From: Deuterostichococcus epilithicus
Taxonomy: Eukaryota > Chlorophyta > Trebouxiophyceae > Prasiolales > Stichococcaceae
Direction: 5' to 3'
Assembly (NCBI GenBank): GCA_033439295.1
Contig: JAVTLE010000005.1
Location: 1,848,501 to 1,912,500 of the forward strand
Length of the DNA stretch: 64,000 nt
A program made the translations under genes and the position numbers. Of this stretch, positions 1-64,000 are shown piece by piece. The notes under the pieces are model-generated. The model saw only the letters and a list, made by a program, of their open reading frames with translations, searched no databases and was not told the origin of the DNA. Within the stretch, counting starts at the first letter, position 1. Each line of letters starts with the position of its first letter.

Positions 1-1614
1 GGCTCAGCAGCGCAAGCGTCGATCTGCGCCCGCACTTCCCCCCGATCTGCTCACCTGTGAAGGCTGGGCGGCCTGCCGCGACCGCCCCTGCAGCATCCTC
101 CTCCATGTCACTTCCCGCCCCCGCCTGCTCGGGCGCGGCTGCCGTGCCGGCGCCCTGCTCGCCGACGTCAGGCAGGAACACGTAGCTGTGCAGCGCGCCA
201 TCTCGTGCCAGAGAGTACAGCACCGGCGGCTGCTTCCCCTCCAGCCTGGCCGCCTCCGTCACATGCCCTCCTGAAAATGTGCCAAAACGCAGGGCTCCAC
301 AGGCTGGCTTGATGCTCCACTCGTGCATCGCTGTTTCAGGCTCCGCTCCCCAGCATGCCGATCGGGGTTCTGATCTTGTATTGCCCAGCTGCTGCAGGAG
401 GCTTACGCGCAAATGTCTACATGTGCGCCCTTGACAAGCGGTGCCGACGCACCCGCAAAGAAGACCGCCAGCGGCGCGTCCTTGTGTCCCGTGAGCGTGG
501 GTGGCCTGAAGCCCTCGACTGGGTCCAGCGAGTACACCCTGCATTGTCGTTGCAGGGGGTCAGTCAAGGCATCGCCTTTGGAGGCCCGCCTTCCCACAGC
601 AGCGGGAGCGCCCCTCGAGCAGGCTGCAGCAGCCCGGGTGGCAATCCCAGGTGCATCAGGTCACTTGCTGAAGCGTCACCTGCTGGTCAGGTCCTTTGAA
701 CCGACGGCGATCCACTGCGAGTCGGCGCTCCAGTCCAGGCAGGTGATGTCGTCGTGGCAGGTGCCGTAGGTGCGGTGCAGCTGCATCGGCGACATGGACT
801 TTGCCAGTGCCGGCGTCTGCCACACCTGCAAGCAGGGATGGCGCATGACTCCAGCTGCGCGTCTGGCCACACCTGCTCGCAGGGAGGCCAGCCGTATATC
901 TAGCTGCCTCGCCTGGTCGTGAGGCTTGTGCAACATGCATAGTGATTCAATCGGCAGCCAGGCCTTCCCCAGACATTGCTTCCTGGGACAAGGGCTATGT
1001 TATCGCGTGCCGCGCCCGGCTCCACCCTTGATGCATGCCTGGCCATAAACTCGCCTGCAACAGGCGGCCCACGGCGCACGCGATGTACCGGCCATCCGGG
1101 CTGAACCGAGCGGCGGCGACTGGCTTCTTAAATGTGAAATGATGCAGTAGCGTCCGCCGCTCGCGGTTGATCAGCAGGCTGCGCCCATCCTCGTCGATCG
1201 ATAGCAGCAGCTGCCCGTTGGGGCTGACACAAACCGTGCGGACCTGATGTTCGGCATGCAACATGCGTTCATTCGTGTGCATTCCCACTGTGGCAGACAC
1301 GCGCAACTGTCGACATGCGGTCTAGCGGCAGCAGTGCATGCACAGCAGTTGGTGCCAAATCGGACCTGCTTGGCGTTCTCGAACGGCAATGTCTCGCTTT
1401 TCGACTCAGTGAGGTTGATCTGCGACACCCATAAACATGTAGGGTTAGCGCCCGTTTGCCGCATACGTCACCGGCCGGCGCATGCAGCCGGTCAGGGCGG
1501 CGGGCGCACCTGCGAAACCCTGTTGCCAACCGGGGACAGCAGTTCACTGCCGTGAATAAGGATGTTCCCTCCACGGTATGGGGCGCCGAGCAGGTTGGAG
1601 AATTGAAAGTTCAT
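1..1614 (-). CDS. PWP2: PWP2 (UTP1) WD40 subunit of the SSU processome, 3' part outside the window
   Basis: PWP2 is a nucleolar WD40 protein of the UTP-B subcomplex, which binds pre-18S rRNA during small-subunit assembly. The start ATG lies at 1614-1612 and opens with MNFQFSNLLGAPYRGGN, the conserved PWP2 N-terminus. Later exons give KSETLPFEN, then LLLSIDEDGRSLLIN and LHHFTFKKPVAAARFSPDG, then QLHRTYGTCHDDITCLDW, and finally LTGHKDAPLAVFF, all in family order. The last exon visible, ending near 46, carries an acidic Gly/Ala-rich insert between WD40 strands. Six introns are seen. The one after residues VGRLLQ begins with GC at 1054-1053 (CAG then GCGAGT) and joins cleanly to VWQTPALAK. Roughly the first third of the usual 850-900 residue protein is present, the rest lying left of the window. 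The identification is secure; the exact ends of the fifth intron are less so. Confidence 0.93.
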
Positions 1615-2003
1615 TGGAGCACTGTGTCACGCCGCGCGCACATCGCTGCAAGTTGTTCACGATGTGAAACCTGCCCTTACCCGAGGCTTGCGTGCAGAAA
1701 ATGCAATGACTGAGAAGACGGTCCTCTGACTTCGACACTACGATGCGGTTCGCTGTGTCTGTGCTGCAGCGGCCGCGCTCCGGAACGGGCATCAGCAAGG
1801 GATTCTAAATTCAGCCTGCTGGACTTAGTATCCTTTAACATAAGGGGTTTTGGAGTCACGTGCTGTGTACACACAAGGGTGCGTGCGCAACTTCGATAGA
1901 GGTGCAGCGCACACAGACAGGACATAACACCTTCGCCTGCAGCTGAGCTGTGCAGAACACACATTGAATTGGATCCACACCGTTGGTACGCTCAATTCCC
2001 GGC
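1615..2003. other. Divergent promoter region between PWP2 and DHAR
   Basis: This stretch separates two start codons that face away from each other, so it should hold both promoters and both 5' UTRs. I see no convincing TATA box or protein-coding exon in it. Confidence 0.5.
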
Positions 2004-3504
2004 ATGATCGCGAGTTGCTATCGAGCTTCTCCCACCGTGCTTGCCGCTCGCTCTCCTGGCTCGCAACCGTCCCTCTCGCGCTCGGCCGTGCTGCGAGGCG
2101 CCACAGCGGCAGCCTTGTTGGCCAGGGGTCAGCGCTCATTCGCCATGGCGGCTGCCAAGCCAGACTATGAAGCGTGGGTGAGGCAATGTCGGTATCACGT
2201 CACACATGCTGTCGCCGTGCAGGGCCTGTGTTCGCCCTTAGCAATGAGAACGCTTGAATGCTGCAGGTGAAGGGATACAAGGATCCGGCAAAGCAGCAGC
2301 TTATTCGGGGCGACTGTGAGTTCCTCTGTCGTTCCTCTGTCTGCATGCACATGATTGATGCTCTGCCAGAGATGCGCAGTGCACGTCCACAGTATGACAA
2401 GTCGACTGAATTTCATCGGCAATAGAGGCAAAACAGGGCTAGCCCTCGTTCCTTGTCGGTCCCCCTCCAAATTGAGGTGGCTGTTAGCGGGTGTTGTGTG
2501 TTCAGGCCCATTCAGCCACAGGGCGCTGCTGACGTTGGAGGAGAAGCACGTGCCCTATGCACAACACTACATCGACCTTAAGGACAAACCGGACTGGTGC
2601 GCACAGCGCCCAGCATGATTCGCATGCCTGCTGTCTGCATGCACGGCTCCGACGTATGCGCCGCCGCACACCCACTTGTGAGGCCAACGTCCAAGTGCAG
2701 GATTTTCAAGGTCAACGAGAAGGGGTCGGTGCCGGTGCTCAAGGACCTGAAGACGGACACGTGGCTGGCGTCCTCTGATGAGATCGTGGACACCCTGGAG
2801 GAGCGGTACCCGGAGCCGGCACTGGGCAAGGCAGACTCCATACCCGAAGCGTAAGTTCAAAGTCCACTACGTCAAATCATCCCCGCTCGTGATGTTTGTA
2901 TCCGGACAAGCTTCGAACAGTGCCAGAACCCATACAAATGGCTGACGGCTTGGGTGCTTCGATGCATTTGCAGCGGCGGCAAGGTGTTCCCCTCGTTCGT
3001 CCAATTCCTCAAGTCGGAGGAGGCCGAGAGTGCGGACAAGCAGGCGGCGCTCGAGGCAGAGCTCAGTGGCCTGAACGACCACCTGTCGCAGCACGGGCCC
3101 TTCCTGAAGGGCTCTAACATCTCGGCCGGCGACCTGGCACTCGCCCCCAAGCTCTACCACCTGAAAATCGCGCTCAAGGAGCTCAAGGTGAATGGAGCAG
3201 TGGCGGTCTGGAGCATTGTTCTTGTATGCCTCCTTCGTGTCAATGCCGTTTGTACGGCTGTCTTTCTGTCGGTTGTGCGTGCCTGTTGTGCATGATCTCT
3301 GAAGCCAAGACATACTCTTCGCCTGGCTGTGCTGTTGGCCCACGGTGTCGCTGACCAGCAGGCGCGCTACTGCGACAGGGGTGGGACAAGCTCGGGGACT
3401 ACCCCAAGGTGAATGAGTACTTGGGCACCATCCAGCAGAGAGATAGCTGGAAGAACACATACTACGCGCCAGAGATAGTAGTGGCCGGCTGGAGTGCGCA
3501 CTGA
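2004..3504 (+). CDS. DHAR: Dehydroascorbate reductase, probably organelle-targeted
   Basis: This GST-superfamily enzyme reduces dehydroascorbate to ascorbate with glutathione in the ascorbate-glutathione cycle. Six exons (2004-2177, 2267-2315, 2506-2596, 2701-2850, 2974-3187, 3379-3504) keep frame and encode 267 residues. The first 48 or so residues are rich in Ser, Arg and Ala and look like a plastid or mitochondrial presequence, followed by an internal Met (MAAAKPDYEAW) typical of a mature or cytosolic start. The thioredoxin-like active site is GDCPFSHR, with the catalytic Cys codon split by the intron after 2315. RALLTLEEKHVPY, GSVPVLKDL, the SSDEIVDTLEERYPEP glutathione-site segment and ISAGDLALAPKLYHLKIAL match plant DHARs. 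Both compartments could be served by alternative starts, but that is inference. Confidence 0.94.
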
Positions 3505-3885
3505 GTCTGTGCATTTAGTATTTGGACATTTTTTAAATGGCGTTGCTTTGACCGCCGTTGGAGCAGATCCAAACACCTTACAATGTGCAGTCCGTTCTTC
3601 GAACAAAAACTTTGCGATACCTACGTCCCGCGCCCCTCACCTCTCGCGTCAGCCACAACTCCCAGAACTGATCCCCACCCAAGCTACAAGAAAACCCGCC
3701 CGAATACCTACCATCGGTTGCAGCAGCCATTGCAAACCCAGCGACTATGCGTTGCACGTCCACGAATCAAAACAGGCTGCGATAGACCCAACCGCCATGC
3801 CTCCGCTGCATCAGATGAGCTGCGGCGCGGGAGCGCCGAGTGTCGAGGGAAGTGGCTGCAGCAGAACACAGACGACACATGTCAC
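3505..3885. other. Convergent gap between DHAR and TBP
   Basis: Two genes end towards each other here, so this should be 3' UTR of both. I see no coding signal or strong repeat. Confidence 0.5.
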
Positions 3886-5494
3886 TTACTCTGCTTGCCT
3901 GCCTCTTTTGCTTGAAAGGGGAACCCAACATTGAATGAAGTCTGCGATGTTGCTCAGATTGCCACTGCTGTGAGGAATAGCGCTGCTGCCCACCTGCTGC
4001 AGGCCTGACGGCTGGCCAACGGGCAGCGGAGGGGGCAGCGGTGCCGGGTTGTCGCCCTTGCGGAACTCCTGCAGCACCGGGTAGATCTTCTCGAATGCCT
4101 GGTAAATCTCCTCCCGCTGCTTGGCGCCTGTCGCATGACACACGGAGCAGGTCATGCCACAGGCTACAGGGTGGGGCTGCGGGGCGAACTCTCGCAACGC
4201 ACGGCTGGGACCCACGCTCATAGCAACAGCTTACAACGAAGGCATCACGACACTCGCAGGCACGATCAAGGCCAAGTGGTCGGCAAAGACCGGCACTCAC
4301 CTGTCAACACAACCTTGCCGGACACAAAGATCAGCAGCACGATCTTCGGCTGCTTCATGCGGTAGATGAGGCCCGGGAACAGCTCCGGCTCATACTGCGG
4401 CACGCACAGATTGGATGAGGTTAAATCAAGATATGCGCACAGCATTCTCATGACCTGCATTTTCGTTGCATGCCACAGGCAAAAATGCACAAGCAGGTAG
4501 CCGTCATATGATCACTCACGCTGCAGAAGAAGCCATGCGAGAAGGCAAGGCCCTCCAGGCGTATCGGGAACTTGACATCGCAGGACGCCACCACGTTCTG
4601 GATCTTGAAGTCCTGCGGCATACGAGGTGCAGCACTGTGAGGACCCTGGCAGGCAGACAAGTGTGCGCTGCCCATCAGCTGCATTGTCTATACAAAGCCG
4701 TTGTGCCAGCATGTCGTGCTGGCATGGCATGCTGCGCCATCGCCTCATGCGAGCGGGAGCGGTCTCGCCCATCTCGCACCTTGAAGCTGGCCTCAAACCC
4801 AAGTTTCTGGATGATGCGGGCATACTGCGCAGCAAAGCACAAGTCGGATGTGGCTTGCAGGTTGCAATCCACCAACATGTGCACCATCGCCTCACGCACA
4901 ACCCCTAGCCTGCCTGTGAGCACGACCCCATACATTCATCCTGCATGGCCGCGTCATCTCACCTTGCGCGCAGCTAGCCTGCCCGCCTGCTCAGACTTTG
5001 CTCCAGTGACCACCTGCGCCATCGAGCAGACAGCGGTCAGCAACTCAAGCGCACGCGGCGCATCACCACGGGCTTACATCATTGGTCTGACATCAGTGGC
5101 CCGCAAGCACAGCAGCATGCAGCGCTCACCATCTTGCCGGACGCGAAGATGAGCGCGGTTGTCTTTGGGTCGCGGATGCGCATGATGACCGCCGCAAAAC
5201 GCTGCACAAGATATGATGCGGGGTACGGTCAGCACGCATGGTGGTGCTACTCCGACGCTGACGGCCCCAGGGATCGATGGAGATCGATGCAAGGCGCTGC
5301 AAAGCTGAGATTGAGCCATGACCACTGACCTTGGGGTTGTACTCGGCGTTCCGCGCTGTGAGCGCAATTTGTTTGAGGTCCAACTTGGTGTCCAGATTGA
5401 CGGTGGCGACGATATTCTGCAACGTCGGCACGATGCCGGACGGATGCACCGTTAGGTCAACGCCAGCGGCCTCGGCTGCCACCACCTCCGCCAT
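3886..5494 (-). CDS. TBP: TATA-box-binding protein with a C-terminal extension
   Basis: TBP is the DNA-binding core of TFIID and is shared by all three nuclear RNA polymerases. Seven exons (5494-5330, 5201-5130, 5013-4963, 4824-4780, 4612-4520, 4394-4301, 4127-3886) join in phase to 253 residues. The saddle repeats are clear: [19 protein letters not shown] and [19 protein letters not shown] in the first half, then [19 protein letters not shown] and [19 protein letters not shown] in the second. The N-terminal leader is only about 22 residues, as in plants. After the usual end ([14 protein letters not shown]) the frame continues for about 55 more residues, rich in Pro, Gly, Gln and Ser, before a TAA stop. 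Most plant and animal TBPs stop within a few residues of that point, so either the tail is real or an unrecognised last intron removes it. The core assignment is certain. Confidence 0.96.
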
Positions 5495-6212
5495 CGTGTG
5501 TGTGAAGTGCCTCTGGTCAAGCTCTTCTGGCCCCGGCCCACACCACTGGGTGGCTGTGGGCCGGCAGGAGTTTGGTTTTGAGGCCGGATTAGAGGCGCCA
5601 CGGCCCTATGCGCTGCCACTAGCACAATAAGCCAACGTCGGCTTCCTCGCTCAGAAGTAGCTCTGCTAGCGTGAGTTGCCAGCAGATAGCAGGCCGATTG
5701 CGCGTAATGCGGCCAGCTGCCTTCGAGGTTTCGAGGATACAACTTGCGGCTTGTAAGTGTATAAGGATCTGAGCGCAGAGGTCTTCAAGCGCAGGACATA
5801 GGCTGGTGCCTGGCAAATTTTAGCTGCGGTACTTTATAACTGGCTATGCCCATCGGCATTGCGCAGCTGCTGCAATCCGGACGACATCAATCGGTTCTTG
5901 TACCAGTCCAGCAACGCCTTGAGGCTGAGCTGCGCAATCAAGATTGGGCGTGGGACAGTTGCAGCTGATTCGGCCACACTGCCTCACCGTCAGCACTATT
6001 CTGTGGAGGTCCCTTCCATTGAATGACCTTCTAGTGCTTTTGAGAAGGTCCACCGGGTGCTGCAGTCGCCCGCACACGCTCAGGCCGGCAGCTGGCTGTT
6101 GGGCTGACTGATGCCAAAGGCATCATGAAGCGACGGTGACTTAGGGCAGGCCTTGCAGCCGGAAGTCCAGCTGAATCAGACAGTTCTTAAAAAGTAAGCC
6201 ACAACAGCAGCC
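5495..6212. other. Divergent promoter region between TBP and CLF1
   Basis: This 0.7 kb stretch has a lower GC content than the flanking exons and lies between two outward-facing start codons. I see no exon, repeat or clear core-promoter element in it. Confidence 0.5.
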
Positions 6213-9200
6213 ATGGCGTCCAATGTGGGCATCTTGGAGCGGGACACGGAAGTGCGGCTGCCGCGTGCGACCACCGTCAAGAACAAGTCAGCGGCGACCA
6301 AGCAGGTACGCTGCCCCTGCGACCCAGTGCAGCGCGTTGCTCACGTCTGACGCATCGGCAGCTGCGACCGTGCAGTCTCCTTCCCGCAGCAGCGCCAGCT
6401 CTATCCGGCGTGCAACAGACTGACGGTTCTGAAACCGGTGCACCCGCAGATCACCTCGGAGCAAATCGTGCGGGAGGCGAAGGAGCTGCAGGAGAAGGAC
6501 TTCAAGCCGCCGACGCAGATCATCACCAATGAGGTGGAGCTGGGCGAGTACCGGCTGCGCAAGCGCAAGGAGTATGAGGACACGCTGCGCATGAAGCGCT
6601 GGAACCTCAACGTCTGGCGGAATGTGAGTCTAAAGAAACGCGAGCGGCCGAGCTGTGGCAGCATCGCACGCACTATGATGGCGCAGCCGAGCCAGCAGTC
6701 GAATCTTTAGGACGGGTGCTGGAGGTCACATCAAGCCGGCTGATGGCAACCTGGATCCGGACTCTTTCTGGCGGCTGAGATGGTTTGCTCGGTCGGCGCC
6801 GCACCACCTGGCCTTCTGGACCCCACGCTCCGGTCTTACCCCGAAGTCACAAACAGCATCCACGGGTGTATAGGCACACTCATGCAATCCCTACCGCTGC
6901 ACGCGCAGTACGCGCTATGGGAGGAGAAGCAGAAGGACTTCCGTCGGGCGCGTTCGGTGTGGGAGCGGGCACTGGACGTGAACTACAATGCCGTCCAGCT
7001 GTGGCTCAAGTACGCCGAGATGGAGATGCGGCACCGCTTCGTCAACCACGCGCGCAACGTGTGGGACCGCGCCGTCACGCTGATGCCGCGCGTCGACCAG
7101 CTGTGGTGAGCGCTTGCAGCCCCCCGCAGGCGCCTGCGTGGCCACTCTCGCGCTGCGGTGACGTGCAGTTACCACAAGCGGAGCACCTGCCCTGAACGAT
7201 ATGGCTACACCCTGCAAGCTCCACGGCATGCTTCGAAGTGGGACTGGGCACAACAGCATGACGCTGTGGAGGGAAGCAGAAGTATTGGGTGTGACGCATC
7301 AACAGGTACAAGTACATCCACATGGAGGAGATGCTGGGCAACGTGGCCGGGGCGCGGCAGATTTTTGAGCGCTGGATGAAGTGGGAGCCGGACCACAACG
7401 GCTGGTCCGCCTACATCAAGGTGAGCCTGGCGGCGCGTGGCCGTGCGTGTTGTCGTTTGCTTGTGATGTTGGCGCGGGAGTGCGGGACCCGGCAGACACT
7501 CAGACAGAGGGCATCGCAGACGGTGTTGCCGACAGCGTGGCGGTGGGGCGCGCAGGCGCACAAGTTATCTGCTGCTCGTGCAGCGGCATGTCCAGAACAG
7601 ACGGGCAGCTGCGGCTGCAGACTCAGCATGGCCCATGTGCCCACCTGGCGCCCCAGGCTCCATGCGCGCCGAGGCATCTGTTCGGGATGCCGCGACTCAT
7701 TGGGGATCCGGCGCTGTCTGCCTCCGTCCTGCAGATGGAGCTGCGGTACAACGAGGTGGAGCGTGCGCGCGGCATCTACGAGCGCTACATCCGCTGCCTG
7801 CCGGAGGTGAAGTCGTGGGTGCGTTATGCCAAGTTCGAGATGAAGAACGGCGACGTGCCGCGCGCCCGCGCCGTCTACGAGCGCGCTGTCCAGGAGCTCG
7901 AGGGCGAGGCCCACATGGTGCGAGTCTGGGTGTTTTTGGGTGTCGCCGGCTCCGGCTGCCCATGTGCCCACGCGCGCTTCTTTAGCTGCTTGCAGGACGA
8001 GTGCCTGATGTATTGACCCCACAACCGCCGCCATGACATGCTGAGCGGGATTGGGAGAGGCTGAGGGGACCCTGCGTGGGTGGGACGGGTCCGCTGTCCT
8101 GGGTAACTGCCGCAGGCCCTGTCTTGTGTGCTGCTGCACCACGGCGGAGACAGCGACGCGCCTCCAGACTGAGCCCCGGCCGGGACTGGGGCCCCGCGCC
8201 GCAGGAGGAGCTGTTCCTGAAATTCGCGGAGTTCGAGGAGAAGGTCAAGGAGGTGGACCGGGCGCGCGCCATCTACCGCTACGCCCTGGACCACATCCCC
8301 AAGGCCCAGGTGCACTTTCGCTACTGTGTCTCCGCATGTGCGGCAGGGTGATGAAGGGGACTCTGCTCTCCAAAATAACCTGTGCGCTGGGTGCCTCCGT
8401 TGCTTCCGTACTGCGCACAAGCCGGCATCCATCCCCAGCGTGCCGGCTGTTACCTATGCCCTGGTTGGCAGCCTCGCCAAGCCGGGTCCCATCCCGCAGC
8501 CGCCACGGGACAAGGTCAGGGCCTCGCCACCGATCCCCTTGTGGCGCCGGCGCAGGCAACAAACGTGTACGCTCGGGCGGTGGCGTTCGAGAAGCAGCAC
8601 GGCGACCGCGCGGGCATTGAGGACGTCATTGTCGGCGAGCGCCGCTTCCAGTACGAGGACGAGGTCGCCGCCAACCCGCGCAACTACGACACCTGGTTCG
8701 ACTATGCGCGCCTGGAGGAGAACGCCGGCGACCCCGACAAGATCCGTGAGGCGAGTGTGTTGACTGTTCGGTTGATGAAGTCTGGAGGGAAGCATCCTGG
8801 CCAGGAGGCTGGCTTCGTCCAGCTGTGCGAGCTGTGCATACGAGAGTGACATTCATCAAGAACGGAGCTTCAGCACATGTGAACTGGATAGTCTTTATAC
8901 TGCTCGTTACATTTCTGAGCGGTGTCCGGGTCTCTGCATTGCTGCGGCCGCCGAGGCAGGCTGCAGCGCCTGATGCCGCAGTGCCCAGAGCGGCTGGCTC
9001 GGGCGGCCTGAATGCATACCGCTGTGTGCCCATGTGCAGGTGTACGAGCGGGCCATCGGCAATGTGCCGCTGCCGCTGGAGGCGCCGGAAAAGCGGTACT
9101 GGCAGCGGTACATCTACCTCTGGCTCAACTACGCGCTGTGGGAGGAGATGGAGGCAGAGGACCCCGCCCGCACCCGCGAGGTCTACCGCAACTGCCTCAA

Positions 9201-11846
9201 GCTCATACCCCACCGCCTGTTCACCTTCGCCAAGGTGCGCCGGCCGGCTCCCTGTGCTTCGATCAGCCGGATTTTGAAACGTTATCTCTTTGCAGTGTGT
9301 GGTGGACATGCACCAGCGTGTGGGTGGTGGCCAGCTCCGCTTGGTGCGCCGGGCCTTGGTGCCATCCCCAAGCAGATGCGAGCTGGCGGCGGCCACTGGC
9401 GGCAGGCCACTGCCTCAAAGATTTCCTGCAGAGGCTCGCTGCCAGGTGCAGCAGCCCGCATCCTGCGCGGCAGTCAGGTCGAGGGGGCCGATGTGGAGGG
9501 GGCCTGCGACTGAGTTTCTCACTCACCTGGCGGCGTAGGTGTGGATCATGGCAGCGCAGTTCGAGGTGCGGCAGCTGCGGCTGGATGCGGCGCGCCAAAT
9601 CCTGGGCATGGCGCTGGGCTCCTGCCCCAAAGACAAGCTGTTCAAGGCCTACATCGACCTCGAGCTGCAGCTCGGCAACGTCGACCGGTGCGTCACTAAG
9701 CCATTTCAGCAAGTCAGCGCCCAGCATTGATGTTGTCTGCTCCGTTTCGGCATCACCTCCTTCTGCAAGGCAATTGGTGCATCGGCTGAGCTGCTCTGAC
9801 CGGCACTGGCCGGAGCGCATCGCATTCAGCGCGTTGCACCGAGACGCAGCAGGTTGCAGAGGCACCTGAAGGCATAGGTGCCCAAAGATGCTCACGTGCT
9901 GCCGCGTCTTGAGCGCAGGTGCCGGAAGCTGTATGAGAAGTACGTGGAGTGGGATGCGACGCGGTGCTCCGCCTGGACGCGGTTTGCGGAGCTGGAGCGG
10001 TCGCTGGGGGAGACGCAGCGCGCGCGCGCCATCTACGAGCTCGCCATCTCGCAGCCGCAGCTCGACATGCCCGAGGTGCGATGGCGTGCCTGCTATGCTT
10101 TAGAAGGGGACCTCCTTCTTGGCGTTGAGGGGCGGAGGAACGTGTAGGGGGCGGAGGATCACGTACCCGCTGCCCTCCGTTTGCAGCTGTGTGATGAGGA
10201 GACATCTGCGAGCCACACCATCTGCCAGAGCTGTCTCTTGCCACGCTGACGTGGTGCCAAGCGCATTGCCGGTGCCGAGTTCATCTGCGCCCGCATGCCG
10301 ACGCACCACACTCCTGGTGTCCTCCTGACCGTTGCCCTGGCTGCCTCTCGCATCGCAAGGCCCCCGCCAGAGGACCCACTGGAAGCAGCGCTGCGCTGAT
10401 CGTCGCAGCCCCCACCCAGTCGGAACCTACAGGGGCGCTGACCGCCCCGCCACAACGGCCGCAGGTGCTGTGGAAGGCGTACATAGACATGGAGGCGGGC
10501 GAGGGGCAGCGGGAGGTCACGCGCGCGCTGTACGAGCGGCTCCTGGAGCGCACTGGTCACGTCAAGGTGTGGCTCAGCTACGCGCAGTTCGAGGGGACGC
10601 CGCTGGCGCAGCTCACCGCGGCCGCCGAGGACGGCGGCGACGAGTGCGTTTCTTGCTCACCCTGTGTTGCTGTGTCCCGACTCCACCTCACCTGTCGTCC
10701 TGCGTGCTGTTGCCCGCCGTGTGCACTCTGCTGTCTCTACGACGCTGCATTCTGGCGGGCTCTGGTCCATGCGCCATACCCCTCTAATCATCATCTGTCG
10801 ACAGCCTGAGGTTTCTCACCATTGCGGTTGGCCTTGCAAACGACCTGCATGCAATGCACACCGCACACACGGCCCCAGCCTGCTGTGACCAGCCGCACAA
10901 CGCTATCGCCCGATGTCACAACGAGGCGACTTCAAAAGTGTCGGCCGCCCCTGTGCGCAGGGAGGCGCGCGCGGCAGCGGCGGCAGCGGCGGCGGAGGGG
11001 GTAGAGGCCGAGGAGGCGGCAGAGGCGCGGGAGGTGGCGGCGCGGTCGGTGTATGAGCGCGCGCTGCAGCGGCTGCGGGCGACGCAGCCAGACGCCAAGG
11101 AGGAGGCCGTCATGCTGCTGCAGGCGTGGCTCGCCTTCGAGCAGTCCACCTCCAGGTGATGCCGGATTGCTTCTGTGATACCCATCTCACATGATGTCCA
11201 CAGCCCCAGGCTGCACCGGCAGCCATGACCACAGCCGTCGACTCTCGGTCAGCATGTGTCCTACCCCGCTAGCCGGCCAGTGCTGCACTTGTGCCCTGCA
11301 GCCAGAGACACCTGTCACTTTGGAAGGTCAGTCGGTGATGATCCGTCCGGCACAGCTGACGAGGTGCCGACCTTTGGCGAGCTTCCCGCAGGCCGGAGGA
11401 GGAGAGGGAGGCGGCAGTGGCGGCGGTGCAGAAGAAGATGCCGCGCGCCGTCAAGCGCAAGCGCCGCATCATCACCGAGGATGGCATCGACGCCGGCATG
11501 GAGGAATACCTGGTGCGCTTGTTGATGCCGTGCCTGCTTTGTTCTTTAGATCTCGTCAATTTATGACACAGCTGGCAAGTATTGGGGGCGCCTCTTCTTG
11601 CGGCCGCAGCCTTTTCAAATGCAGACGAATGGACATCAGGTGTGTCACAGGCCACACGCTGCCCAGCCACAATCGGTTCATTGTGGCGACGGCCAGGCAA
11701 CCAACACTGCTGGTCTATCACATGCGACATATCGACTGCAGGACTACATCTTCCCGGAGGAGGCGGGTGCGGCGCCAAACCTCAAGCTGCTGGAAGCGGC
11801 GCAGCGCTGGAAGCAGGCGCAGGCTGCGGCCGCCGCCGGCCAGTAG
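6213..11846 (+). CDS. CLF1: Crooked-neck/CLF1 (SYF3) HAT-repeat splicing factor
   Basis: This is a scaffold of the Prp19/NTC complex needed for spliceosome activation. Fourteen exons (6213-6305, 6450-6623, 6909-7105, 7306-7420, 7735-7917, 8205-8309, 8556-8750, 9040-9234, 9539-9687, 9919-10075, 10465-10643, 10961-11155, 11392-11512, 11742-11846) keep phase and give 720 residues, a normal family length. Half-a-TPR repeats run through almost the whole protein, for example [39 protein letters not shown]-like [38 protein letters not shown] and [17 protein letters not shown]. The C-terminal [17 protein letters not shown] is the conserved CLF1 ending. Exon 12 carries an Ala/Glu-rich expansion. The intron after 8750 starts with GC (GAG then GCGAGT) and rejoins exactly at VYERAI. 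Confidence is high because every exon matches in family order. Confidence 0.95.
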
Positions 11847-12225
11847 CCGTTCACGATCACGGCTCGTCGCGCGGCAGGGGGGCGTGTGGGTTTTCCGGCA
11901 AACACGGTCGTTGTTGCTTCTTATACAGCACCACAGGCTGCAGCAACCTACATGCGGCTGCACCCGTGGCTTTGCAGCCGTGTCCGTGCAGCGGAGCGTT
12001 TCTGAGTTTCGCAACCAAATTCCAGCGGCGGCGGCGCAAGCAGTTGTTGGCTGACCATTTCTCATCAATGAGAAGTGACGTTGCGTAAGGCATGAATGGA
12101 CCAAATGAAGCGAGCAGGCGCCAGTTTCCGCACAGTATGGCAAATCATGCCATTGCCACCCTGGCATCTCCCCTGCCGCAGCGCAGCCAAGAGCAGGCAT
12201 TCTGCTTGCAAACGTTGCTCCGCTG
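11847..12225. other. Gap between CLF1 and the pseudouridine synthase gene
   Basis: This lies between two plus-strand genes and should contain the CLF1 3' UTR and the promoter of the next gene. I see nothing else recognisable. Confidence 0.45.
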
Positions 12226-12282
12226 ATGCTGAGGTTCTGGACCTTTGCTGCACTGGCTTTACAGTGCCGTCAGGCCGCTCGC

Positions 12283-15139
12283 ATGGCCCGCTCGGACGTA
12301 AGCGAGGTGCCTTCATTCAAGAGACGACGTGTAATGCCATCAGATTCTGACACAAAGCAGTCGATTGATGGGGCTCTTTCTCAGCGCGTGGTAGAGCAGG
12401 CAGACACGCCGATAACTCCCGAAGATTATGTCGTCCGCAATGGACTGCTGCTGGTAATAGCCGTGACTTTCACTGCGAAATTGGCGCCATCCCCATGGCG
12501 CACCCGCACTCATGTCTCACTCGTGCCTTGCTTGTTTTTGCATTGAGCCGGGTTTCTCAATGAACAATGCTTCTGCATTGGCACAGGTTAGGCCTTACCA
12601 CTTCGATTTCATATGTGGCACCAAGAAGCGCCATGCCGGCCGCAACATCATCGACATGTTCTGCCAGGCAGGCAGCTCGATCTGTGCAATAAACATAAGC
12701 TGCAGCGCACGCATGTTGCACTCAGCACATATTTCGCACACGCAATGGGACAACCCAGGCGCACTGTGCACCTTCAGGAATTTCCAATGGCGTCTCGCGA
12801 GTATTATGAGCAGGCATTTGCGGATGGGCGGCTGCGGGTTGAGGGCAGCAAGCGGGTGCGCTCGTTTGCTGACCTGCATAACAACTCCGACTGCCGGGCT
12901 CCTGTGCAAGGCTTCAGGCAGCAATACTTTGAACAGGGCAGTCTAAGCCGCAGCCCGCGATACTCATATGTTACAAGCCGCGTGACACTCTTGTGTCTGC
13001 CAGGTGCGGGCAGACACGCTGCTCAAGGCCGGACAGCGGATTCGCCACCTCATTCACCGCCACGAGCCGCCAGTGCTGGCTGCCGACATAGAGGTGCCTT
13101 GGGTTTCTTTAGTTCGTGCAACGTGTCCTGTCTCTTGGCCACTAGACACATGTTGCTCGGCGGGGCACACAATCACCGCCCATGGCGAAGTCAGCCCGCA
13201 AGGGCTGGGCAATAGTGTCGGTCAAATGCAGAGGACAGTTGTGGCGATGCTGGGAAGAAGGCTCGGCTGTTGCTCGGCTGTCGGCCGCATGCGGAGCTTG
13301 AATGCAGTGATGCTGGGACCCAGGCACAGCGACGAGAGCGGCATGTAAACCTGTTCGTTACCCATGATGCGACAGGTGCTGGGCTTGACAGAGGACGTGG
13401 TGGCAGTGTCCAAGCCGGCGTGCATGCCGGTGCACGTGGCCGGGCAGCACCGCAAGAACACCGTCGCCGGGCGGCTAGAGGTGCGCCCGCTCTTGTTTCA
13501 CTAGTGTGCCTGCGGGTGGTCCAGTGAACACAGGACAGTGCCGCGCCAGCGATCTCGTAGCATGTGCCGAAAAGGATCTCGGGGCAGCGCCGGCAACCAA
13601 TGCCCACGCCTGGCATCAGCGTCTGCCTGGAAGGCGCGCCCTGCGGGGCGGTGGTGGCTCCTGAGGGTTCCTGCACCGGGTGTGTGGCTGATGCTGCCGT
13701 CGGCTGGCGCCAGGTGCAAACCTCTGACGACTGGCTCGTCGGACTCTGACCTTTGACGTGTCGCCGCCAAGCAGGCGCTGCGGCCAGAGCTGGGGGTGCT
13801 GCACCCGGTGCACCGCCTGGACAAGCCGGTCACCGGCGTGCTGCTCTTTGCACGCTCGCCGGCCGCTGCCACCCGCCTGCAGGAGAAGATCATGGTGCGC
13901 GCGTCCAGCCGACCGGGCGAGCTCTGCGGCCCAGAAAGGGGGGCCACGAAAGGGTTCGTGTATCTGGCGCACGGGCCGACGGCGCCCTGGACAGTGCTCG
14001 ACGGAGCAGCAGTGTCGACGACTGGCCCACATGCTGCAAAGCCCTGTTCAGACTGCCAGTGACGGGGCTGCAAGGCCTCTGACAGGGTTCACGCGGGGCT
14101 GAGCGCCTGGGTCCAGCCCTGAGCCTGGGAACCAGACCTTCACGCGGTGGTCCCTGGTCCTGCCGCAGGGGCACGAGGTGGAGAAGGTGTACCTGGCGCG
14201 CGTCAGCGGTGTCTTCCCGGAGGCGCCCCTCACGGTGGACGTGTCGCTGGCATGGGACGCCAGGGCCAACGAAGCGGAACCGGTCCTGGCCGCGCCGGCC
14301 TCGGAGCCGGGCGCGGGCGCAGCGACCGCGCCGTCCAGCGGCGGCAAGCCAGCGGTGACGGCCTTCCGCCGCGTCGCCGTCGCAGGCGACGGCGCCACGA
14401 GCCTCGTGGAGTGCAGGTGTGCGTGCCCGAGATGCTTCATGCCACCTGTTGCGCAGCCGGAGTATGGCCAGCTGCTGTCTCATCAGGCAGAGCACTGCTG
14501 AGCTGGTACGTCAATTGCTGCAGGCCGAAGACGGGGCGGTCGCACCAGATCCGGGTGCACCTGCAGTACGCGGGCCACCCCATCGCAAACGATTGGCAGT
14601 ATGGTGGCCGGCTGGGCAGTGGCGTCAGCGATGGGCGCGGTGCTGCTGTCGCCACAGGCGCAGGCGATAGCACCAGCGTGCCAGAGCCGGCTTCCGCCTG
14701 CCGGCCTGAGGAGGCAGCAGTAGAGCTGGGTGTCGCCAGCCCTTTGGCACAGCAAGCAGACGCCCTCGTGCAGCATGCAGGCAGGGATGGCGGGGGCGGC
14801 GGCGCACAGCAGCCAGCGGCCGGTGCATCAGCAAACGTGGCGGACGGCGGCGGCGGCGGCGCCGCCGCTCCACTGGCGCCCCGCGCTGCCGCCTGCGCCG
14901 CCGTGCTGCCGGCGCGGCAGCGTGCCTATGGCGAGACTGACGAGAGGGAGCGGGCGGCAGCGGCCTTCCTGGCGGACGAGGCAGATCGGGACCCGGCATG
15001 CGACAACTGCCCCAGCCTCATCCCGCGCGGCTGGCCGACGGCGCTGACGGGTCTGTGGCTCCACGCGCACCGCTACTCCTGCGACGAATGGTCCTTCACC
15101 TGCCCGCCGCCTGACTGGGCGCAGGAGGTGGCGAAGTAA
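12283..15139 (+). CDS. RluA-family RNA pseudouridine synthase (plant PUS7/RPUSD2/PUS9 type)
   Basis: The enzyme isomerises uridine to pseudouridine in tRNA or another RNA. Eight exons (12283-12453, 12587-12667, 12778-12855, 13004-13093, 13376-13480, 13775-13894, 14169-14416, 14524-15139) give 502 residues. VRPYHFDFICGTKKRHAGR and ADTLLKAGQRIRHLIHRHE form the N-terminal S4-like part. VVAVSKPACMPVHVAGQHR leads to the catalytic loop HPVHRLDKPVTGVL with the essential Asp, and RPKTGRSHQIRVHLQYAGHP is the RluA signature. About 130 low-complexity Ala/Gly residues then precede a conserved ending, GLWLHAHRYSCDEW and CPPPDWA. An in-frame upstream ATG at 12226 would add 19 residues that could be a targeting start. 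The intron after 12667 starts with GC (CAG then GCAGGC), inferred because only this joins CQ to EFPMASREYYEQAF in frame. The precise RNA target cannot be told. Confidence 0.9.
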
Positions 15140-15829
15140 ATGGGCGTGGCTGAGAGTATCATGCCAGTCAGACTGCAGGCAGCGCACCAGCAGAGCACTG
15201 TGCACTGGCGGCTCAAGGCGTGGGCACTTTTCTCTCTCTCTACATATAGATCTATAGAGTTTGTGAACGGGAGTTTCACAGCTCTTCACATACCTGGGTA
15301 GCTAATCGCGGTGGAACCAAAGCAATTCGCGCCGCGATCACCACGACTAGGACCGTCAAAAGTTCACCAAAACCGTGAACACCTTGAGGAACAAATCAAA
15401 TTGCTGAACGAATGAGGAAGTCACATCTGTTCTTTGCCAGGTCTACCAGCTGCAAGGTTTCAGCTGAACTTCTTCAGAGGGGCTACTGCGGCTCGCGGCA
15501 CGCTAAACAGCAATATGTTATAAAAGGTTTGCCAATCAGCAACACATGTACAGCCTGTAGTGGCGCACTAAAATTGTTATCAGAGGAGATCCCCAGGTGC
15601 GTTTCAAGGCACTTCTGCACGTGCACGACACCCGCTGTGCGCTGACCCGCCAGCTGACCCCCGGCGACTCCACCCGCCGCCGTCATGAATTGGCCCTCGA
15701 GATCACCAGGCCGGCACGCTTCGCCGGCGGCTGGACAGCGGCGGGCAGCTGAGGGCGAGCCCTGAGGAGGTCGCTCATCGCGAGGCCGGCCTCATGGCCG
15801 ACCGGTGGCTGCTCCATGGCAACGGCGCG
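15140..15829. other. Convergent gap between the pseudouridine synthase and SnRK2 genes
   Basis: This 0.7 kb stretch lies between two 3' ends. It holds a short CT run followed by a 12-bp perfect palindrome (tatagatctata, 15245-15256) and an isolated TATA-like tataaaag near 15520. No coding exon fits, so it is most likely 3' UTR and spacer. Confidence 0.45.
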
Positions 15830-18800
15830 CTAGAAAAATCGTCGCCGCGGCACGTCCGGCCCAATGTCCCCGGGGATGCTGCCGTCGCCTATGAGCCCGG
15901 TGCCGTTGTCGTCTGCGTCGTAGCGCGCGTTGACGCTGGGGATCTTGGCGGCATTGACCACACGCCGGATCTGCTCTGCCGTCTGCATCGCCGCGCTGTC
16001 CTGCTGCAAGCTGAGGCAGGTGTTGTTCATCTCCACCACGCCCGGCGGCAGCCCCTGCAATGCAGCACAGGGACTCGGCTGGCCGCCAAGTCGTTGGCCT
16101 GACAAGACGGGACGTCTGCTTCGGGGCCCTCAGAACACGGCGCAACATGCACTGGGCGCACATGTCAGCAGGCGAGGGAGAAGCAAAGAAGAAGGGCGAC
16201 GGGCGCATTGGCACCGCGAGCAGCAGCCCACAGTCGCCGGACGAGGGGCTGCCGTGCAGCAGCAATAGGCTGCCGCGGCTCTGGGCGTGGGGCCGGCGAG
16301 GGCAGCGGGCGCGCACCTTCACATACCAGGGGTGGCACAGGATGTGCTGCACGCTGATGCGCTTGTCTGGGTCGGCGACCAGGATGCGGGCCAGCAGGTC
16401 CTTGCACTCTGGCGACACCGCGACATTTGGCGGAAAGCTGTAGTCCACCTGCGAGACGTGGCAAACGGCGCTGGAACCCTGTGCCCGAGGAGCCCTACGG
16501 CCCAGGACCACGACTGCCTCGGGGACCCGGCGGCTGCAGCAGACGCCGACGCATCCAACCCACACGCCGGGCGTCGGGGCGTCGGGCCGTCGACCACAGG
16601 CGCCTGGGTGCCGGCATGTGCGGGGTCACAGCATGCGATGCGCTGTTTTTGTCTGCGCACCCTCAGGATGCGCTGAAGAATCTTCTGGAAGCGCCTGTTG
16701 TCGCTGCGGTCCTGCGGCCGCTCGAACGGGTACCTGCACCAGCCACAGGCGTAGCCGAGTCGTCATGGGGGGACCCCAAGTCACCGCCCGCCTGGCGCCC
16801 TGTGGGGCACAGCCACAGGCGGCCAGGTGCTGCTGGTCGACGGGCAGGACAACAGCTCACGAGAACAAAAGGAAGCCGGAAGCCGAGGCACGCGCAGGGC
16901 CCAGACAGTGCGACAGAAGGGCCAGGGGGGACGTGCGCACTCGCAGAAGAGCATGACGTAGAGCATCACGCCCGCAGACCACACGTCAGCCTGTTTGCCG
17001 TCGTAGTGCTTCTTGTTGGAGATGATCTCCGGCGCTGCAGCAGCACGGCAGACTCGTGGTTCAGGCCAGCAGGCATCTCGTACACATGTCGTCGGCCCAC
17101 CCGCCCATCTGCTGGACAGGCCGCTCGCCCCTCGAGTCGAGCCGAGCAGTGAGTGTGGGAGGAGGGGAGGAGGGGTTCGGGTCAGCGCAGGCTGTGAGGC
17201 AGCTTGGAGGAGCCGCTCCAGTGAGGGAGGTCCGCGCCGCGCACCCGTGTAGCCTGGGGTGCCGACTTTGGACTTTGGCAGGCTGTCCTTCTCGTGCTTC
17301 GAGTACCCGAAGTCGCAGATCTTCAACAGCGGCCGCCGGCTGCCGTCCAGCAGCGTGTTTTCCAATTTGATGTCCCGGTTCACGATGCCCTGCATCCCGA
17401 CGGGCGCACGGAGTGAGCTGGGGGTGCCGACGCGCGCGCGGAGGAAAGGGCAGCAGGGCCGCGCCGAGTGCCGCCCGGCTGGATCGACGTGTCACAAGTC
17501 GCACTGCCGGTGCGACACACGGCGGCGTGGAAGTGCTGCACATACTCAAACTCCATCGAGGCAGGGTCATCAACCCGCGTTGCAGCCGCTCCAAGGCCGC
17601 GATCAAGGTGGCAAGGCCGCGGCGAGCTGGTGTCGCACCATCTTGTGGCAGTAGTCGAGCCCCAGGATGAGCTGCTGGAAGAACCACCGGGCCTCGTCCT
17701 CCGACAGGCCACGCTTGTTGGTCACGTGCTGGAACATGTCGCCGCCCGCTGCATACTCCATCGCGATGCCCAGGTAGTCCGGCGTCAGGAACACCTCCCG
17801 AAACTGCGTGGCAAGGCGGCCAACGCGTCCAAGTGTCAGACAGGGTCTGCATCCCCAAGCCAAGATGCGCCGACAGCAGGCGTCTGGCTGGCACATCGGA
17901 CTCGCGTGCACACCGCAGCTGAGCAGCGCTGTGCTGAAAGACAGCCACCTGCACGATGTGCGGATGGAGCAGGTGGCTGTGGTTGATGAGTTCCCGCTCC
18001 ACGTACTTGGTGATCTTGCTGCCGCGCTCCATGAGCTTGATGGCAACCTGCGGAACCCGAATTCAAAGACGCTGGGTTACAGCGCCCTGCATGCTGAGCG
18101 AGGACTGGGAGCTGACAGGCGCAGCAGCAAGCGCGAAGGGCAACGGACGGCATATGGCAGGGGTTATGTGCAGCGATAGCGCCAGCGCAGCATTGGCGGC
18201 GGAGCGTTCGAGGCGGCGCTCGCCTGCTCGTTGGTGGTGCGATCCACTGCCAGCGCCACAGCTCCATAGCTGCCGGTGTTGATGTCCCTGTCGGCATGAA
18301 TGCGCCACCTCAATGCTGTGCCATGGCATCTGCGCATGGGTGCGGATGAGCGACGCCGGAAGCTGCCGCACTTGCATCTGCACCGATGCAGTGCTGCCCG
18401 AGGTGGGTTCTGAAAGCCAGCAAAGCAACACTGTCATGGCGAGCGAGCGCCACAGCGCCACAGCGCCATGGCTTCCGCCGCAAGTTCACAAGGCCGATGT
18501 TTCCGAGACCGGCTGGCCCAACCTTCAGGGGTTGGGCTGCCCGACATGATGCAATGCGTGAGTGTCATCAGTAGCCAAGCAGCAGGCGGGCAGCTGCAGC
18601 AGTCTCAAAGGTTCCCCGCTGCAACGTCGTTGAGCGACAGACGTGTGCAGCGTCCTCCACCACGTAAAGGAGCTGCGACGAATTTGACATGACCACAGGC
18701 CTGCTGAAAATGACAGAGGCCGTGACGCTTCCGTCACACCCGTCTCCAAGCCCGTGAAACGTACCTGATCTTCTTGTATTTGGTCTGGCCGTTCAGAGCG

Positions 18801-18883
18801 TCTTTGATCGGCAGTACACCCCTGGGCAGATCCCGCCGCCTGTCACGGCCGGAGTCACGACTATCGCGGCTGCTGCTCGACAT
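15830..18883 (-). CDS. SnRK2-like serine/threonine protein kinase with NRD catalytic loop
   Basis: This resembles plant SnRK2 (OST1-type) stress and osmotic signalling kinases. Nine exons (18883-18765, 18287-18224, 18047-17949, 17803-17639, 17389-17245, 17034-16941, 16733-16661, 16448-16317, 16054-15830) give 371 residues. A 35-residue Ser/Arg N-terminus leads into KYKKIRDINTGSYGAVALA, where the glycine loop lacks its first Gly. VAIKLMERG holds the ATP-site Lys. The catalytic loop is GIVNRDIKLENTLLDG, so the HRD His is Asn, while CDFGYSK and the APE motif are normal. LLARILVADPDKRISVQHIL closes the kinase domain. The tail (GLPPGVVEMN, then an acidic end) matches the SnRK2 regulatory box in position. 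The intron after exon 2 starts with GC at 18223-18222. Activity looks retained, and I recall similar NRD kinases in algae. Confidence 0.92.
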
Positions 18884-19428
18884 ATCTTTGGCACTGGCGT
18901 CAGCGCCACATCCTGTCGATGACAAAAACTTCGCTCGGTGCACCGTGTCGTGTGACGCGGGAGATTGATGGCAGCCGGTCAGTCTATGCTGTGTATGGAC
19001 AGCAGGCGACCCGGAACATGGAGCGACTCGCGCGCGTGAGAATGCAGGCGTATTTCCGATTTCGTGAAACTGTGTTGCGCTCAAAGGGTTTTGCCAGCTG
19101 TACGGGGTCGCGGGCAGGTGCACCCGCAGTTTACAGCCTTGCTGGTTTCAGCGACAGTGCCAGACTGCTTGCTCCGTCCTGTCGAGGGTGCTGGGAACAG
19201 GTGCAGCAGACAGCGACGTGCACGTTGCATCTGGTGTCGGAACATCAACGTTGCTGTTGCTCGTCCACCGCTCCAGCTCACAGCATCATCACACACCGAC
19301 GTTCGACTGAGTCCGCGAAATATTCCGTCGCCGTAGCCTGACACACAAGCACCGAGTCGACCGCCGCGGGCACGTCGAAGCAGGGTCAACAGCGGCGGGC
19401 ACGCGTGTCTGTTTGCGCGGCAGCAGTC
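18884..19428. other. Divergent promoter region between SnRK2 and TLS1
   Basis: Two start codons face away from each other across this stretch. I see no exon or repeat, so it is presumed to hold both promoters and 5' UTRs. Confidence 0.5.
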
Positions 19429-21082
19429 ATGCCACCAGGCCGACAGCGAAATCTGCGCAAGCGGAAAGAGTCCAATAACAGTGATGGTCCAGACATTGAG
19501 CAGGAGGGCGAGGAGCCTGCCGGCTCTGTGCGGTGAGCACTGGCCGCGGCTCGGACGTCTTTTATGCGAGATTCCCTGCCGCTGATGCCACTCATCGCGC
19601 TGGCGCATGCGTGCAGGGAGCGAGTGGAGACGGCAAAGCTCCTGCAACGGCAGCGAGCCCGACCAACGGCAAGTGACCATGGAGGCGCCGGTTGTTGATC
19701 CACCGATGCGTTCATGACGGCGTGGGCCGGGTGCCTGGAGCGGCTGCTGACAGGCAACCGCTGCGTGTTGCAGGGCATGGACACGGCGTCGCTGGCAGTC
19801 CAGCGAGACTCGCTGTCGTCGGTGAGTCGCCCTGCTGCCGTTCCGCAAGGGGGCTGCAACTGAGGGGGGTGCAACTGCATCACTGTAGCATGTGATCATG
19901 TGCCGCAGGGCACACCGGGCGAAGGATCGCCATGTGGGGTCCAAACCTGCATTCACGCAGCATCCATCGATGCAAGGTCGAATCTGTCCACACGTGTTTG
20001 CCCAGGCGCTGGAGCGCAGCGCTGAGCCGCAGAGCGACATGATGGATGCCTTCTCAAAGGAGCAAGTCCGAGAACATGGCGACATCGAGCAGGACCCGCA
20101 CATGTGCGTTCCCACCTCGTGGGCGTTGGCTCAAGTCTTCTTGGGCTCAACGGCCTGTGCATCTGCTGTCTCCGGGCGGTCCCAGCCTCTCGAACTGTCA
20201 ACCGTGCGCACACTTGCCGTCCGCCAAACAGTGGGAGAGAGGGGGGCTGCACCAGGCTGCCATGGTCCGCCTGCGGCAGGTGCAGTGGCCTCACATGCTG
20301 GTGCGCAGGCAGAAGTACATCGACGAGCAGATGGAGAAGCGGCTGGGGGTGCGCAAGGCGGACCCAGCAGCTCGCAAAGGCCCTATGGACCCGGAGCAGC
20401 AGCTGTATGTCACCCCCGACGACCTGAAGGCGAGGCCCTGTCCAGCAGCCAGCGGTACCTGCACTTCGCTCTGTGCTTGTGCATGCGCGTCTGCATGCAT
20501 GCATGCCAGGGATGAGAAACTCAGTCGGCAGGGAATTGGCGCTCGCCCCTGCCCCAGTGCCGCTTCGCGGCAGCAGCAGCGTTGCCCCTCCCCCGCCCCC
20601 CAATTACACTCCTGCGCGCTCCACCGCTCTGCAGATCGATTCGATCAAGTCGGCGGAGGTGGCGGGCTCCTGGCTGACTGGGATCGCGGAAGTGGAGCTG
20701 CCAGCGCACTATAAGCTCAAAAACATCGAGGAGACGGAGGCGGTCAAGAAGCGCCTGCTGCAGCCGGACCCCGACTCGGAGTGCGTGTTGTCACTCCTGG
20801 CGGACCTGTGCTGGCGTGAGCTGGTCCTGGCAACGCTGCTTGCGTTGCTTGGCAAATTGTACTGGGCAACTGCACATGTGCAGTCACGATGGTGACGACT
20901 TGCTGCCGAACCTGAATCTGTCATCTCGCCTGCGCAGCGATGAGGCGTCAGATGATGCACAGCTGGCGGACCAGAAGCTGCCGCGGGGCGCCTTCCCGCG
21001 CGGCTTCGGCCGGGAAGGAGATAAAGTGAAGGAAGTGCGGATACACGGGCTGCTCAAGCACGCCAAGAAGCCACGTGTGTAG
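19429..21082 (+). CDS. TLS1: TLS1/C9orf78 family splicing-associated nuclear protein
   Basis: Homologues (fission yeast Tls1, human C9orf78) bind the spliceosomal helicase Brr2 and affect splice-site choice. Seven exons (19429-19532, 19617-19668, 19774-19821, 20006-20103, 20309-20429, 20635-20780, 20938-21082) give 237 residues. The basic start GRQRNLRKRKESNNSDG is followed by KLLQRQRARPTGMDTASLAV, DPHMQKYIDEQMEKRLGV, the diagnostic WLTGIAEVELPAHYKLKNIE and a Lys-rich C-terminus (LLKHAKKPRV). Two of its six introns start with GC, after 19668 (ACG then GCAAGT) and after 20429 (AAG then GCGAGG). Both are forced by frame and by family conservation on each side. The N-terminal exons are less conserved, so the exon 4 acceptor is the least certain. 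Confidence 0.88.
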
Positions 21083-21412
21083 CCAGATATGGTCGAAAGC
21101 ATCAGGGTGGGCGGGGAGAACTTCTCAGGAGCATGAGGCTGCCGCATTACACTACTCTGGGCGAATTGACAGTGCCCAGCGCAGACCTTGCTTGGCTGCC
21201 CGAGTGGAAATGCTCATAGTTCAAAAACGAGCATGCAGACTTCAAATTCACAGCCTTACTTCCCAAAAAGACTGACCGCGGGCCACTCACCTATCTAACT
21301 GCTTCATGTCTACCTAAGGTCAGCGCCACACTCCGCTGCAGCCTCCAACTCAGGCTACTGTGCCGCCCCCCATCGAGGCCCCTGCTGCGCTGTTGGACAC
21401 AGCCTCGGCAGG
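21083..21412. other. Convergent gap between TLS1 and the calcium ATPase
   Basis: Only about 330 bases separate the two stop codons. This should be the 3' UTR of both genes, and nothing else is visible. Confidence 0.45.
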
Positions 21413-24400
21413 TCACAGCGCTTGGACGGCATTGTAGGCGTTGTCGTTCTCCGACTTGGGCTTGAGACACCTATGACGCAGCGTTCTGCATCGAGTCAGC
21501 AGCAGCAGCAGATCTTGCGCAGCGAAGGACCAGCAAAATATGCACGCCCCAATCTTGTCCACAGCCCACGAAGGAAGGAACGTCACGCACCTGGTCACAA
21601 ACTTGGTGAGGAACGCCACGATCATGGAGCCGGCGCCAATGGCAATGGCGGCCAGCCACTCCTTCCAGTTCTGGCCCTCGACCTTGAAGATGCCCCCCAG
21701 CACCTCCATGAAGATGATCTGCACACGTGTAGCAGGAGCACCCAGTGAGCTCCAGCTGGACATGGCAGTCGTCGGGGGTGACGCCCTGTCAGCCAGGTTC
21801 CGGCGGCAGATCCCGCAGTGGTGGTAGATGTCGGAGCACACACCTGCGCGCCGCCGATGAAGACCCAGATAGCGATGAAGATGTGGCTGTGCAGGATGCC
21901 CTCGAAAATATTGTAGTCGTCGTTCAGCTTGCGGGCATTGATGAAGTTGAACATCTGCAGGTTCGGGCGGATTTGAGCAAAGTCAGTCATGATCATTGCA
22001 AAGCATCCGGTGTGCTGTGATACCAGTCTGCGCCACCTTCGCGAGGAGCTGACGAGGTAGGACTGTGACACGTTGTGAAAGACAGCCTGAACGACAGCAT
22101 GCACACGCGGGAGCGAAATGGCGTGCGGGGTGCACCTGGCAAAGGATGAAGACGTTGAAGATGACCGAGTTGACCTTGTCGCGGCCGTCACGGTTGACGT
22201 TCTTCCACTGCTTGTCTGCCTGGTCGTGCAGCTTGCTGAGCAGGTTCTGGCGCGAAGTGCAGTCTGCTGTCGGGTTCTCGCCGCACAGCTCCTTCTTGCT
22301 CGGCGCCTCGTGCGTTTTCGTCGGCGGCGCAAGCGTCGTGTTTCCGCTTGTCTGCTCGCGCTTGTACTCGCACAGGATCTCCGTGGCTGCATGGCGGAGG
22401 AAACACGGACCGAGTGAGGCGGCGCTGCCGGGCCAGCAGCTCAGTAGCGGGAACTGCAGCTCAGCAGACATCAGCTGTCAAGCAGGGCCGGGGCCAGCCT
22501 GGGCAAGCTGACGACATGCTCATGAGGAACGCTTTTGCAGCGCGACAAACCGCCACGACAGGCTGACTTCAACAGGCAAGCCCTTGGCAATGCCAGTGTC
22601 CCTGCTGAACCGCAGAGACACTGGAGTATCCAGTGGCGGGATTGCTGTAAGAGGCATCCGGGGGCGCACAGTTCAGGTACTCGAAGTTGCGTTGCGCATT
22701 GAAGTTGGGGTCGGAGGCCAGGCAGTCGGAGCCCGGCAGGCAGCACAGGTCGATGCGCGGGCCCTTGCCGTCGTCGTTGTTGTAGGTCGGGATGCCTGCA
22801 GCAAGGGGGGGCCAGCAACACCGTCAAGCCATCTGCTGGACACACACAAGAGCAGGTGCTGGCGCACGCGAGCGGCAGCACGGCAGCGCAGGACCCGCTG
22901 AGAGATGCGAGTCCCTGCTGAGACACGAGGCATCGCGGTGCAGTCAGCACAGCAGCGACAGCGATCCGGCGCATCCGGCGGCAGGCAGCGGCGCTCGCCT
23001 GAAGGAAGGGCGAAGTTTTTGGTGGGCAGCCGCTGCGTCATGACGCCGGCGTACGACAGGTACCCGGGCGCCGTGGAGCCCTGGGTGGGCAGCTCGTACT
23101 CGGAGAAGAACGTGGGCAGGCCGTACAGGATGAGGAACAGCCAGAACATCTGGTAGATGCCCTGCGTCAGGATGTGCCACCACATGTGGCCGTTGATGAG
23201 CGACTCGCGCCGTCCCGCCGGCTTCTGCAGCAGCAGGTCCGGCGTCGGGTCCTCCGTCGCCAGCGCTGCGCAGTAGAAAGGAATCAAATGTGAGCTGCAC
23301 TGTGAAGGGGCAGGCAGGGGATACTAAAATGGACTTATTATCCCCTGGGGCAGGCAGTCTCTGGCAAGTCACGTGATGCCGGCAGCTGCTGGAGGGTGGG
23401 AATGCAGGGGCTGGCCTGGTCATGCAGCGACAAACTCTCGCAAGAACGTAGAGATCTTCAACACATCAGGTAAATCAGGCAGGGCAAGAGTTTCACGTGG
23501 GATGAGCCCTCACAGGCAGCGCCGCTCCAGCTACAATCACACGTGTCAAAGCGCTCACCAAGGGCACCCAGGGAATCCATGATGAGGTTGACCCACAGCA
23601 GCTGTAGCACATTCAGCGGCGTCTCGCCGGAGCCGACGGCGGCGACAAAGGCCACCACCAGCGCCACGAAGTTGACCGTGAGCTGCAGACGCGAAAGCCA
23701 AACACATGTGACAGTGTGACCTGGGATGCATGATGCTGCTGCCGCAGCGTGCCATGAAGCACGCAACCACACTGGCTTGCCCTCATCGCAGGGTCAGCAA
23801 AAAGTGGCCAGAGGTGCACATGCTGCAGCGGAAGTTAGACAGATGCTGCTGGATCCACGTTTTCGTGGTCAGCAGTTCAGACTTTCTCACCTGGAACATG
23901 AGGAACTTCCGGATGTTGTTAAAGACGGAGCGCCCCCACAGCACGGCCTTGACAATGGAGCGGAAGTTGTCGTCCAGAATGACGATGTCCGCCGCCTCTT
24001 TCGCCACCTGCCGGCATGTCAGATGTGGCAATCCAGTCGCTGCCGGCAGGCAACTTGCAGCAGGAGTTCCTGCCTCCCATCCGCTTGCACGTCCAGACGG
24101 CTTGTGCGGCGCTGCTGCACATCAAAACTTGCGCACAAGAGGTGCATTTCGATGGATGACAGAGTGCTGTGGTGGTGCCTTCGTGACACAAGCGGGGCAG
24201 CATGCGCGGGCAGGGGTACCTCTGTGCCGGCGATGCCCATGGCGAGGCCGACATCGGACTCCTTAAGCGCAGGGGCGTCGTTGGTGCCATCGCCGGTGAC
24301 AGCCACCACCTCGCCCATCTCCTTCAGCAGGTGCACCAGTTTGAACTTGTCGGCTGGGGAGCTGCGCGCCAGCACCTGCGCCGATTGAAGCGCCCAGTCT

Positions 24401-27400
24401 TGAAAAAGAACGCCACTTGAAACAAGCGGGAAGGAGCTGCACCAGCCGATGGGCCACTGACGAGTGCAGAGCCCGATCTCCGTGTCCCGTGGTGAGGCGC
24501 CGCTGCTGCAAAAAGACCGCTCCATCTGGCAATACTCTTTCGATGCCCAGCCAAGCCGAGCCTCCAATTCAAACGATGTCACGCCGCAGCCACCCACCTG
24601 GACCTTGGGCAGGACCTCCTTGAGCTCCTCGTCGGAGCGGTTACGGAAGTCGGGCCCCTCGAGCGCGATGCCGCCCTCGGACAGGATGCCGCACTCGCGC
24701 GCGATGTGCTGCGCCGTATACGTATTGTCGCCCGTCACCATGCGCACGGTGATGCCCGCACGCTTGCACACCGCCACCGCGTCCGGCACCTCCGCCCGCA
24801 CGGGATCCTGCGGGCGCGCGACCGGGGAAGTCGATCGGGCAGCCGCCAGGGCGCTGGTCAGTGGTTGACGGTGTGCCTCAAAGCACACTATGACAGTGCA
24901 CAGCAGCAGGAGCGTGTTGTTCGATGGTGGTGTATGATGCAAGGCGGCTGCTGTACTATCGACAGCACGTGGGACCGTGGACGTTCTGACCGATTGAGGC
25001 CTGGACCCACTGCGGCAGATAGAACAGCACAGAAGATGGCAAAGACGGACCTTGATCCCGACGATGCACAGCATGGTGAGGTCCTCGTCGTGCGAGGTCT
25101 CGAAGAAGTCCTCGGGCCGGCCTGGCGCCGACGCCGGGAAGTCTGTGTAGCTGAGGCACAGCGTGCGCAGCCCGCGCGACGCCATCTGCGAGATGATACG
25201 CACCTGTGATTCTGCAGTCTCCACTGCTCGTGAAGAAGGGCAGACGGTGCCCCGAAGCTCGCCTGCACCCTCGCGGATGCGCCGTCGCAGGTGCAGCACA
25301 TCACCATACCAGTTCCGGACTCACCTGCGTGATGGTGGCCTCCAGCTCGGCGCGCTGTTCAGCGCCCAGAGGCACCGCGTCGCCATTGGTGTCCAGCACC
25401 CGCGTGCAGTATTTCAGCACGATCTCCGCGGCGCCCTGCGGAGTGTCGGATGCGCCTTTGAGCGGCGGTGCGCGTCACTCCCAGGAGTGCACTATACTCC
25501 CATCTTCACAGGGCAGGAGTGCATGGATCTCATGGTCTGAATGTGTGGGACTGCAGTGTGCATCAGTAGGTTGCGACTGGGGGAGACTGGGGCGGAGTCC
25601 AGCTGCGTGCCTTGTTGTACAGGCGGAAGCCGTCGTCGGTGCGCAGCAGCACGGAAGCCATCTTTTTGGCGGACGAGAAGCCGTACAGGTTGGCCACCTG
25701 CGGCTCGTTCTGCGTCCGCAGGTCCTTGTAGCTGACCTGCGGGAACGAGTCAGGAGACAGCGGTCAAAACCTCGCACTCGGGAGCCCAGCAGCAGTGTCC
25801 CATCCAGCCGCCTCAGCTGCACTGGCGCAGTGCCCGACATTGCAAGTGCGGACGTTCACATGGGGCAAAGAACATGACAGGAGGCGGCGGGTGGCAGGCC
25901 GAGGAACGCACCTCCCACTTGCGCAGCATCATGAGGAGCGCGCACTCTGTGCGATTGCCCACAAAGTCCACGTGGTCCTTGTCGTTCTCAATGAGGAACG
26001 CCTGCACCAGAGAGCAACCCCTTTGAGCGCCAGCCAACGCATGACTCGTAACATGTTCCTTCCGCTGTGAGCCCCCTACCAGAAGCAGCAGCGCTTGCAG
26101 AGGCCAATCTCCTTCGGTTCGTCTCTGTAGCAGACGAGAGCGAGACGCGGACACTGCAAAGGCTGTGGAGTCGACTGCATCTCGGCCGCTGCTGAGACAT
26201 GCAGAGCGTGCACCTTGGAGTTGAGTGCGCTATTGAGGCTGATCTCGAGGGCAGCGGACTCGGGCATGTCACCAGGCGCCGGCAGGCTGTCGTACTTCCT
26301 GCCGCTGAACCAGCCCTCCACCACCGTCATGCGGTTCTCTGTCAGCGTGCCCGTCTTGTCGGAGCAGATGGCGGATGCGCCGCCCATCGTCTCGCAGGCC
26401 GCCAGCACGCGCACAAAGTTGTTGTCCTGCAGACCGAAGGCAAGCCTTGCCTCAGGAAAGGCATGGCGACCAGCACCTTTGAGCAGGCTGCGATCGAACA
26501 GCTCCAGCATGCAGGCCGGGCTGCAGAAAGACATGTCAACTGAGCTGCACGACCTGTATGCGTTCTTTGAAGAGCCAGAGCCAGAGATAGAGGGAGATCA
26601 CTATCAGCATCGGAAACTGTTGACCGACTGTGGGGACGACCTCGTGGTGGAAACAGAGCACCACCATACCTTCATCATCTTCTTCATGGAGAAGGCCAGG
26701 CTGATGGTGACGGCCAGGGGCAGGCCCTCCGGCACCGCCACCACCAGGATGGTGACGGCAAAGATGAAGAATTGCAGCGGGCCCTCCGAAAACTCGCTCA
26801 GCGGGAAGCCCTTGTTCTCGATCATCCACCTGTGCAGCACATCATGACATGAGCGCGAGCTGGGCAGCATAATGGTTCAACGCTGCGTCGGGGCACAGCG
26901 GCTGACGAAACGAGGTGGCCCACAATTGTCAGATACACCACACTCCGACCCATGAGCGACAAGTTGAGTTTTGCAACGGAAAACCCGCTCACCGGATCAT
27001 AAGGACGACGAAGCAGAGAACGGCGACGCCGAGGCCGACCTTGCCGATGGCGGCGGCCAGCACCGTCAGCTTCTCCTGCAGCGGCGTGTCCTGCGACTCG
27101 CCCACCACCAGTGCCATAGTCTGCCCCCACTCGCTGTGCTCGCCCACTGCTGAGACGAGAATGCGCCCATCGCCCTCCGTCACCTGCATGCATCACATTG
27201 CTAGAGACCTCTGTGCAGGTTGCTTTCAAGAAGATATGGACTATGACTGTCGCAGTTGCTGACGCTGCCTCATCGCTGGTGGTCGTCCGTAGCTCAGACT
27301 GCCACCGCGCTGTCCGACCAGGCAGTGCATTGGCGTGTGTCGAAGCAGCAATCGAAACGATCTGGTGGCCCGAGAGGGTGTGCAGGGCAGATGCTCTGCA

Positions 27401-29070
27401 TACCCACCATACGTGGAAGCTCACCTGGGTTCCAGACCGTACGAAAGGCCGCTCCTCGTTTTTCTTCAGCGGCTCTGACTCCCCAGTCAACGCGGCCTCA
27501 TCGATGACCAGACCGTGCCCGGTGATGTAGATGCCATCAGCTGTCACCTGTGCGAGAGAAGCAGGCACACGGGCTCAGCACGCAGCGGGCTCACCGCATC
27601 CGGTTGTTTGTAGCAGCAGTCGCCCTCCTGTTGCCAGCCAATGCCAGGATCCGGGCATGCAGGCGCTGTGCCGGTAGTTGCTTGACTGCGTCCATGCGAA
27701 GCCTCCCTCGAATGCAAGCCGTGCTGCGGGAATCTCCCACCTTGTCGCCGGTGTCCAGGATCAGGATGTCGCCGACGCAGAGCTCCTCGTTGCCGACCAG
27801 CTGCTCCTCGCCGTCGCGCAGGACCTTCACCTCGATGACGTCCTTCTGCGCGTTCAGCTTCTTGAACTGCAGGTCCTTCTGGTAGTCGTTGAGCGACGCT
27901 GCAGCCGGGACGCACAAATCCTGTAAGCGCGTCGGCCCCTTGCTGTTTCCCCCCCGCCAGTCGCAGTAAACCATGCTTGTAGAGCTGGCATGCTCGTAAG
28001 AGTCTCCTAACAACAATGGTAGATAAGATCCTGAACGCAGCACGCCGCGGGACGGGCATGCACAGTCGAAGGATAGGCTTGGCCCGCAGCACTGCGCACC
28101 GACGCCGCTGACGACGATGACGGCCACCCAGATGGCCACGCCCTCGGACCAGGCACTCTCCTCCCGCTGCTCTTTGACCGCCGAGCCCAGCACCGTAGAG
28201 ATCTGCAAAATTCCTCTAAGCGTCAGCACCTGCTGAAGCCTTGAGGTTTTGCGGCATGAGAATGCAACGGCAATTGCCCAATCAGAGCAGTGTCAGAGCA
28301 GTGGCGAGAAGCTTACCAGAGCCGCCGCCATGAGCAAAATGAGCGTAGGGTCCTTCAGGTTGGTGATGAGCAGCCTGAAGAACGACTTCAGGGGGACTGC
28401 CTTGAACCTGCGAGCAATCAGCTTGTTTAGAATGCGTGCCTTGACATACTGCTCGCATCATTCCGCCGCCAACCAGCTGGACAACCAGCTCCACGAACAT
28501 CAGTCGTGGCAGTCGACGCGCTACCTGTTGGCGCCGTAGGCTGTCTGCCGCGAGTCTATGGACGTGCCGCCTGGCGCCGCGGGGCTGAGCCCTACGTTCA
28601 TCTCCACATGCAGCGCGGAAGCCAGGCCCTCAACCCCGCCATATTGCTTGTGCAGCTTCACCGTGTCTTTGTCCTGCAGCGACGTGATGAAGCTTCAGCA
28701 CCTGTTACCTCATTGCTTGGAGCAAATCGACGTGCAGTCGTGCAGAGCGTCGGCCAGAAGCTAGGAGCCACCTCACTTTTAGACGACGCACCAGCGCTGA
28801 CAATCGACATGAAATCATCGGCCAATCAGACAATGGATTTGCGTGCGCAAATGGAGTGCAAAACTATGTCGGTGTGTTTAGAGATCGCGCGTCGATGGCG
28901 CGAACTATCCCGCAACACAGCTCAGGCGTGTTTCACACCTCGTTGAGGGTGTTCAGGTCGCGCAGCGACACTCCAAAGCCGGCCTCGGCCTTCGCCTGCG
29001 CGGCCTCCGCATCGACGCGCGCTGCTTGAGCCTTGGCACTCTCCTTTTTCACCTTTGCCTTCTTGACCAT
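21413..29070 (-). CDS. P-type IIB (PMCA/ACA-like) calcium-transporting ATPase
   Basis: This pump exports calcium from the cytosol across the plasma or an internal membrane. About 23 exons are seen. The start [20 protein letters not shown] is a basic, coiled, possibly regulatory N-terminus. It is followed by [16 protein letters not shown], the actuator motif LTGES near 27490, the [20 protein letters not shown] helix, the phosphorylation motif CSDKTGTLT near 26355, the ATP-site segment around [14 protein letters not shown], the hinge [20 protein letters not shown] near 24290 and [18 protein letters not shown] at the last membrane segments. All are in PMCA order. The loop after [10 protein letters not shown] is enlarged to about 165 residues with many Cys, across exons 18-20. 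The C-terminus is short, so any autoinhibitory calmodulin site is more likely N-terminal, as in plant ACAs (inference). Two introns start with GC, at 25610-25609 and 22998-22997. The borders of exon 19 are the weakest part. Confidence 0.95.
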
Positions 29071-29776
29071 GCTCGCCCGAGTACGGGCAGCAGGCACGCG
29101 CAGCGCCACTCGATTTGACAAACCAGGGCCTGACGCTGTGTCTGCACAGTTTTAGAGATTGAGGGATGCGCCGCAACAGTCGGTCCTGCGACACAGAAGG
29201 GTGTGCAGCTAACCTTTCAACACGAATTTGACAAGCCCAACCAGCTTCGCATCGCAGACGTTCAGCCTTACGACACAGACCACCAGTCACCAGTGCACGG
29301 GCCGCGACTGCGTCGTAGCTGGTGTCCTCCTGCTGCCGAGGAGAACCCTTAACGGGGAAAAGCTGGAATGATGCGTTCACTCACGTGGTCACGGCCAGCT
29401 GGCATTTACGTACTTCTGAGGGTTTTGTTAGATATCTAGAGGAAATAGGAAGGCAGGGAAGTACCTGCACGACACAAGGGCATCTTGACTAACATCGGTG
29501 CAGTTCCTCAGCAAATTTCTCGCCGCGCGAACGGCAAAACTGTCCGCAATCGGTACAGTGCAGACCAGCAGCATGCACGTTGCGACTCGGTCAAACTTTG
29601 GCGAGGCATTGTTGTCGTGCGTTCCACTCAGAAAGCACAGCAGGGTGCGGTACTCACCGGCTCTGCAGATCCAGCGTCTCATTTGCAGTCCCACTGATCG
29701 GGCACCGTAGCATCTATATCGTAGCGTGAGTGGCTGCCTTTCCTTCGACCGGCCGACACCAAAATCAGCTCCGGCC
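29071..29776. other. Divergent promoter region between the calcium ATPase and the CobB-BtuF gene
   Basis: This 0.7 kb region is AT-richer than the flanking exons and lies between two outward start codons. No exon, riboswitch-like conserved box or strong repeat could be recognised. In particular, I did not see a bacterial-type B12-box. Confidence 0.45.
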
Positions 29777-32700
29777 ATGGTCGGCGTCATTGTTGTCGCT
29801 GGCACGTCCAGCGGCGTGGGCAAGACGACGCTATCCGTGGGCCTCATGGCTGCGCTCAGGTCAGTTCGCAGACGCTGACACAACTGCCCGGCCTCGTGGG
29901 ATTACAACATCGCCTCCAAGGTCAACGAGCACCCTTCACTGCGCGGAAGGGTGCTCGTGGCCTCTACCCCCAATGTCCGCAAATGACATCATGTGCTCAC
30001 CTGCAGGCAACGGGGGCTGACGGTGCAGGCCTTCAAAGTTGGTCCAGGTGACATGCTTCCCGCACCCACGTTCCCAGGGCTGCGCCCAGACCCTGGGGAA
30101 GATGTCTTGAGCAGCATGCCTCGGCAGTCCGCGCCGAAAACGAGCGCCAAAAACGAGACCCATTTCTCAGATCCATGTTGTGTAATGCAGACTTCCTGGA
30201 CCCACTGCACCATGAGGCGGCCACGGGGCGGCCGTCCATCAACCTGGACGGCTGGATGATGGACCAGGGCCAGAATGCGGCGGCGTTCCACCGTGCCACC
30301 GCCGACGCGGACGTGGCAGTGGTGGAGGGCGTCATGGGCCTGTTTGACGGGCGCGACGGCGCCAGCGAGGCCGGCAGCACTGCGCAGATGGCCAAGTGGC
30401 TGGGCGCGCCCGTGCTGCTGGTGCTGGACTGTTGGGCGCTCGCGCGGTCGGCTGCGGCTATGGTCAAAGGCTTCATGGTGAGCAGAATGTTCAACGAACT
30501 CTTTGGAAGCCAGGCCAGGCCTGCGGCATCAGCGGCAAGGCAGCAGACGCTGTGTGGCCGCCTGTGGCAATCACGGCACAGCAACTGACGCAAAAGCTGC
30601 AGCTTTCTTTCCGGCACAACGAGTAATGACCCTCAGCCACGCGTCGTGTGCAGGAATTTGACGAGCAGCTGCGCATTGGGGGCCTGCTGCTGAACAGGGT
30701 GGGTGGCGCCGCACACACCCAGTGGCTACAGGATGCCATTTCGTGTTCCGGAGTGAAGGCAGACTTCCTTGGCGGCATCCCAAAGGTACATCACTAAGGC
30801 TGTGTTCGATGTGCTCAGTAGCGTGGCAGGTGCGACCCTGACACGCTTGATCGCACTGGGCTGACTGCAATGCAGAGCTGCTTGATCATATGGGCGCACT
30901 TGCACCGCCGCCAGGTGCCACGGTATGCGCCCTGGGGCACCGCCAGTCGCGGCGGTGAGGCAGCACTCAATGCCGGTGTACTGCCCAATGCAAATACAAG
31001 CTCTCTGCTCTGTATTACAGGACGACCGGGTGATGCTAAAGGAGCGTTACCTGGGGCTGCACATGCCGGGCGAGGAGGGGGTGCCGGCCGACTACATCGA
31101 GCGCCTGGCAGCGCTGCTGGAGGCCAATGTGGACATGGAGGCGCTGCTGGCCATTGCCAACTCGGCAGCACTGCCGCCGCCGCCGGCGGAGGCGGTGCCA
31201 CGGCTGCCGGCGTTGCCGGACGATACGCTGACCGTTGCCGTCGCGCAGGACGCCGCCTTCGGCTTCTACTACCAGGAGTGAGTGCTTGACGCTGTTCGTT
31301 GCGTCGCACCTTTGTCGAGACGCCTTGCTGTTGCCGGCCACTCCACGCACTGAACACCCTCCTGGAATGACAGACGACGTGGGGCCCCAGGTGAGCTATT
31401 GCGATCCAAAAGCAGTGCCAGCAATAGCTGCGAAGCTCAGAACCTCACCTCAGCATGACCGTGCCTAACTAAAACAGGAACTTGGCGCTCATGGAGGCGG
31501 CCGGCGCGCGGCTGGTGCGCTTCTCGCCCATGGAGGAGCCGCTGCCGGGCGGCATCTCGGGGCTGTACCTGGGGGGCGGTTACCCGGAGCGGCACTCACG
31601 GGCGCTGGCGGCAAACCGCGGCCTCAAGGCGGCCATTGCGGCCTTTGCCAGGGCCGGCGGCGTGGTGTACGCGGAGTGCGGCGGGCTGATGTACCTCAGC
31701 CAGAGCCTGCAGCCGCTGGACAACCTGCCAGTTGCCATGGGTGCGTGCCACTGCATGTCGGACAGTAAAAATCTCATCCAGCACACACCAGCCACACAGT
31801 CGCCAGCACATAGCAACCTCTGGCCTCGGCTGCAGCATGCGTCTGGGTCACTTACCATCTCATGAAACGACCGGCCGGCATCCTTCATCGGTTGATCGAT
31901 AGCAGTCGCTCTGAGTGGTGAACGTCAGATGTCTGACCGCAACTTGTGTGCCCCTGCGCCGCAGTGGGCATCTTCCCCTTCCGCACGGTCATGACTCAGG
32001 GCAAAATGAAGATGGGGTACGTGGAGGTGGAGACGCAGGCGACCTGCCGCCTGTTCCCGCCGGGCGCCAAAGTGCGGGGCCACGTGTTCCACTTCTCGGA
32101 GATGGTGCAGGAGCAGATTGTGAGCGGGCTCAGCGGGCTGCCTGACATGAGCGGCGGCCACAACTGGGATCACGCCTACCGCGCCACCATGCAGACGCCC
32201 GGTGCGCATGTGCTGCCCTCGTGTGCTGACTGCGCCACTCGGCTGCATCCAGGCGCATCCGAGGTTCTCTGTTGTCGCGAGCGGTGCGTGTAATGTCCCG
32301 ACTGCCATCATGTTCAGCCAGACAGGTAGCCCTCACGGTGGGCTTTAGGTCTGGAGGTGTTCTGATGGGTCTGATCGTATCTGAACCATTCCCCATGTTG
32401 CCGCCGCAGGCGCGGAGCCGGTGGAGGAGGGGTATGCCACCGGCAATGTGCTGGCCAGCTATGTGCACCTGCACTTTGGCAGCGCGCCCGAGTTTGCGCA
32501 CGCCCTGGTGTCGCGCTGCCGCGAGGTCGACGTCGACGCGGCGGACGCGGCGGCTCGGACAGCGGCGGAGGCAGCCAGCCTGCACCGGCGCGGCAGCAGC
32601 GAGGCAAGCGCCAGCCAGGGCGGCGGTCACGGCAGGGGCCTGGCGCGGCATCCGGGCAGCCACATGGCGCACGTGCGCAGTGTGCCCAACCTCGCAGACG

Positions 32701-35700
32701 TGCAGAGCGGTGCTCGGCCCTCCCGCCGAGGGTGCGCAAGGTGCTCAACACCCCACACTCTTCACGCTGCATCTGTGCCCTTGAGGTTCCGGGAACAGGC
32801 TGGCGGCTGCGCAGCATTTCTCGAGCTCTCCTGGTGCTGTTGTCTTCCTGGCGGCCACATGGTGTCGCAAACAACGAGGGTCAGCAGGGTCACTGCGCGG
32901 ATGTGCAGGCGGACGCACAGCGACCAGTCGTCAGGCGAGGAGGAGACGCAGTCGGCGGGGCGCGCGTCCAGCTTAGAGGCGACCTCGCCCAGCAGCTTCA
33001 GGCGGCAGAGCAGCCACGGCCGGCATGAGGAGGGCCTCTGGCCCGACAGCCAGGTGCGTCTGCAGGGTCAGAGCTCGTTGACTGCTGCAAGACTTCGTTT
33101 TGCTGGAAACGAGTGCCTGCACAGCATCCTGCCGCAGACTTCTGCAGCTTGTGCGCGCTTTGCATGCCAGAGATGCATGCTGTCACATGCTGAATAGAGA
33201 GTACCTGTGATTGAGTGACCAGACTGCTTCCGACCTGGCATTTCAGCAAACCCAACTGCTGCGCAGGAGCTGAAGGGCCTGATGCAGCGGCCAGGCTCGC
33301 CGGCGACGACGCTGCAGCAGATCGCCAGCATGAACGACCTCTGCAGCCCCGGCGGCTCGCCCAGCGGCACGCCGCCCAGCGAGGACTACTACGCCTCCGG
33401 CGCAGGTCCGTGCCTGTCGAATTATTTCAGGAGCTGCTGCAAGATCACGTGTTCTGCCCTCCCGCTGACCCCATGGCGGTGCTTGCATGCGGCCGGCTGA
33501 CTCTGCCCCGCGCAGCAGCCATGGCGGCAGTCTGACATCTGAAACCTTGTGGAAGTGCAGCTGTTGGCGATCGGTTTCCAACAGGTTTCTCCCCTCAGAC
33601 ACCGTGATGGCTGCTGTTTTTTGTGTCGACCTCATTCGTGTTGCGTTGGCGCAGGGCGGCAGACTCAGGGGCTGTGGGAGCCACGGCAGTCGGGCAGCAT
33701 CTCGCGGTCAGCCAGCGGCATGCTGCCAGCCAGCGCCTCCGCCGAGCCGCTCAGCATGCAGCGCAGTGCTTCTGCGGTGCGCTGTTTGTCGCCAAGATGC
33801 TGTGCTGCCGCCCCGCGGGGCTTGACAGCTTGGCTGTGCAGATGACCTTTTTTTCAGCGCACAGCACGGTCCGCACCTCTGCCGGGCCGCCCTGTCACTT
33901 GCACATCCTTCGATGCTCTTGCGGTGACACCTGAACTGGCGACGGACAGCAGCCGAATGGGGCTCTCCTCTGCTGGCAGATGTCGCCGTCAGCCTTTGCG
34001 GTGCCGAGTGCGCGGCCGGGCGGCGGGCTTCATGGCGGCAAGTCGCGGCCGGTCAACCTGATGCGCGACCGGATGCACCCCAGCGCCTCTGTCCCAGGTT
34101 GGCGTCTCACCACTTGCAGAATTGAGACCTACCAGAGTGCCTTGTCCTTCACGACAGAATTCCGAGGGGTCACCTGGCATCGGGTCAGCGGTGGTGCAAA
34201 TCGGGTCGCAAGGCGTGCGCAAGCAGCCCTGCTTGGTGTCGCAGGCGGCAGAGCAATAGGGACGACCGCTGCTCGCCACTCCGTGCAAGCTCCACTCCTC
34301 CCAAGAAGCTGAGCGCCCCGCCATGTGCCACGCAGATCACATGGACAAGCGGCAGCGGCAGCACAGGACGTGGCCGGGCGCAGGCGGCCGCGCCAGCGGG
34401 CGGCTGCCCAATGGATTGTCGCACTCGCGGTCGGCACCGCTGCCCAATGACGCCATTATCAGCCTGCTGCCCAGCGGCACGGAAGTGCTGTTCGCCCTGG
34501 GCCTCGGCGGCAGGTGGGACTCGTGCTTGGACGCTGCATTCTCTCGCATTCAGGAAGCTCACAATGGCGCAGCACCTTGTCGTCAGGTCGGCGGGGCTGC
34601 CCAAGGATTTGCACGCTGCTTCCTTGCACCGCGTGTCAGACTGCCCCTCCAGTGCCAAGGGTTCATGTTTGTTGTGGCCTTGCGCTTGCCGCCTGGCATG
34701 GAAATGCCGCTGCTAGGCGGGCAAATGGCGCATCAATCCACCCTGAAACCTCCTTCCGAACTTGCGACCTGATGCTGCTTCAGCTGCGAGCTGACTCAAC
34801 GTGCATCCTTGCTGTGCAGGGTGGTGGGGGTGTCGGACCAGTGCGACTGGCCGCCCGAGGCAGCGGAGCGGCCGGCGGTCAGCCGCTCCAGGGTGGACTG
34901 CCGCAACATGACGCCAGCAGAGGTGGAGGCCCAGATGCAGGCCTTCAAGCAGCAGGTGAGCAGGCTGCGCATTGGCTGATGCCGCTCATGGCTTTTGCAG
35001 CTTGCGAGGGCAGGTCGTGAGACACAAAGGCAAGCTTGCTGTGAACCATGGCATTGTTGCTGCACGGGAGGGGTGGCTGCCGGCCCCCAGAGGGGCTCAG
35101 CATGCGCAGGGTCACACACTCTGCATAAGACTGACTCCACGCGAGACTGAGGGGACAGCCGGGTGCAGTCGCTCGGAGCCGCCGTGTGGCCTCTCGCAAG
35201 CACCCAAGCTGCTGCCTTGGCTGGCAGGGCGTCGGCGCCTTCGAGGTGGACGAGGCGGCGCTGGCGGCCCTTGCCCCGGGCCTGGTGCTGACGCAGGACG
35301 CGTGCCCCACCTGCGACGCCGATGCCGACGCCGTGACAGCGGCGCTGCAGCGGGCCGGGCTGCTGGGCGGCGGCCTCCGCACGCCGACGTGCGTGCTCAA
35401 CCTCGCGCCGCGCACGCTCGCCGATGTGCTGGAGACCATCTTGGAGGTGCGCCAAGCGCAATGTTGAAAGAATCCTTCTAGTTGTTCCCTGCTGTGTTGG
35501 GACCCGGGTTGCTTTCGGGCTGCATGTGCGGGCAGCCTGTGCCGCTCGTTTTGGCTCCGCCGGTCGCGCCCACGGTGGCAGCTGGCTCGGCATCGCACCG
35601 CCGCCCGGCCGCCACGCGTGGGTGGATATTCTCACCACTGCTGCGGCCGCAGGTGGGGCACGCCGCGGGCGTGGCGCAGGAGGCGGGCGGCCTGGTGGAG

Positions 35701-37096
35701 CGGCTGCGGACGCGGCTGCGCGCCGTCGCTGCCGCGGTGGCGCGTGCGCACCGCCGCCCCCGCGTGCTGTCCCTCGAGGGCCTCACCCCCCTGGTCCTCG
35801 GTGAGCACCCTTTGCACCGTTCGTGGCCCTCGTATCTGTCAACTCCCCCATGCGCCAGTGGCAGCCGCTGCAGACCGGCGCCATATTGATACCAACTCTG
35901 CAGGGAGCCGTGCCATGCGGGCAGCTGCTTCCGGCTCAGGTCGCTGAAGCGGCGCGGCAGCCTTGGGTCGGCCTCCCCTGTGCCCTTCTGGGGCTGCCTC
36001 GCATGTGATGGTCGCTGTGCCAGCGGAGCTCGGCCTCCTCTGGACGCAACGACCGTCGCTATCAATCCTGCCGCTGAACACACGAAGCACTTCCTTTCCC
36101 TGCAGGCGGGCAGTGGCTGCCGGATGTGAAGGAGCTGGCTGGCGGCTCGGATGAGTGGCAGCAGGCCGGCGACCCGCCTGTACGCATCACCTGGGACCAG
36201 GTGCTTGAAACTTGTGATGTCTGGACTCGATGCAGCAGACTGCTGCCTCTGAACCAGCGAAGCGCCAGCCTTGAGCTGCGGTGATCGCGTGCTAGTGGAT
36301 CGACCTGCCTGTGCAAGCCTGCCACCGCCTCTGCTGTGCACTGCACGCCTCAGCTCCGGAGCAGTGTGACACAGCGCCTCGAGGCCCTCTCAGGGCGTCA
36401 GCATACCACAAACCCTGTCTCGCCCTTCCTTCCCACTGCTGCCTGCACCCACTCATTCCTCTCGGACCCTGCTTGCCCAGGTGCGTGCGTATGCGCCGGA
36501 GGTGCTGGTGCTGTCGCCCTGCGGCGCGGGCGTGGCGTTTGGCGTGGAGCAGGCCTGCGCCCTGGCGGCGCTGCCCGGCTGGTGGGCGCTGCCCGCCGTG
36601 CGTTCCGGCCGCGTCTTCGTTGCCGACCACAGCCTGTTCAGCCGCCCGGGCCCCAGGTGAGTGGCGCTGGCACCATGCATGTGTGCAGTCGGCAGCCGCT
36701 CCGCAGACAGCCGCTGGGCCAAATGGAAGGATGCTTGCGACGCCCCCGCCTGAGCAGCTTGAGCCAGTGGGGCGCGGCGTGTGCGAGCCTGTGCTGCGCA
36801 ACACCGCATGCAGCCCCCTCCTGCGGCTCCAAGGCCCTGGGCGTGCAGCTGCCATCGCCCCCGGGCGTGTCGGTCGGCCGAGCCACTGCAACCCCCGGAG
36901 CTACCGCAAACCCCGAGCCTCTCAACCCTAATTGTTGCGCAGGCTGGTGGACGGCGTGGAGGCGCTGGCGAGGATGCTGCACCCAGACCTGATCGGCAAG
37001 CGCGTGCCAGAGGGCACCGTGCGCAAGCTGGCCCTGTCCGGCGGGCAGCGCTGCCGCCAGTCCGCGCTGCCAGGCCTGTTCGTGCCATACGCCTGA
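29777..37096 (+). CDS. Fusion of cobyrinic acid a,c-diamide synthase (CobB/CbiA) and BtuF-like cobalamin-binding domain
   Basis: Nineteen exons in unbroken phase predict 1083 residues. Residues 1-470 form a whole CobB/CbiA enzyme, which uses ATP and glutamine to amidate corrin a and c carboxylates. The parts are Walker A GTSSGVGKTTLSVG, KVGP joined across an intron to DFLDPLHHEAATGRPS, GVMGLFDGRDGASEAGSTAQ, the amidotransferase LYLGGGYPERHS, nucleophile VVYAECGGLMYLS (Cys334) and ATGNVLASYVHLHF (His453). Residues about 490-750 are a Ser/Gly/Arg linker coded by exons 8-13. Residues 752-1075 match BtuF-like receptors: DAIISLLPSGTEVLFALGLG, VVGVSDQCDWPPEA, LVLTQDACPTCDADADAV, NLAPRTLADVLETILEV, GQWLPDVKELAGG and FSRPGPRLVDGVEAL. 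Exons start at 29777, 30007, 30191, 30654, 31021, 31478, 31965, 32410, 32909, 33267, 33655, 33980, 34336, 34820, 35228, 35653, 36106, 36481 and 36943. No signal peptide is seen. Introns and base composition look native. Confidence 0.9.
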
Positions 37097-38068
37097 TGCC
37101 GGCCGGCATGCGAGCAGGCGGCGGCCGCCATGTGTGGCAACCATGAGTTCTGGCCAGGCGCGCAGCATTGAAGCTCTTGCGGCGCCGGCCAGCATGCTGC
37201 CGCAGCACCTTGAACTGATCAGGCACTCGTGAGCTGGCGCGCGAGGGTGAAGCGGAAGGGTTGCTGTTCTGGGGTGCGGCAGGAAAATCGCGGCGTCAAC
37301 ATTGATCGGGCGCTCTTGCGGCGGTCACGGATGAGGCGAGCTGGTGTGCTATCCCTCAGCAGCACCCTTTCGGGGGCATTCCTTCACTGGACGCATTATT
37401 GGCAAGACCTCTCTGTTCAGAAACCTGTTGTTGCACCGCGTGTGTGTACAATAGGTACCATGGTTTGCTATTAGTTGGGGTCTGTCATGGCGTGCTCCGT
37501 TTTCAGCGCCGCTTGATTTGCAATTCTTGTGTGAAATTTCTGCAGCGACCTTTGCTCCTTATTGGCATGTGTTTTAAACAGGACTGACCGTGCAGTGAAG
37601 AGTCTTTGATACCTGCAAGCACGCAGCTACGACCTGCCGCACCCACCGGGCTTTGAGCGGGTGGTCCATCACAAACCAGCAAGATGCAGATGTGCAGCAG
37701 TCGCACGACGACTGCACACAGCATCGCTAAGCTGTTCACAATGCAGTGCATCAAAATTGTTTGCAAACAGCAGGGACCACTATCTTGTGCATGTCAAATC
37801 TATGAACCTCTGTGTCATGCACTGCAGTGCGTCACGATGGCACCATGCCGCAGCAAACAAACAAACGGTCTTTCTGATGGTCTACTTCTGGCAAACTTCT
37901 GGCGCAAGGCATGCCTGCCAGGCACCGTTAGTCAGGGTGGTGGGCCCAGCCGGCCGCGCCGAGCCTCCGCCATCATGCGCCCAGCCGGCGGAAGCCCCAG
38001 CCTCTGGCAACGCTGTGGCCTTGCAGGGCGTGGTGTTGGCACCTTGAGTTTCAGTTCTCGGCGCTGCT
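37097..38068. other. Convergent gap between the CobB-BtuF and citrate synthase genes
   Basis: Nearly 1 kb of lower-GC sequence separates the two stop codons. It should include both 3' UTRs. I found no exon matching a known family and no long repeat. Confidence 0.45.
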
Positions 38069-41000
38069 CTAGCGCAGCGCAAATGCTGCCCGGGTCGACG
38101 TTGTGCGGGTTGCATCAGACATCTTGGGCTGCTCCAACTTCTCATCTGGCTCCGGCCGCTGCCGCTCCATGTGCCCGGTGTACATCTGCGCAGATCATTG
38201 CGCGCCTTTGCCGTCGTCACCAACTGCGAAGAGTTTCCGTGTGGCAACCAGGACCCCACTTGCTGCACATCAACAGACAGCTCGTCGTGGATTGCGCAGC
38301 TGCTGCATGTGCAATCATGGGTGGCGTGACCCATGCAGCGGGGTGACACATATTAGTTACGCAACCTGCCTGGCGGGGACGAGAGATGCGCTTGGTCTTC
38401 TCCTCGCTCATCTCCTTCCACTGGGTGATCCAGCCCACCGAGCGCGCCACCGCGAACAGGACGGTGAACATGCTGACGGGGATGCCCAGAGCGCGCAGCA
38501 CGATGCCCGAGAAAAAGTCCACCTGCGAAGAGCATGTTTCGACTTGCCCGGGTTTCGGCGCCGCAGGAGGCGTTGCCGCAGTCGCTGGCAGGCGGTCATG
38601 TTTGCAAATTTGCTCTCCTCAGCGACGTGTCTGGTGTCAATCAGGGGGCGCATTCCGCCGGGCGGCTGGCGCCACGTTCTGCCAGGCGGCGGGCACAATG
38701 CAGGGCTCACGTTGGGGTACAGCCCGCGCTTGAGGAAGTACTCGTCCTGCGTCGCGATCTTCTCCAGCTCCACCGCGATCTCCAGCAGTGGGTCCTCCCT
38801 GCCGTGACAACAGGCGTGCATGCCTCAGAATCGCCTTTCGGTTGCAATGCACCCGCCTGCGACAAATGTGCATCCCGCAGCAGAGGGGAGTGTCGAGGTC
38901 TCGTGTTCACGACAGAAGCAGGTGGCGCACTCGATGTCCAGCTGCTCGAACAGCTGGTGGGCGATGTTCTGCATGACCTTTGCGCGCGGGTCGAAGGTCT
39001 TGTACACCCTGCGGGACGCAAGCCGGGCAAAGTTGACATGCCCTCCCCGCCAGGACGGACGGGCGAGCGCCTCTGAGCAGCTTGCACACGAGCCCTCACG
39101 AGCAGGCATGTGCCGGTGCGTCAGGGGGCATCGCATTGGTGCAGGTCATGGTCAGGTCGTGTCGTCCCACAGGAGGCGCACCGGTGGCCAAAGCCCATGA
39201 GGCGGAATGAGTCCTCCCTGTCCTTGGCGCGCTTGATGGTGTCAGGGATGTTGGCCTTCGTCCCGATCTCCTGTACACATGCCGCAGTGGGATGCATGGG
39301 TCCAAGTCGGGGCCTTGGGACCGGCCCCGCTTCCCGAGCAGGTTTCAGGAGTCAAGCGCTACATGCGTTTGCACATCCATCGGATGGTGGAGCAAATGAG
39401 GCGTGATGTGCGCTGTGCAACAGCCATGGTTGCCAGTGCTGGTTCGAACACGCCAGCAAGGGCTCACCTCTAGCATTTTAATCACCGCCTCGTTTGCGCC
39501 GCTGCACAATGAAACCCACTTGTTTCAGTCGCCTTGTCAGCGCAACACTGGCGCAGCCGCGCAGCGCGGCAAAGCATGCGATGTGAATGTCGGGCGTGCT
39601 GACATGACGGAAGGTCTGACACAGAGACAGCTGCTACACTCAAGAGCGTCCCAGCTCACCCGTGCGCTGGGCCCCACAGCGTGGCGATGCCAGAGGCGAT
39701 GCAGGCGTATGGGTTCGCCTGGCTGGAGCCTGTGCGACATTCGATCACAGAGTCAGCGCGGCAGGCTGAAGACTCGATGCTTGCGAGAGAATTTCGGACT
39801 CTCGACTCCTTGCCGTGGCTTGCAGCGCATCAGGCTGCACACGCTGCGCCAGCGCACCTGCTGTGCGGACCGTCGAGGTCGACGCATTCTGCTCGTGGTC
39901 CATGTGCAGTATGATGAACAGCTCCAGCGCCCTCACTTTCACGGGGTTGAGCTCGTACGGCTCGGTGGGCACGCTGAACATCATCATCTGCGCCAGGTGG
40001 GCGACACCCCTTTGCATTCAGCAACGACACGCGGCGGGTGATTGACGATGCAATGTCGACACACGGGCACCTGCAGGTCTGCATATGGCGTCCGCGCTGC
40101 CACATAGTAGACATGCAATTGCCAGCACAGCGCAGCCTTGAGGGGCCAAGGCCGAACCAGGAAGTTCTCCACGTAGCTCAGGTGGTTCCGCGGGTACATA
40201 ATCGGCTGCCCTGCGGTGGAAGCATGGGGGGCCGCATCAGCCTGCAATAAGACGTGCACCCCGGCCTGCGCCAGGTGCAGCAAGCATTTGGGGGAGACAG
40301 TTCGACTGCCGCAGCTGCAGGATTTCTTGCAGGATGTCAGTGCGTGAAAAGCCAGAGATGCCCATTACGTCATGCGATGCGCTTGCCCGCATAATGCCAT
40401 GCGACGCGCTTGCACACACCAATGGACGTCTTGTAGGCGATGGCCGCGAGAGTCGGCATCTTGGCGATGATGCGCAGCGCGGCCAGCTCCCGCTGCTCCG
40501 GGTCGTTCACATCGGCGGCATCGTGGTAGAAAGCAGACAAGGCACCCACCACGCCCACCTGCGAGACGCGCAGCGGTAAGCCCTCGCGTCGCTGCAGCGG
40601 GCATAGACTTGACATATTCGGAGACTGAGTTGAGTAGCTGGTGCAGCACATCCATGCGGGCAGCATGTGGTGTGCATCCGTGAGACCAGAGTGCCCGATG
40701 TTAGTGCAGCCTGCGACGGTGGTGATGCACTTGGAAAGCAGCGCACCATCACGGCCATCGGAGCGGCATCGTGCCGGAAGCCCTGTTCGTGTCACATTGA
40801 AAGCCGGATCAACTCAACAGTCATCAGCACCAGCCAGGCAGGAATGTGAAAGGCAATCGATACCACTGCATCCAGCTGCAGTATTCGCAGCACTCGCAAG
40901 GCTGCTGTTGCGCCTATCCACCTTGTAGAACTGGATGAGGGGCTCCGGCACCATGGTGTGGTGCACGATGTCCCAGTTGAACTGCTTGCGCTGCTCGTCG

Positions 41001-42202
41001 TTAGGCAGTTCCCCATACAGCAGCAGGTAGCAGCTCTCCAGGAAGTTGCCCGCGCCGCCGGGCGCCGGATCTGCCAGTTGCTCGATCGGGTACCTGTGGC
41101 AGGGCGACAGACGCAGTGTGTTGACATTGGCCATTGCACCCACAGGTTGCAACACGGTCTTTTCCATTTAGCAACGAAATTTTACACGTATGCTCCCTAC
41201 CCTTCGAGGGCAGCAGGCATGCAGGAAGAAGCAGGTCACGGCCTTCACTCACCCCCGGTACATGAGCACGCCCTGCTTGCCGTCGATATACGTGATCGTC
41301 GACTGCGGCAACAGTGACAGCACATCGTTTGCATGCCAATCGATGGGCGCAGCAGGACAGGGCGCCGCTGCCAGACATGCAGCTGTCGCTGGAAAGCGCA
41401 TGACTGCGACCCCACCTCACATGACGCTGTGCTGTTGAAGCCTGGGTCAAAGGTGCAGATGCCATGCCTGCGGCAGGCACAGAAGCATTGTTTTCTTCTG
41501 GCCTACATTTGCCCATCATCCACAGCTTGTTTCAATGCGTCTCAGATGATCAGGCAGCGCAAGCCCAGCTTTGTGATGCCATCAGCGTCGCGATAGTGGG
41601 CTTGACGAAGCGCACCCATTGTACAGCTTCCTGATGTCCACAAACCTCTGGCCGGCCGAGTCCTCCATGTACGGCAATTCCACCTGTTGCACATGTAATA
41701 CAGTTGTTGGAGGCGAGGCAGAGACCAGGTCGGAATGAACATCAAACGACCAGAGAGCCTCACGGCACATCTCAGCAGGTTGACTGAGGAGTTCCATGTT
41801 CTATCGCGCAGTCTTGCTGGCCACTTTGGCCCTCGTAAATGCGACCGCAGTATTCTGACCGCTGGCGTGATGTTGGCTCAGCATGCGTGCTGCCCACGAC
41901 ACGTCCTTCTCTCAAGGCTTTGCTACGTCTCGGAGACATTCTAGAAGGAATTTTGATACGCTGCAACTCGACCCCATGTTGACCCGCTGACCCCCCCGGT
42001 CGCCGGTGCCGCACCACCATCTCCACCAGCCCTGACCGCAGCAAGTCGCTGTGCGGATGTTTCAGAGGACAAACTGGCAGCTCCCTCCTCTCTGAGAGAT
42101 AGAGACGCCTGGATTCCGGAACATCTGACTTGGCGGCATTGGCATCACCTCATCCCCATTTGGCAATGTTAGCCTCGCGGTCGCGCCCTCCTCCTCCCCC
42201 AT
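38069..42202 (-). CDS. Type II (GltA-like) citrate synthase
   Basis: It condenses oxaloacetate and acetyl-CoA to citrate. Sixteen exons follow bacterial GltA and plant peroxisomal CSY order: [12 protein letters not shown] at the start, then [112 protein letters not shown] with the first catalytic His, [19 protein letters not shown] with the second His, and the Asp of [15 protein letters not shown]. The last exon begins [11 protein letters not shown] and ends AFALR before a TAG. No mitochondrial presequence, PTS2 or SKL-type PTS1 is visible, so its compartment is open; an upstream first exon may be missed, because the chosen ATG gives only about 18 residues before the first intron. The last intron starts with GC at 38369-38368 (CAG then GCAGGT). 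Confidence 0.92.
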
Positions 42203-42507
42203 GTCGGCAATGCTGGTGATCAAAGCGAACTGCTCTGGTGTCCAAATCGAAACCGTTTCTGTCTTCAACGTCCTTTTTAGCCATTACTTATCATTTCTGG
42301 ATTTCTGATGCTGACGTTGGCTTCGTCCTGGGTGCCGTGCGTCAGCAAACAGAGATAGGACGCCCCACAAAGCTGGTTGAGGAGGGAACACATGGCACGC
42401 TTGCAAGTAGGAAAACATCCTGACAGACGGCAACATCGTTTGCCACAGTCCAGGCAATGCGCAAAGGTCGAAGGACGCACAACATTTATTATTATTGAAC
42501 ATCGGCG
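42203..42507. other. Gap between UBE2J stop and citrate synthase start
   Basis: Both neighbours are on the minus strand. This 305-base stretch should hold the citrate synthase promoter, or an unrecognised 5' exon of it, because an open frame continues upstream of the chosen ATG to about 42268. Confidence 0.4.
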
Positions 42508-44081
42508 CTATTGTTTCATGGACCATTGCTGCCAGGACACGTACAATATACACGCCAGCACAGCTGCGAGAAACGCTGTAGCAATGATGGTGCTGCTGAG
42601 CTTGCCGCCAACTGCTGGACGCGGCCGCTTGGGAGCGGAAGCGAATTTTGGTACTGGTGACGGCGCCGTAGTGATGTGCTGTGTGTGACAGACGGGAGGG
42701 TCAGGCCTGCAGTGGTAATGCTGACGTCTCAGCGCAGTGCGAGGGCGACACGTTATTGGACATGCAGGTACGCTTCATGGTGCACCTGCATCACCTGCTG
42801 CTGACTCTGCCGCTGCTGTAGCTCTTCACACCAATTTGGGAAGATCTTGCGGAATTGCAAGTTCTTTGTCTGCATCAGAGAACATCGGTTCGCTGAGCAG
42901 GTTCAATAAAGCCGCTGCAGGCAGACGGTGTGCGTGTGAATCAGCAATTGAACGACAGACAGCGTGCATCGGTCTGCTCTCAGAAAGTGGCGCCTTTGAC
43001 TCACGTTGAACTCTAGAGACTGCGCCGCCAGCTGCCGCTTCTCCTCTGACGTGCTGGTGACACTGCCCGTCGTTGGGGCATCCTCCAGCATGAAGCTCAG
43101 CTGCAGGGACACACGCACGTGTGAATATGCTTTGCATGAATGAGAGACTACGACGCTTTGCGCGCAGCTTTGGGGCATGCAAGGCACATTCTGTGTTTGC
43201 AGTCGAGTCGACCCACCAGCCCAGTGAGGATCGTGCCCACGCTGCAGATTGCCAGACAGCTTCAGACTCGATGCTGCAGATGGAAAGCCACCGGAGTGTC
43301 GCAGAACATACAATCTGGGTTCAATTGCGATGCTATGAGTGACTACCATTACGTCGTACCTCCACATCGGCTGCCAGCTCTCGGGGTGAAAATCTGCATC
43401 ACGGGGCACACGCATGGTAAGATTTAGGAAAATAACATGGCATACACAGCAGACAGCGCACATTTCAGGTCCTCTGACATGCACACCAGTGGCCGCAGCG
43501 GCCGTGTCTTGCCTGTCATCGACATGCAGATCTTTGCATTGGGTGCGAATCGGCCACTTGGCGTGCACATGACGATGCCTGCGGGTCAAGATTCAGAGCG
43601 TCGCATCACAGACAACCGAACTGGAGTGCCTCGTGTGCCCTTGCCCCTGTGCTGGGACGCAGGGGTGACCGCCGCCATTGCAGCACTCAAGAGTATATAT
43701 GTTTGAATGTCTCGCAGCGTCACTGGACCCACCAGGGGCCTTAAAGGGGTAGTCTGACGGAAAGATGATCTTGCCATGGTACACCCCGCCTTCGTAGTCG
43801 CTGCCCTCCGGTCCGGTGAGCGCATAGTGCCTGCATGGAGCACACTCCGCACAGTCACTCAGCTGAGATGCGCAGCCTGGCGCGTATGGAGCTTGCGCGT
43901 GGGTACAAGAGTCTGCTTTGCCGCCTCTGGTGCATGTGCATTCCAGTTGCGACGCCGCGGTCGCTCCTCACCACTCCAGAACGTTTGATGGCAGCGGGTG
44001 CGCCTCGATGTTGGGACGCGGCTCCTTAACGAGGGCCTTGTACTCCTTCTGCAGCCGGCCTGAGCATGCCTTGCCCACCAT
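42508..44081 (-). CDS. UBE2J: Tail-anchored ubiquitin-conjugating enzyme, UBE2J/UBC6 (plant UBC32-34) type
   Basis: This E2 works in ER-associated degradation with HRD1/DOA10-type ligases. Eight exons are inferred. The first, RLQKEYKALVKEPRPNIEAH, runs into LEWHYALTGPEGSDYEGGVY and HGKIIFPSDYPFKAPG. The next gives IVMCTPSGRFAPNAKICMSM with the catalytic Cys, and then DFHPESWQPMWR, a hallmark of the J family. LSFMLEDAPTTGSVTSTSEE, RQLAAQSLEFN and LQFRKIFPNWCEEL finish the domain. The last exon has a basic PKRPRP stretch and a single hydrophobic segment, IIATAFLAAVLACILYV, followed by only eight residues, as expected for an ER tail anchor. The intron after the catalytic Cys exon starts with GC at 43512-43511 (CAG then GCAAGA). 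The ATG at 44081 is the nearest in-frame one; a further 5' exon cannot be excluded because an acceptor-like site lies just inside it. Confidence 0.9.
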
Positions 44082-44765
44082 CACCTCATGCAGGCGCTGA
44101 GCTCATGCGCTGGCAGCGTCACTCTTCTCCACACCTTATTATGTTGTGGAATCGCTTGCGCGCAGCGTTGCTTGGAATTTGCTGTGTTCTAACATATGTG
44201 CAAATCGGCAATGGAGGTGTGCAATGGCAGTATTTTACCAGGTCTGGAGTCGCGGCACCTGAGAGTCAGGGTTCTCCCAACTTCGGAGAGTCCTCACTTG
44301 CCCATTTGCACTACACGCAACGATAAGCATCACTCCTATGTCTGTCGCCGTCCGCTAGCGTTTCCTGTGCGCGAGCCTGGAAAGGACGCGTTGTTCGCCC
44401 ACCATCCGAGCTTCAACAGACTGCGACTCTGCACAATACATCTGCTGGTCCCGTTCTCGGCGCAGCTTATCAAAGACTCCTAGCCTCGCAGCATCGGTCA
44501 GCAGCGGAAACTTGTCACATCAGTCTTACAGCTACAGCGGCGGCAGCGACCGGGTTGGCGCACCGGGTTGGCGCACCGCGTCATTACACCTTGAAGGCGC
44601 GCCTCACCACTCCCCAGCAGGCTGCAAAGGTGAAGCAGCTGACACGCACCGGCGTGGACGACAGGCTGCCCTCCAGCTCGCTGGCAGCGGGATTGTCTCG
44701 TGAGTCGGCCCGGCACCGGACGCGTCAGAGAGTGGCCATCTCAATCGCAGGCGTGAAGGCACACC
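44082..44765. other. Divergent promoter region between UBE2J and the FAM133-like gene
   Basis: This stretch separates two outward start codons. It contains a perfect 13-bp tandem duplication (separate entry) but no recognisable exon. Confidence 0.45.
44549..44574. repeat. Perfect 13-bp tandem duplication
   Basis: The unit accgggttggcgc occurs twice without a gap and is followed by a partial third copy (accg). It sits about 190 bases before the FAM133-like start codon in a divergent promoter, so it could be a duplicated factor site or simply replication slippage. Confidence 0.75.
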
Positions 44766-45649
44766 ATGGGGAAAAATCAGACGCACAAGGCCATGCAGCA
44801 GCAGCGGCATGGCGGCGGCGGCGATGCTGACGCCGCCGTGCCGGACCAGGGCGACGGGACTGTGGATGTGTCGTTCCACAGCCCCGAGTGGCATGCGGCG
44901 CGCATCGCCGCACTCACAACAGAGCGCATCTCCTGGGAGGACTTCAAAAAGAAACAAAAGGAGGAAGCCAGCATGCTTGCAGCAGACGCAGAGGTGAGCT
45001 CCTGCTGTATCCCACCGGATCACGCGGACAGCGGCGGTTGTGTCTGGAGGCCTGCGCTGCGAGTGGCCAGCCAGCCAGCTGATGGCATATTTAAATCAAA
45101 GAGAATGATGTCACTTCAGCATCCTGTGCTGCTTGCAGAACGAAGAGGAGGCAATGCGGAAGTACAGAGCGCAGCTAGATGCCGACCGTGCCGCCAGGCT
45201 CTCGAAGGTCAGCCTCTTGAAACCCAGGTTGCAATGACCTGCGGCAGGGCCAGGCTGTGATGCATGTGCATATCACCGACCTCTGGCTGACTAAGAGTAC
45301 CCATCCACCATCATCACCATGATGCGCATTGTCCTGAGCACCATCCCGCTTTGGCACACAGGGCACAAACAATACGCACCTGAAGAAGGACGACAGCAGC
45401 AAGAAGCGGAAACGCTCAGAGAAGGACAAAAAGCGCAGCAAAGACAAAAAAAGCAGCAAGGACAAGGACAAGAAGGGCAGCAAGGACAAGAAGCGGAGCA
45501 AAGACAAAAAGGTGAAGGACAGTAAGAAGCGGCGGCGAGCCTCGCCTTCAGACAGCAGCAGCAGCGGCAGCGGCAGCGATGCCTCAGAACCCAAAAGGCC
45601 CAAGGCAGACGGCCCCGTCAGGTTGTCAGAGTTCCTGGCAGGCAGCTGA
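44766..45649 (+). CDS. Lys-rich FAM133-like nuclear protein
   Basis: Three exons (44766-44993, 45139-45207, 45362-45649) give 194 residues. The first exon starts MGKNQTHKAMQQQRHGG and includes SFHSPEWHAARIAAL and ISWEDFKKKQKEE. The second gives EEEAMRKYRAQLDADRAARL. Both resemble a small plant protein family similar to animal FAM133. The last exon is almost entirely Lys, Asp and Ser (repeated KKGSKDKKRSKDKK-like blocks, then SDSSSSGSGSD) and ends PVRLSEFLAGS. The composition suggests a nuclear, phosphorylated, RNA-associated protein, but no catalytic domain is present and its function is unknown. The assignment to the family rests on the first two exons. The basic repeat alone would not support it. 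Confidence 0.8.
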
Positions 45650-45899
45650 GAGGCGTTGATGAGAGCATGCACTGACAGTGACCTGGCAGTAACTTGATCA
45701 TGGCGCCCGACGAGGCCATTTACGGACCTCAATCGACTGCTAGCCGGAAACCATCTGCAACCTAGAGACTCAGATGCTGAACGTGCCAACATTCGAAGCA
45801 GAGAGATGGTTTCCGAAATCATTCCCGAGCTTGACTACATGAAATGTACTCCAACGAGCGGTGGGAAACCAAAGGACGTGGACCTCCACTGTCTGGTGG

Positions 45900-48610
45900 T
45901 CAACACTCTGAACACGGGACGGTCAGCTGGGCAGCACAAGCAACTTGCAGCAGTTCCGGCAGGGCGGCGATCTTCTCCCGCAATTTCCCCCGCTGGCTAC
46001 CCCGCTCCAGCTCTGCGGCGTCAATCCTGCCCCAATCCTCGAAGGACGTGGGATGCACCCCCTTTCGGGCAAGCGCGTGTGTCAGCGCCGCGGTGCCGCC
46101 CTGGTCACCGTGTATGAGCCGCAGCTGCCCTGTGTCCTCCCCTATGATATCGGCCACCAGCTCTGCATTGGCGCTGTTCGTGCCTGTGCGACAGCAGGGT
46201 GTCTGCTCTGCTCCGCGCCATAGCAAGCACAATTCGCCTGACCTCATCATCCCGCTCTTTGTCAATCAGGTCTTCAAGCAGGAGTGGTTTAATTTGACCT
46301 CACTGGACCTCACCGATGATGCCGGACGGACCGCGCATGAGCCAGCCGCAGGCATACACGCCCTCGAGGACCTGGCCATCCGCATCCAGCACCCGCCCGG
46401 CCCTGCAGCCAGCATCACAGCTTGCATGTCCAACCGTCGCTTGCGGCGTCGCTGGCAGCACAGTGCGCACATGACATGCACAGGCACAGGCCGCAAGCGC
46501 CAGCCACCATCGAGTGATCAGCCGGACCCCGCGCGCAGGCCGTCTGCACGCATGCAACACTGTGCACAGAGCCCTGGCGGCTGGCGCACCTGTTGAGGAC
46601 GACGCCCCTGTCTGGGTCGAAGCCGGCGCCCGGAATGGCCACGGAGCGGTACCCGATGCTGACCAGCACCAGGTCTGCAAGGATGACCTCGAAGTCCCCG
46701 GTGCCATGCGCTGCCACCCTGCCGTCGGCCACCTGCTGCAGCGCCATCTTCTCGACGCGCACGCCCTGCGCGCTGCCGTCTGGCGCGGCAATGACCTCTG
46801 TCGGCTGCCGCATGAAGTCAAAGTGCAGCCGTTGCGCCCCGGGCCTGCACGGCAGGCTCCTCTCTGTCATGTTCCTGGTGGTTGCTGCTGCACACGACAG
46901 TGCAGCCAAAGCAACGAGACACCTGGAAGTGAAGCCAGATGACCTAGATAGGGCTCACTGTGGGTCGGCGGCGTCTGCTGCCTTTCTGAAGATCTCCTGC
47001 AGCCGCCGCCTGATGCGGTCGGTGCTGGCGCCCGCCTTGCCGCCCTTGCTGGCTGCTGGCATCTCCGTATTGAAGCTCACGTTTGCGCCCGCGACGCCGA
47101 GGATCTCCCGCAGCTCCTTTGGAGTGCAAGCGGCCTGCAGTGGTGGGGCAATGATCTGACAGCACAAGGACGGCAGAGCAGCGCGAACCTTGCCCACAAC
47201 ACCTGCAGGGGTGACACAGACCCTTGCTGATCTGTCATCTTCGAGCAGTGACTTCTGACGCCCCCACCTCTGCAGGGCCACGCCGCGCTATCAAGTGCAC
47301 GTCCTGCACGCCGCTGCGCCGCAGCTGCCGCAGAGCTCGCTCCGCGACGTCCGTCGCCGCCAGCCGCTCGGGCGGTCCCAGCAGCAGCCGCGCGCAGTCC
47401 AGCGCGACGTTGCCGAGGCCAAGCACCGCGACGCTGCGCACGCTGCTGAGGTTTACATCCACGTCTCCACCGTGCGGGTGACCATTGTACCACCATACAA
47501 ACTTGCGCGCCGGCACGACATTCGGCGTGTCCTGTTTGGTGCACAGGTTACGATGCGTTGCTCCGGGGTTTTGATGCGTTGCTCCGGGACGCAGGTGCAG
47601 TGCATAGCAGATGCGAAGTGCTGAGGAAGTGGGATGCCTGTGCCGGCAAGGCATGGGCAGGCACCTGGCGGCATGGTCACCTCGCCTGGAATGCCGAGTT
47701 TCCTGTCGCTCTCGGCACCATATGCCAGCACGACCTGCACGGCCCGCAAGGCGCCGCTGTCAGAGCTCTGAAGGTGCTGTTGCCTGCCGATATGCGATGC
47801 CACTGTGCACCACTGTTCTCATGACCACGAGCAAACAGCAAGTCTCAAGCCACAGCAGTCGTCAGAAAGCACTTGCCCCGCTGTACATGGACCGCAGCTC
47901 CGTCAGCTGAATGTCACGCCCTACTGTCACATTGCCCAGAAACGTGCTGCGCGGGTCTCGGGCGACCTCCGTGAAGTGGTGCTCCACGTTCTGCACGACT
48001 GCAACCAAACCCCCTGAGCACACCGCCATCATGCAGGGCGGCACTGCAACAGAGATGCCACTCGGCGTGCATGGGCTGCCGTACCCACCTTCGTTTCTGG
48101 ATGGTCCGGCGCCACTCCCGATCGCACGAGGCCAAACGGAGTTGGCAGCTGGTCCTGCAGGGTTGTCATGCGCAGAACTCAGCCAGCTGAAGCTGATGTA
48201 CTGTTCAAGTTGATGCCCAGTCGGACGAGCATGCTGATGGCGAGGCCAAGCAGCCTTACCAGGATATCGACACGGACATGCTCGCCGTACCGCTTGAGCA
48301 GCTGCAAGAACGAAAACGCGTCAGGACATCACATCGCGGAGGCAGGCATCGCAAAAGTCGCATCATTCTTCGCCTGCAGGAAGCAGCAAGTGATCCGACC
48401 AACCTTGTCTGCCGTATAGAAGCCTGCAGGCCCGGCGCCGACGACACAGAAGTGAAGCCTGCTTGGCGCTGCGGTGCTGAAATTTTGCGCAGCTGGCAGA
48501 AGAACAGATCCAGGCGTAAGGCTGGCCCACACAGCTGCCAAAACGGCCTCGGAGCGGCGTCCGCCATGCAGCGCCGTGCGGCTGCAGCTGGCAATGCGCT
48601 GCAACAGCAT
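45900..48610 (-). CDS. FDXR: NADPH:adrenodoxin (ferredoxin) oxidoreductase, mitochondrial
   Basis: This flavoprotein passes electrons from NADPH to mitochondrial ferredoxin for Fe-S cluster and haem-related synthesis. The N-terminus is an Arg/Ser/Ala-rich presequence (MLLQRIASCSRTALHGGRR) before the FAD-binding RLHFCVVGAGPAGFYTADK. Later exons give LLKRYGEHVRVDIL, PTPFGLVRSGVAPDHPETK, VVLAYGAESDRKLGIPGE, the NADP-binding AVLGLGNVALDCARLLL with VHLIARRGPAE, RVEKMALQQVADGRV, VLVSIGYRSVAIPGAGFD, and GVYACGWLMRGPSGIIGTN, which is the conserved end of the FAD domain. The order and motifs match adrenodoxin reductase. The intron after MYSG starts with GC at 47876-47875 (GGG then GCAAGT). A 16-bp direct repeat lies in another intron near 47552. 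About ten exons are inferred; the borders of the exon around 46300-46620 are approximate. Confidence 0.93.
47552..47588. repeat. 16-bp direct repeat in an adrenodoxin reductase intron
   Basis: The sequence gatgcgttgctccggg occurs at 47552-47567 and again at 47573-47588. It is probably a local duplication with no obvious function. Confidence 0.75.
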
Positions 48611-49038
48611 TTTGCTTCTGCCACGATGCTCGCGGCTAAGTCACAGGAGTTCAATGCATGATCTGGCCGTCAGATACGATTCATGGACCGATAATGTGGT
48701 GTCGGAAGCTGGAATCGACCAACTACTTTCTGCACCCAAATCTCTGCAACTCCCGTCACAGCCAATCCGTATACTTGAGGACGCAAGGCGGTGTCGAATT
48801 GGACTGGTACTTGTTGCGCATTGGCACCTCGATTGCTGGGAACCAGCCAGGTCTGATAAACCAGCATCAGTGCAATATCCGCAAATGTCCGCAAAAATCC
48901 CGCTCTGTACTATCATCAGGGTTTAGCTGGGGTTTAGTGAGGGCCTGAGCCTTTGAAGGGCATGCAGCCAAGAGGTGCCAACCGCTGCAGAACCGGCAAG
49001 GCCCCACCCTTCCAGACACCACCAACGCGCCAGGCACC
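48611..49038. other. Divergent promoter region between adrenodoxin reductase and importin alpha
   Basis: This lower-GC stretch lies between two outward start codons. It contains two close telo-box-like motifs, described separately, and no exon that I can recognise. Confidence 0.5.
48919..48937. promoter_or_regulatory. Pair of telo-box-like motifs (gggtttag) in a divergent promoter
   Basis: GGGTTTAG occurs at 48919-48926 and 48930-48937, about 100 bases before the importin alpha ATG. In plants, AAACCCTA-type boxes mark promoters of ribosome, translation and growth genes. Both neighbours are housekeeping genes, so the match is plausible, but the motif is short and could occur by chance. Confidence 0.3.
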
Positions 49039-52000
49039 ATGAGCTTGCGACCGGACCGGAAGGACCGCAAGGGCACCTTCAAGAAGACGATAGACATCGA
49101 AGATGCTCGCAGGAAGCGTGAGGACAACATCGTGGAGCTGCGCAAGAGCAAGCGCGATGAGAACTTGCAGAAGAAGCGCATGGTGTTTGCAGCAGGCCAC
49201 GACAGCTCCGCTATGGAGGATTCGACCCGCAACGGCGGCGCTGCTATGCAGCAAAAGGTGCACATCCTTGCATACTTCTGCTGCAACCTCACGCCGCACG
49301 CTGCGCCTCCACTCGCGAACATACATTTCAAATTGCGCTACATGCTTGCAGCTGGAGAGCCTGCCGGCCATGGTGCAAGGCGTGTGGAGCGAGGATCCGA
49401 AAGCCCAGCTGGACGCCACCTCTCAGTTTCGCAAGCTCCTGTCGATAGGTGAGCGGCACGGCTGCGCCTGTGCATGCTTGCGTGCCAACTAGCAGTGCTG
49501 CCGGTGTGCCAGCCTGACGCGATGCCTGCCTTCGTGCAGAGCGCAACCCGCCCATCGAGGAGGTCATCAGCCAGGGCGTGATTCCACGCTTTGTCCAGTT
49601 CCTGCAGCGGGGCGACCTGCCGCAGCTCCAGGTACATCGTGTGTAATTGTTGGATCCTGTTGGCTGGCACCCACAGCAGAGGCTTTGTCCTTGTGCCTGC
49701 ACTAACGACTGCCTCTTGATCGAGATACTTATGCAACACTGCTGCTCGCAGTTCGAGGCAGCCTGGGCGCTGACGAACGTCGCGTCGGGCACCTCGGAGC
49801 ACACCAACGTGGTGATCGGCAGCGGCGCAGTGCCCATCTTCGTACAGCTGCTCAGCTCGCCCAGCGACGACGTCCGGGAGCAGGTTTGCGTCACGCTACG
49901 GTCTCGGCTATTCTCAATTGAGACTTGATGGTGCCGCCCAGTTATAGAGCAACTGCTGTGCGACACCAGAGCAGCACACCCGATTGAAATCTGCATAGAC
50001 AACACATGCAGCGTGTTGCGCTTGACATTGCAGGCGGTGTGGGCGCTGGGCAATATTGCGGGCGACTCGCCAAAGTGCCGAGACATGGTGCTGGAGGCCG
50101 GCGCGCTGCTGCCGCTGCTGGAGCAGCTGAAGGTCAACTCCAAGCTGTCGATGCTGCGGAACGCGACCTGGACGCTGTCCAACTTCTGCCGTGGCAAGCC
50201 GCAGCCCAACTTCGACCAGGTGGGTGATACACACGTTGATGGACACAGCTTTGTCAACTAGGTCGCACACGGTGGGACGTGCGTCGCAGCCGTTGTCAAC
50301 AGAAGGACAAAAGGACGACACACAGAGTCAAGCGCAGAGTTGGGAGGAGATGCCACCCTCAGTCTGAAGCGCGCCGTATTGCTGGCACCGCAGACGAAGC
50401 AGGCGCTGCCGACGCTGGCGCGGCTGATCCACTCACAGGACGAGGAGGTCCTCACAGACGCGTGCTGGGCGCTGTCGTACCTGTCTGACGGCACGAACGA
50501 CAAGATCCAGGAGGTCATCCAGGCCGGCGTCTGCCGCCGCCTCGTGGAACTGCTCATGTGAGAGCTGTGTTTGGTTGCGGTATCTGATAGCTTCCATGTT
50601 TGCATGCATGATGGCCTGCTCGGCCGTATCTGCTACGCCAGCGAGCGGTTGCCTGGACGGCGCCACGGGTGACATCATCCATTGATGTGCTCGGTCGTAC
50701 ATCGAAGCGCCCAACACGCTCATGTGTCTGGCACTGCTCAGCAGGCACCAGTCGCCGTCGGTCCTGGTGCCGGCGCTGCGGACGGTGGGCAACATCGTGA
50801 CGGGCGACGACCTGCAGACGCAAGTCATCATCAACTGCGGCGCGCTGGGCTGCCTGCTGCACCTGCTCACCACCAGCCAGAAGAAGAGCATCAAGAAGGT
50901 GCGCCGCCTGCCTGTGTCACGCTGCAGTCGCGCCAGACAGGCCGGCGCGGACTTGTCAGCGCAGTGTTCTCGCGGGCTGCCAGCTCAGCCGGCTGCCAGC
51001 TCAACCGTCGCCATGCTCAGACTCAGACTCAGCCTGTCGCCATGCTCAGAGAACCGAGAAGCAGCCCAGCCACTCAAGTGTTCGTTGACGGGGCTCGCCG
51101 CACCTGCCCGCAGGAGGCGTGCTGGACCATCTCCAACATCACGGCGGGCACGAAGGAGCAGATCCAGAGCGTGGTGGATGCGGGGATCCTGCCGCCGCTG
51201 GTGCACCTGCTGGGCACGGCGGAGTTCGATATCAAGAAGGAGGCGGCGTGGGCGCTGTCCAACGCCACCTCTGGCGGAACGCACGACCAGATCAAGTACC
51301 TGGTCCAGATCGGCTGCATCAAGCCGCTGTGCGACCTGCTGGTGTGCTCCGATGTGCGCATCGTCACCGTGGCGCTGGAGGGCCTGGAGAACATCCTCAA
51401 GGTGCGCGCCGCCTACACTCCATTCTGCTTCCATTCACGCCCCCAGGCGGGGCTGCAGTGTTTGCACATTCAGAGGTTGCTCGACCCCATCACTTTTCAG
51501 CCTGTTCAGCGTGCCATGTACTTCCTGATCGCGATGGAATTTGCGCTCATACCACCTACCCCCTGGTAGCTTTGGGGGGTGCGGTTCCGTGCATGGCTGC
51601 CTTCAAAGCGTAATGAAACGCACTGAGCCCAGATCCCACTACCTGTTCGGTTTCGCCCCTTTGTGCTGGGACCCATTTTCGGCAGCATCCCCATGCGTCT
51701 CAGACTCGATGCACAGAGCGTACTGCCCTGCTGGCGGCCGGCAGGTGTCCCTCGCCGGCAGGTGTCACGATCTGCATAACAGTTTGCTCACTTGTGACAC
51801 CGGCGAGAGAATAGAAAGGCTGAAGAGTGCTTGAAAGAGTGTTCCAGCCGCCATCTGTCGTTACATAGCGCCTTATCTGTTTGGAAAGCATACACTGGGC
51901 CGAGGGGCGACTTTTGATTTCGCAATTGCCCCTTATCATCTCTGCTGATGCCACTGTCAGTCAGGCGCGGAGCTGCTGGACGTTGCACCAGTCTCTGGCA

Positions 52001-52800
52001 TGGCCGCTGGTCCGGCAGCCCCTGTCGGAGGTCGTCAATTGAGGATAGCAGTGTCAAAACGCTGCGGACATCCTGACAAATGTCATCTTCACGCTTCATC
52101 CAGGTGGGCGAGGCAGAGAAGGAGCTCGCTGGGCCTGCAGGTGTGTGTGTGTGTGTCCAGCACGCGCTGAGACGTTCAGGCTCCTGCTCTCGTGGAATGC
52201 GTGGACATGAGCGCAAAGACTATGCCAGCAAGCCGCCGCAATGTCCCACAATGCTGCAGCCCAGATGTCACACAAGACGCAACCGACCGGAACTCGCCCG
52301 GCAGCGGAGCAGCACGTTGAGCTCCTCATCGCACCGCAGGGTCGAACCCGTATGCCCGGCTGGTGGACGAGGCGGAGGGCCTGGACAAGATCGAGGAGCT
52401 GCAGAACCACACCAACGAGGACATCTACGAGAAGGTGGTGGCCATCATGGAAGCCTTCTTCGACGTGGAGGACGGCGAGGTAGAGAACCTGGCGCCCCAG
52501 GTGCGTCACACTTTCAGGGCCGCGCGGCGTGTGCACCCGGCCCCTGTGCACGAAGCCTTGAAGCGTGCGCGTGCGTCCACACGACGGCGCCTGCGCTCAC
52601 CAGGCGGTTGCATGCACCGCCTTTTTGCTGACCTCCTTGCTTGCAAATCTTGACCGCGACGTCGTCATCCGGCGGTGATTCAGTTCATCGGCACTCCTCC
52701 CCTATGCTGACAGGTGAACAACCAGCAGGGCACCTACGCCTTTGGCAGCGGTGCACCAGCCGGCAGCCAGCCGGGCTTCAACTTCGCCCCCATGAGCTGA
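49039..52800 (+). CDS. Importin alpha (karyopherin alpha)
   Basis: This adaptor binds classical nuclear localisation signals and, through its IBB domain, importin beta. Eleven exons are seen. Exon 1 (49039-49257) is the IBB domain: [17 protein letters not shown], then [16 protein letters not shown]. The next exons carry armadillo repeats with the NLS-binding Trp/Asn pattern, for example [97 protein letters not shown] and [20 protein letters not shown]. The C-terminal exons give [16 protein letters not shown], the CAS-binding last repeat, and a Gly/Phe-rich end ([15 protein letters not shown]). All introns looked at start with GT. One begins with a TG dinucleotide run directly at its donor (52140). 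A 15-bp direct repeat lies in an intron near 51007 and 51036. Confidence 0.95.
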
Positions 52801-54341
52801 GCCAGTGGCCAGCGCCCAACCGCCGCTGAAACGTGGCGCACGGGCGTGCACCCCCCGGTTGGCGGGCATTGCGGCAGACCGCCTCGCATGGGGCGGTGCA
52901 AATTTCCTGCACAGGCGCGCTTGCTGGCGGCAGTTCGAAGCGAGGACAGACCGCTCCTGCCCGCCGGCGGGTGCGGCCCCAGACACCAGGCTCGAGGAGA
53001 ATGAGGGAGCGACAGCCCGACCAGACAGCCCCAGCGGTGCTCGCGGGGCGACACATAGCATTGACAGTGGACAGGAAGTACAGAGGGCAGACCCACTCGA
53101 CAGACTCAACCCTAGACCGCTGCAACATGCAGCACGAACAAGCTCGACCGCAGCGCGCATTGCGCGGTCAGGCCTTGCACTGCGCAGCTCACCAACCGAG
53201 CTGACTGACCGAGGACAGATCTGACCAGTGACCCAAAGAACCTCCAACATGGTCGGCGACTTGACCCAGGAACAAAAACATTGACTGTGGAGCGACAACT
53301 TGAACTGACAATGGACGTGACATGAGTGGAGCGACGAGAGTGGTGAGAGGTTGCACGACAGTGTGAGCTTGTGAGCTAGGGTTTCGGAACAGACAGACAT
53401 GATCGTGACGCAGCCGCCAGGTGCGCTGACAGAACAGATTTGACTCTGACAGCATGTCGCGCCTTGCCTCTTCGAGCCGAGCTGGCTTCTGCAGTGTTTC
53501 AGTGCAAGTGCATGCTGGTTTCTAGCTCTAAGAGGGTACCCATCCAATGGTCTGTTTGCTTTGACTTCGCTTCATTTCACGTGCGCCATGTCGCCTTGCA
53601 GCCCATGCTGTGCAACACGTCGCAAGCGTCATGCGACTGTGCGGTCGGACCATGGCATGAGCGAAATCCAGAAGTCGCATGCGGAAGGTGGAGGCGGCAT
53701 GGCTGGGCAAGGCGGGATGGCGCCACAAAACCGGCGGCAGCGACGCTCCCAAGTTTTGGCAGCGGCATGCTTGAATCGGGCGAAGATGTGATTGATGCGG
53801 CGGCGGTGATAGCATGCCGTGACAGACATCGATGTGGGCATTAACAGTACACCGGGTCAGCCAGACGATACCATCAGCAATCCCATTCTCAGCCAGAGGG
53901 AGACAGGCGCATGGGGAAATTCTCTCCCTCTCTGCCTGACCTGCGCAGCGCCCCCTGTGCAGCTTTCAGCCTGTGTTCCAACCCATTCCTAAACTCGAGT
54001 TTGGAAGTCTACTGAATGCGAATCCAACTTGCGTTGCCTGCCTGCCCTGCACTCCTCAGTAAACATACGACGACTTCGGTGGCTGCCAGGCGACGGCAAA
54101 GTGCTGTGCCCTCCCAACTCAGCCCGTCTTCAGCTCAGAGCTCATTCCCTTCATTCACTGTTTGCTTGAGCGGCGTGATCGTCTGGCTTTCAACCTGCAA
54201 AGCAGTTCAACCGTACAGCACGAGGTCACTGTAGCGTCCCGCGTCAACCTCAACACACTCGGCTCGGGATCCACCTGGCTTGGGCTGCGCTCGACCTTCA
54301 GTTGTTGCCTCTTTCCGTGCGCAAGAAAACGTCGCAACAAT
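52801..54341. other. 1.5-kb stretch without a recognised gene
   Basis: This lies between two plus-strand genes. It has many short gac/aga-rich words between 52900 and 53450 and CT-rich tracts near 53930. Open frames are short and none matches a family I know. It may hold the importin alpha 3' UTR, the bL9 promoter or an unrecognised RNA gene. Confidence 0.4.
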
Positions 54342-55465
54342 ATGAACGCGAGAACGAGGGCGGCTGCCGAGCTAGCTCGGCTCTTCGCCAGGCAGAGCAG
54401 CGGTGCCATGCGCTCCGCGCACACCGGCACCGACGTGGTCCTCCAGCAGGTGCTCGCCGCCTTCCTGGGGTGTGAGTCATAAGAGCCATCCAGTATCTGA
54501 AACGGCGCCGGCAACCTCGCTGTCATTGCCTTCCGCGGCTGCAGGTGGTCGAAAAGCTGGGTGAGACAGGCCAGCGAGTCACCGTCAGCCGTGGCTTTGC
54601 GCGCAACCACCTGGTGCGCATGGAAGGCCGGAGACCATGTTTGCGACTGGAAAGCAAGCCGACGCGGTCCAGCAAGGCTATGATCTGATTTGGGCATTGG
54701 ATCTGATATGGATCCGGCCAGCCTGCAGGTGCCCAACAAATTGGCCAGGGCCGTGCCGAAGGAGGTAGCCAGGCGGCCGCCGGCTTCACTGGTGCGCCAA
54801 CGACCTTGGCTGCCGTGCAGAGTGGGCATGGGCACCTTCTGCCACACACAGTTTTCGCTTCCATGCCAAGCTGGCTGTGATCATCCCTGACTGCATGTCT
54901 GTTGCAGAGCGGGGACACCGCGGCAGCTGCATTGGCGGCGCGGGCGCCAATCAGCTCCACCTCGCAGCTGCAACTGTCGGCTGCTCTGGACACGCTTGCG
55001 GCCTCGCCTGTGGTGAGCGACTCTAGTGCTTGCCCGTGCTGGCTACAGATGCCTGCTGCGGACCATTGCATGCTCCTAGGGCGTCTGCTCGACCTGGGGT
55101 GCGCATGTGCCGCAAGTGGGCCATGAGCAAATGCCTACTACGAAATGCGAGGCCGACCGCCACTCATGCAGGAGCTGCAGCGGCGGGTCAAGGGCGGTAC
55201 GAGAACGCGTCTTGCGCAGCCGGTGACGGCGGCTTGCATCTCGAAGGCGGTCATGCGCCAGAAGCGGGTGGCCCTCTCGCCGGCTATGGTGGCTCTGGAG
55301 CAGCCGCTGGCCGTGCTCGGCCAGCACACGGTGCCGTTGCGCATGGCAGATGCCTCCGGCGGGCGCGCCACACTGCAGGTCAGCATCCTCGGCACGCGGC
55401 CGGCGCCGGCCGGCACGCCGGCGGCGGAGGCCGCGCCGCCGGCGGCTGACGAGGCGACCCTGTGA
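54342..55465 (+). CDS. Ribosomal protein bL9, mitochondrial type
   Basis: bL9 is a large-subunit ribosomal protein of bacterial origin. Five exons (54342-54449, 54545-54613, 54729-54791, 54908-55012, 55220-55465) give 196 residues. The first exon is rich in Arg and Ala and lacks acidic residues until late, as in a mitochondrial or plastid presequence, and ends DVVLQQ. The second encodes VVEKLGETGQRVTVSRGFAR followed by NHL, the conserved N-terminal bL9 motif. VPNKLARAVPKEV follows. The last exon has ISKAVMRQKRVALSPAMVAL and LGQHTVPLRM, in the position of the C-terminal bL9 domain, and ends in an Ala/Pro-rich tail. Conservation is moderate, so the middle exons and the acceptor at 55220 are tentative. 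The organelle (mitochondrion rather than plastid) is inferred from the presequence and divergence. Confidence 0.72.
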
Positions 55466-56099
55466 AGCTGCTGGTGGACGCTCGTACGAGGCAGCGGCAG
55501 ACTGCCTGCGACTCTGGAGGTGGCGCATGGGCTTGCTGATGCACACTGCGCACCTGGCAGGTGGCGCTGCGCTGGGGACACATTGATAGGCTCGGTATGA
55601 TGTGTCCGGCTGCTGGTGCACACCTGCGTGTCAGAAGGTCTGAGGAGGCAGGCCTCTGTGGAGGCGATGTCAGTGTATGTTTCCTGGGAGCAACAGGCCA
55701 ACTTGGGTCGGTGTTCAGAGTGCAGTTTTACCCGCTTGCGCGCCGGAGACGTTGACCGTCCTTGCGAGGACAATGTTTGGGTGTTCAGAGCGCACCTTGC
55801 GGCACAGCGACTCTTTAACACTGTCGAAAGTCGTAGGTACTGTATTCGGGCGTTTGCATGTTGCAGCCGTGTGCATGGGCAACCTATGCCAAGGGACCTT
55901 CGCTCGCTCACCTCTCTTTCATGTGGCTAGGGAACTATGCACCAGCCCACATGCATTTGTGCATGATGTCATCACCATCTCGCATCCAGGCGCACCTTCT
56001 TATTGCCAAAGCACAGCACTGCAGAGCCGCGCTTACAAGTCTGCCGTGCTATCCGGACAGCAACACTGCGCTGATTAATCGCCGTCAGAAGCTTGCAAC
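55466..56099. other. Gap between bL9 and the GCK-domain gene
   Basis: About 630 bases between two plus-strand genes, with no exon, RNA gene or repeat that I can recognise. It should contain a 3' UTR and the next promoter. Confidence 0.4.
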
Positions 56100-57154
56100 A
56101 TGCCGGAGCAAGGTGGGATTGCAGCAGGATGCATGTGCTGGTGGTGTGCATTGCACACATATCGCCATTTGGTCTATTCACAGACACTGGTATATGACCT
56201 CTTGTGTGATTTTATGCAGTGCAAGCCACCACTGCGCAGCAGTCGTCTGAGGCCAAGCAACAGGGAGACGTCCTGTCCACAACACTACAGGCCAGCAGCG
56301 CGGCAGGTGCGTTTGGGCCGCACGGCCGTACAGCCGCAGATTGAGCGTTGTGGAGAGCTTTGGGCCTGCTTTTCAGGGTCAATCATTCGAGACAAGCCGC
56401 GTGTCATACCCAAATTCACCGTGCCGCGGCAGGGCCGCCGGAGCAGCGGCCAGCCACAAATGCAGCGCCCGCAGACGAGGACGACGACGACGACGAGACA
56501 TGCGGGTTCTGCATATTCATGAAAGCAGGCGGCTGCAAAGACGTGTTCAAGGTGGGTTGGCGCATGCTGCAGCAGGGTGTCGCAAGTGCGCGCAGGCGGC
56601 TGAGCGCAGCTCCTGTCTTCTGCCTTCTGCTGCAATGACTGTGGGCTTGTCTGCTCTCCAGAGTTGGAGCAAATGCGTGGACTCGGAGCGGCAGTCCGGT
56701 GGGGATTTCGCGAATGACTGTCGGGAGCAGGTGGGTGCTGGATGCTGCCTGCACGGTTGCTGCTCGCTGCTCGTCGCATCTTGCCCAGCGGACCGACGCG
56801 GATGCCACACTGGCTTGCCCTTCCGAAGACTTGGGTGAGATCTGCTCATGTGCGATGGCTGCGCGCAGACATTCGCCCTCAGGGAATGCATGCTGAAGAA
56901 CCGGGAGTACTATGCGCCAGTCCTGGAGGAGGAGGTGAGCACGGAACCAGCTGTGGCGGGACATGCAGCGCCTTCACTCCTGCCCTCTTGCCAAGCTATT
57001 GGGATGCCGAGCTGCGTCTTGCATGACCATGCGAGTTCCTTTACTTGAACTCGGTGCATGGGGCTGTGCATCCCTGTGGCAACCACATGATCAATGTGTT
57101 TGCCTTCTGTAGGCGGACTTTGTCGCGGACAAGGAGGAAGCAGCAAAGTCGTAA
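56100..57154 (+). CDS. GCK-domain (twin-cysteine helix) small protein
   Basis: Six exons (56100-56112, 56220-56306, 56433-56551, 56662-56730, 56869-56934, 57113-57154) give 131 residues. An acidic run precedes ETCGFCIFMKAGGCKDVFK, then SWSKCVDSERQSGGDFANDC, TFALRECMLKNREYYAPVLE and a charged end. This Cys spacing (CxxC, then paired Cys in helices) is the GCK domain of plant and algal proteins related to CHCH proteins imported into the mitochondrial intermembrane space. Its exact role is unknown. The first exon would have only 13 coding bases (Met-Pro-Glu-Gln plus one base), which is required by phase to reach the VQATTAQQSSEAKQQ exon. An alternative start inside a longer 5' exon cannot be excluded. 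The domain itself is clear. Confidence 0.85.
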
Positions 57155-57460
57155 CCCCACCAGCACCGCCGTGCACGTGTTATGCTTCGGCTTGCGAAGG
57201 CAGGTCTGGGCGTACGCATGGTTCTTGTCACACCTCGTCAGCTGTGACTGACGAGCATTCGTGCAGATATCAAGTTGGACCAAGAGGTGTAGGTAGCCAC
57301 TAGAGAGTTCGATGAACGGTAGTTGTCAAGCCGATCTCTGAGTCAGACGATGCATGCGGCCCGTTTCCATTCCAGTTTCATGCCCAAGCCATCTAGACCG
57401 GTCATGCTGCATGCTGCGCTGCCGAAAGCGAAGGCCTCTGCCCATACGTCTGCCGGCTGC
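57155..57460. other. Convergent gap between the GCK-domain and HUS1 genes
   Basis: About 300 bases between facing stop codons, most likely 3' UTR. Nothing else is seen. Confidence 0.4.
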
Positions 57461-59702
57461 TCAGTCGTCACGGACGGGCATCTTGTAGCTGAGCTCAAGG
57501 CCCTCCTCCTGCTCTGGGCCGCCGTCGCCGTGCAGCGGTGCAAACGTGAAGATCATGTGCACGTAGCTGCGCGCTGCGGCGATGCCGCACCACAGCTGCT
57601 GCGTCTGCATCAGGTTGCTGCTGGCCATGCACTTTTGAAAGTGCTTCAGCTGCACCGTCACCTGAGAACCACGAAGTGCGCTCAAACCAAGCTGCAGGAA
57701 CGCATCAGTAAATGATAGTGAAAACCAGTGCAGCAAGGCGAAAGTCGAAACATCTTCAGGCAGGATGCCATGCATCAGCCTCTGCCGTCACTCACCTCGC
57801 TGGCATCGCCTATGCACAGCGCCTCCCTCAGCCTGTCCTCTGCAGTGGCGCCTCTGCAAGGAACGCACGAGCATCAGCAGACGGCGACACCAGCCAAGCA
57901 GTCTGCGTTCCTGCCTGGCAGGATGTCTCCTTCAAAAGACACGGACTCGAGCAACTGAGGCTTCAATGTCGGTTTGGCGGCCCTCTGCGTGCACATGTCA
58001 AACGCACATCATCGAGAGCAGGCTCGCGTGCAGGCCTCGGCATTGGACTTTGCACTTTCAGGCAGCGCGTCCCAGAAGCAATGAGGCAAACTTACGTGCA
58101 AGCCTCAGCGTCCGATTTAGCATTTGCAGGAAGCACATCCAGGTTGCGGAACTCGGCGCCCAGCTGCACAGACGGCCCCGCCATCTGGATGTGCGCTCTG
58201 CCGCCCTTGGTCGCCGCGAACGCCAGGCCACTACCCAGCGGCTTCATCCTGTCCACGATCGCCTGTGGCAATGGTTCGGGTACCGCTGTGAAAGGCAGTG
58301 CGGCCGGCGCCACATTGCAGGCGCCTGGCCACTTCCTGGCAGCACGACCCAGCGGCGCGATGCACCAGCAGCGTGGGGATCTCCAGGCGCGGACCCAAGT
58401 GTTGTCGTTGCCATGTCAGCCGAACGCTTTGCGACCCCAAAACAAGCCCTGACACCGACTCTCGGCAACTGCGTGAATGCAGGCACTGCTGCAACAGCCG
58501 AGCGTGACGCCGGGATGGGAAGGGCAGCAGCAGGGCGGCCGGAGGTGGCACCTGCAGGTCGTGCATCTCGGGCTGAAGGTCCAGGTAGAAGGGGCACACC
58601 TCCGACTCCAGCTCCCTCACCAGCCGGTCCACCTCTGCACATATTTCAAAGACCCTAAGGCTGCATGCAGGTTGATCAATGCTTGCGAGCCCTTACACCG
58701 TGCTCCTTGACGCAAGCCGGCGGGTCGACCTCGATGGTACGCTGCCGGCGGCGTCCTCGTGTTGAGCTGAGATATGAGGACTCCAAGCGCCCCCCGATGC
58801 TCTCCAGCAGATCTACAGAGGTCATCTGTCGGCTGTCGGCGAAACAAACTTGGAATGCCACAGAGGCAGCGCCTCACGCGAGGGCGGCTGCGGCTTGGTG
58901 ATGGGTAGGTCCTGCGCCATGCTGATGGTGGAGCCGGTGGTGACGAAGGACAGGAAGGGCTTTTGCTGCATCTCGCCGCCGGCGCCGCCCGCCGGCACCG
59001 TGCGCATCGTCAGCTTCATCTCCAGCGACTCGACCGCATTGCGGCAGGCGGCAGACAGCACCTGTGCGGACAGCGGAACCCAGACCTTGTAAGTGTCATG
59101 ACGGTTAGAGATGCCAACAACAGAGATGTTTTCACAAACAAGCATTCAAGACCCATATATGCGCTTGGGCACAGCCGGCCCATACCCGCCGCAGCAGGCT
59201 GATGTCGAAGCTGAATGCGATGAAGTTCTTGTACCGGCTCTGTATTGTGTAAGCGCCCTCCTCGAAGAATGTCGCCTGCAACGAGCCACCAGAAATCTTA
59301 CGCGGGTGATCTGCACTAGACCTCTTCACTGCGTGTGTATAGGTAGTGAAACGAGCGTTGCTGGCAGCCATGCGGCCGTTCTGCCGGGGGCGAAGAGCCG
59401 CCACCTGGACGCAGCGGGCCGTGACTTGCATGCCGTCGGCGTCGACTGCCTTCTGGATGAAGTGCACGTCATCGGGGCGGAACAGGACGATGCAGGTTTT
59501 CCCGAACTTCTCGAGCAGCGGCAGCAGCTCTGCGGATGCACATGCGCCAAAGCTCAGCGTGGTGCGTGCGCAAGGCACATGCACAAGCAGCACCAGCAAC
59601 GACCGCCAGGCAACCCGACTCGAAGAGTAGCAGCTCAAACATCGATCTACCTCGCTCCAACAGCCTCACACCCACATCAGCTATCTGTCCACGGAGTTTC
59701 AT
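57461..59702 (-). CDS. HUS1: HUS1, subunit of the 9-1-1 DNA-damage checkpoint clamp
   Basis: HUS1 forms the PCNA-like RAD9-RAD1-HUS1 ring loaded at damaged DNA. The start MKLRGQIADVGVRLLERE continues after an intron into LLPLLEKFGKTCIVLFRPDD and VHFIQKAVDADGMQVTARC, matching the HUS1 N-terminus (MKFRAKIVD... family pattern). Further exons give YKNFIAFSFDISLLRR, LSAACRNAVESLEMKLTMRT, LSFVTTGSTISMAQDLPITK, EVDRLVRELESEVCPFYLDL, IVDRMKPLGSGLAFAATKGG, VTVQLKHFQKCMASSNLMQT and an ending GLELSYKMPVRDD in place of the usual SLQYFIPA. The intron after PPSRE may start with GC at 58872-58871, because the canonical GTGAGG two bases earlier breaks the frame, but an extra exon is possible. The exon order and the start and end motifs support HUS1 over RAD1 or PCNA. 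Confidence 0.85.
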
Positions 59703-60222
59703 CAGCAGCGCATCAGCCGCACATCCGCCCCATGCAGGGTCGCCCGGTCAGCGGCTCCACATTGACTGGCAGCCGTCGTGACACGATCTGTGATCTAATA
59801 TGTGCGATCACGAGCAGCAAGCAGCGGGGCAACTGCCCGCAGGTCGATCTGTGCAGCTGCACCTGCTGAGTGCGATTCGAATTTGGTTCAAACACTGCTC
59901 AATGCTCTTCGTCAGATGATGCGGTGGGTCATGCGAACGGTAAACTCTGACTCAAATGTCTCTTGCAGTGCTCGCGAGGATGCACATGATCGTGAGATCG
60001 TGACCAGGCCGCGAACATGCCCTGATGCCTGTGAAATGGGTGAAATGCTCACGTGCTCCGGAAGCTGGCTACGGCCAGCATGATCAGTGAAGCAGTCAGT
60101 TTGAGATTGCTACATCCAACTGGCCCAGTCCTGTCCGCACTTGCCTGCACTCGCCCGCAAGTGCTGTGCGCCCTAAGCGAAACCGGCAGCGCTCACCTTG
60201 CACTCTAGCTGCGGAACCTGCA
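59703..60222. other. Divergent promoter region between HUS1 and the FAD oxidoreductase
   Basis: About 520 bases between outward start codons. An in-frame alternative start for the oxidoreductase lies inside it at 60166. No other feature is evident. Confidence 0.4.
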
Positions 60223-62737
60223 ATGCCAATGTCGGTGCATCTCACTCAGATCCGAACCATGATTGACCTGCGGATGATTCATGCCACCTGCTTCGAGCAC
60301 CAGCATCTTGCACGGCCATGCAGGGGCGGGCAATCACGGCAGCTGCAGCGGCGACAGTCCCGGCATCGCATCTGTCGTCCGCACGCTGAAGCCCCTTCGC
60401 ACAGTAAAACAGTAACACCGACCAGCTCAGACCTCGAAGTCGACGTGGTCATCGTGGGAGCAGGTGCGGCAACTGGTGCAACTGCAGCAAGTAGCATGCA
60501 ACATGGCGAGGTGGTGGAGCCGGCGGCACTCACACTCATCCACCCTCGATGCAGGCATCGTTGGCCTGTCAACGGCGGCGACGATCCTCAGGCAACAAGG
60601 GGGCCTGTCTGTGGCCATCGTTGATCGAGCGGTGCCATGTGCCGGCGCGACGGGAGCAGGCATGCTGGCCTGCAACGTGTGCAGCTGCTGATATATTGCT
60701 GTGGTGGCGTTGGCTGTTATCATATTGTGACACGGCCGGGGGATGAACATGCTGAATCCGACTCGGTGCAGGCCAGGGATATATCTGGCTGGCGCATCGG
60801 AGCATTGGTGATGCAGCGTGGGTTCTTGCAAAACACAGCAAAAAGATGTGGGAGGACCTCCTTTGCGAGACGGTCAACGACTCCACATACCAGAGCGCAG
60901 TGCAGTGGCAGGTGGGTCGCTGTCGAGTTGCAGTGTCTGAGGCTGGGGAAAAGTCTGGCTTGCACATCTCAGCAAGTCCACTTCTGCCAGCGGTGCCTGC
61001 CAGCGCTGCCAGTGCTTACCGGAAGCGCTGTGACGAGGAGCTGTCAGCTGGCGCACAGGCAAATGGCAGCATACTGCTGGCCAACAGTGCGGAGGAGGCG
61101 GCCGGGCTGGAGGCGAGGGCGGCGGCGCTGCAGGCGCAGGGTGTGGTCGCCGAAGGCCTGAGCGCGAGCCAAGTGGCTCGCCTCGAGCCGGCCGTGCGGC
61201 TGCCAGGCGATGGCGGCGGCCTGCTGGTCGCCTCCGACTCCCAGCTGGTGGGCAGATGTTAGTGACAGCCGGTACTGTTTGCTGGTAACACATGGTGATA
61301 CGAGTGCTGCCGGATGTGCTGTCGGTCTCAGCATACCAACGGCAGTGCGGCCGCTGGACCACTGAAGCAGCGGCGGCAGGTCGAGGAGCGCACGAGTGTG
61401 CATCACGATGTGGCGCAGGACGGCCGAGCAGCGGCCACCACGCTGCAGCAGGCGTGCCAGGCCGCGGGCCCACGCTGCAGCCTGATCTTCAACGAAGGAG
61501 TGGAGGAGCTGCTCCTGGAGCAGCCCAGCGCCGGGCCGCCACATGCCATCGGCATCCGCACCACCGCCCGCAGGTAACTTCAATTTGTTTGTCCATCTGT
61601 ATAATCATAAACTTGCAAAGCATTGTCCGTCTTCGTCTGTGCGTCTGGATAGACGGACAATGCTATGCTGGACGTACAAACAAAAAGGGAGATGGTGCAG
61701 AGCATCGCATTAAACTGAGTGGGTAGGATTTGCAGAACCGATTTGCACAGGGCGGCTTGACAATAAGCGTGCCATGTCTGTCAGAAAAGTTTCCTGTCAC
61801 GCTGTGTCCTGGAACCCTAGTTGCTGGGTGCCCCTTGTGTGCTAGCGTACACGACATTGACGAGCCACAGAGCAGCGAGACCCATGGCTGGGGATACATG
61901 CTAAGCTGGCAGCACTCACTGCACCTGCCGGCAGGGTGGTCGCCGGGCGGGTGGTGCTGTGCGTCGGCGCCTGGGCGGGGCAGCTGCTGGACGCCGCGCT
62001 GGGTCTCGACGGCCACTACGGCCACCTCATAACGCCGCTGCGGGGGCACCTGCTGCAGGTGCCCGCGGCGGCGGCGCACAGCCTGCCGCGCCTCAAGCGC
62101 GGCCTTATGGAGACCAAGTACTGTCATGTGCGTTTTGGCATACATTCCGGCATTGGATGTTCAAGTGTAGGAATTTCTGAATCTTTTCAAAGCAACGCCC
62201 TGCAGTGGTCAGGGCACGTTGGCTCAGTGTCGTCGAGCCAGAACACTGACATCTGCCTCAACGTTCATATAGCATTACTCGGACCCGCGGCGGCCACCGT
62301 TGGATCCGGCGGTGGCGATCGAGCAGCGTGCAGCCAACCTGGATATCACTTTCACGGCGACCAGCAGTGCAAACGGAGACCTGCTGCTGGGCAGCTCCCG
62401 CGACGCGGTGGGCTACGACAATAGTGCGGACGACAGCATTGTTCGAGCCATCGTGCAGCGCAGCCTCCAGTACCTGCCGGGTCTGGACGCCAGCGCTGCG
62501 CTCGCTGCGGCCGTTCCGCGGGTCGGCCTGAGGCCGCATGGCGCCGGGGGCCTGCCCTTTGTGGGCGTTGTGCCAGGCGTTGATGGCCTTCTGCTGAATG
62601 CTGGCCATTCGGGGTCGGGGCTGCTGCTGTCGCCGGTGTCGGCGGGAATCATAGGACAGCTGGTGACTGGTGCATCGATGGCAGGATCGATTGCTGATGA
62701 GGAGGCAAAGGCAGCTCTGCTCGTGCCGCCGATGTGA
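60223..62737 (+). CDS. DAO-family FAD-dependent oxidoreductase
   Basis: These flavoenzymes oxidise amines or amino acids (glycine oxidase, sarcosine oxidase and plant FAD oxidoreductases). Seven exons (60223-60463, 60555-60659, 60772-60911, 61059-61247, 61419-61573, 61935-62127, 62273-62737) keep frame. An N-terminal region rich in His, Arg and Ser looks like a targeting peptide. The dinucleotide fold is VDVVIVGAG joined across an intron to IVGLSTAATILRQQG. GATGAGQGYIWLAH is the conserved FAD-contact motif; its exon junction uses a GC donor at 60660-60661 (CAG then GCATGC). SDSQLDGRAAATTLQQAC, VVAGRVVLCVGAWAGQLL and RVGLRPHGAGGLPFVGVVP lead to GLLLNAGHSGSGLLLSPVS, the C-terminal FAD motif. 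Its substrate is not evident. A perfect hairpin lies in the fifth intron. The start could instead be 60166 in the same frame. Confidence 0.88.
61619..61664. repeat. Perfect 14-bp inverted repeat (hairpin) in an intron
   Basis: Arms agcattgtccgtct (61619-61632) and agacggacaatgct (61651-61664) pair perfectly around an 18-base loop. Outside them, ttgtttgtcc near 61584 and ggacgtacaaacaa near 61670 are also inverted, with a two-base insertion. The whole looks like a small hairpin element or structured RNA within the oxidoreductase intron 61574-61934. Confidence 0.8.
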
Positions 62738-63028
62738 TCGGAGGCACAAAGGCATTGGTGTGGATATTCTTGGCATTTCCACCTGTTGCTGCTTACTCAC
62801 GGTCAGGTCACTTGCTGATATCTCTCGACGCTGTGAACAACCACAATATTCGGATGCCGCTACTACTGTACATGTCAGGGCGTCGCACTCTGGTCGAGGT
62901 AGCTGAAACACAATTATGTTTTGCAAGCGCTTGCATGTCAAGCATGCTGCTCCGGCAATCTGAGGGAGGTCGGGCTGCCAAGACCCAAACATGCCTGGCA
63001 AAATGGCAGAGTCGTCTTCATCGCGAAC

Positions 63029-64000
63029 TCAATAGTCTTCAATCGGATGGTCAAGTTCGTCAAGGCTGGATTGGATGTCGTACCGGACCTACAACCACGA
63101 GTGGAGCCTCGGTGTTTGAGAGTGCGCAATTTGGCTGTGTCGTGAACATGCAACAAGGACGGTCCAGCACCCAGCGGATGTTCAAGCTAGTCAAAGTCTT
63201 GCTCACCTCCAAGCTCCGCATCATGTAGCCAACGATGATCGTCCACATCACTGTGCATCCCACAAGCACAAGACCTCAGTATCTGGAGCCAGACAGTGCC
63301 GCAGGCACAAGCCTTGCAGAGGCACAGCACCATCACTGCGCAATGACCTTGGCAGCAGCACTACCGCAATTGACACGAAGCAGGCTCACGCTGAGGCGCA
63401 AGCTCCTGGACGTTGTACTCTGTGATGGCTTGCAAATCCGAAAGCTGATTCGAACCTGCACAGGTGGGGCAAAGGCATTAATCTCAGGCGCTGACAGGGG
63501 CCACACCATCACACATGCTTCCCAGCCTGTGCAGCGGACTTGCTGCCGCACCTTGCCGCAGGACCCCTTGACTCAGCTCATTCAGAGGCCCAAGAAAGGA
63601 TGGTCCCAAACAAGTGCTGCGGGCGGCACGCACCCATGCAGCGGTCGATGAAGGCGGTCATTGAGTCCAGCACCTCCTGCGACGCACCAGCTGTCAGCAG
63701 CTCCGAGTCCTTGCCCAGGCTTTGGATGTAGTCCAGCAGCTCGTTGTTGTTCGGCGACGACCCCGTCAACCGCACGCTGGCCACCTGCACGACAGCAGAT
63801 GCATTCTTTTGTCTCTACACATTGCCGAGCAGCATGGTCAGTTCCGTGAAGCAACAGCAACGTTTGCAGCACGGCGTTGACAAAGTTGTGCACAGCATAT
63901 TAGTCAAAGTCAAATGACGAGCAGCTGTGCGGCCGCGCCTGCTGCTTGAGGCTGCGGATTTCCGCCTCCAGGTCCTGGATGTACTGCGCCGCGGGGATCG
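63029..64000 (-). CDS. DUF760 family protein, 5' part outside the window
   Basis: DUF760 proteins occur in cyanobacteria and plant chloroplasts and have no established biochemical role. Five exons are visible (64000-63939, 63784-63634, 63455-63390, 63250-63207, 63088-63029). They read AQYIQDLEAEIRSLKQQ, then NNELLDYIQSLGKDSELL and ASQEVLDSMTAFIDRCMG, matching the family's LxxYIQSL...ASxEV pattern. AITEYNVQELAPQ joins across an intron to LMWTIIVGYMMRSLEVRYDI, the conserved membrane-like helix and YxxRxLEVRYD motif. It ends DELDHPIEDY with a TGA. The intron after KQQ seems to start with GC at 63938-63937. The N-terminus, including any plastid transit peptide, lies beyond the right edge. Family membership is well supported and function is unknown. 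Confidence 0.82.

Follow-up and report, generated by a model that had tools for sequence, protein, structure and literature searches.

A predicted fusion of a CobB-type corrin-ring amidase to a four-cysteine binding-fold domain in the green alga Deuterostichococcus epilithicus

Does a green alga carry its own corrin-ring amidase, joined in one protein to a binding domain, and what might such a protein do? The question is raised by a 64,000-nucleotide stretch of the Deuterostichococcus epilithicus genome, referred to here as the window. To our knowledge, a de novo corrin pathway is not expected in a eukaryote. The original prediction knew of no described eukaryotic protein of this architecture, and a literature search in which subscription journals were thinly covered likewise found no eukaryotic CobB fusion. 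Corrinoid synthesis is described as not passed to eukaryotes in the available text of one source (PMC7242693), and the genes of algal cobamide remodelling are described as unidentified in the available part of another (PMC7733943). An algal corrin-ring amidase, if true, would give the remodelling question a gene to disrupt and a protein to assay.

Gene model and the CobB half

Exon-by-exon rebuilding yields one plus-strand gene at 29777-37096 whose coding sequence of 3252 nt, free of internal stops, specifies a predicted protein of 1083 aa. Behind a complete CobB domain come a linker rich in Ser and Arg and then a PF01497-fold domain:

29777-29859, 30007-30047, 30191-30477, 30654-30785, 31021-31277, 31478-31740, 31965-32201, 32410-32731, 32909-33053, 33267-33405, 33655-33776, 33980-34097, 34336-34513, 34820-34955, 35228-35446, 35653-35800, 36106-36200, 36481-36656, 36943-37096, + strand: whole fused gene, 19 exons (rebuilt gene model)
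29777..32535, + strand: domain of the CobB/CbiA cobyrinate a,c-diamide synthase type, about aa 5-470, spanning exons 1-7 and part of 8 (profiles; 50/51 near-invariant columns)
31677..31679, + strand: codon of Cys334 in YAECGG (alignment to bacterial CobBs)
32536..34445, + strand: linker rich in Ser, Gly, Ala and Arg, about aa 475-753, starting within exon 8 and ending within exon 13 (frame test, composition)
34446..37093, + strand: PF01497-fold domain of a four-cysteine family that lacks a signal peptide, starting at about aa 754 and encoded by exons 13-19 (profile, alignments)
34842..34844, + strand: codon of invariant Cys783 (86/86 rows)
35303..35305, + strand: codon of invariant Cys846, in TQxxCxxC (86/86 rows)
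35312..35314, + strand: codon of invariant Cys849, in TQxxCxxC (86/86 rows)
36520..36522, + strand: codon of invariant Cys988, in PCG (86/86 rows)

All 18 introns are GT-AG, and retention of any of 16 would introduce an in-frame stop; introns 2 and 8 stay open. The agreement of 18 splice phases had been offered as making two genes unlikely. By itself this counts for little, since the splice sites were chosen to fit, and coding potential provides an independent test. With codon scores trained on exons 1-7 and 14-19 only, the predicted frame ranks top of three in all six of exons 8-13 (scores of -0.013 to 0.389; the highest of any intron frame is -0.2). GC3 is 0.82-0.96 in the linker exons against 0.89 in the training exons, and GC content is 0.71-0.75 in exons against 0.55-0.63 in introns. 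Linker exons 8-13 look coding. One continuous gene of 19 exons for one fused protein, as originally predicted, is upheld by the rebuilt model and by the linker frame, and the anatomy of a single, real fused protein can be read from the predicted coding sequence. Translation of a shorter form might begin at an in-frame ATG at 34341. No TGTAA poly(A) signal occurs in the linker, which is uninformative because none lies past the stop codon either within the stretch examined. Ten R-x-x-S/T motifs fall within aa 481-750 of the linker.

Neighbouring open frames match the eukaryotic families TBP, Syf1/CRNKL1-type HAT repeats and Hep_59, along with importin-alpha-type Arm repeats with an IBB; citrate synthase and a cation ATPase are further matches. 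Eukaryotic-type genes lie on both sides, so bacterial contamination, which the original prediction had named with misassembly as a possible undoing, is unlikely. The fused gene is probably a nuclear gene of the green alga, judging by composition and gene style. No tRNA or Rfam element was found within the 64-kb window, scans of viral contigs found no relative, and PHROGs returned no match.

The N-terminal half scores 472.4 bits against the CobB model NF002204 (cut-off 254) and 397.1 bits against TIGR00379 (cut-off 261.4), with an N-terminal P-loop CbiA domain (PF01656, 69.3 bits) followed by a GATase_3 domain (PF07685, 111.9 bits). It keeps 50 of 51 near-invariant CobB residues, defined as columns in which 95% or more of 82 bacterial CobBs share a residue (rows L089 and L095 dropped); the remaining one is Leu for Ile. 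Cys334 presumably serves as the nucleophile of a class I glutamine amidotransferase. The exception model for CfbB, the Ni-sirohydrochlorin a,c-diamide synthase (NF033195), gives 388.6 bits, below its cut-off of 560. The CobB half thus appears intact, in keeping with the complete enzyme first proposed, and is predicted to amidate the a and c acetates.

A four-cysteine relative of B12- and heme-binding proteins

The C-terminal domain passes PF01497 (41.2 bits, cut-off 27.5) and carries four cysteines (C30, C93, C96 and C227 in the bacterial member L018) that are invariant in 86/86 aligned rows, the alga included. Its earlier identification as a BtuF-like corrinoid receptor is not supported. The BtuF model NF002894 gives 20.9 bits on the fusion against 234 required. 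A signal peptide is absent in all four annotated relatives, which by eye start at the first strand, and the domain is internal in the alga. In an alignment to the solved Vibrio BtuF, Ser occupies the first cysteine site, PCG is opposite a gap, and the alignment does not cover TQxxCxxC; E. coli BtuF was matched as well. A better description of the domain is a putative intracellular protein related to the B12/heme binding-protein fold. It departs from the family at conserved sites (G936 for W, D781 for H, P967 for S) and is placed by its cysteines and overall similarity as a predicted divergent member.

A structure model of L018 (pLDDT 94.8) has heme- and B12-binding proteins as its nearest solved folds and matches BtuF structures 5ysc and 1n2z, of the class III binding-protein fold; the family's cysteines lie in three loops of this fold. 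The fold neighbours bind heme and iron as well. L018 passes no NCBIfam model.

The family occurs in bacteria and archaea. In two loci (L152 and L177), the neighbour of the four-cysteine gene encodes a distinct BtuF-type protein whose start resembles that of a lipoprotein. Among the 85 four-cysteine loci first collected, a small set of representative queries placed BtuC, CobO or BtuF near the gene in nine; CobO lies within 500 bp in five and a DUF71/Dph6-like gene within 500 bp in nine. In L030, the domain is fused in frame to CobO. The stored stretches of these 85 loci contain no cobB. The corrinoid link is partial because cobB is found in 0/85 and corrinoid genes in only 9/85. The bacterial data point to a widespread four-cysteine family with partial links to corrinoid salvage.

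Bacterial gene pairs and the origin of the two halves

A four-cysteine gene adjoins cobB in 4 of 105 CobB loci (90 plus 15, about 1.5-2 kb on each side, the weak match L096 uncounted; for some genomes only one CobB copy was examined), and the pair is absent from the 15 loci added from comparison genomes. Across all genome searches, the three top-scoring CobBs (444, 428 and 416 bits) belong to the three divergent pairs; the L136 pair is divergent. The fourth pair sits in an uptake/remodelling operon with BtuB-, BtuF-, BtuC- and BtuD-like genes, PduO, CobQ, CbiR, CobT, CobS and CbiB. The L152 and L187 pairs lie with B12-type transporter genes, CobQ, CobO or PduO, and CobU or CbiR/CobT/CobS. The L153 four-cysteine sequence ends at the contig end after 147 aa, with three of four cysteine positions visible. 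L145 and L155 were considered as further pairs and rejected; their BtuF-type proteins have lipoprotein-like starts and lack the four cysteines.

CbiC, a marker of de novo synthesis, was found in 0/4 pair genomes versus 35 of 50 further genomes with CobB (Fisher p 0.012, one-sided, with genome completeness not established); it was not found either in the remaining 15 of those 50. Tetrapyrrole methylase matches number 2-3 in pair genomes versus 6-7 in six comparison genomes. The same two proteins are linked in bacterial genomes without CbiC, which lends weight to the salvage or remodelling role first suggested for the algal protein.

A phylogeny of both domains, proposed with the original prediction, gives a split answer. 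The CobBs of the three divergent pairs form the sister group of the algal CobB in two trees, with support of 97/85 (L096 and fragments of up to 350 residues excluded) and 98/90 (L089 and L095 excluded, as in the CobB p-AU tests and CobB counts). The four-cysteine domain does not group with its cobB-adjacent relatives. It sits on a long end branch (1.5), nearest to L006, L031 and L034 (83/86 and 82/64, L004 dropped from both trees). A tree constrained to group it with the domains of the three divergent pairs is not rejected (p-AU 0.879); this tree is 33.9 log units better than the quick free tree, so the quick search was incomplete. A single co-transferred gene pair is supported by the CobB tree and by adjacency, a predicted history that is not shown for the C-terminal domain.

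A plastid (cyanobacterial) origin of CobB was also considered. A tree that forces the algal CobB into the main cyanobacterial clade, which has 16 rows, is rejected by a narrow margin (p-AU 0.043). The next nearest sequences to the algal CobB form a second small clade of the cyanobacterial search (L097-L100), and grouping with this clade alone is not rejected (p-AU 0.619).

Proposed function and known systems

The best explanation, which we rate at about an even chance, is that one protein, probably cytosolic, salvages or repairs corrinoids, its four-cysteine domain feeding CobB. The proposal builds on one predicted reading frame, intact CobB motifs, the assignment of the C-terminal domain to its family and the linkage of the two proteins in bacterial genomes in which CbiC was not found. 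The ligand that we infer, a corrinoid or a precursor of one, would enter the cell and be captured by the four-cysteine domain, perhaps through thiol or metal binding by its cysteines. The flexible linker would hold this domain near CobB for substrate hand-over. In the alga, CobB would then amidate the ring at its a and c acetates at the expense of ATP and glutamine, and an incomplete or deamidated corrinoid, once amidated, could proceed to nucleotide-loop assembly. Counting against this explanation, amidation at a and c alone does not complete the ring. Not all algae salvage precursors, since Chlamydomonas reinhardtii did not grow on cobinamide plus DMB, according to the available text of PMC4850488.

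It is unlikely, though it carries some weight, that the fused protein acts on another tetrapyrrole (e.g. sirohydrochlorin or a chlorophyll or heme derivative), with the four-cysteine domain binding a pigment or metal. CobB is close kin to the Ni-sirohydrochlorin enzyme, as its 388.6 bits to NF033195 attest, heme binders are among the fold neighbours of the C-terminal domain, and corrin synthesis is described as not passed to eukaryotes in the part of PMC7242693 available; yet the CfbB cut-off of 560 is missed where the CobB cut-off is passed, and the L152 and L187 pairs lie among B12-type transporter and corrinoid genes. The four-cysteine domain might otherwise be a sensor or store, in which corrinoid or redox/metal binding switches CobB or buffers corrinoid. 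This reading suits the invariant cysteines, which occupy three loops of a class III binding-protein fold, the lack of a signal peptide means that no transport role is expected, and the ten linker R-x-x-S/T motifs could serve regulation, but the CobO fusion fits a carrier equally well, and we regard a sensor or store as distinctly unlikely.

Doubts about the gene itself weigh less. Two adjacent genes might have been misjoined, CobB ending in or after exon 8 and the second gene running from near the in-frame ATG at 34341, and intron 8 does stay open when retained; the coding-like linker exons 9-12, in predicted phase with GC3 of 0.82-0.96, and the linkage of both proteins in some bacteria too make this improbable. 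Assembly error, contamination or a decaying relic is more improbable still: the sequence has 18 GT-AG introns, eukaryotic neighbours on either side, no stops, 50/51 CobB columns and all four cysteines.

Salvage or repair of corrinoids by the fused protein leads to a broader and doubtful picture, put forward tentatively. Some algae would possess a bifunctional corrin-ring amide synthase that brings along its own corrinoid carrier, the four-cysteine domain, and whose CobB half came from bacteria that salvage rather than make B12. It would be a eukaryotic enzyme of corrin-ring repair or remodelling, and the four-cysteine family a new intracellular corrinoid-handling class partnering CobB, CobO and DUF71. 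The gene points to a possible capacity of some algae to rescue or repair B12-type molecules on their own. In the available parts of the sources, COBT, COBS and COBC are present in remodelling algae (PMC4850488), and a prymnesiophyte CobB-like transcript is reported (PMC4057078).

Among known systems, bacterial DUF71 is tied to B12 salvage in the available text of PMC3541065, where the Dph6 branch uses ATP in forming an amide and the B12 branch is proposed to be an amidohydrolase or to have another salvage role. These DUF71-B12 (Dph6-like) genes occur near the four-cysteine gene in the nine loci given above and are not homologous to CobB. The algal CBA1 has a binding-protein-like fold and is a proposed B12 binder, as is the domain described here; the accessible portion of PMC10828217 has CBA1 required for uptake and seen targeted to the ER, and mentions no CobB part. 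BtuF, the periplasmic B12-binding protein, shares its class III fold with the bacterial relative of the algal domain, whereas that domain is internal, falls far short of the BtuF model and has cysteines unmatched in the Vibrio alignment. Closer are COG0614-like proteins annotated as "cobalamin-binding protein" (Qipengyuania citrea WP_163886790.1), with all four cysteines, TQxxCxxC, PCG and RPGPR. Identity to such four-cysteine relatives reaches 45% (L006); they stand alone in the examined loci, bar the CobO fusion, whereas the algal domain sits behind CobB. The bifunctional CobBC (NF053748) also fuses CobB to another cobalamin enzyme, but its partner is an aminotransferase, and the alga scores 347.1 bits against it where 950 are required. 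CobB/CbiA itself is matched over its full length by the alga, above the cut-offs of both NF002204 and TIGR00379; the algal version differs in lying within an intron-rich eukaryotic gene and in its fusion to a binding domain.

Gene model and CobB half of the fusion

Rebuilding the exons reproduces the coordinates of the original prediction to the base. The fused gene is flanked by two genes on the opposite strand:

21596-27899, - strand: cation ATPase gene (extent approximate)
29777-37096, + strand: fused gene, 19 exons and 18 GT-AG introns in a single reading frame of 1083 codons
38397-41068, - strand: citrate synthase gene (extent approximate)

Open frames in the window (61.6% GC) match TBP, Syf1/CRNKL1 HAT repeats, pseudouridine synthase, protein kinase, Hep_59, cation ATPase, citrate synthase, importin-alpha repeats with an IBB domain, and FAD oxidoreductase; several of these neighbouring families are eukaryotic nuclear. 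Exon 1 opens with an ATG. Reading upstream in the same frame reaches a stop before any further Met, so predicted exon 1 and the frame before it show no targeting peptide, although another exon may lie upstream.

The splice-phase agreement first advanced for a single gene is weak evidence because splice sites were picked to fit. An independent test therefore applied codon scores, trained on the two conserved ends alone, to linker exons 8-13. The predicted frame scores best in all six, each exon scores above all intron frames, and GC3 is 0.82-0.96. The linker exons thus look coding. Across residues 481-750 the linker contains 17.8% Ser, 10.7% Arg and ten R-x-x-S/T motifs. The ATG at 34341 might start a short form, so the single gene remains a prediction.

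The CobB half is intact, as originally read. The fusion passes two CobB models (472.4 bits, cut-off 254; 397.1 bits, cut-off 261.4) and falls below the cut-offs of the CfbB (388.6 bits vs 560) and CobBC (347.1 bits vs 950) models. Among 82 bacterial CobBs, 51 near-invariant alignment columns carry the same residue in at least 95% of sequences; the alga matches 50 of them and has Leu instead of Ile at 44.

The four-cysteine family

The C-terminal half falls in a family of PF01497-fold proteins that we call the four-Cys family. Five relatives were detected in plasmids by tblastn; the four annotated plasmid relatives, read by eye, lack a signal peptide and begin no more than a few residues from the first strand. 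A genome-contig scan yielded at least 577 relatives, distributed, among the matches listed, across many phyla of bacteria and archaea; 80 further loci were kept (85 in all). The upstream open frame is at most 30 aa in 62 of the 85, the start being unfixed in the other 23. Four cysteines (fusion 783, 846, 849 and 988) are invariant in all 86 rows of the alignment of the alga with these loci. Outside the cysteines, some conserved positions differ in the alga (G, not W, at 936; D, not H, at 781; P, not S, at 967), which marks its domain as a divergent member.

A structure model of one bacterial member, L018 (pLDDT 94.8), is nearest to heme- and B12-binding proteins, namely RhuT, a Shigella heme-binding protein and Vibrio BtuF; E. 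coli BtuF ranks 19 among the fold matches. In the printed alignment, Vibrio BtuF has Ser at the first Cys and a gap at the PCG motif, and the TQxxCxxC stretch is unaligned. No NCBIfam model reaches its cut-off for L018. By secondary structure, the loops that carry the L018 cysteines follow strands 23-26, 86-89 and 221-224, and the fold suggests that these loops line the ligand cleft. The earlier label of "BtuF-like corrinoid receptor" fares poorly: in L152 and L177 the four-Cys gene has a distinct BtuF-type neighbour whose start resembles that of a lipoprotein, and this argues against the four-Cys protein serving as the transporter's receptor.

Neighbours were counted in the 85 loci (stretches up to ~20 kb) with a few representative queries. 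Within 500 bp of the four-Cys gene lie DUF71/Dph6-like genes in 9 loci (12 in all), DUF6580 genes in 8 (9 in all) and CobO in 5 (7 in all). BtuC occurs in 9/85, a BtuF-type protein in 9/85 and a TonB receptor in 7/85; nine loci hold BtuC, CobO or BtuF at all, four of them from related Bipolaricaulota or Acetothermia. None of the 85 stretches contains cobB. Elsewhere, 75 of 102 DUF71-B12 genes are reported to adjoin B12 transporter genes, and a B12 salvage role was proposed (PMC3541065). The four-Cys gene and CobO are separate neighbours in L016, L036 and L014, and fused in one Bipolaricaulota genome:

L030:5131-6762, + strand: four-Cys domain and CobO/BtuR corrinoid adenosyltransferase in one open frame

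DUF6580 genes lie upstream of the four-Cys gene (e.g. L048:4789-5370, L081:9328-9981 and six further loci); as a guess, their product might be a membrane partner. On an Alicyclobacillus plasmid (L004:1611-5924), the four-Cys gene sits directly 3' of both annotated ribonucleotide reductase subunits.

Bacterial cobB pairs and the origins of the two halves

The algal CobB was queried against 20 genomes of four-Cys loci, six phyla and two classes (752 genome searches, repeats included). In all three top-scoring genomes, G181 (444 bits, 53%; Actinomycetota search), G362 (428, 52%; Chloroflexota search) and G598 (416, 53%; same class as G362), a four-Cys gene stands head to head with cobB. A fourth pair, in G637 (Acidobacteriota search), is tandem with a 4-base overlap, making 4 pairs in 105 CobB loci (the best-scoring, 90 + 15, fetched). 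It lies in a compact run:

L187:2511-16654: corrinoid uptake/remodelling genes with four-Cys protein and CobB; CbiC not found in its genome

This run encodes BtuB-like, PduO, BtuF-like, BtuC-like, BtuD-like, four-Cys and CobB proteins, then CobQ, CbiR, one unscanned frame, CobT, CobS, CbiB and an aminotransferase; PduO, CobB, CobQ, CbiR, CobT and CobS pass NCBIfam cut-offs, and the transporter parts fall below theirs. The divergent pair at L152 is followed by genes for BtuF-like and BtuC-like proteins and an ABC ATPase, then CobQ, CobO, a nitroreductase plus CobT-type-domain frame, and CobU.

CbiC (PF02570), used as the marker of de novo synthesis, was found in none of the four pair genomes vs 35 of 50 other CobB genomes (7/10 + 28/40; one-sided Fisher p 0.012). 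Two pair genomes are related, the comparison set was drawn from the top CobB matches and the genomes may be incomplete, so the absence is supportive rather than proof of salvage-only pair genomes. No pair stands beside the examined CobB copy in any of the 50. CbiC was likewise not found in six four-Cys genomes without a full CobB match (G002, G003, G005, G006, G016, G020). Tetrapyrrole methylase matches number 2-3 per pair genome (one of G637's three under cut-off) vs 6-7 in six comparison genomes. By gene content, the pair genomes appear to import corrinoids instead of making them.

In the CobB tree, the alga and the CobBs of the three divergent pairs are sister groups (support 97/85 with 85 rows, 98/90 after Acidobacteriota were added), but the C-terminal domain groups with no cobB-linked four-Cys member; constraining it with the divergent-pair members is not rejected (p-AU 0.879). 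The tandem-pair CobB falls elsewhere, so this tree implies at least two linkage events in bacteria. After the divergent-pair sequences, the closest to the algal CobB is a small clade from the cyanobacterial search (L097-L100, from G022, G086, G053 and G065), apart from the main cyanobacterial clade.

Proposed function and relation to known algal corrinoid use

The fusion is a real feature, a new combination of known parts, and independent bacterial evidence indicates that pairing CobB with a four-Cys protein is meaningful. Together, the domains suggest a soluble enzyme of corrinoid salvage. In this reading the four-Cys domain would take up an imported corrinoid, perhaps through thiols at cobalt or by way of a bound metal, for CobB to amidate at the a and c acetates; the likely substrates in the alga would be cobyrinic acid or deamidated corrinoids. 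The main rivals are that the fusion acts on another tetrapyrrole, or that it serves in sensing or storage.

Corrinoid synthesis is described as never passed to eukaryotes (PMC7242693). Remodelling of pseudocobalamin is reported for some algae, which carry COBT, COBS and COBC, with cbiZ and cbiB reported as not found; C. reinhardtii failed to grow when given cobinamide and DMB (PMC4850488). The algal enzyme responsible for remodelling has been called yet to be discovered (PMC7733943), and CBA1 is an already known algal uptake protein (PMC10828217). No fusion of CobB to a binding protein was found in the open-access literature searched. A CobB-like transcript has been reported from a haptophyte, and an algal CobB-like sequence is therefore not wholly without precedent (PMC4057078).
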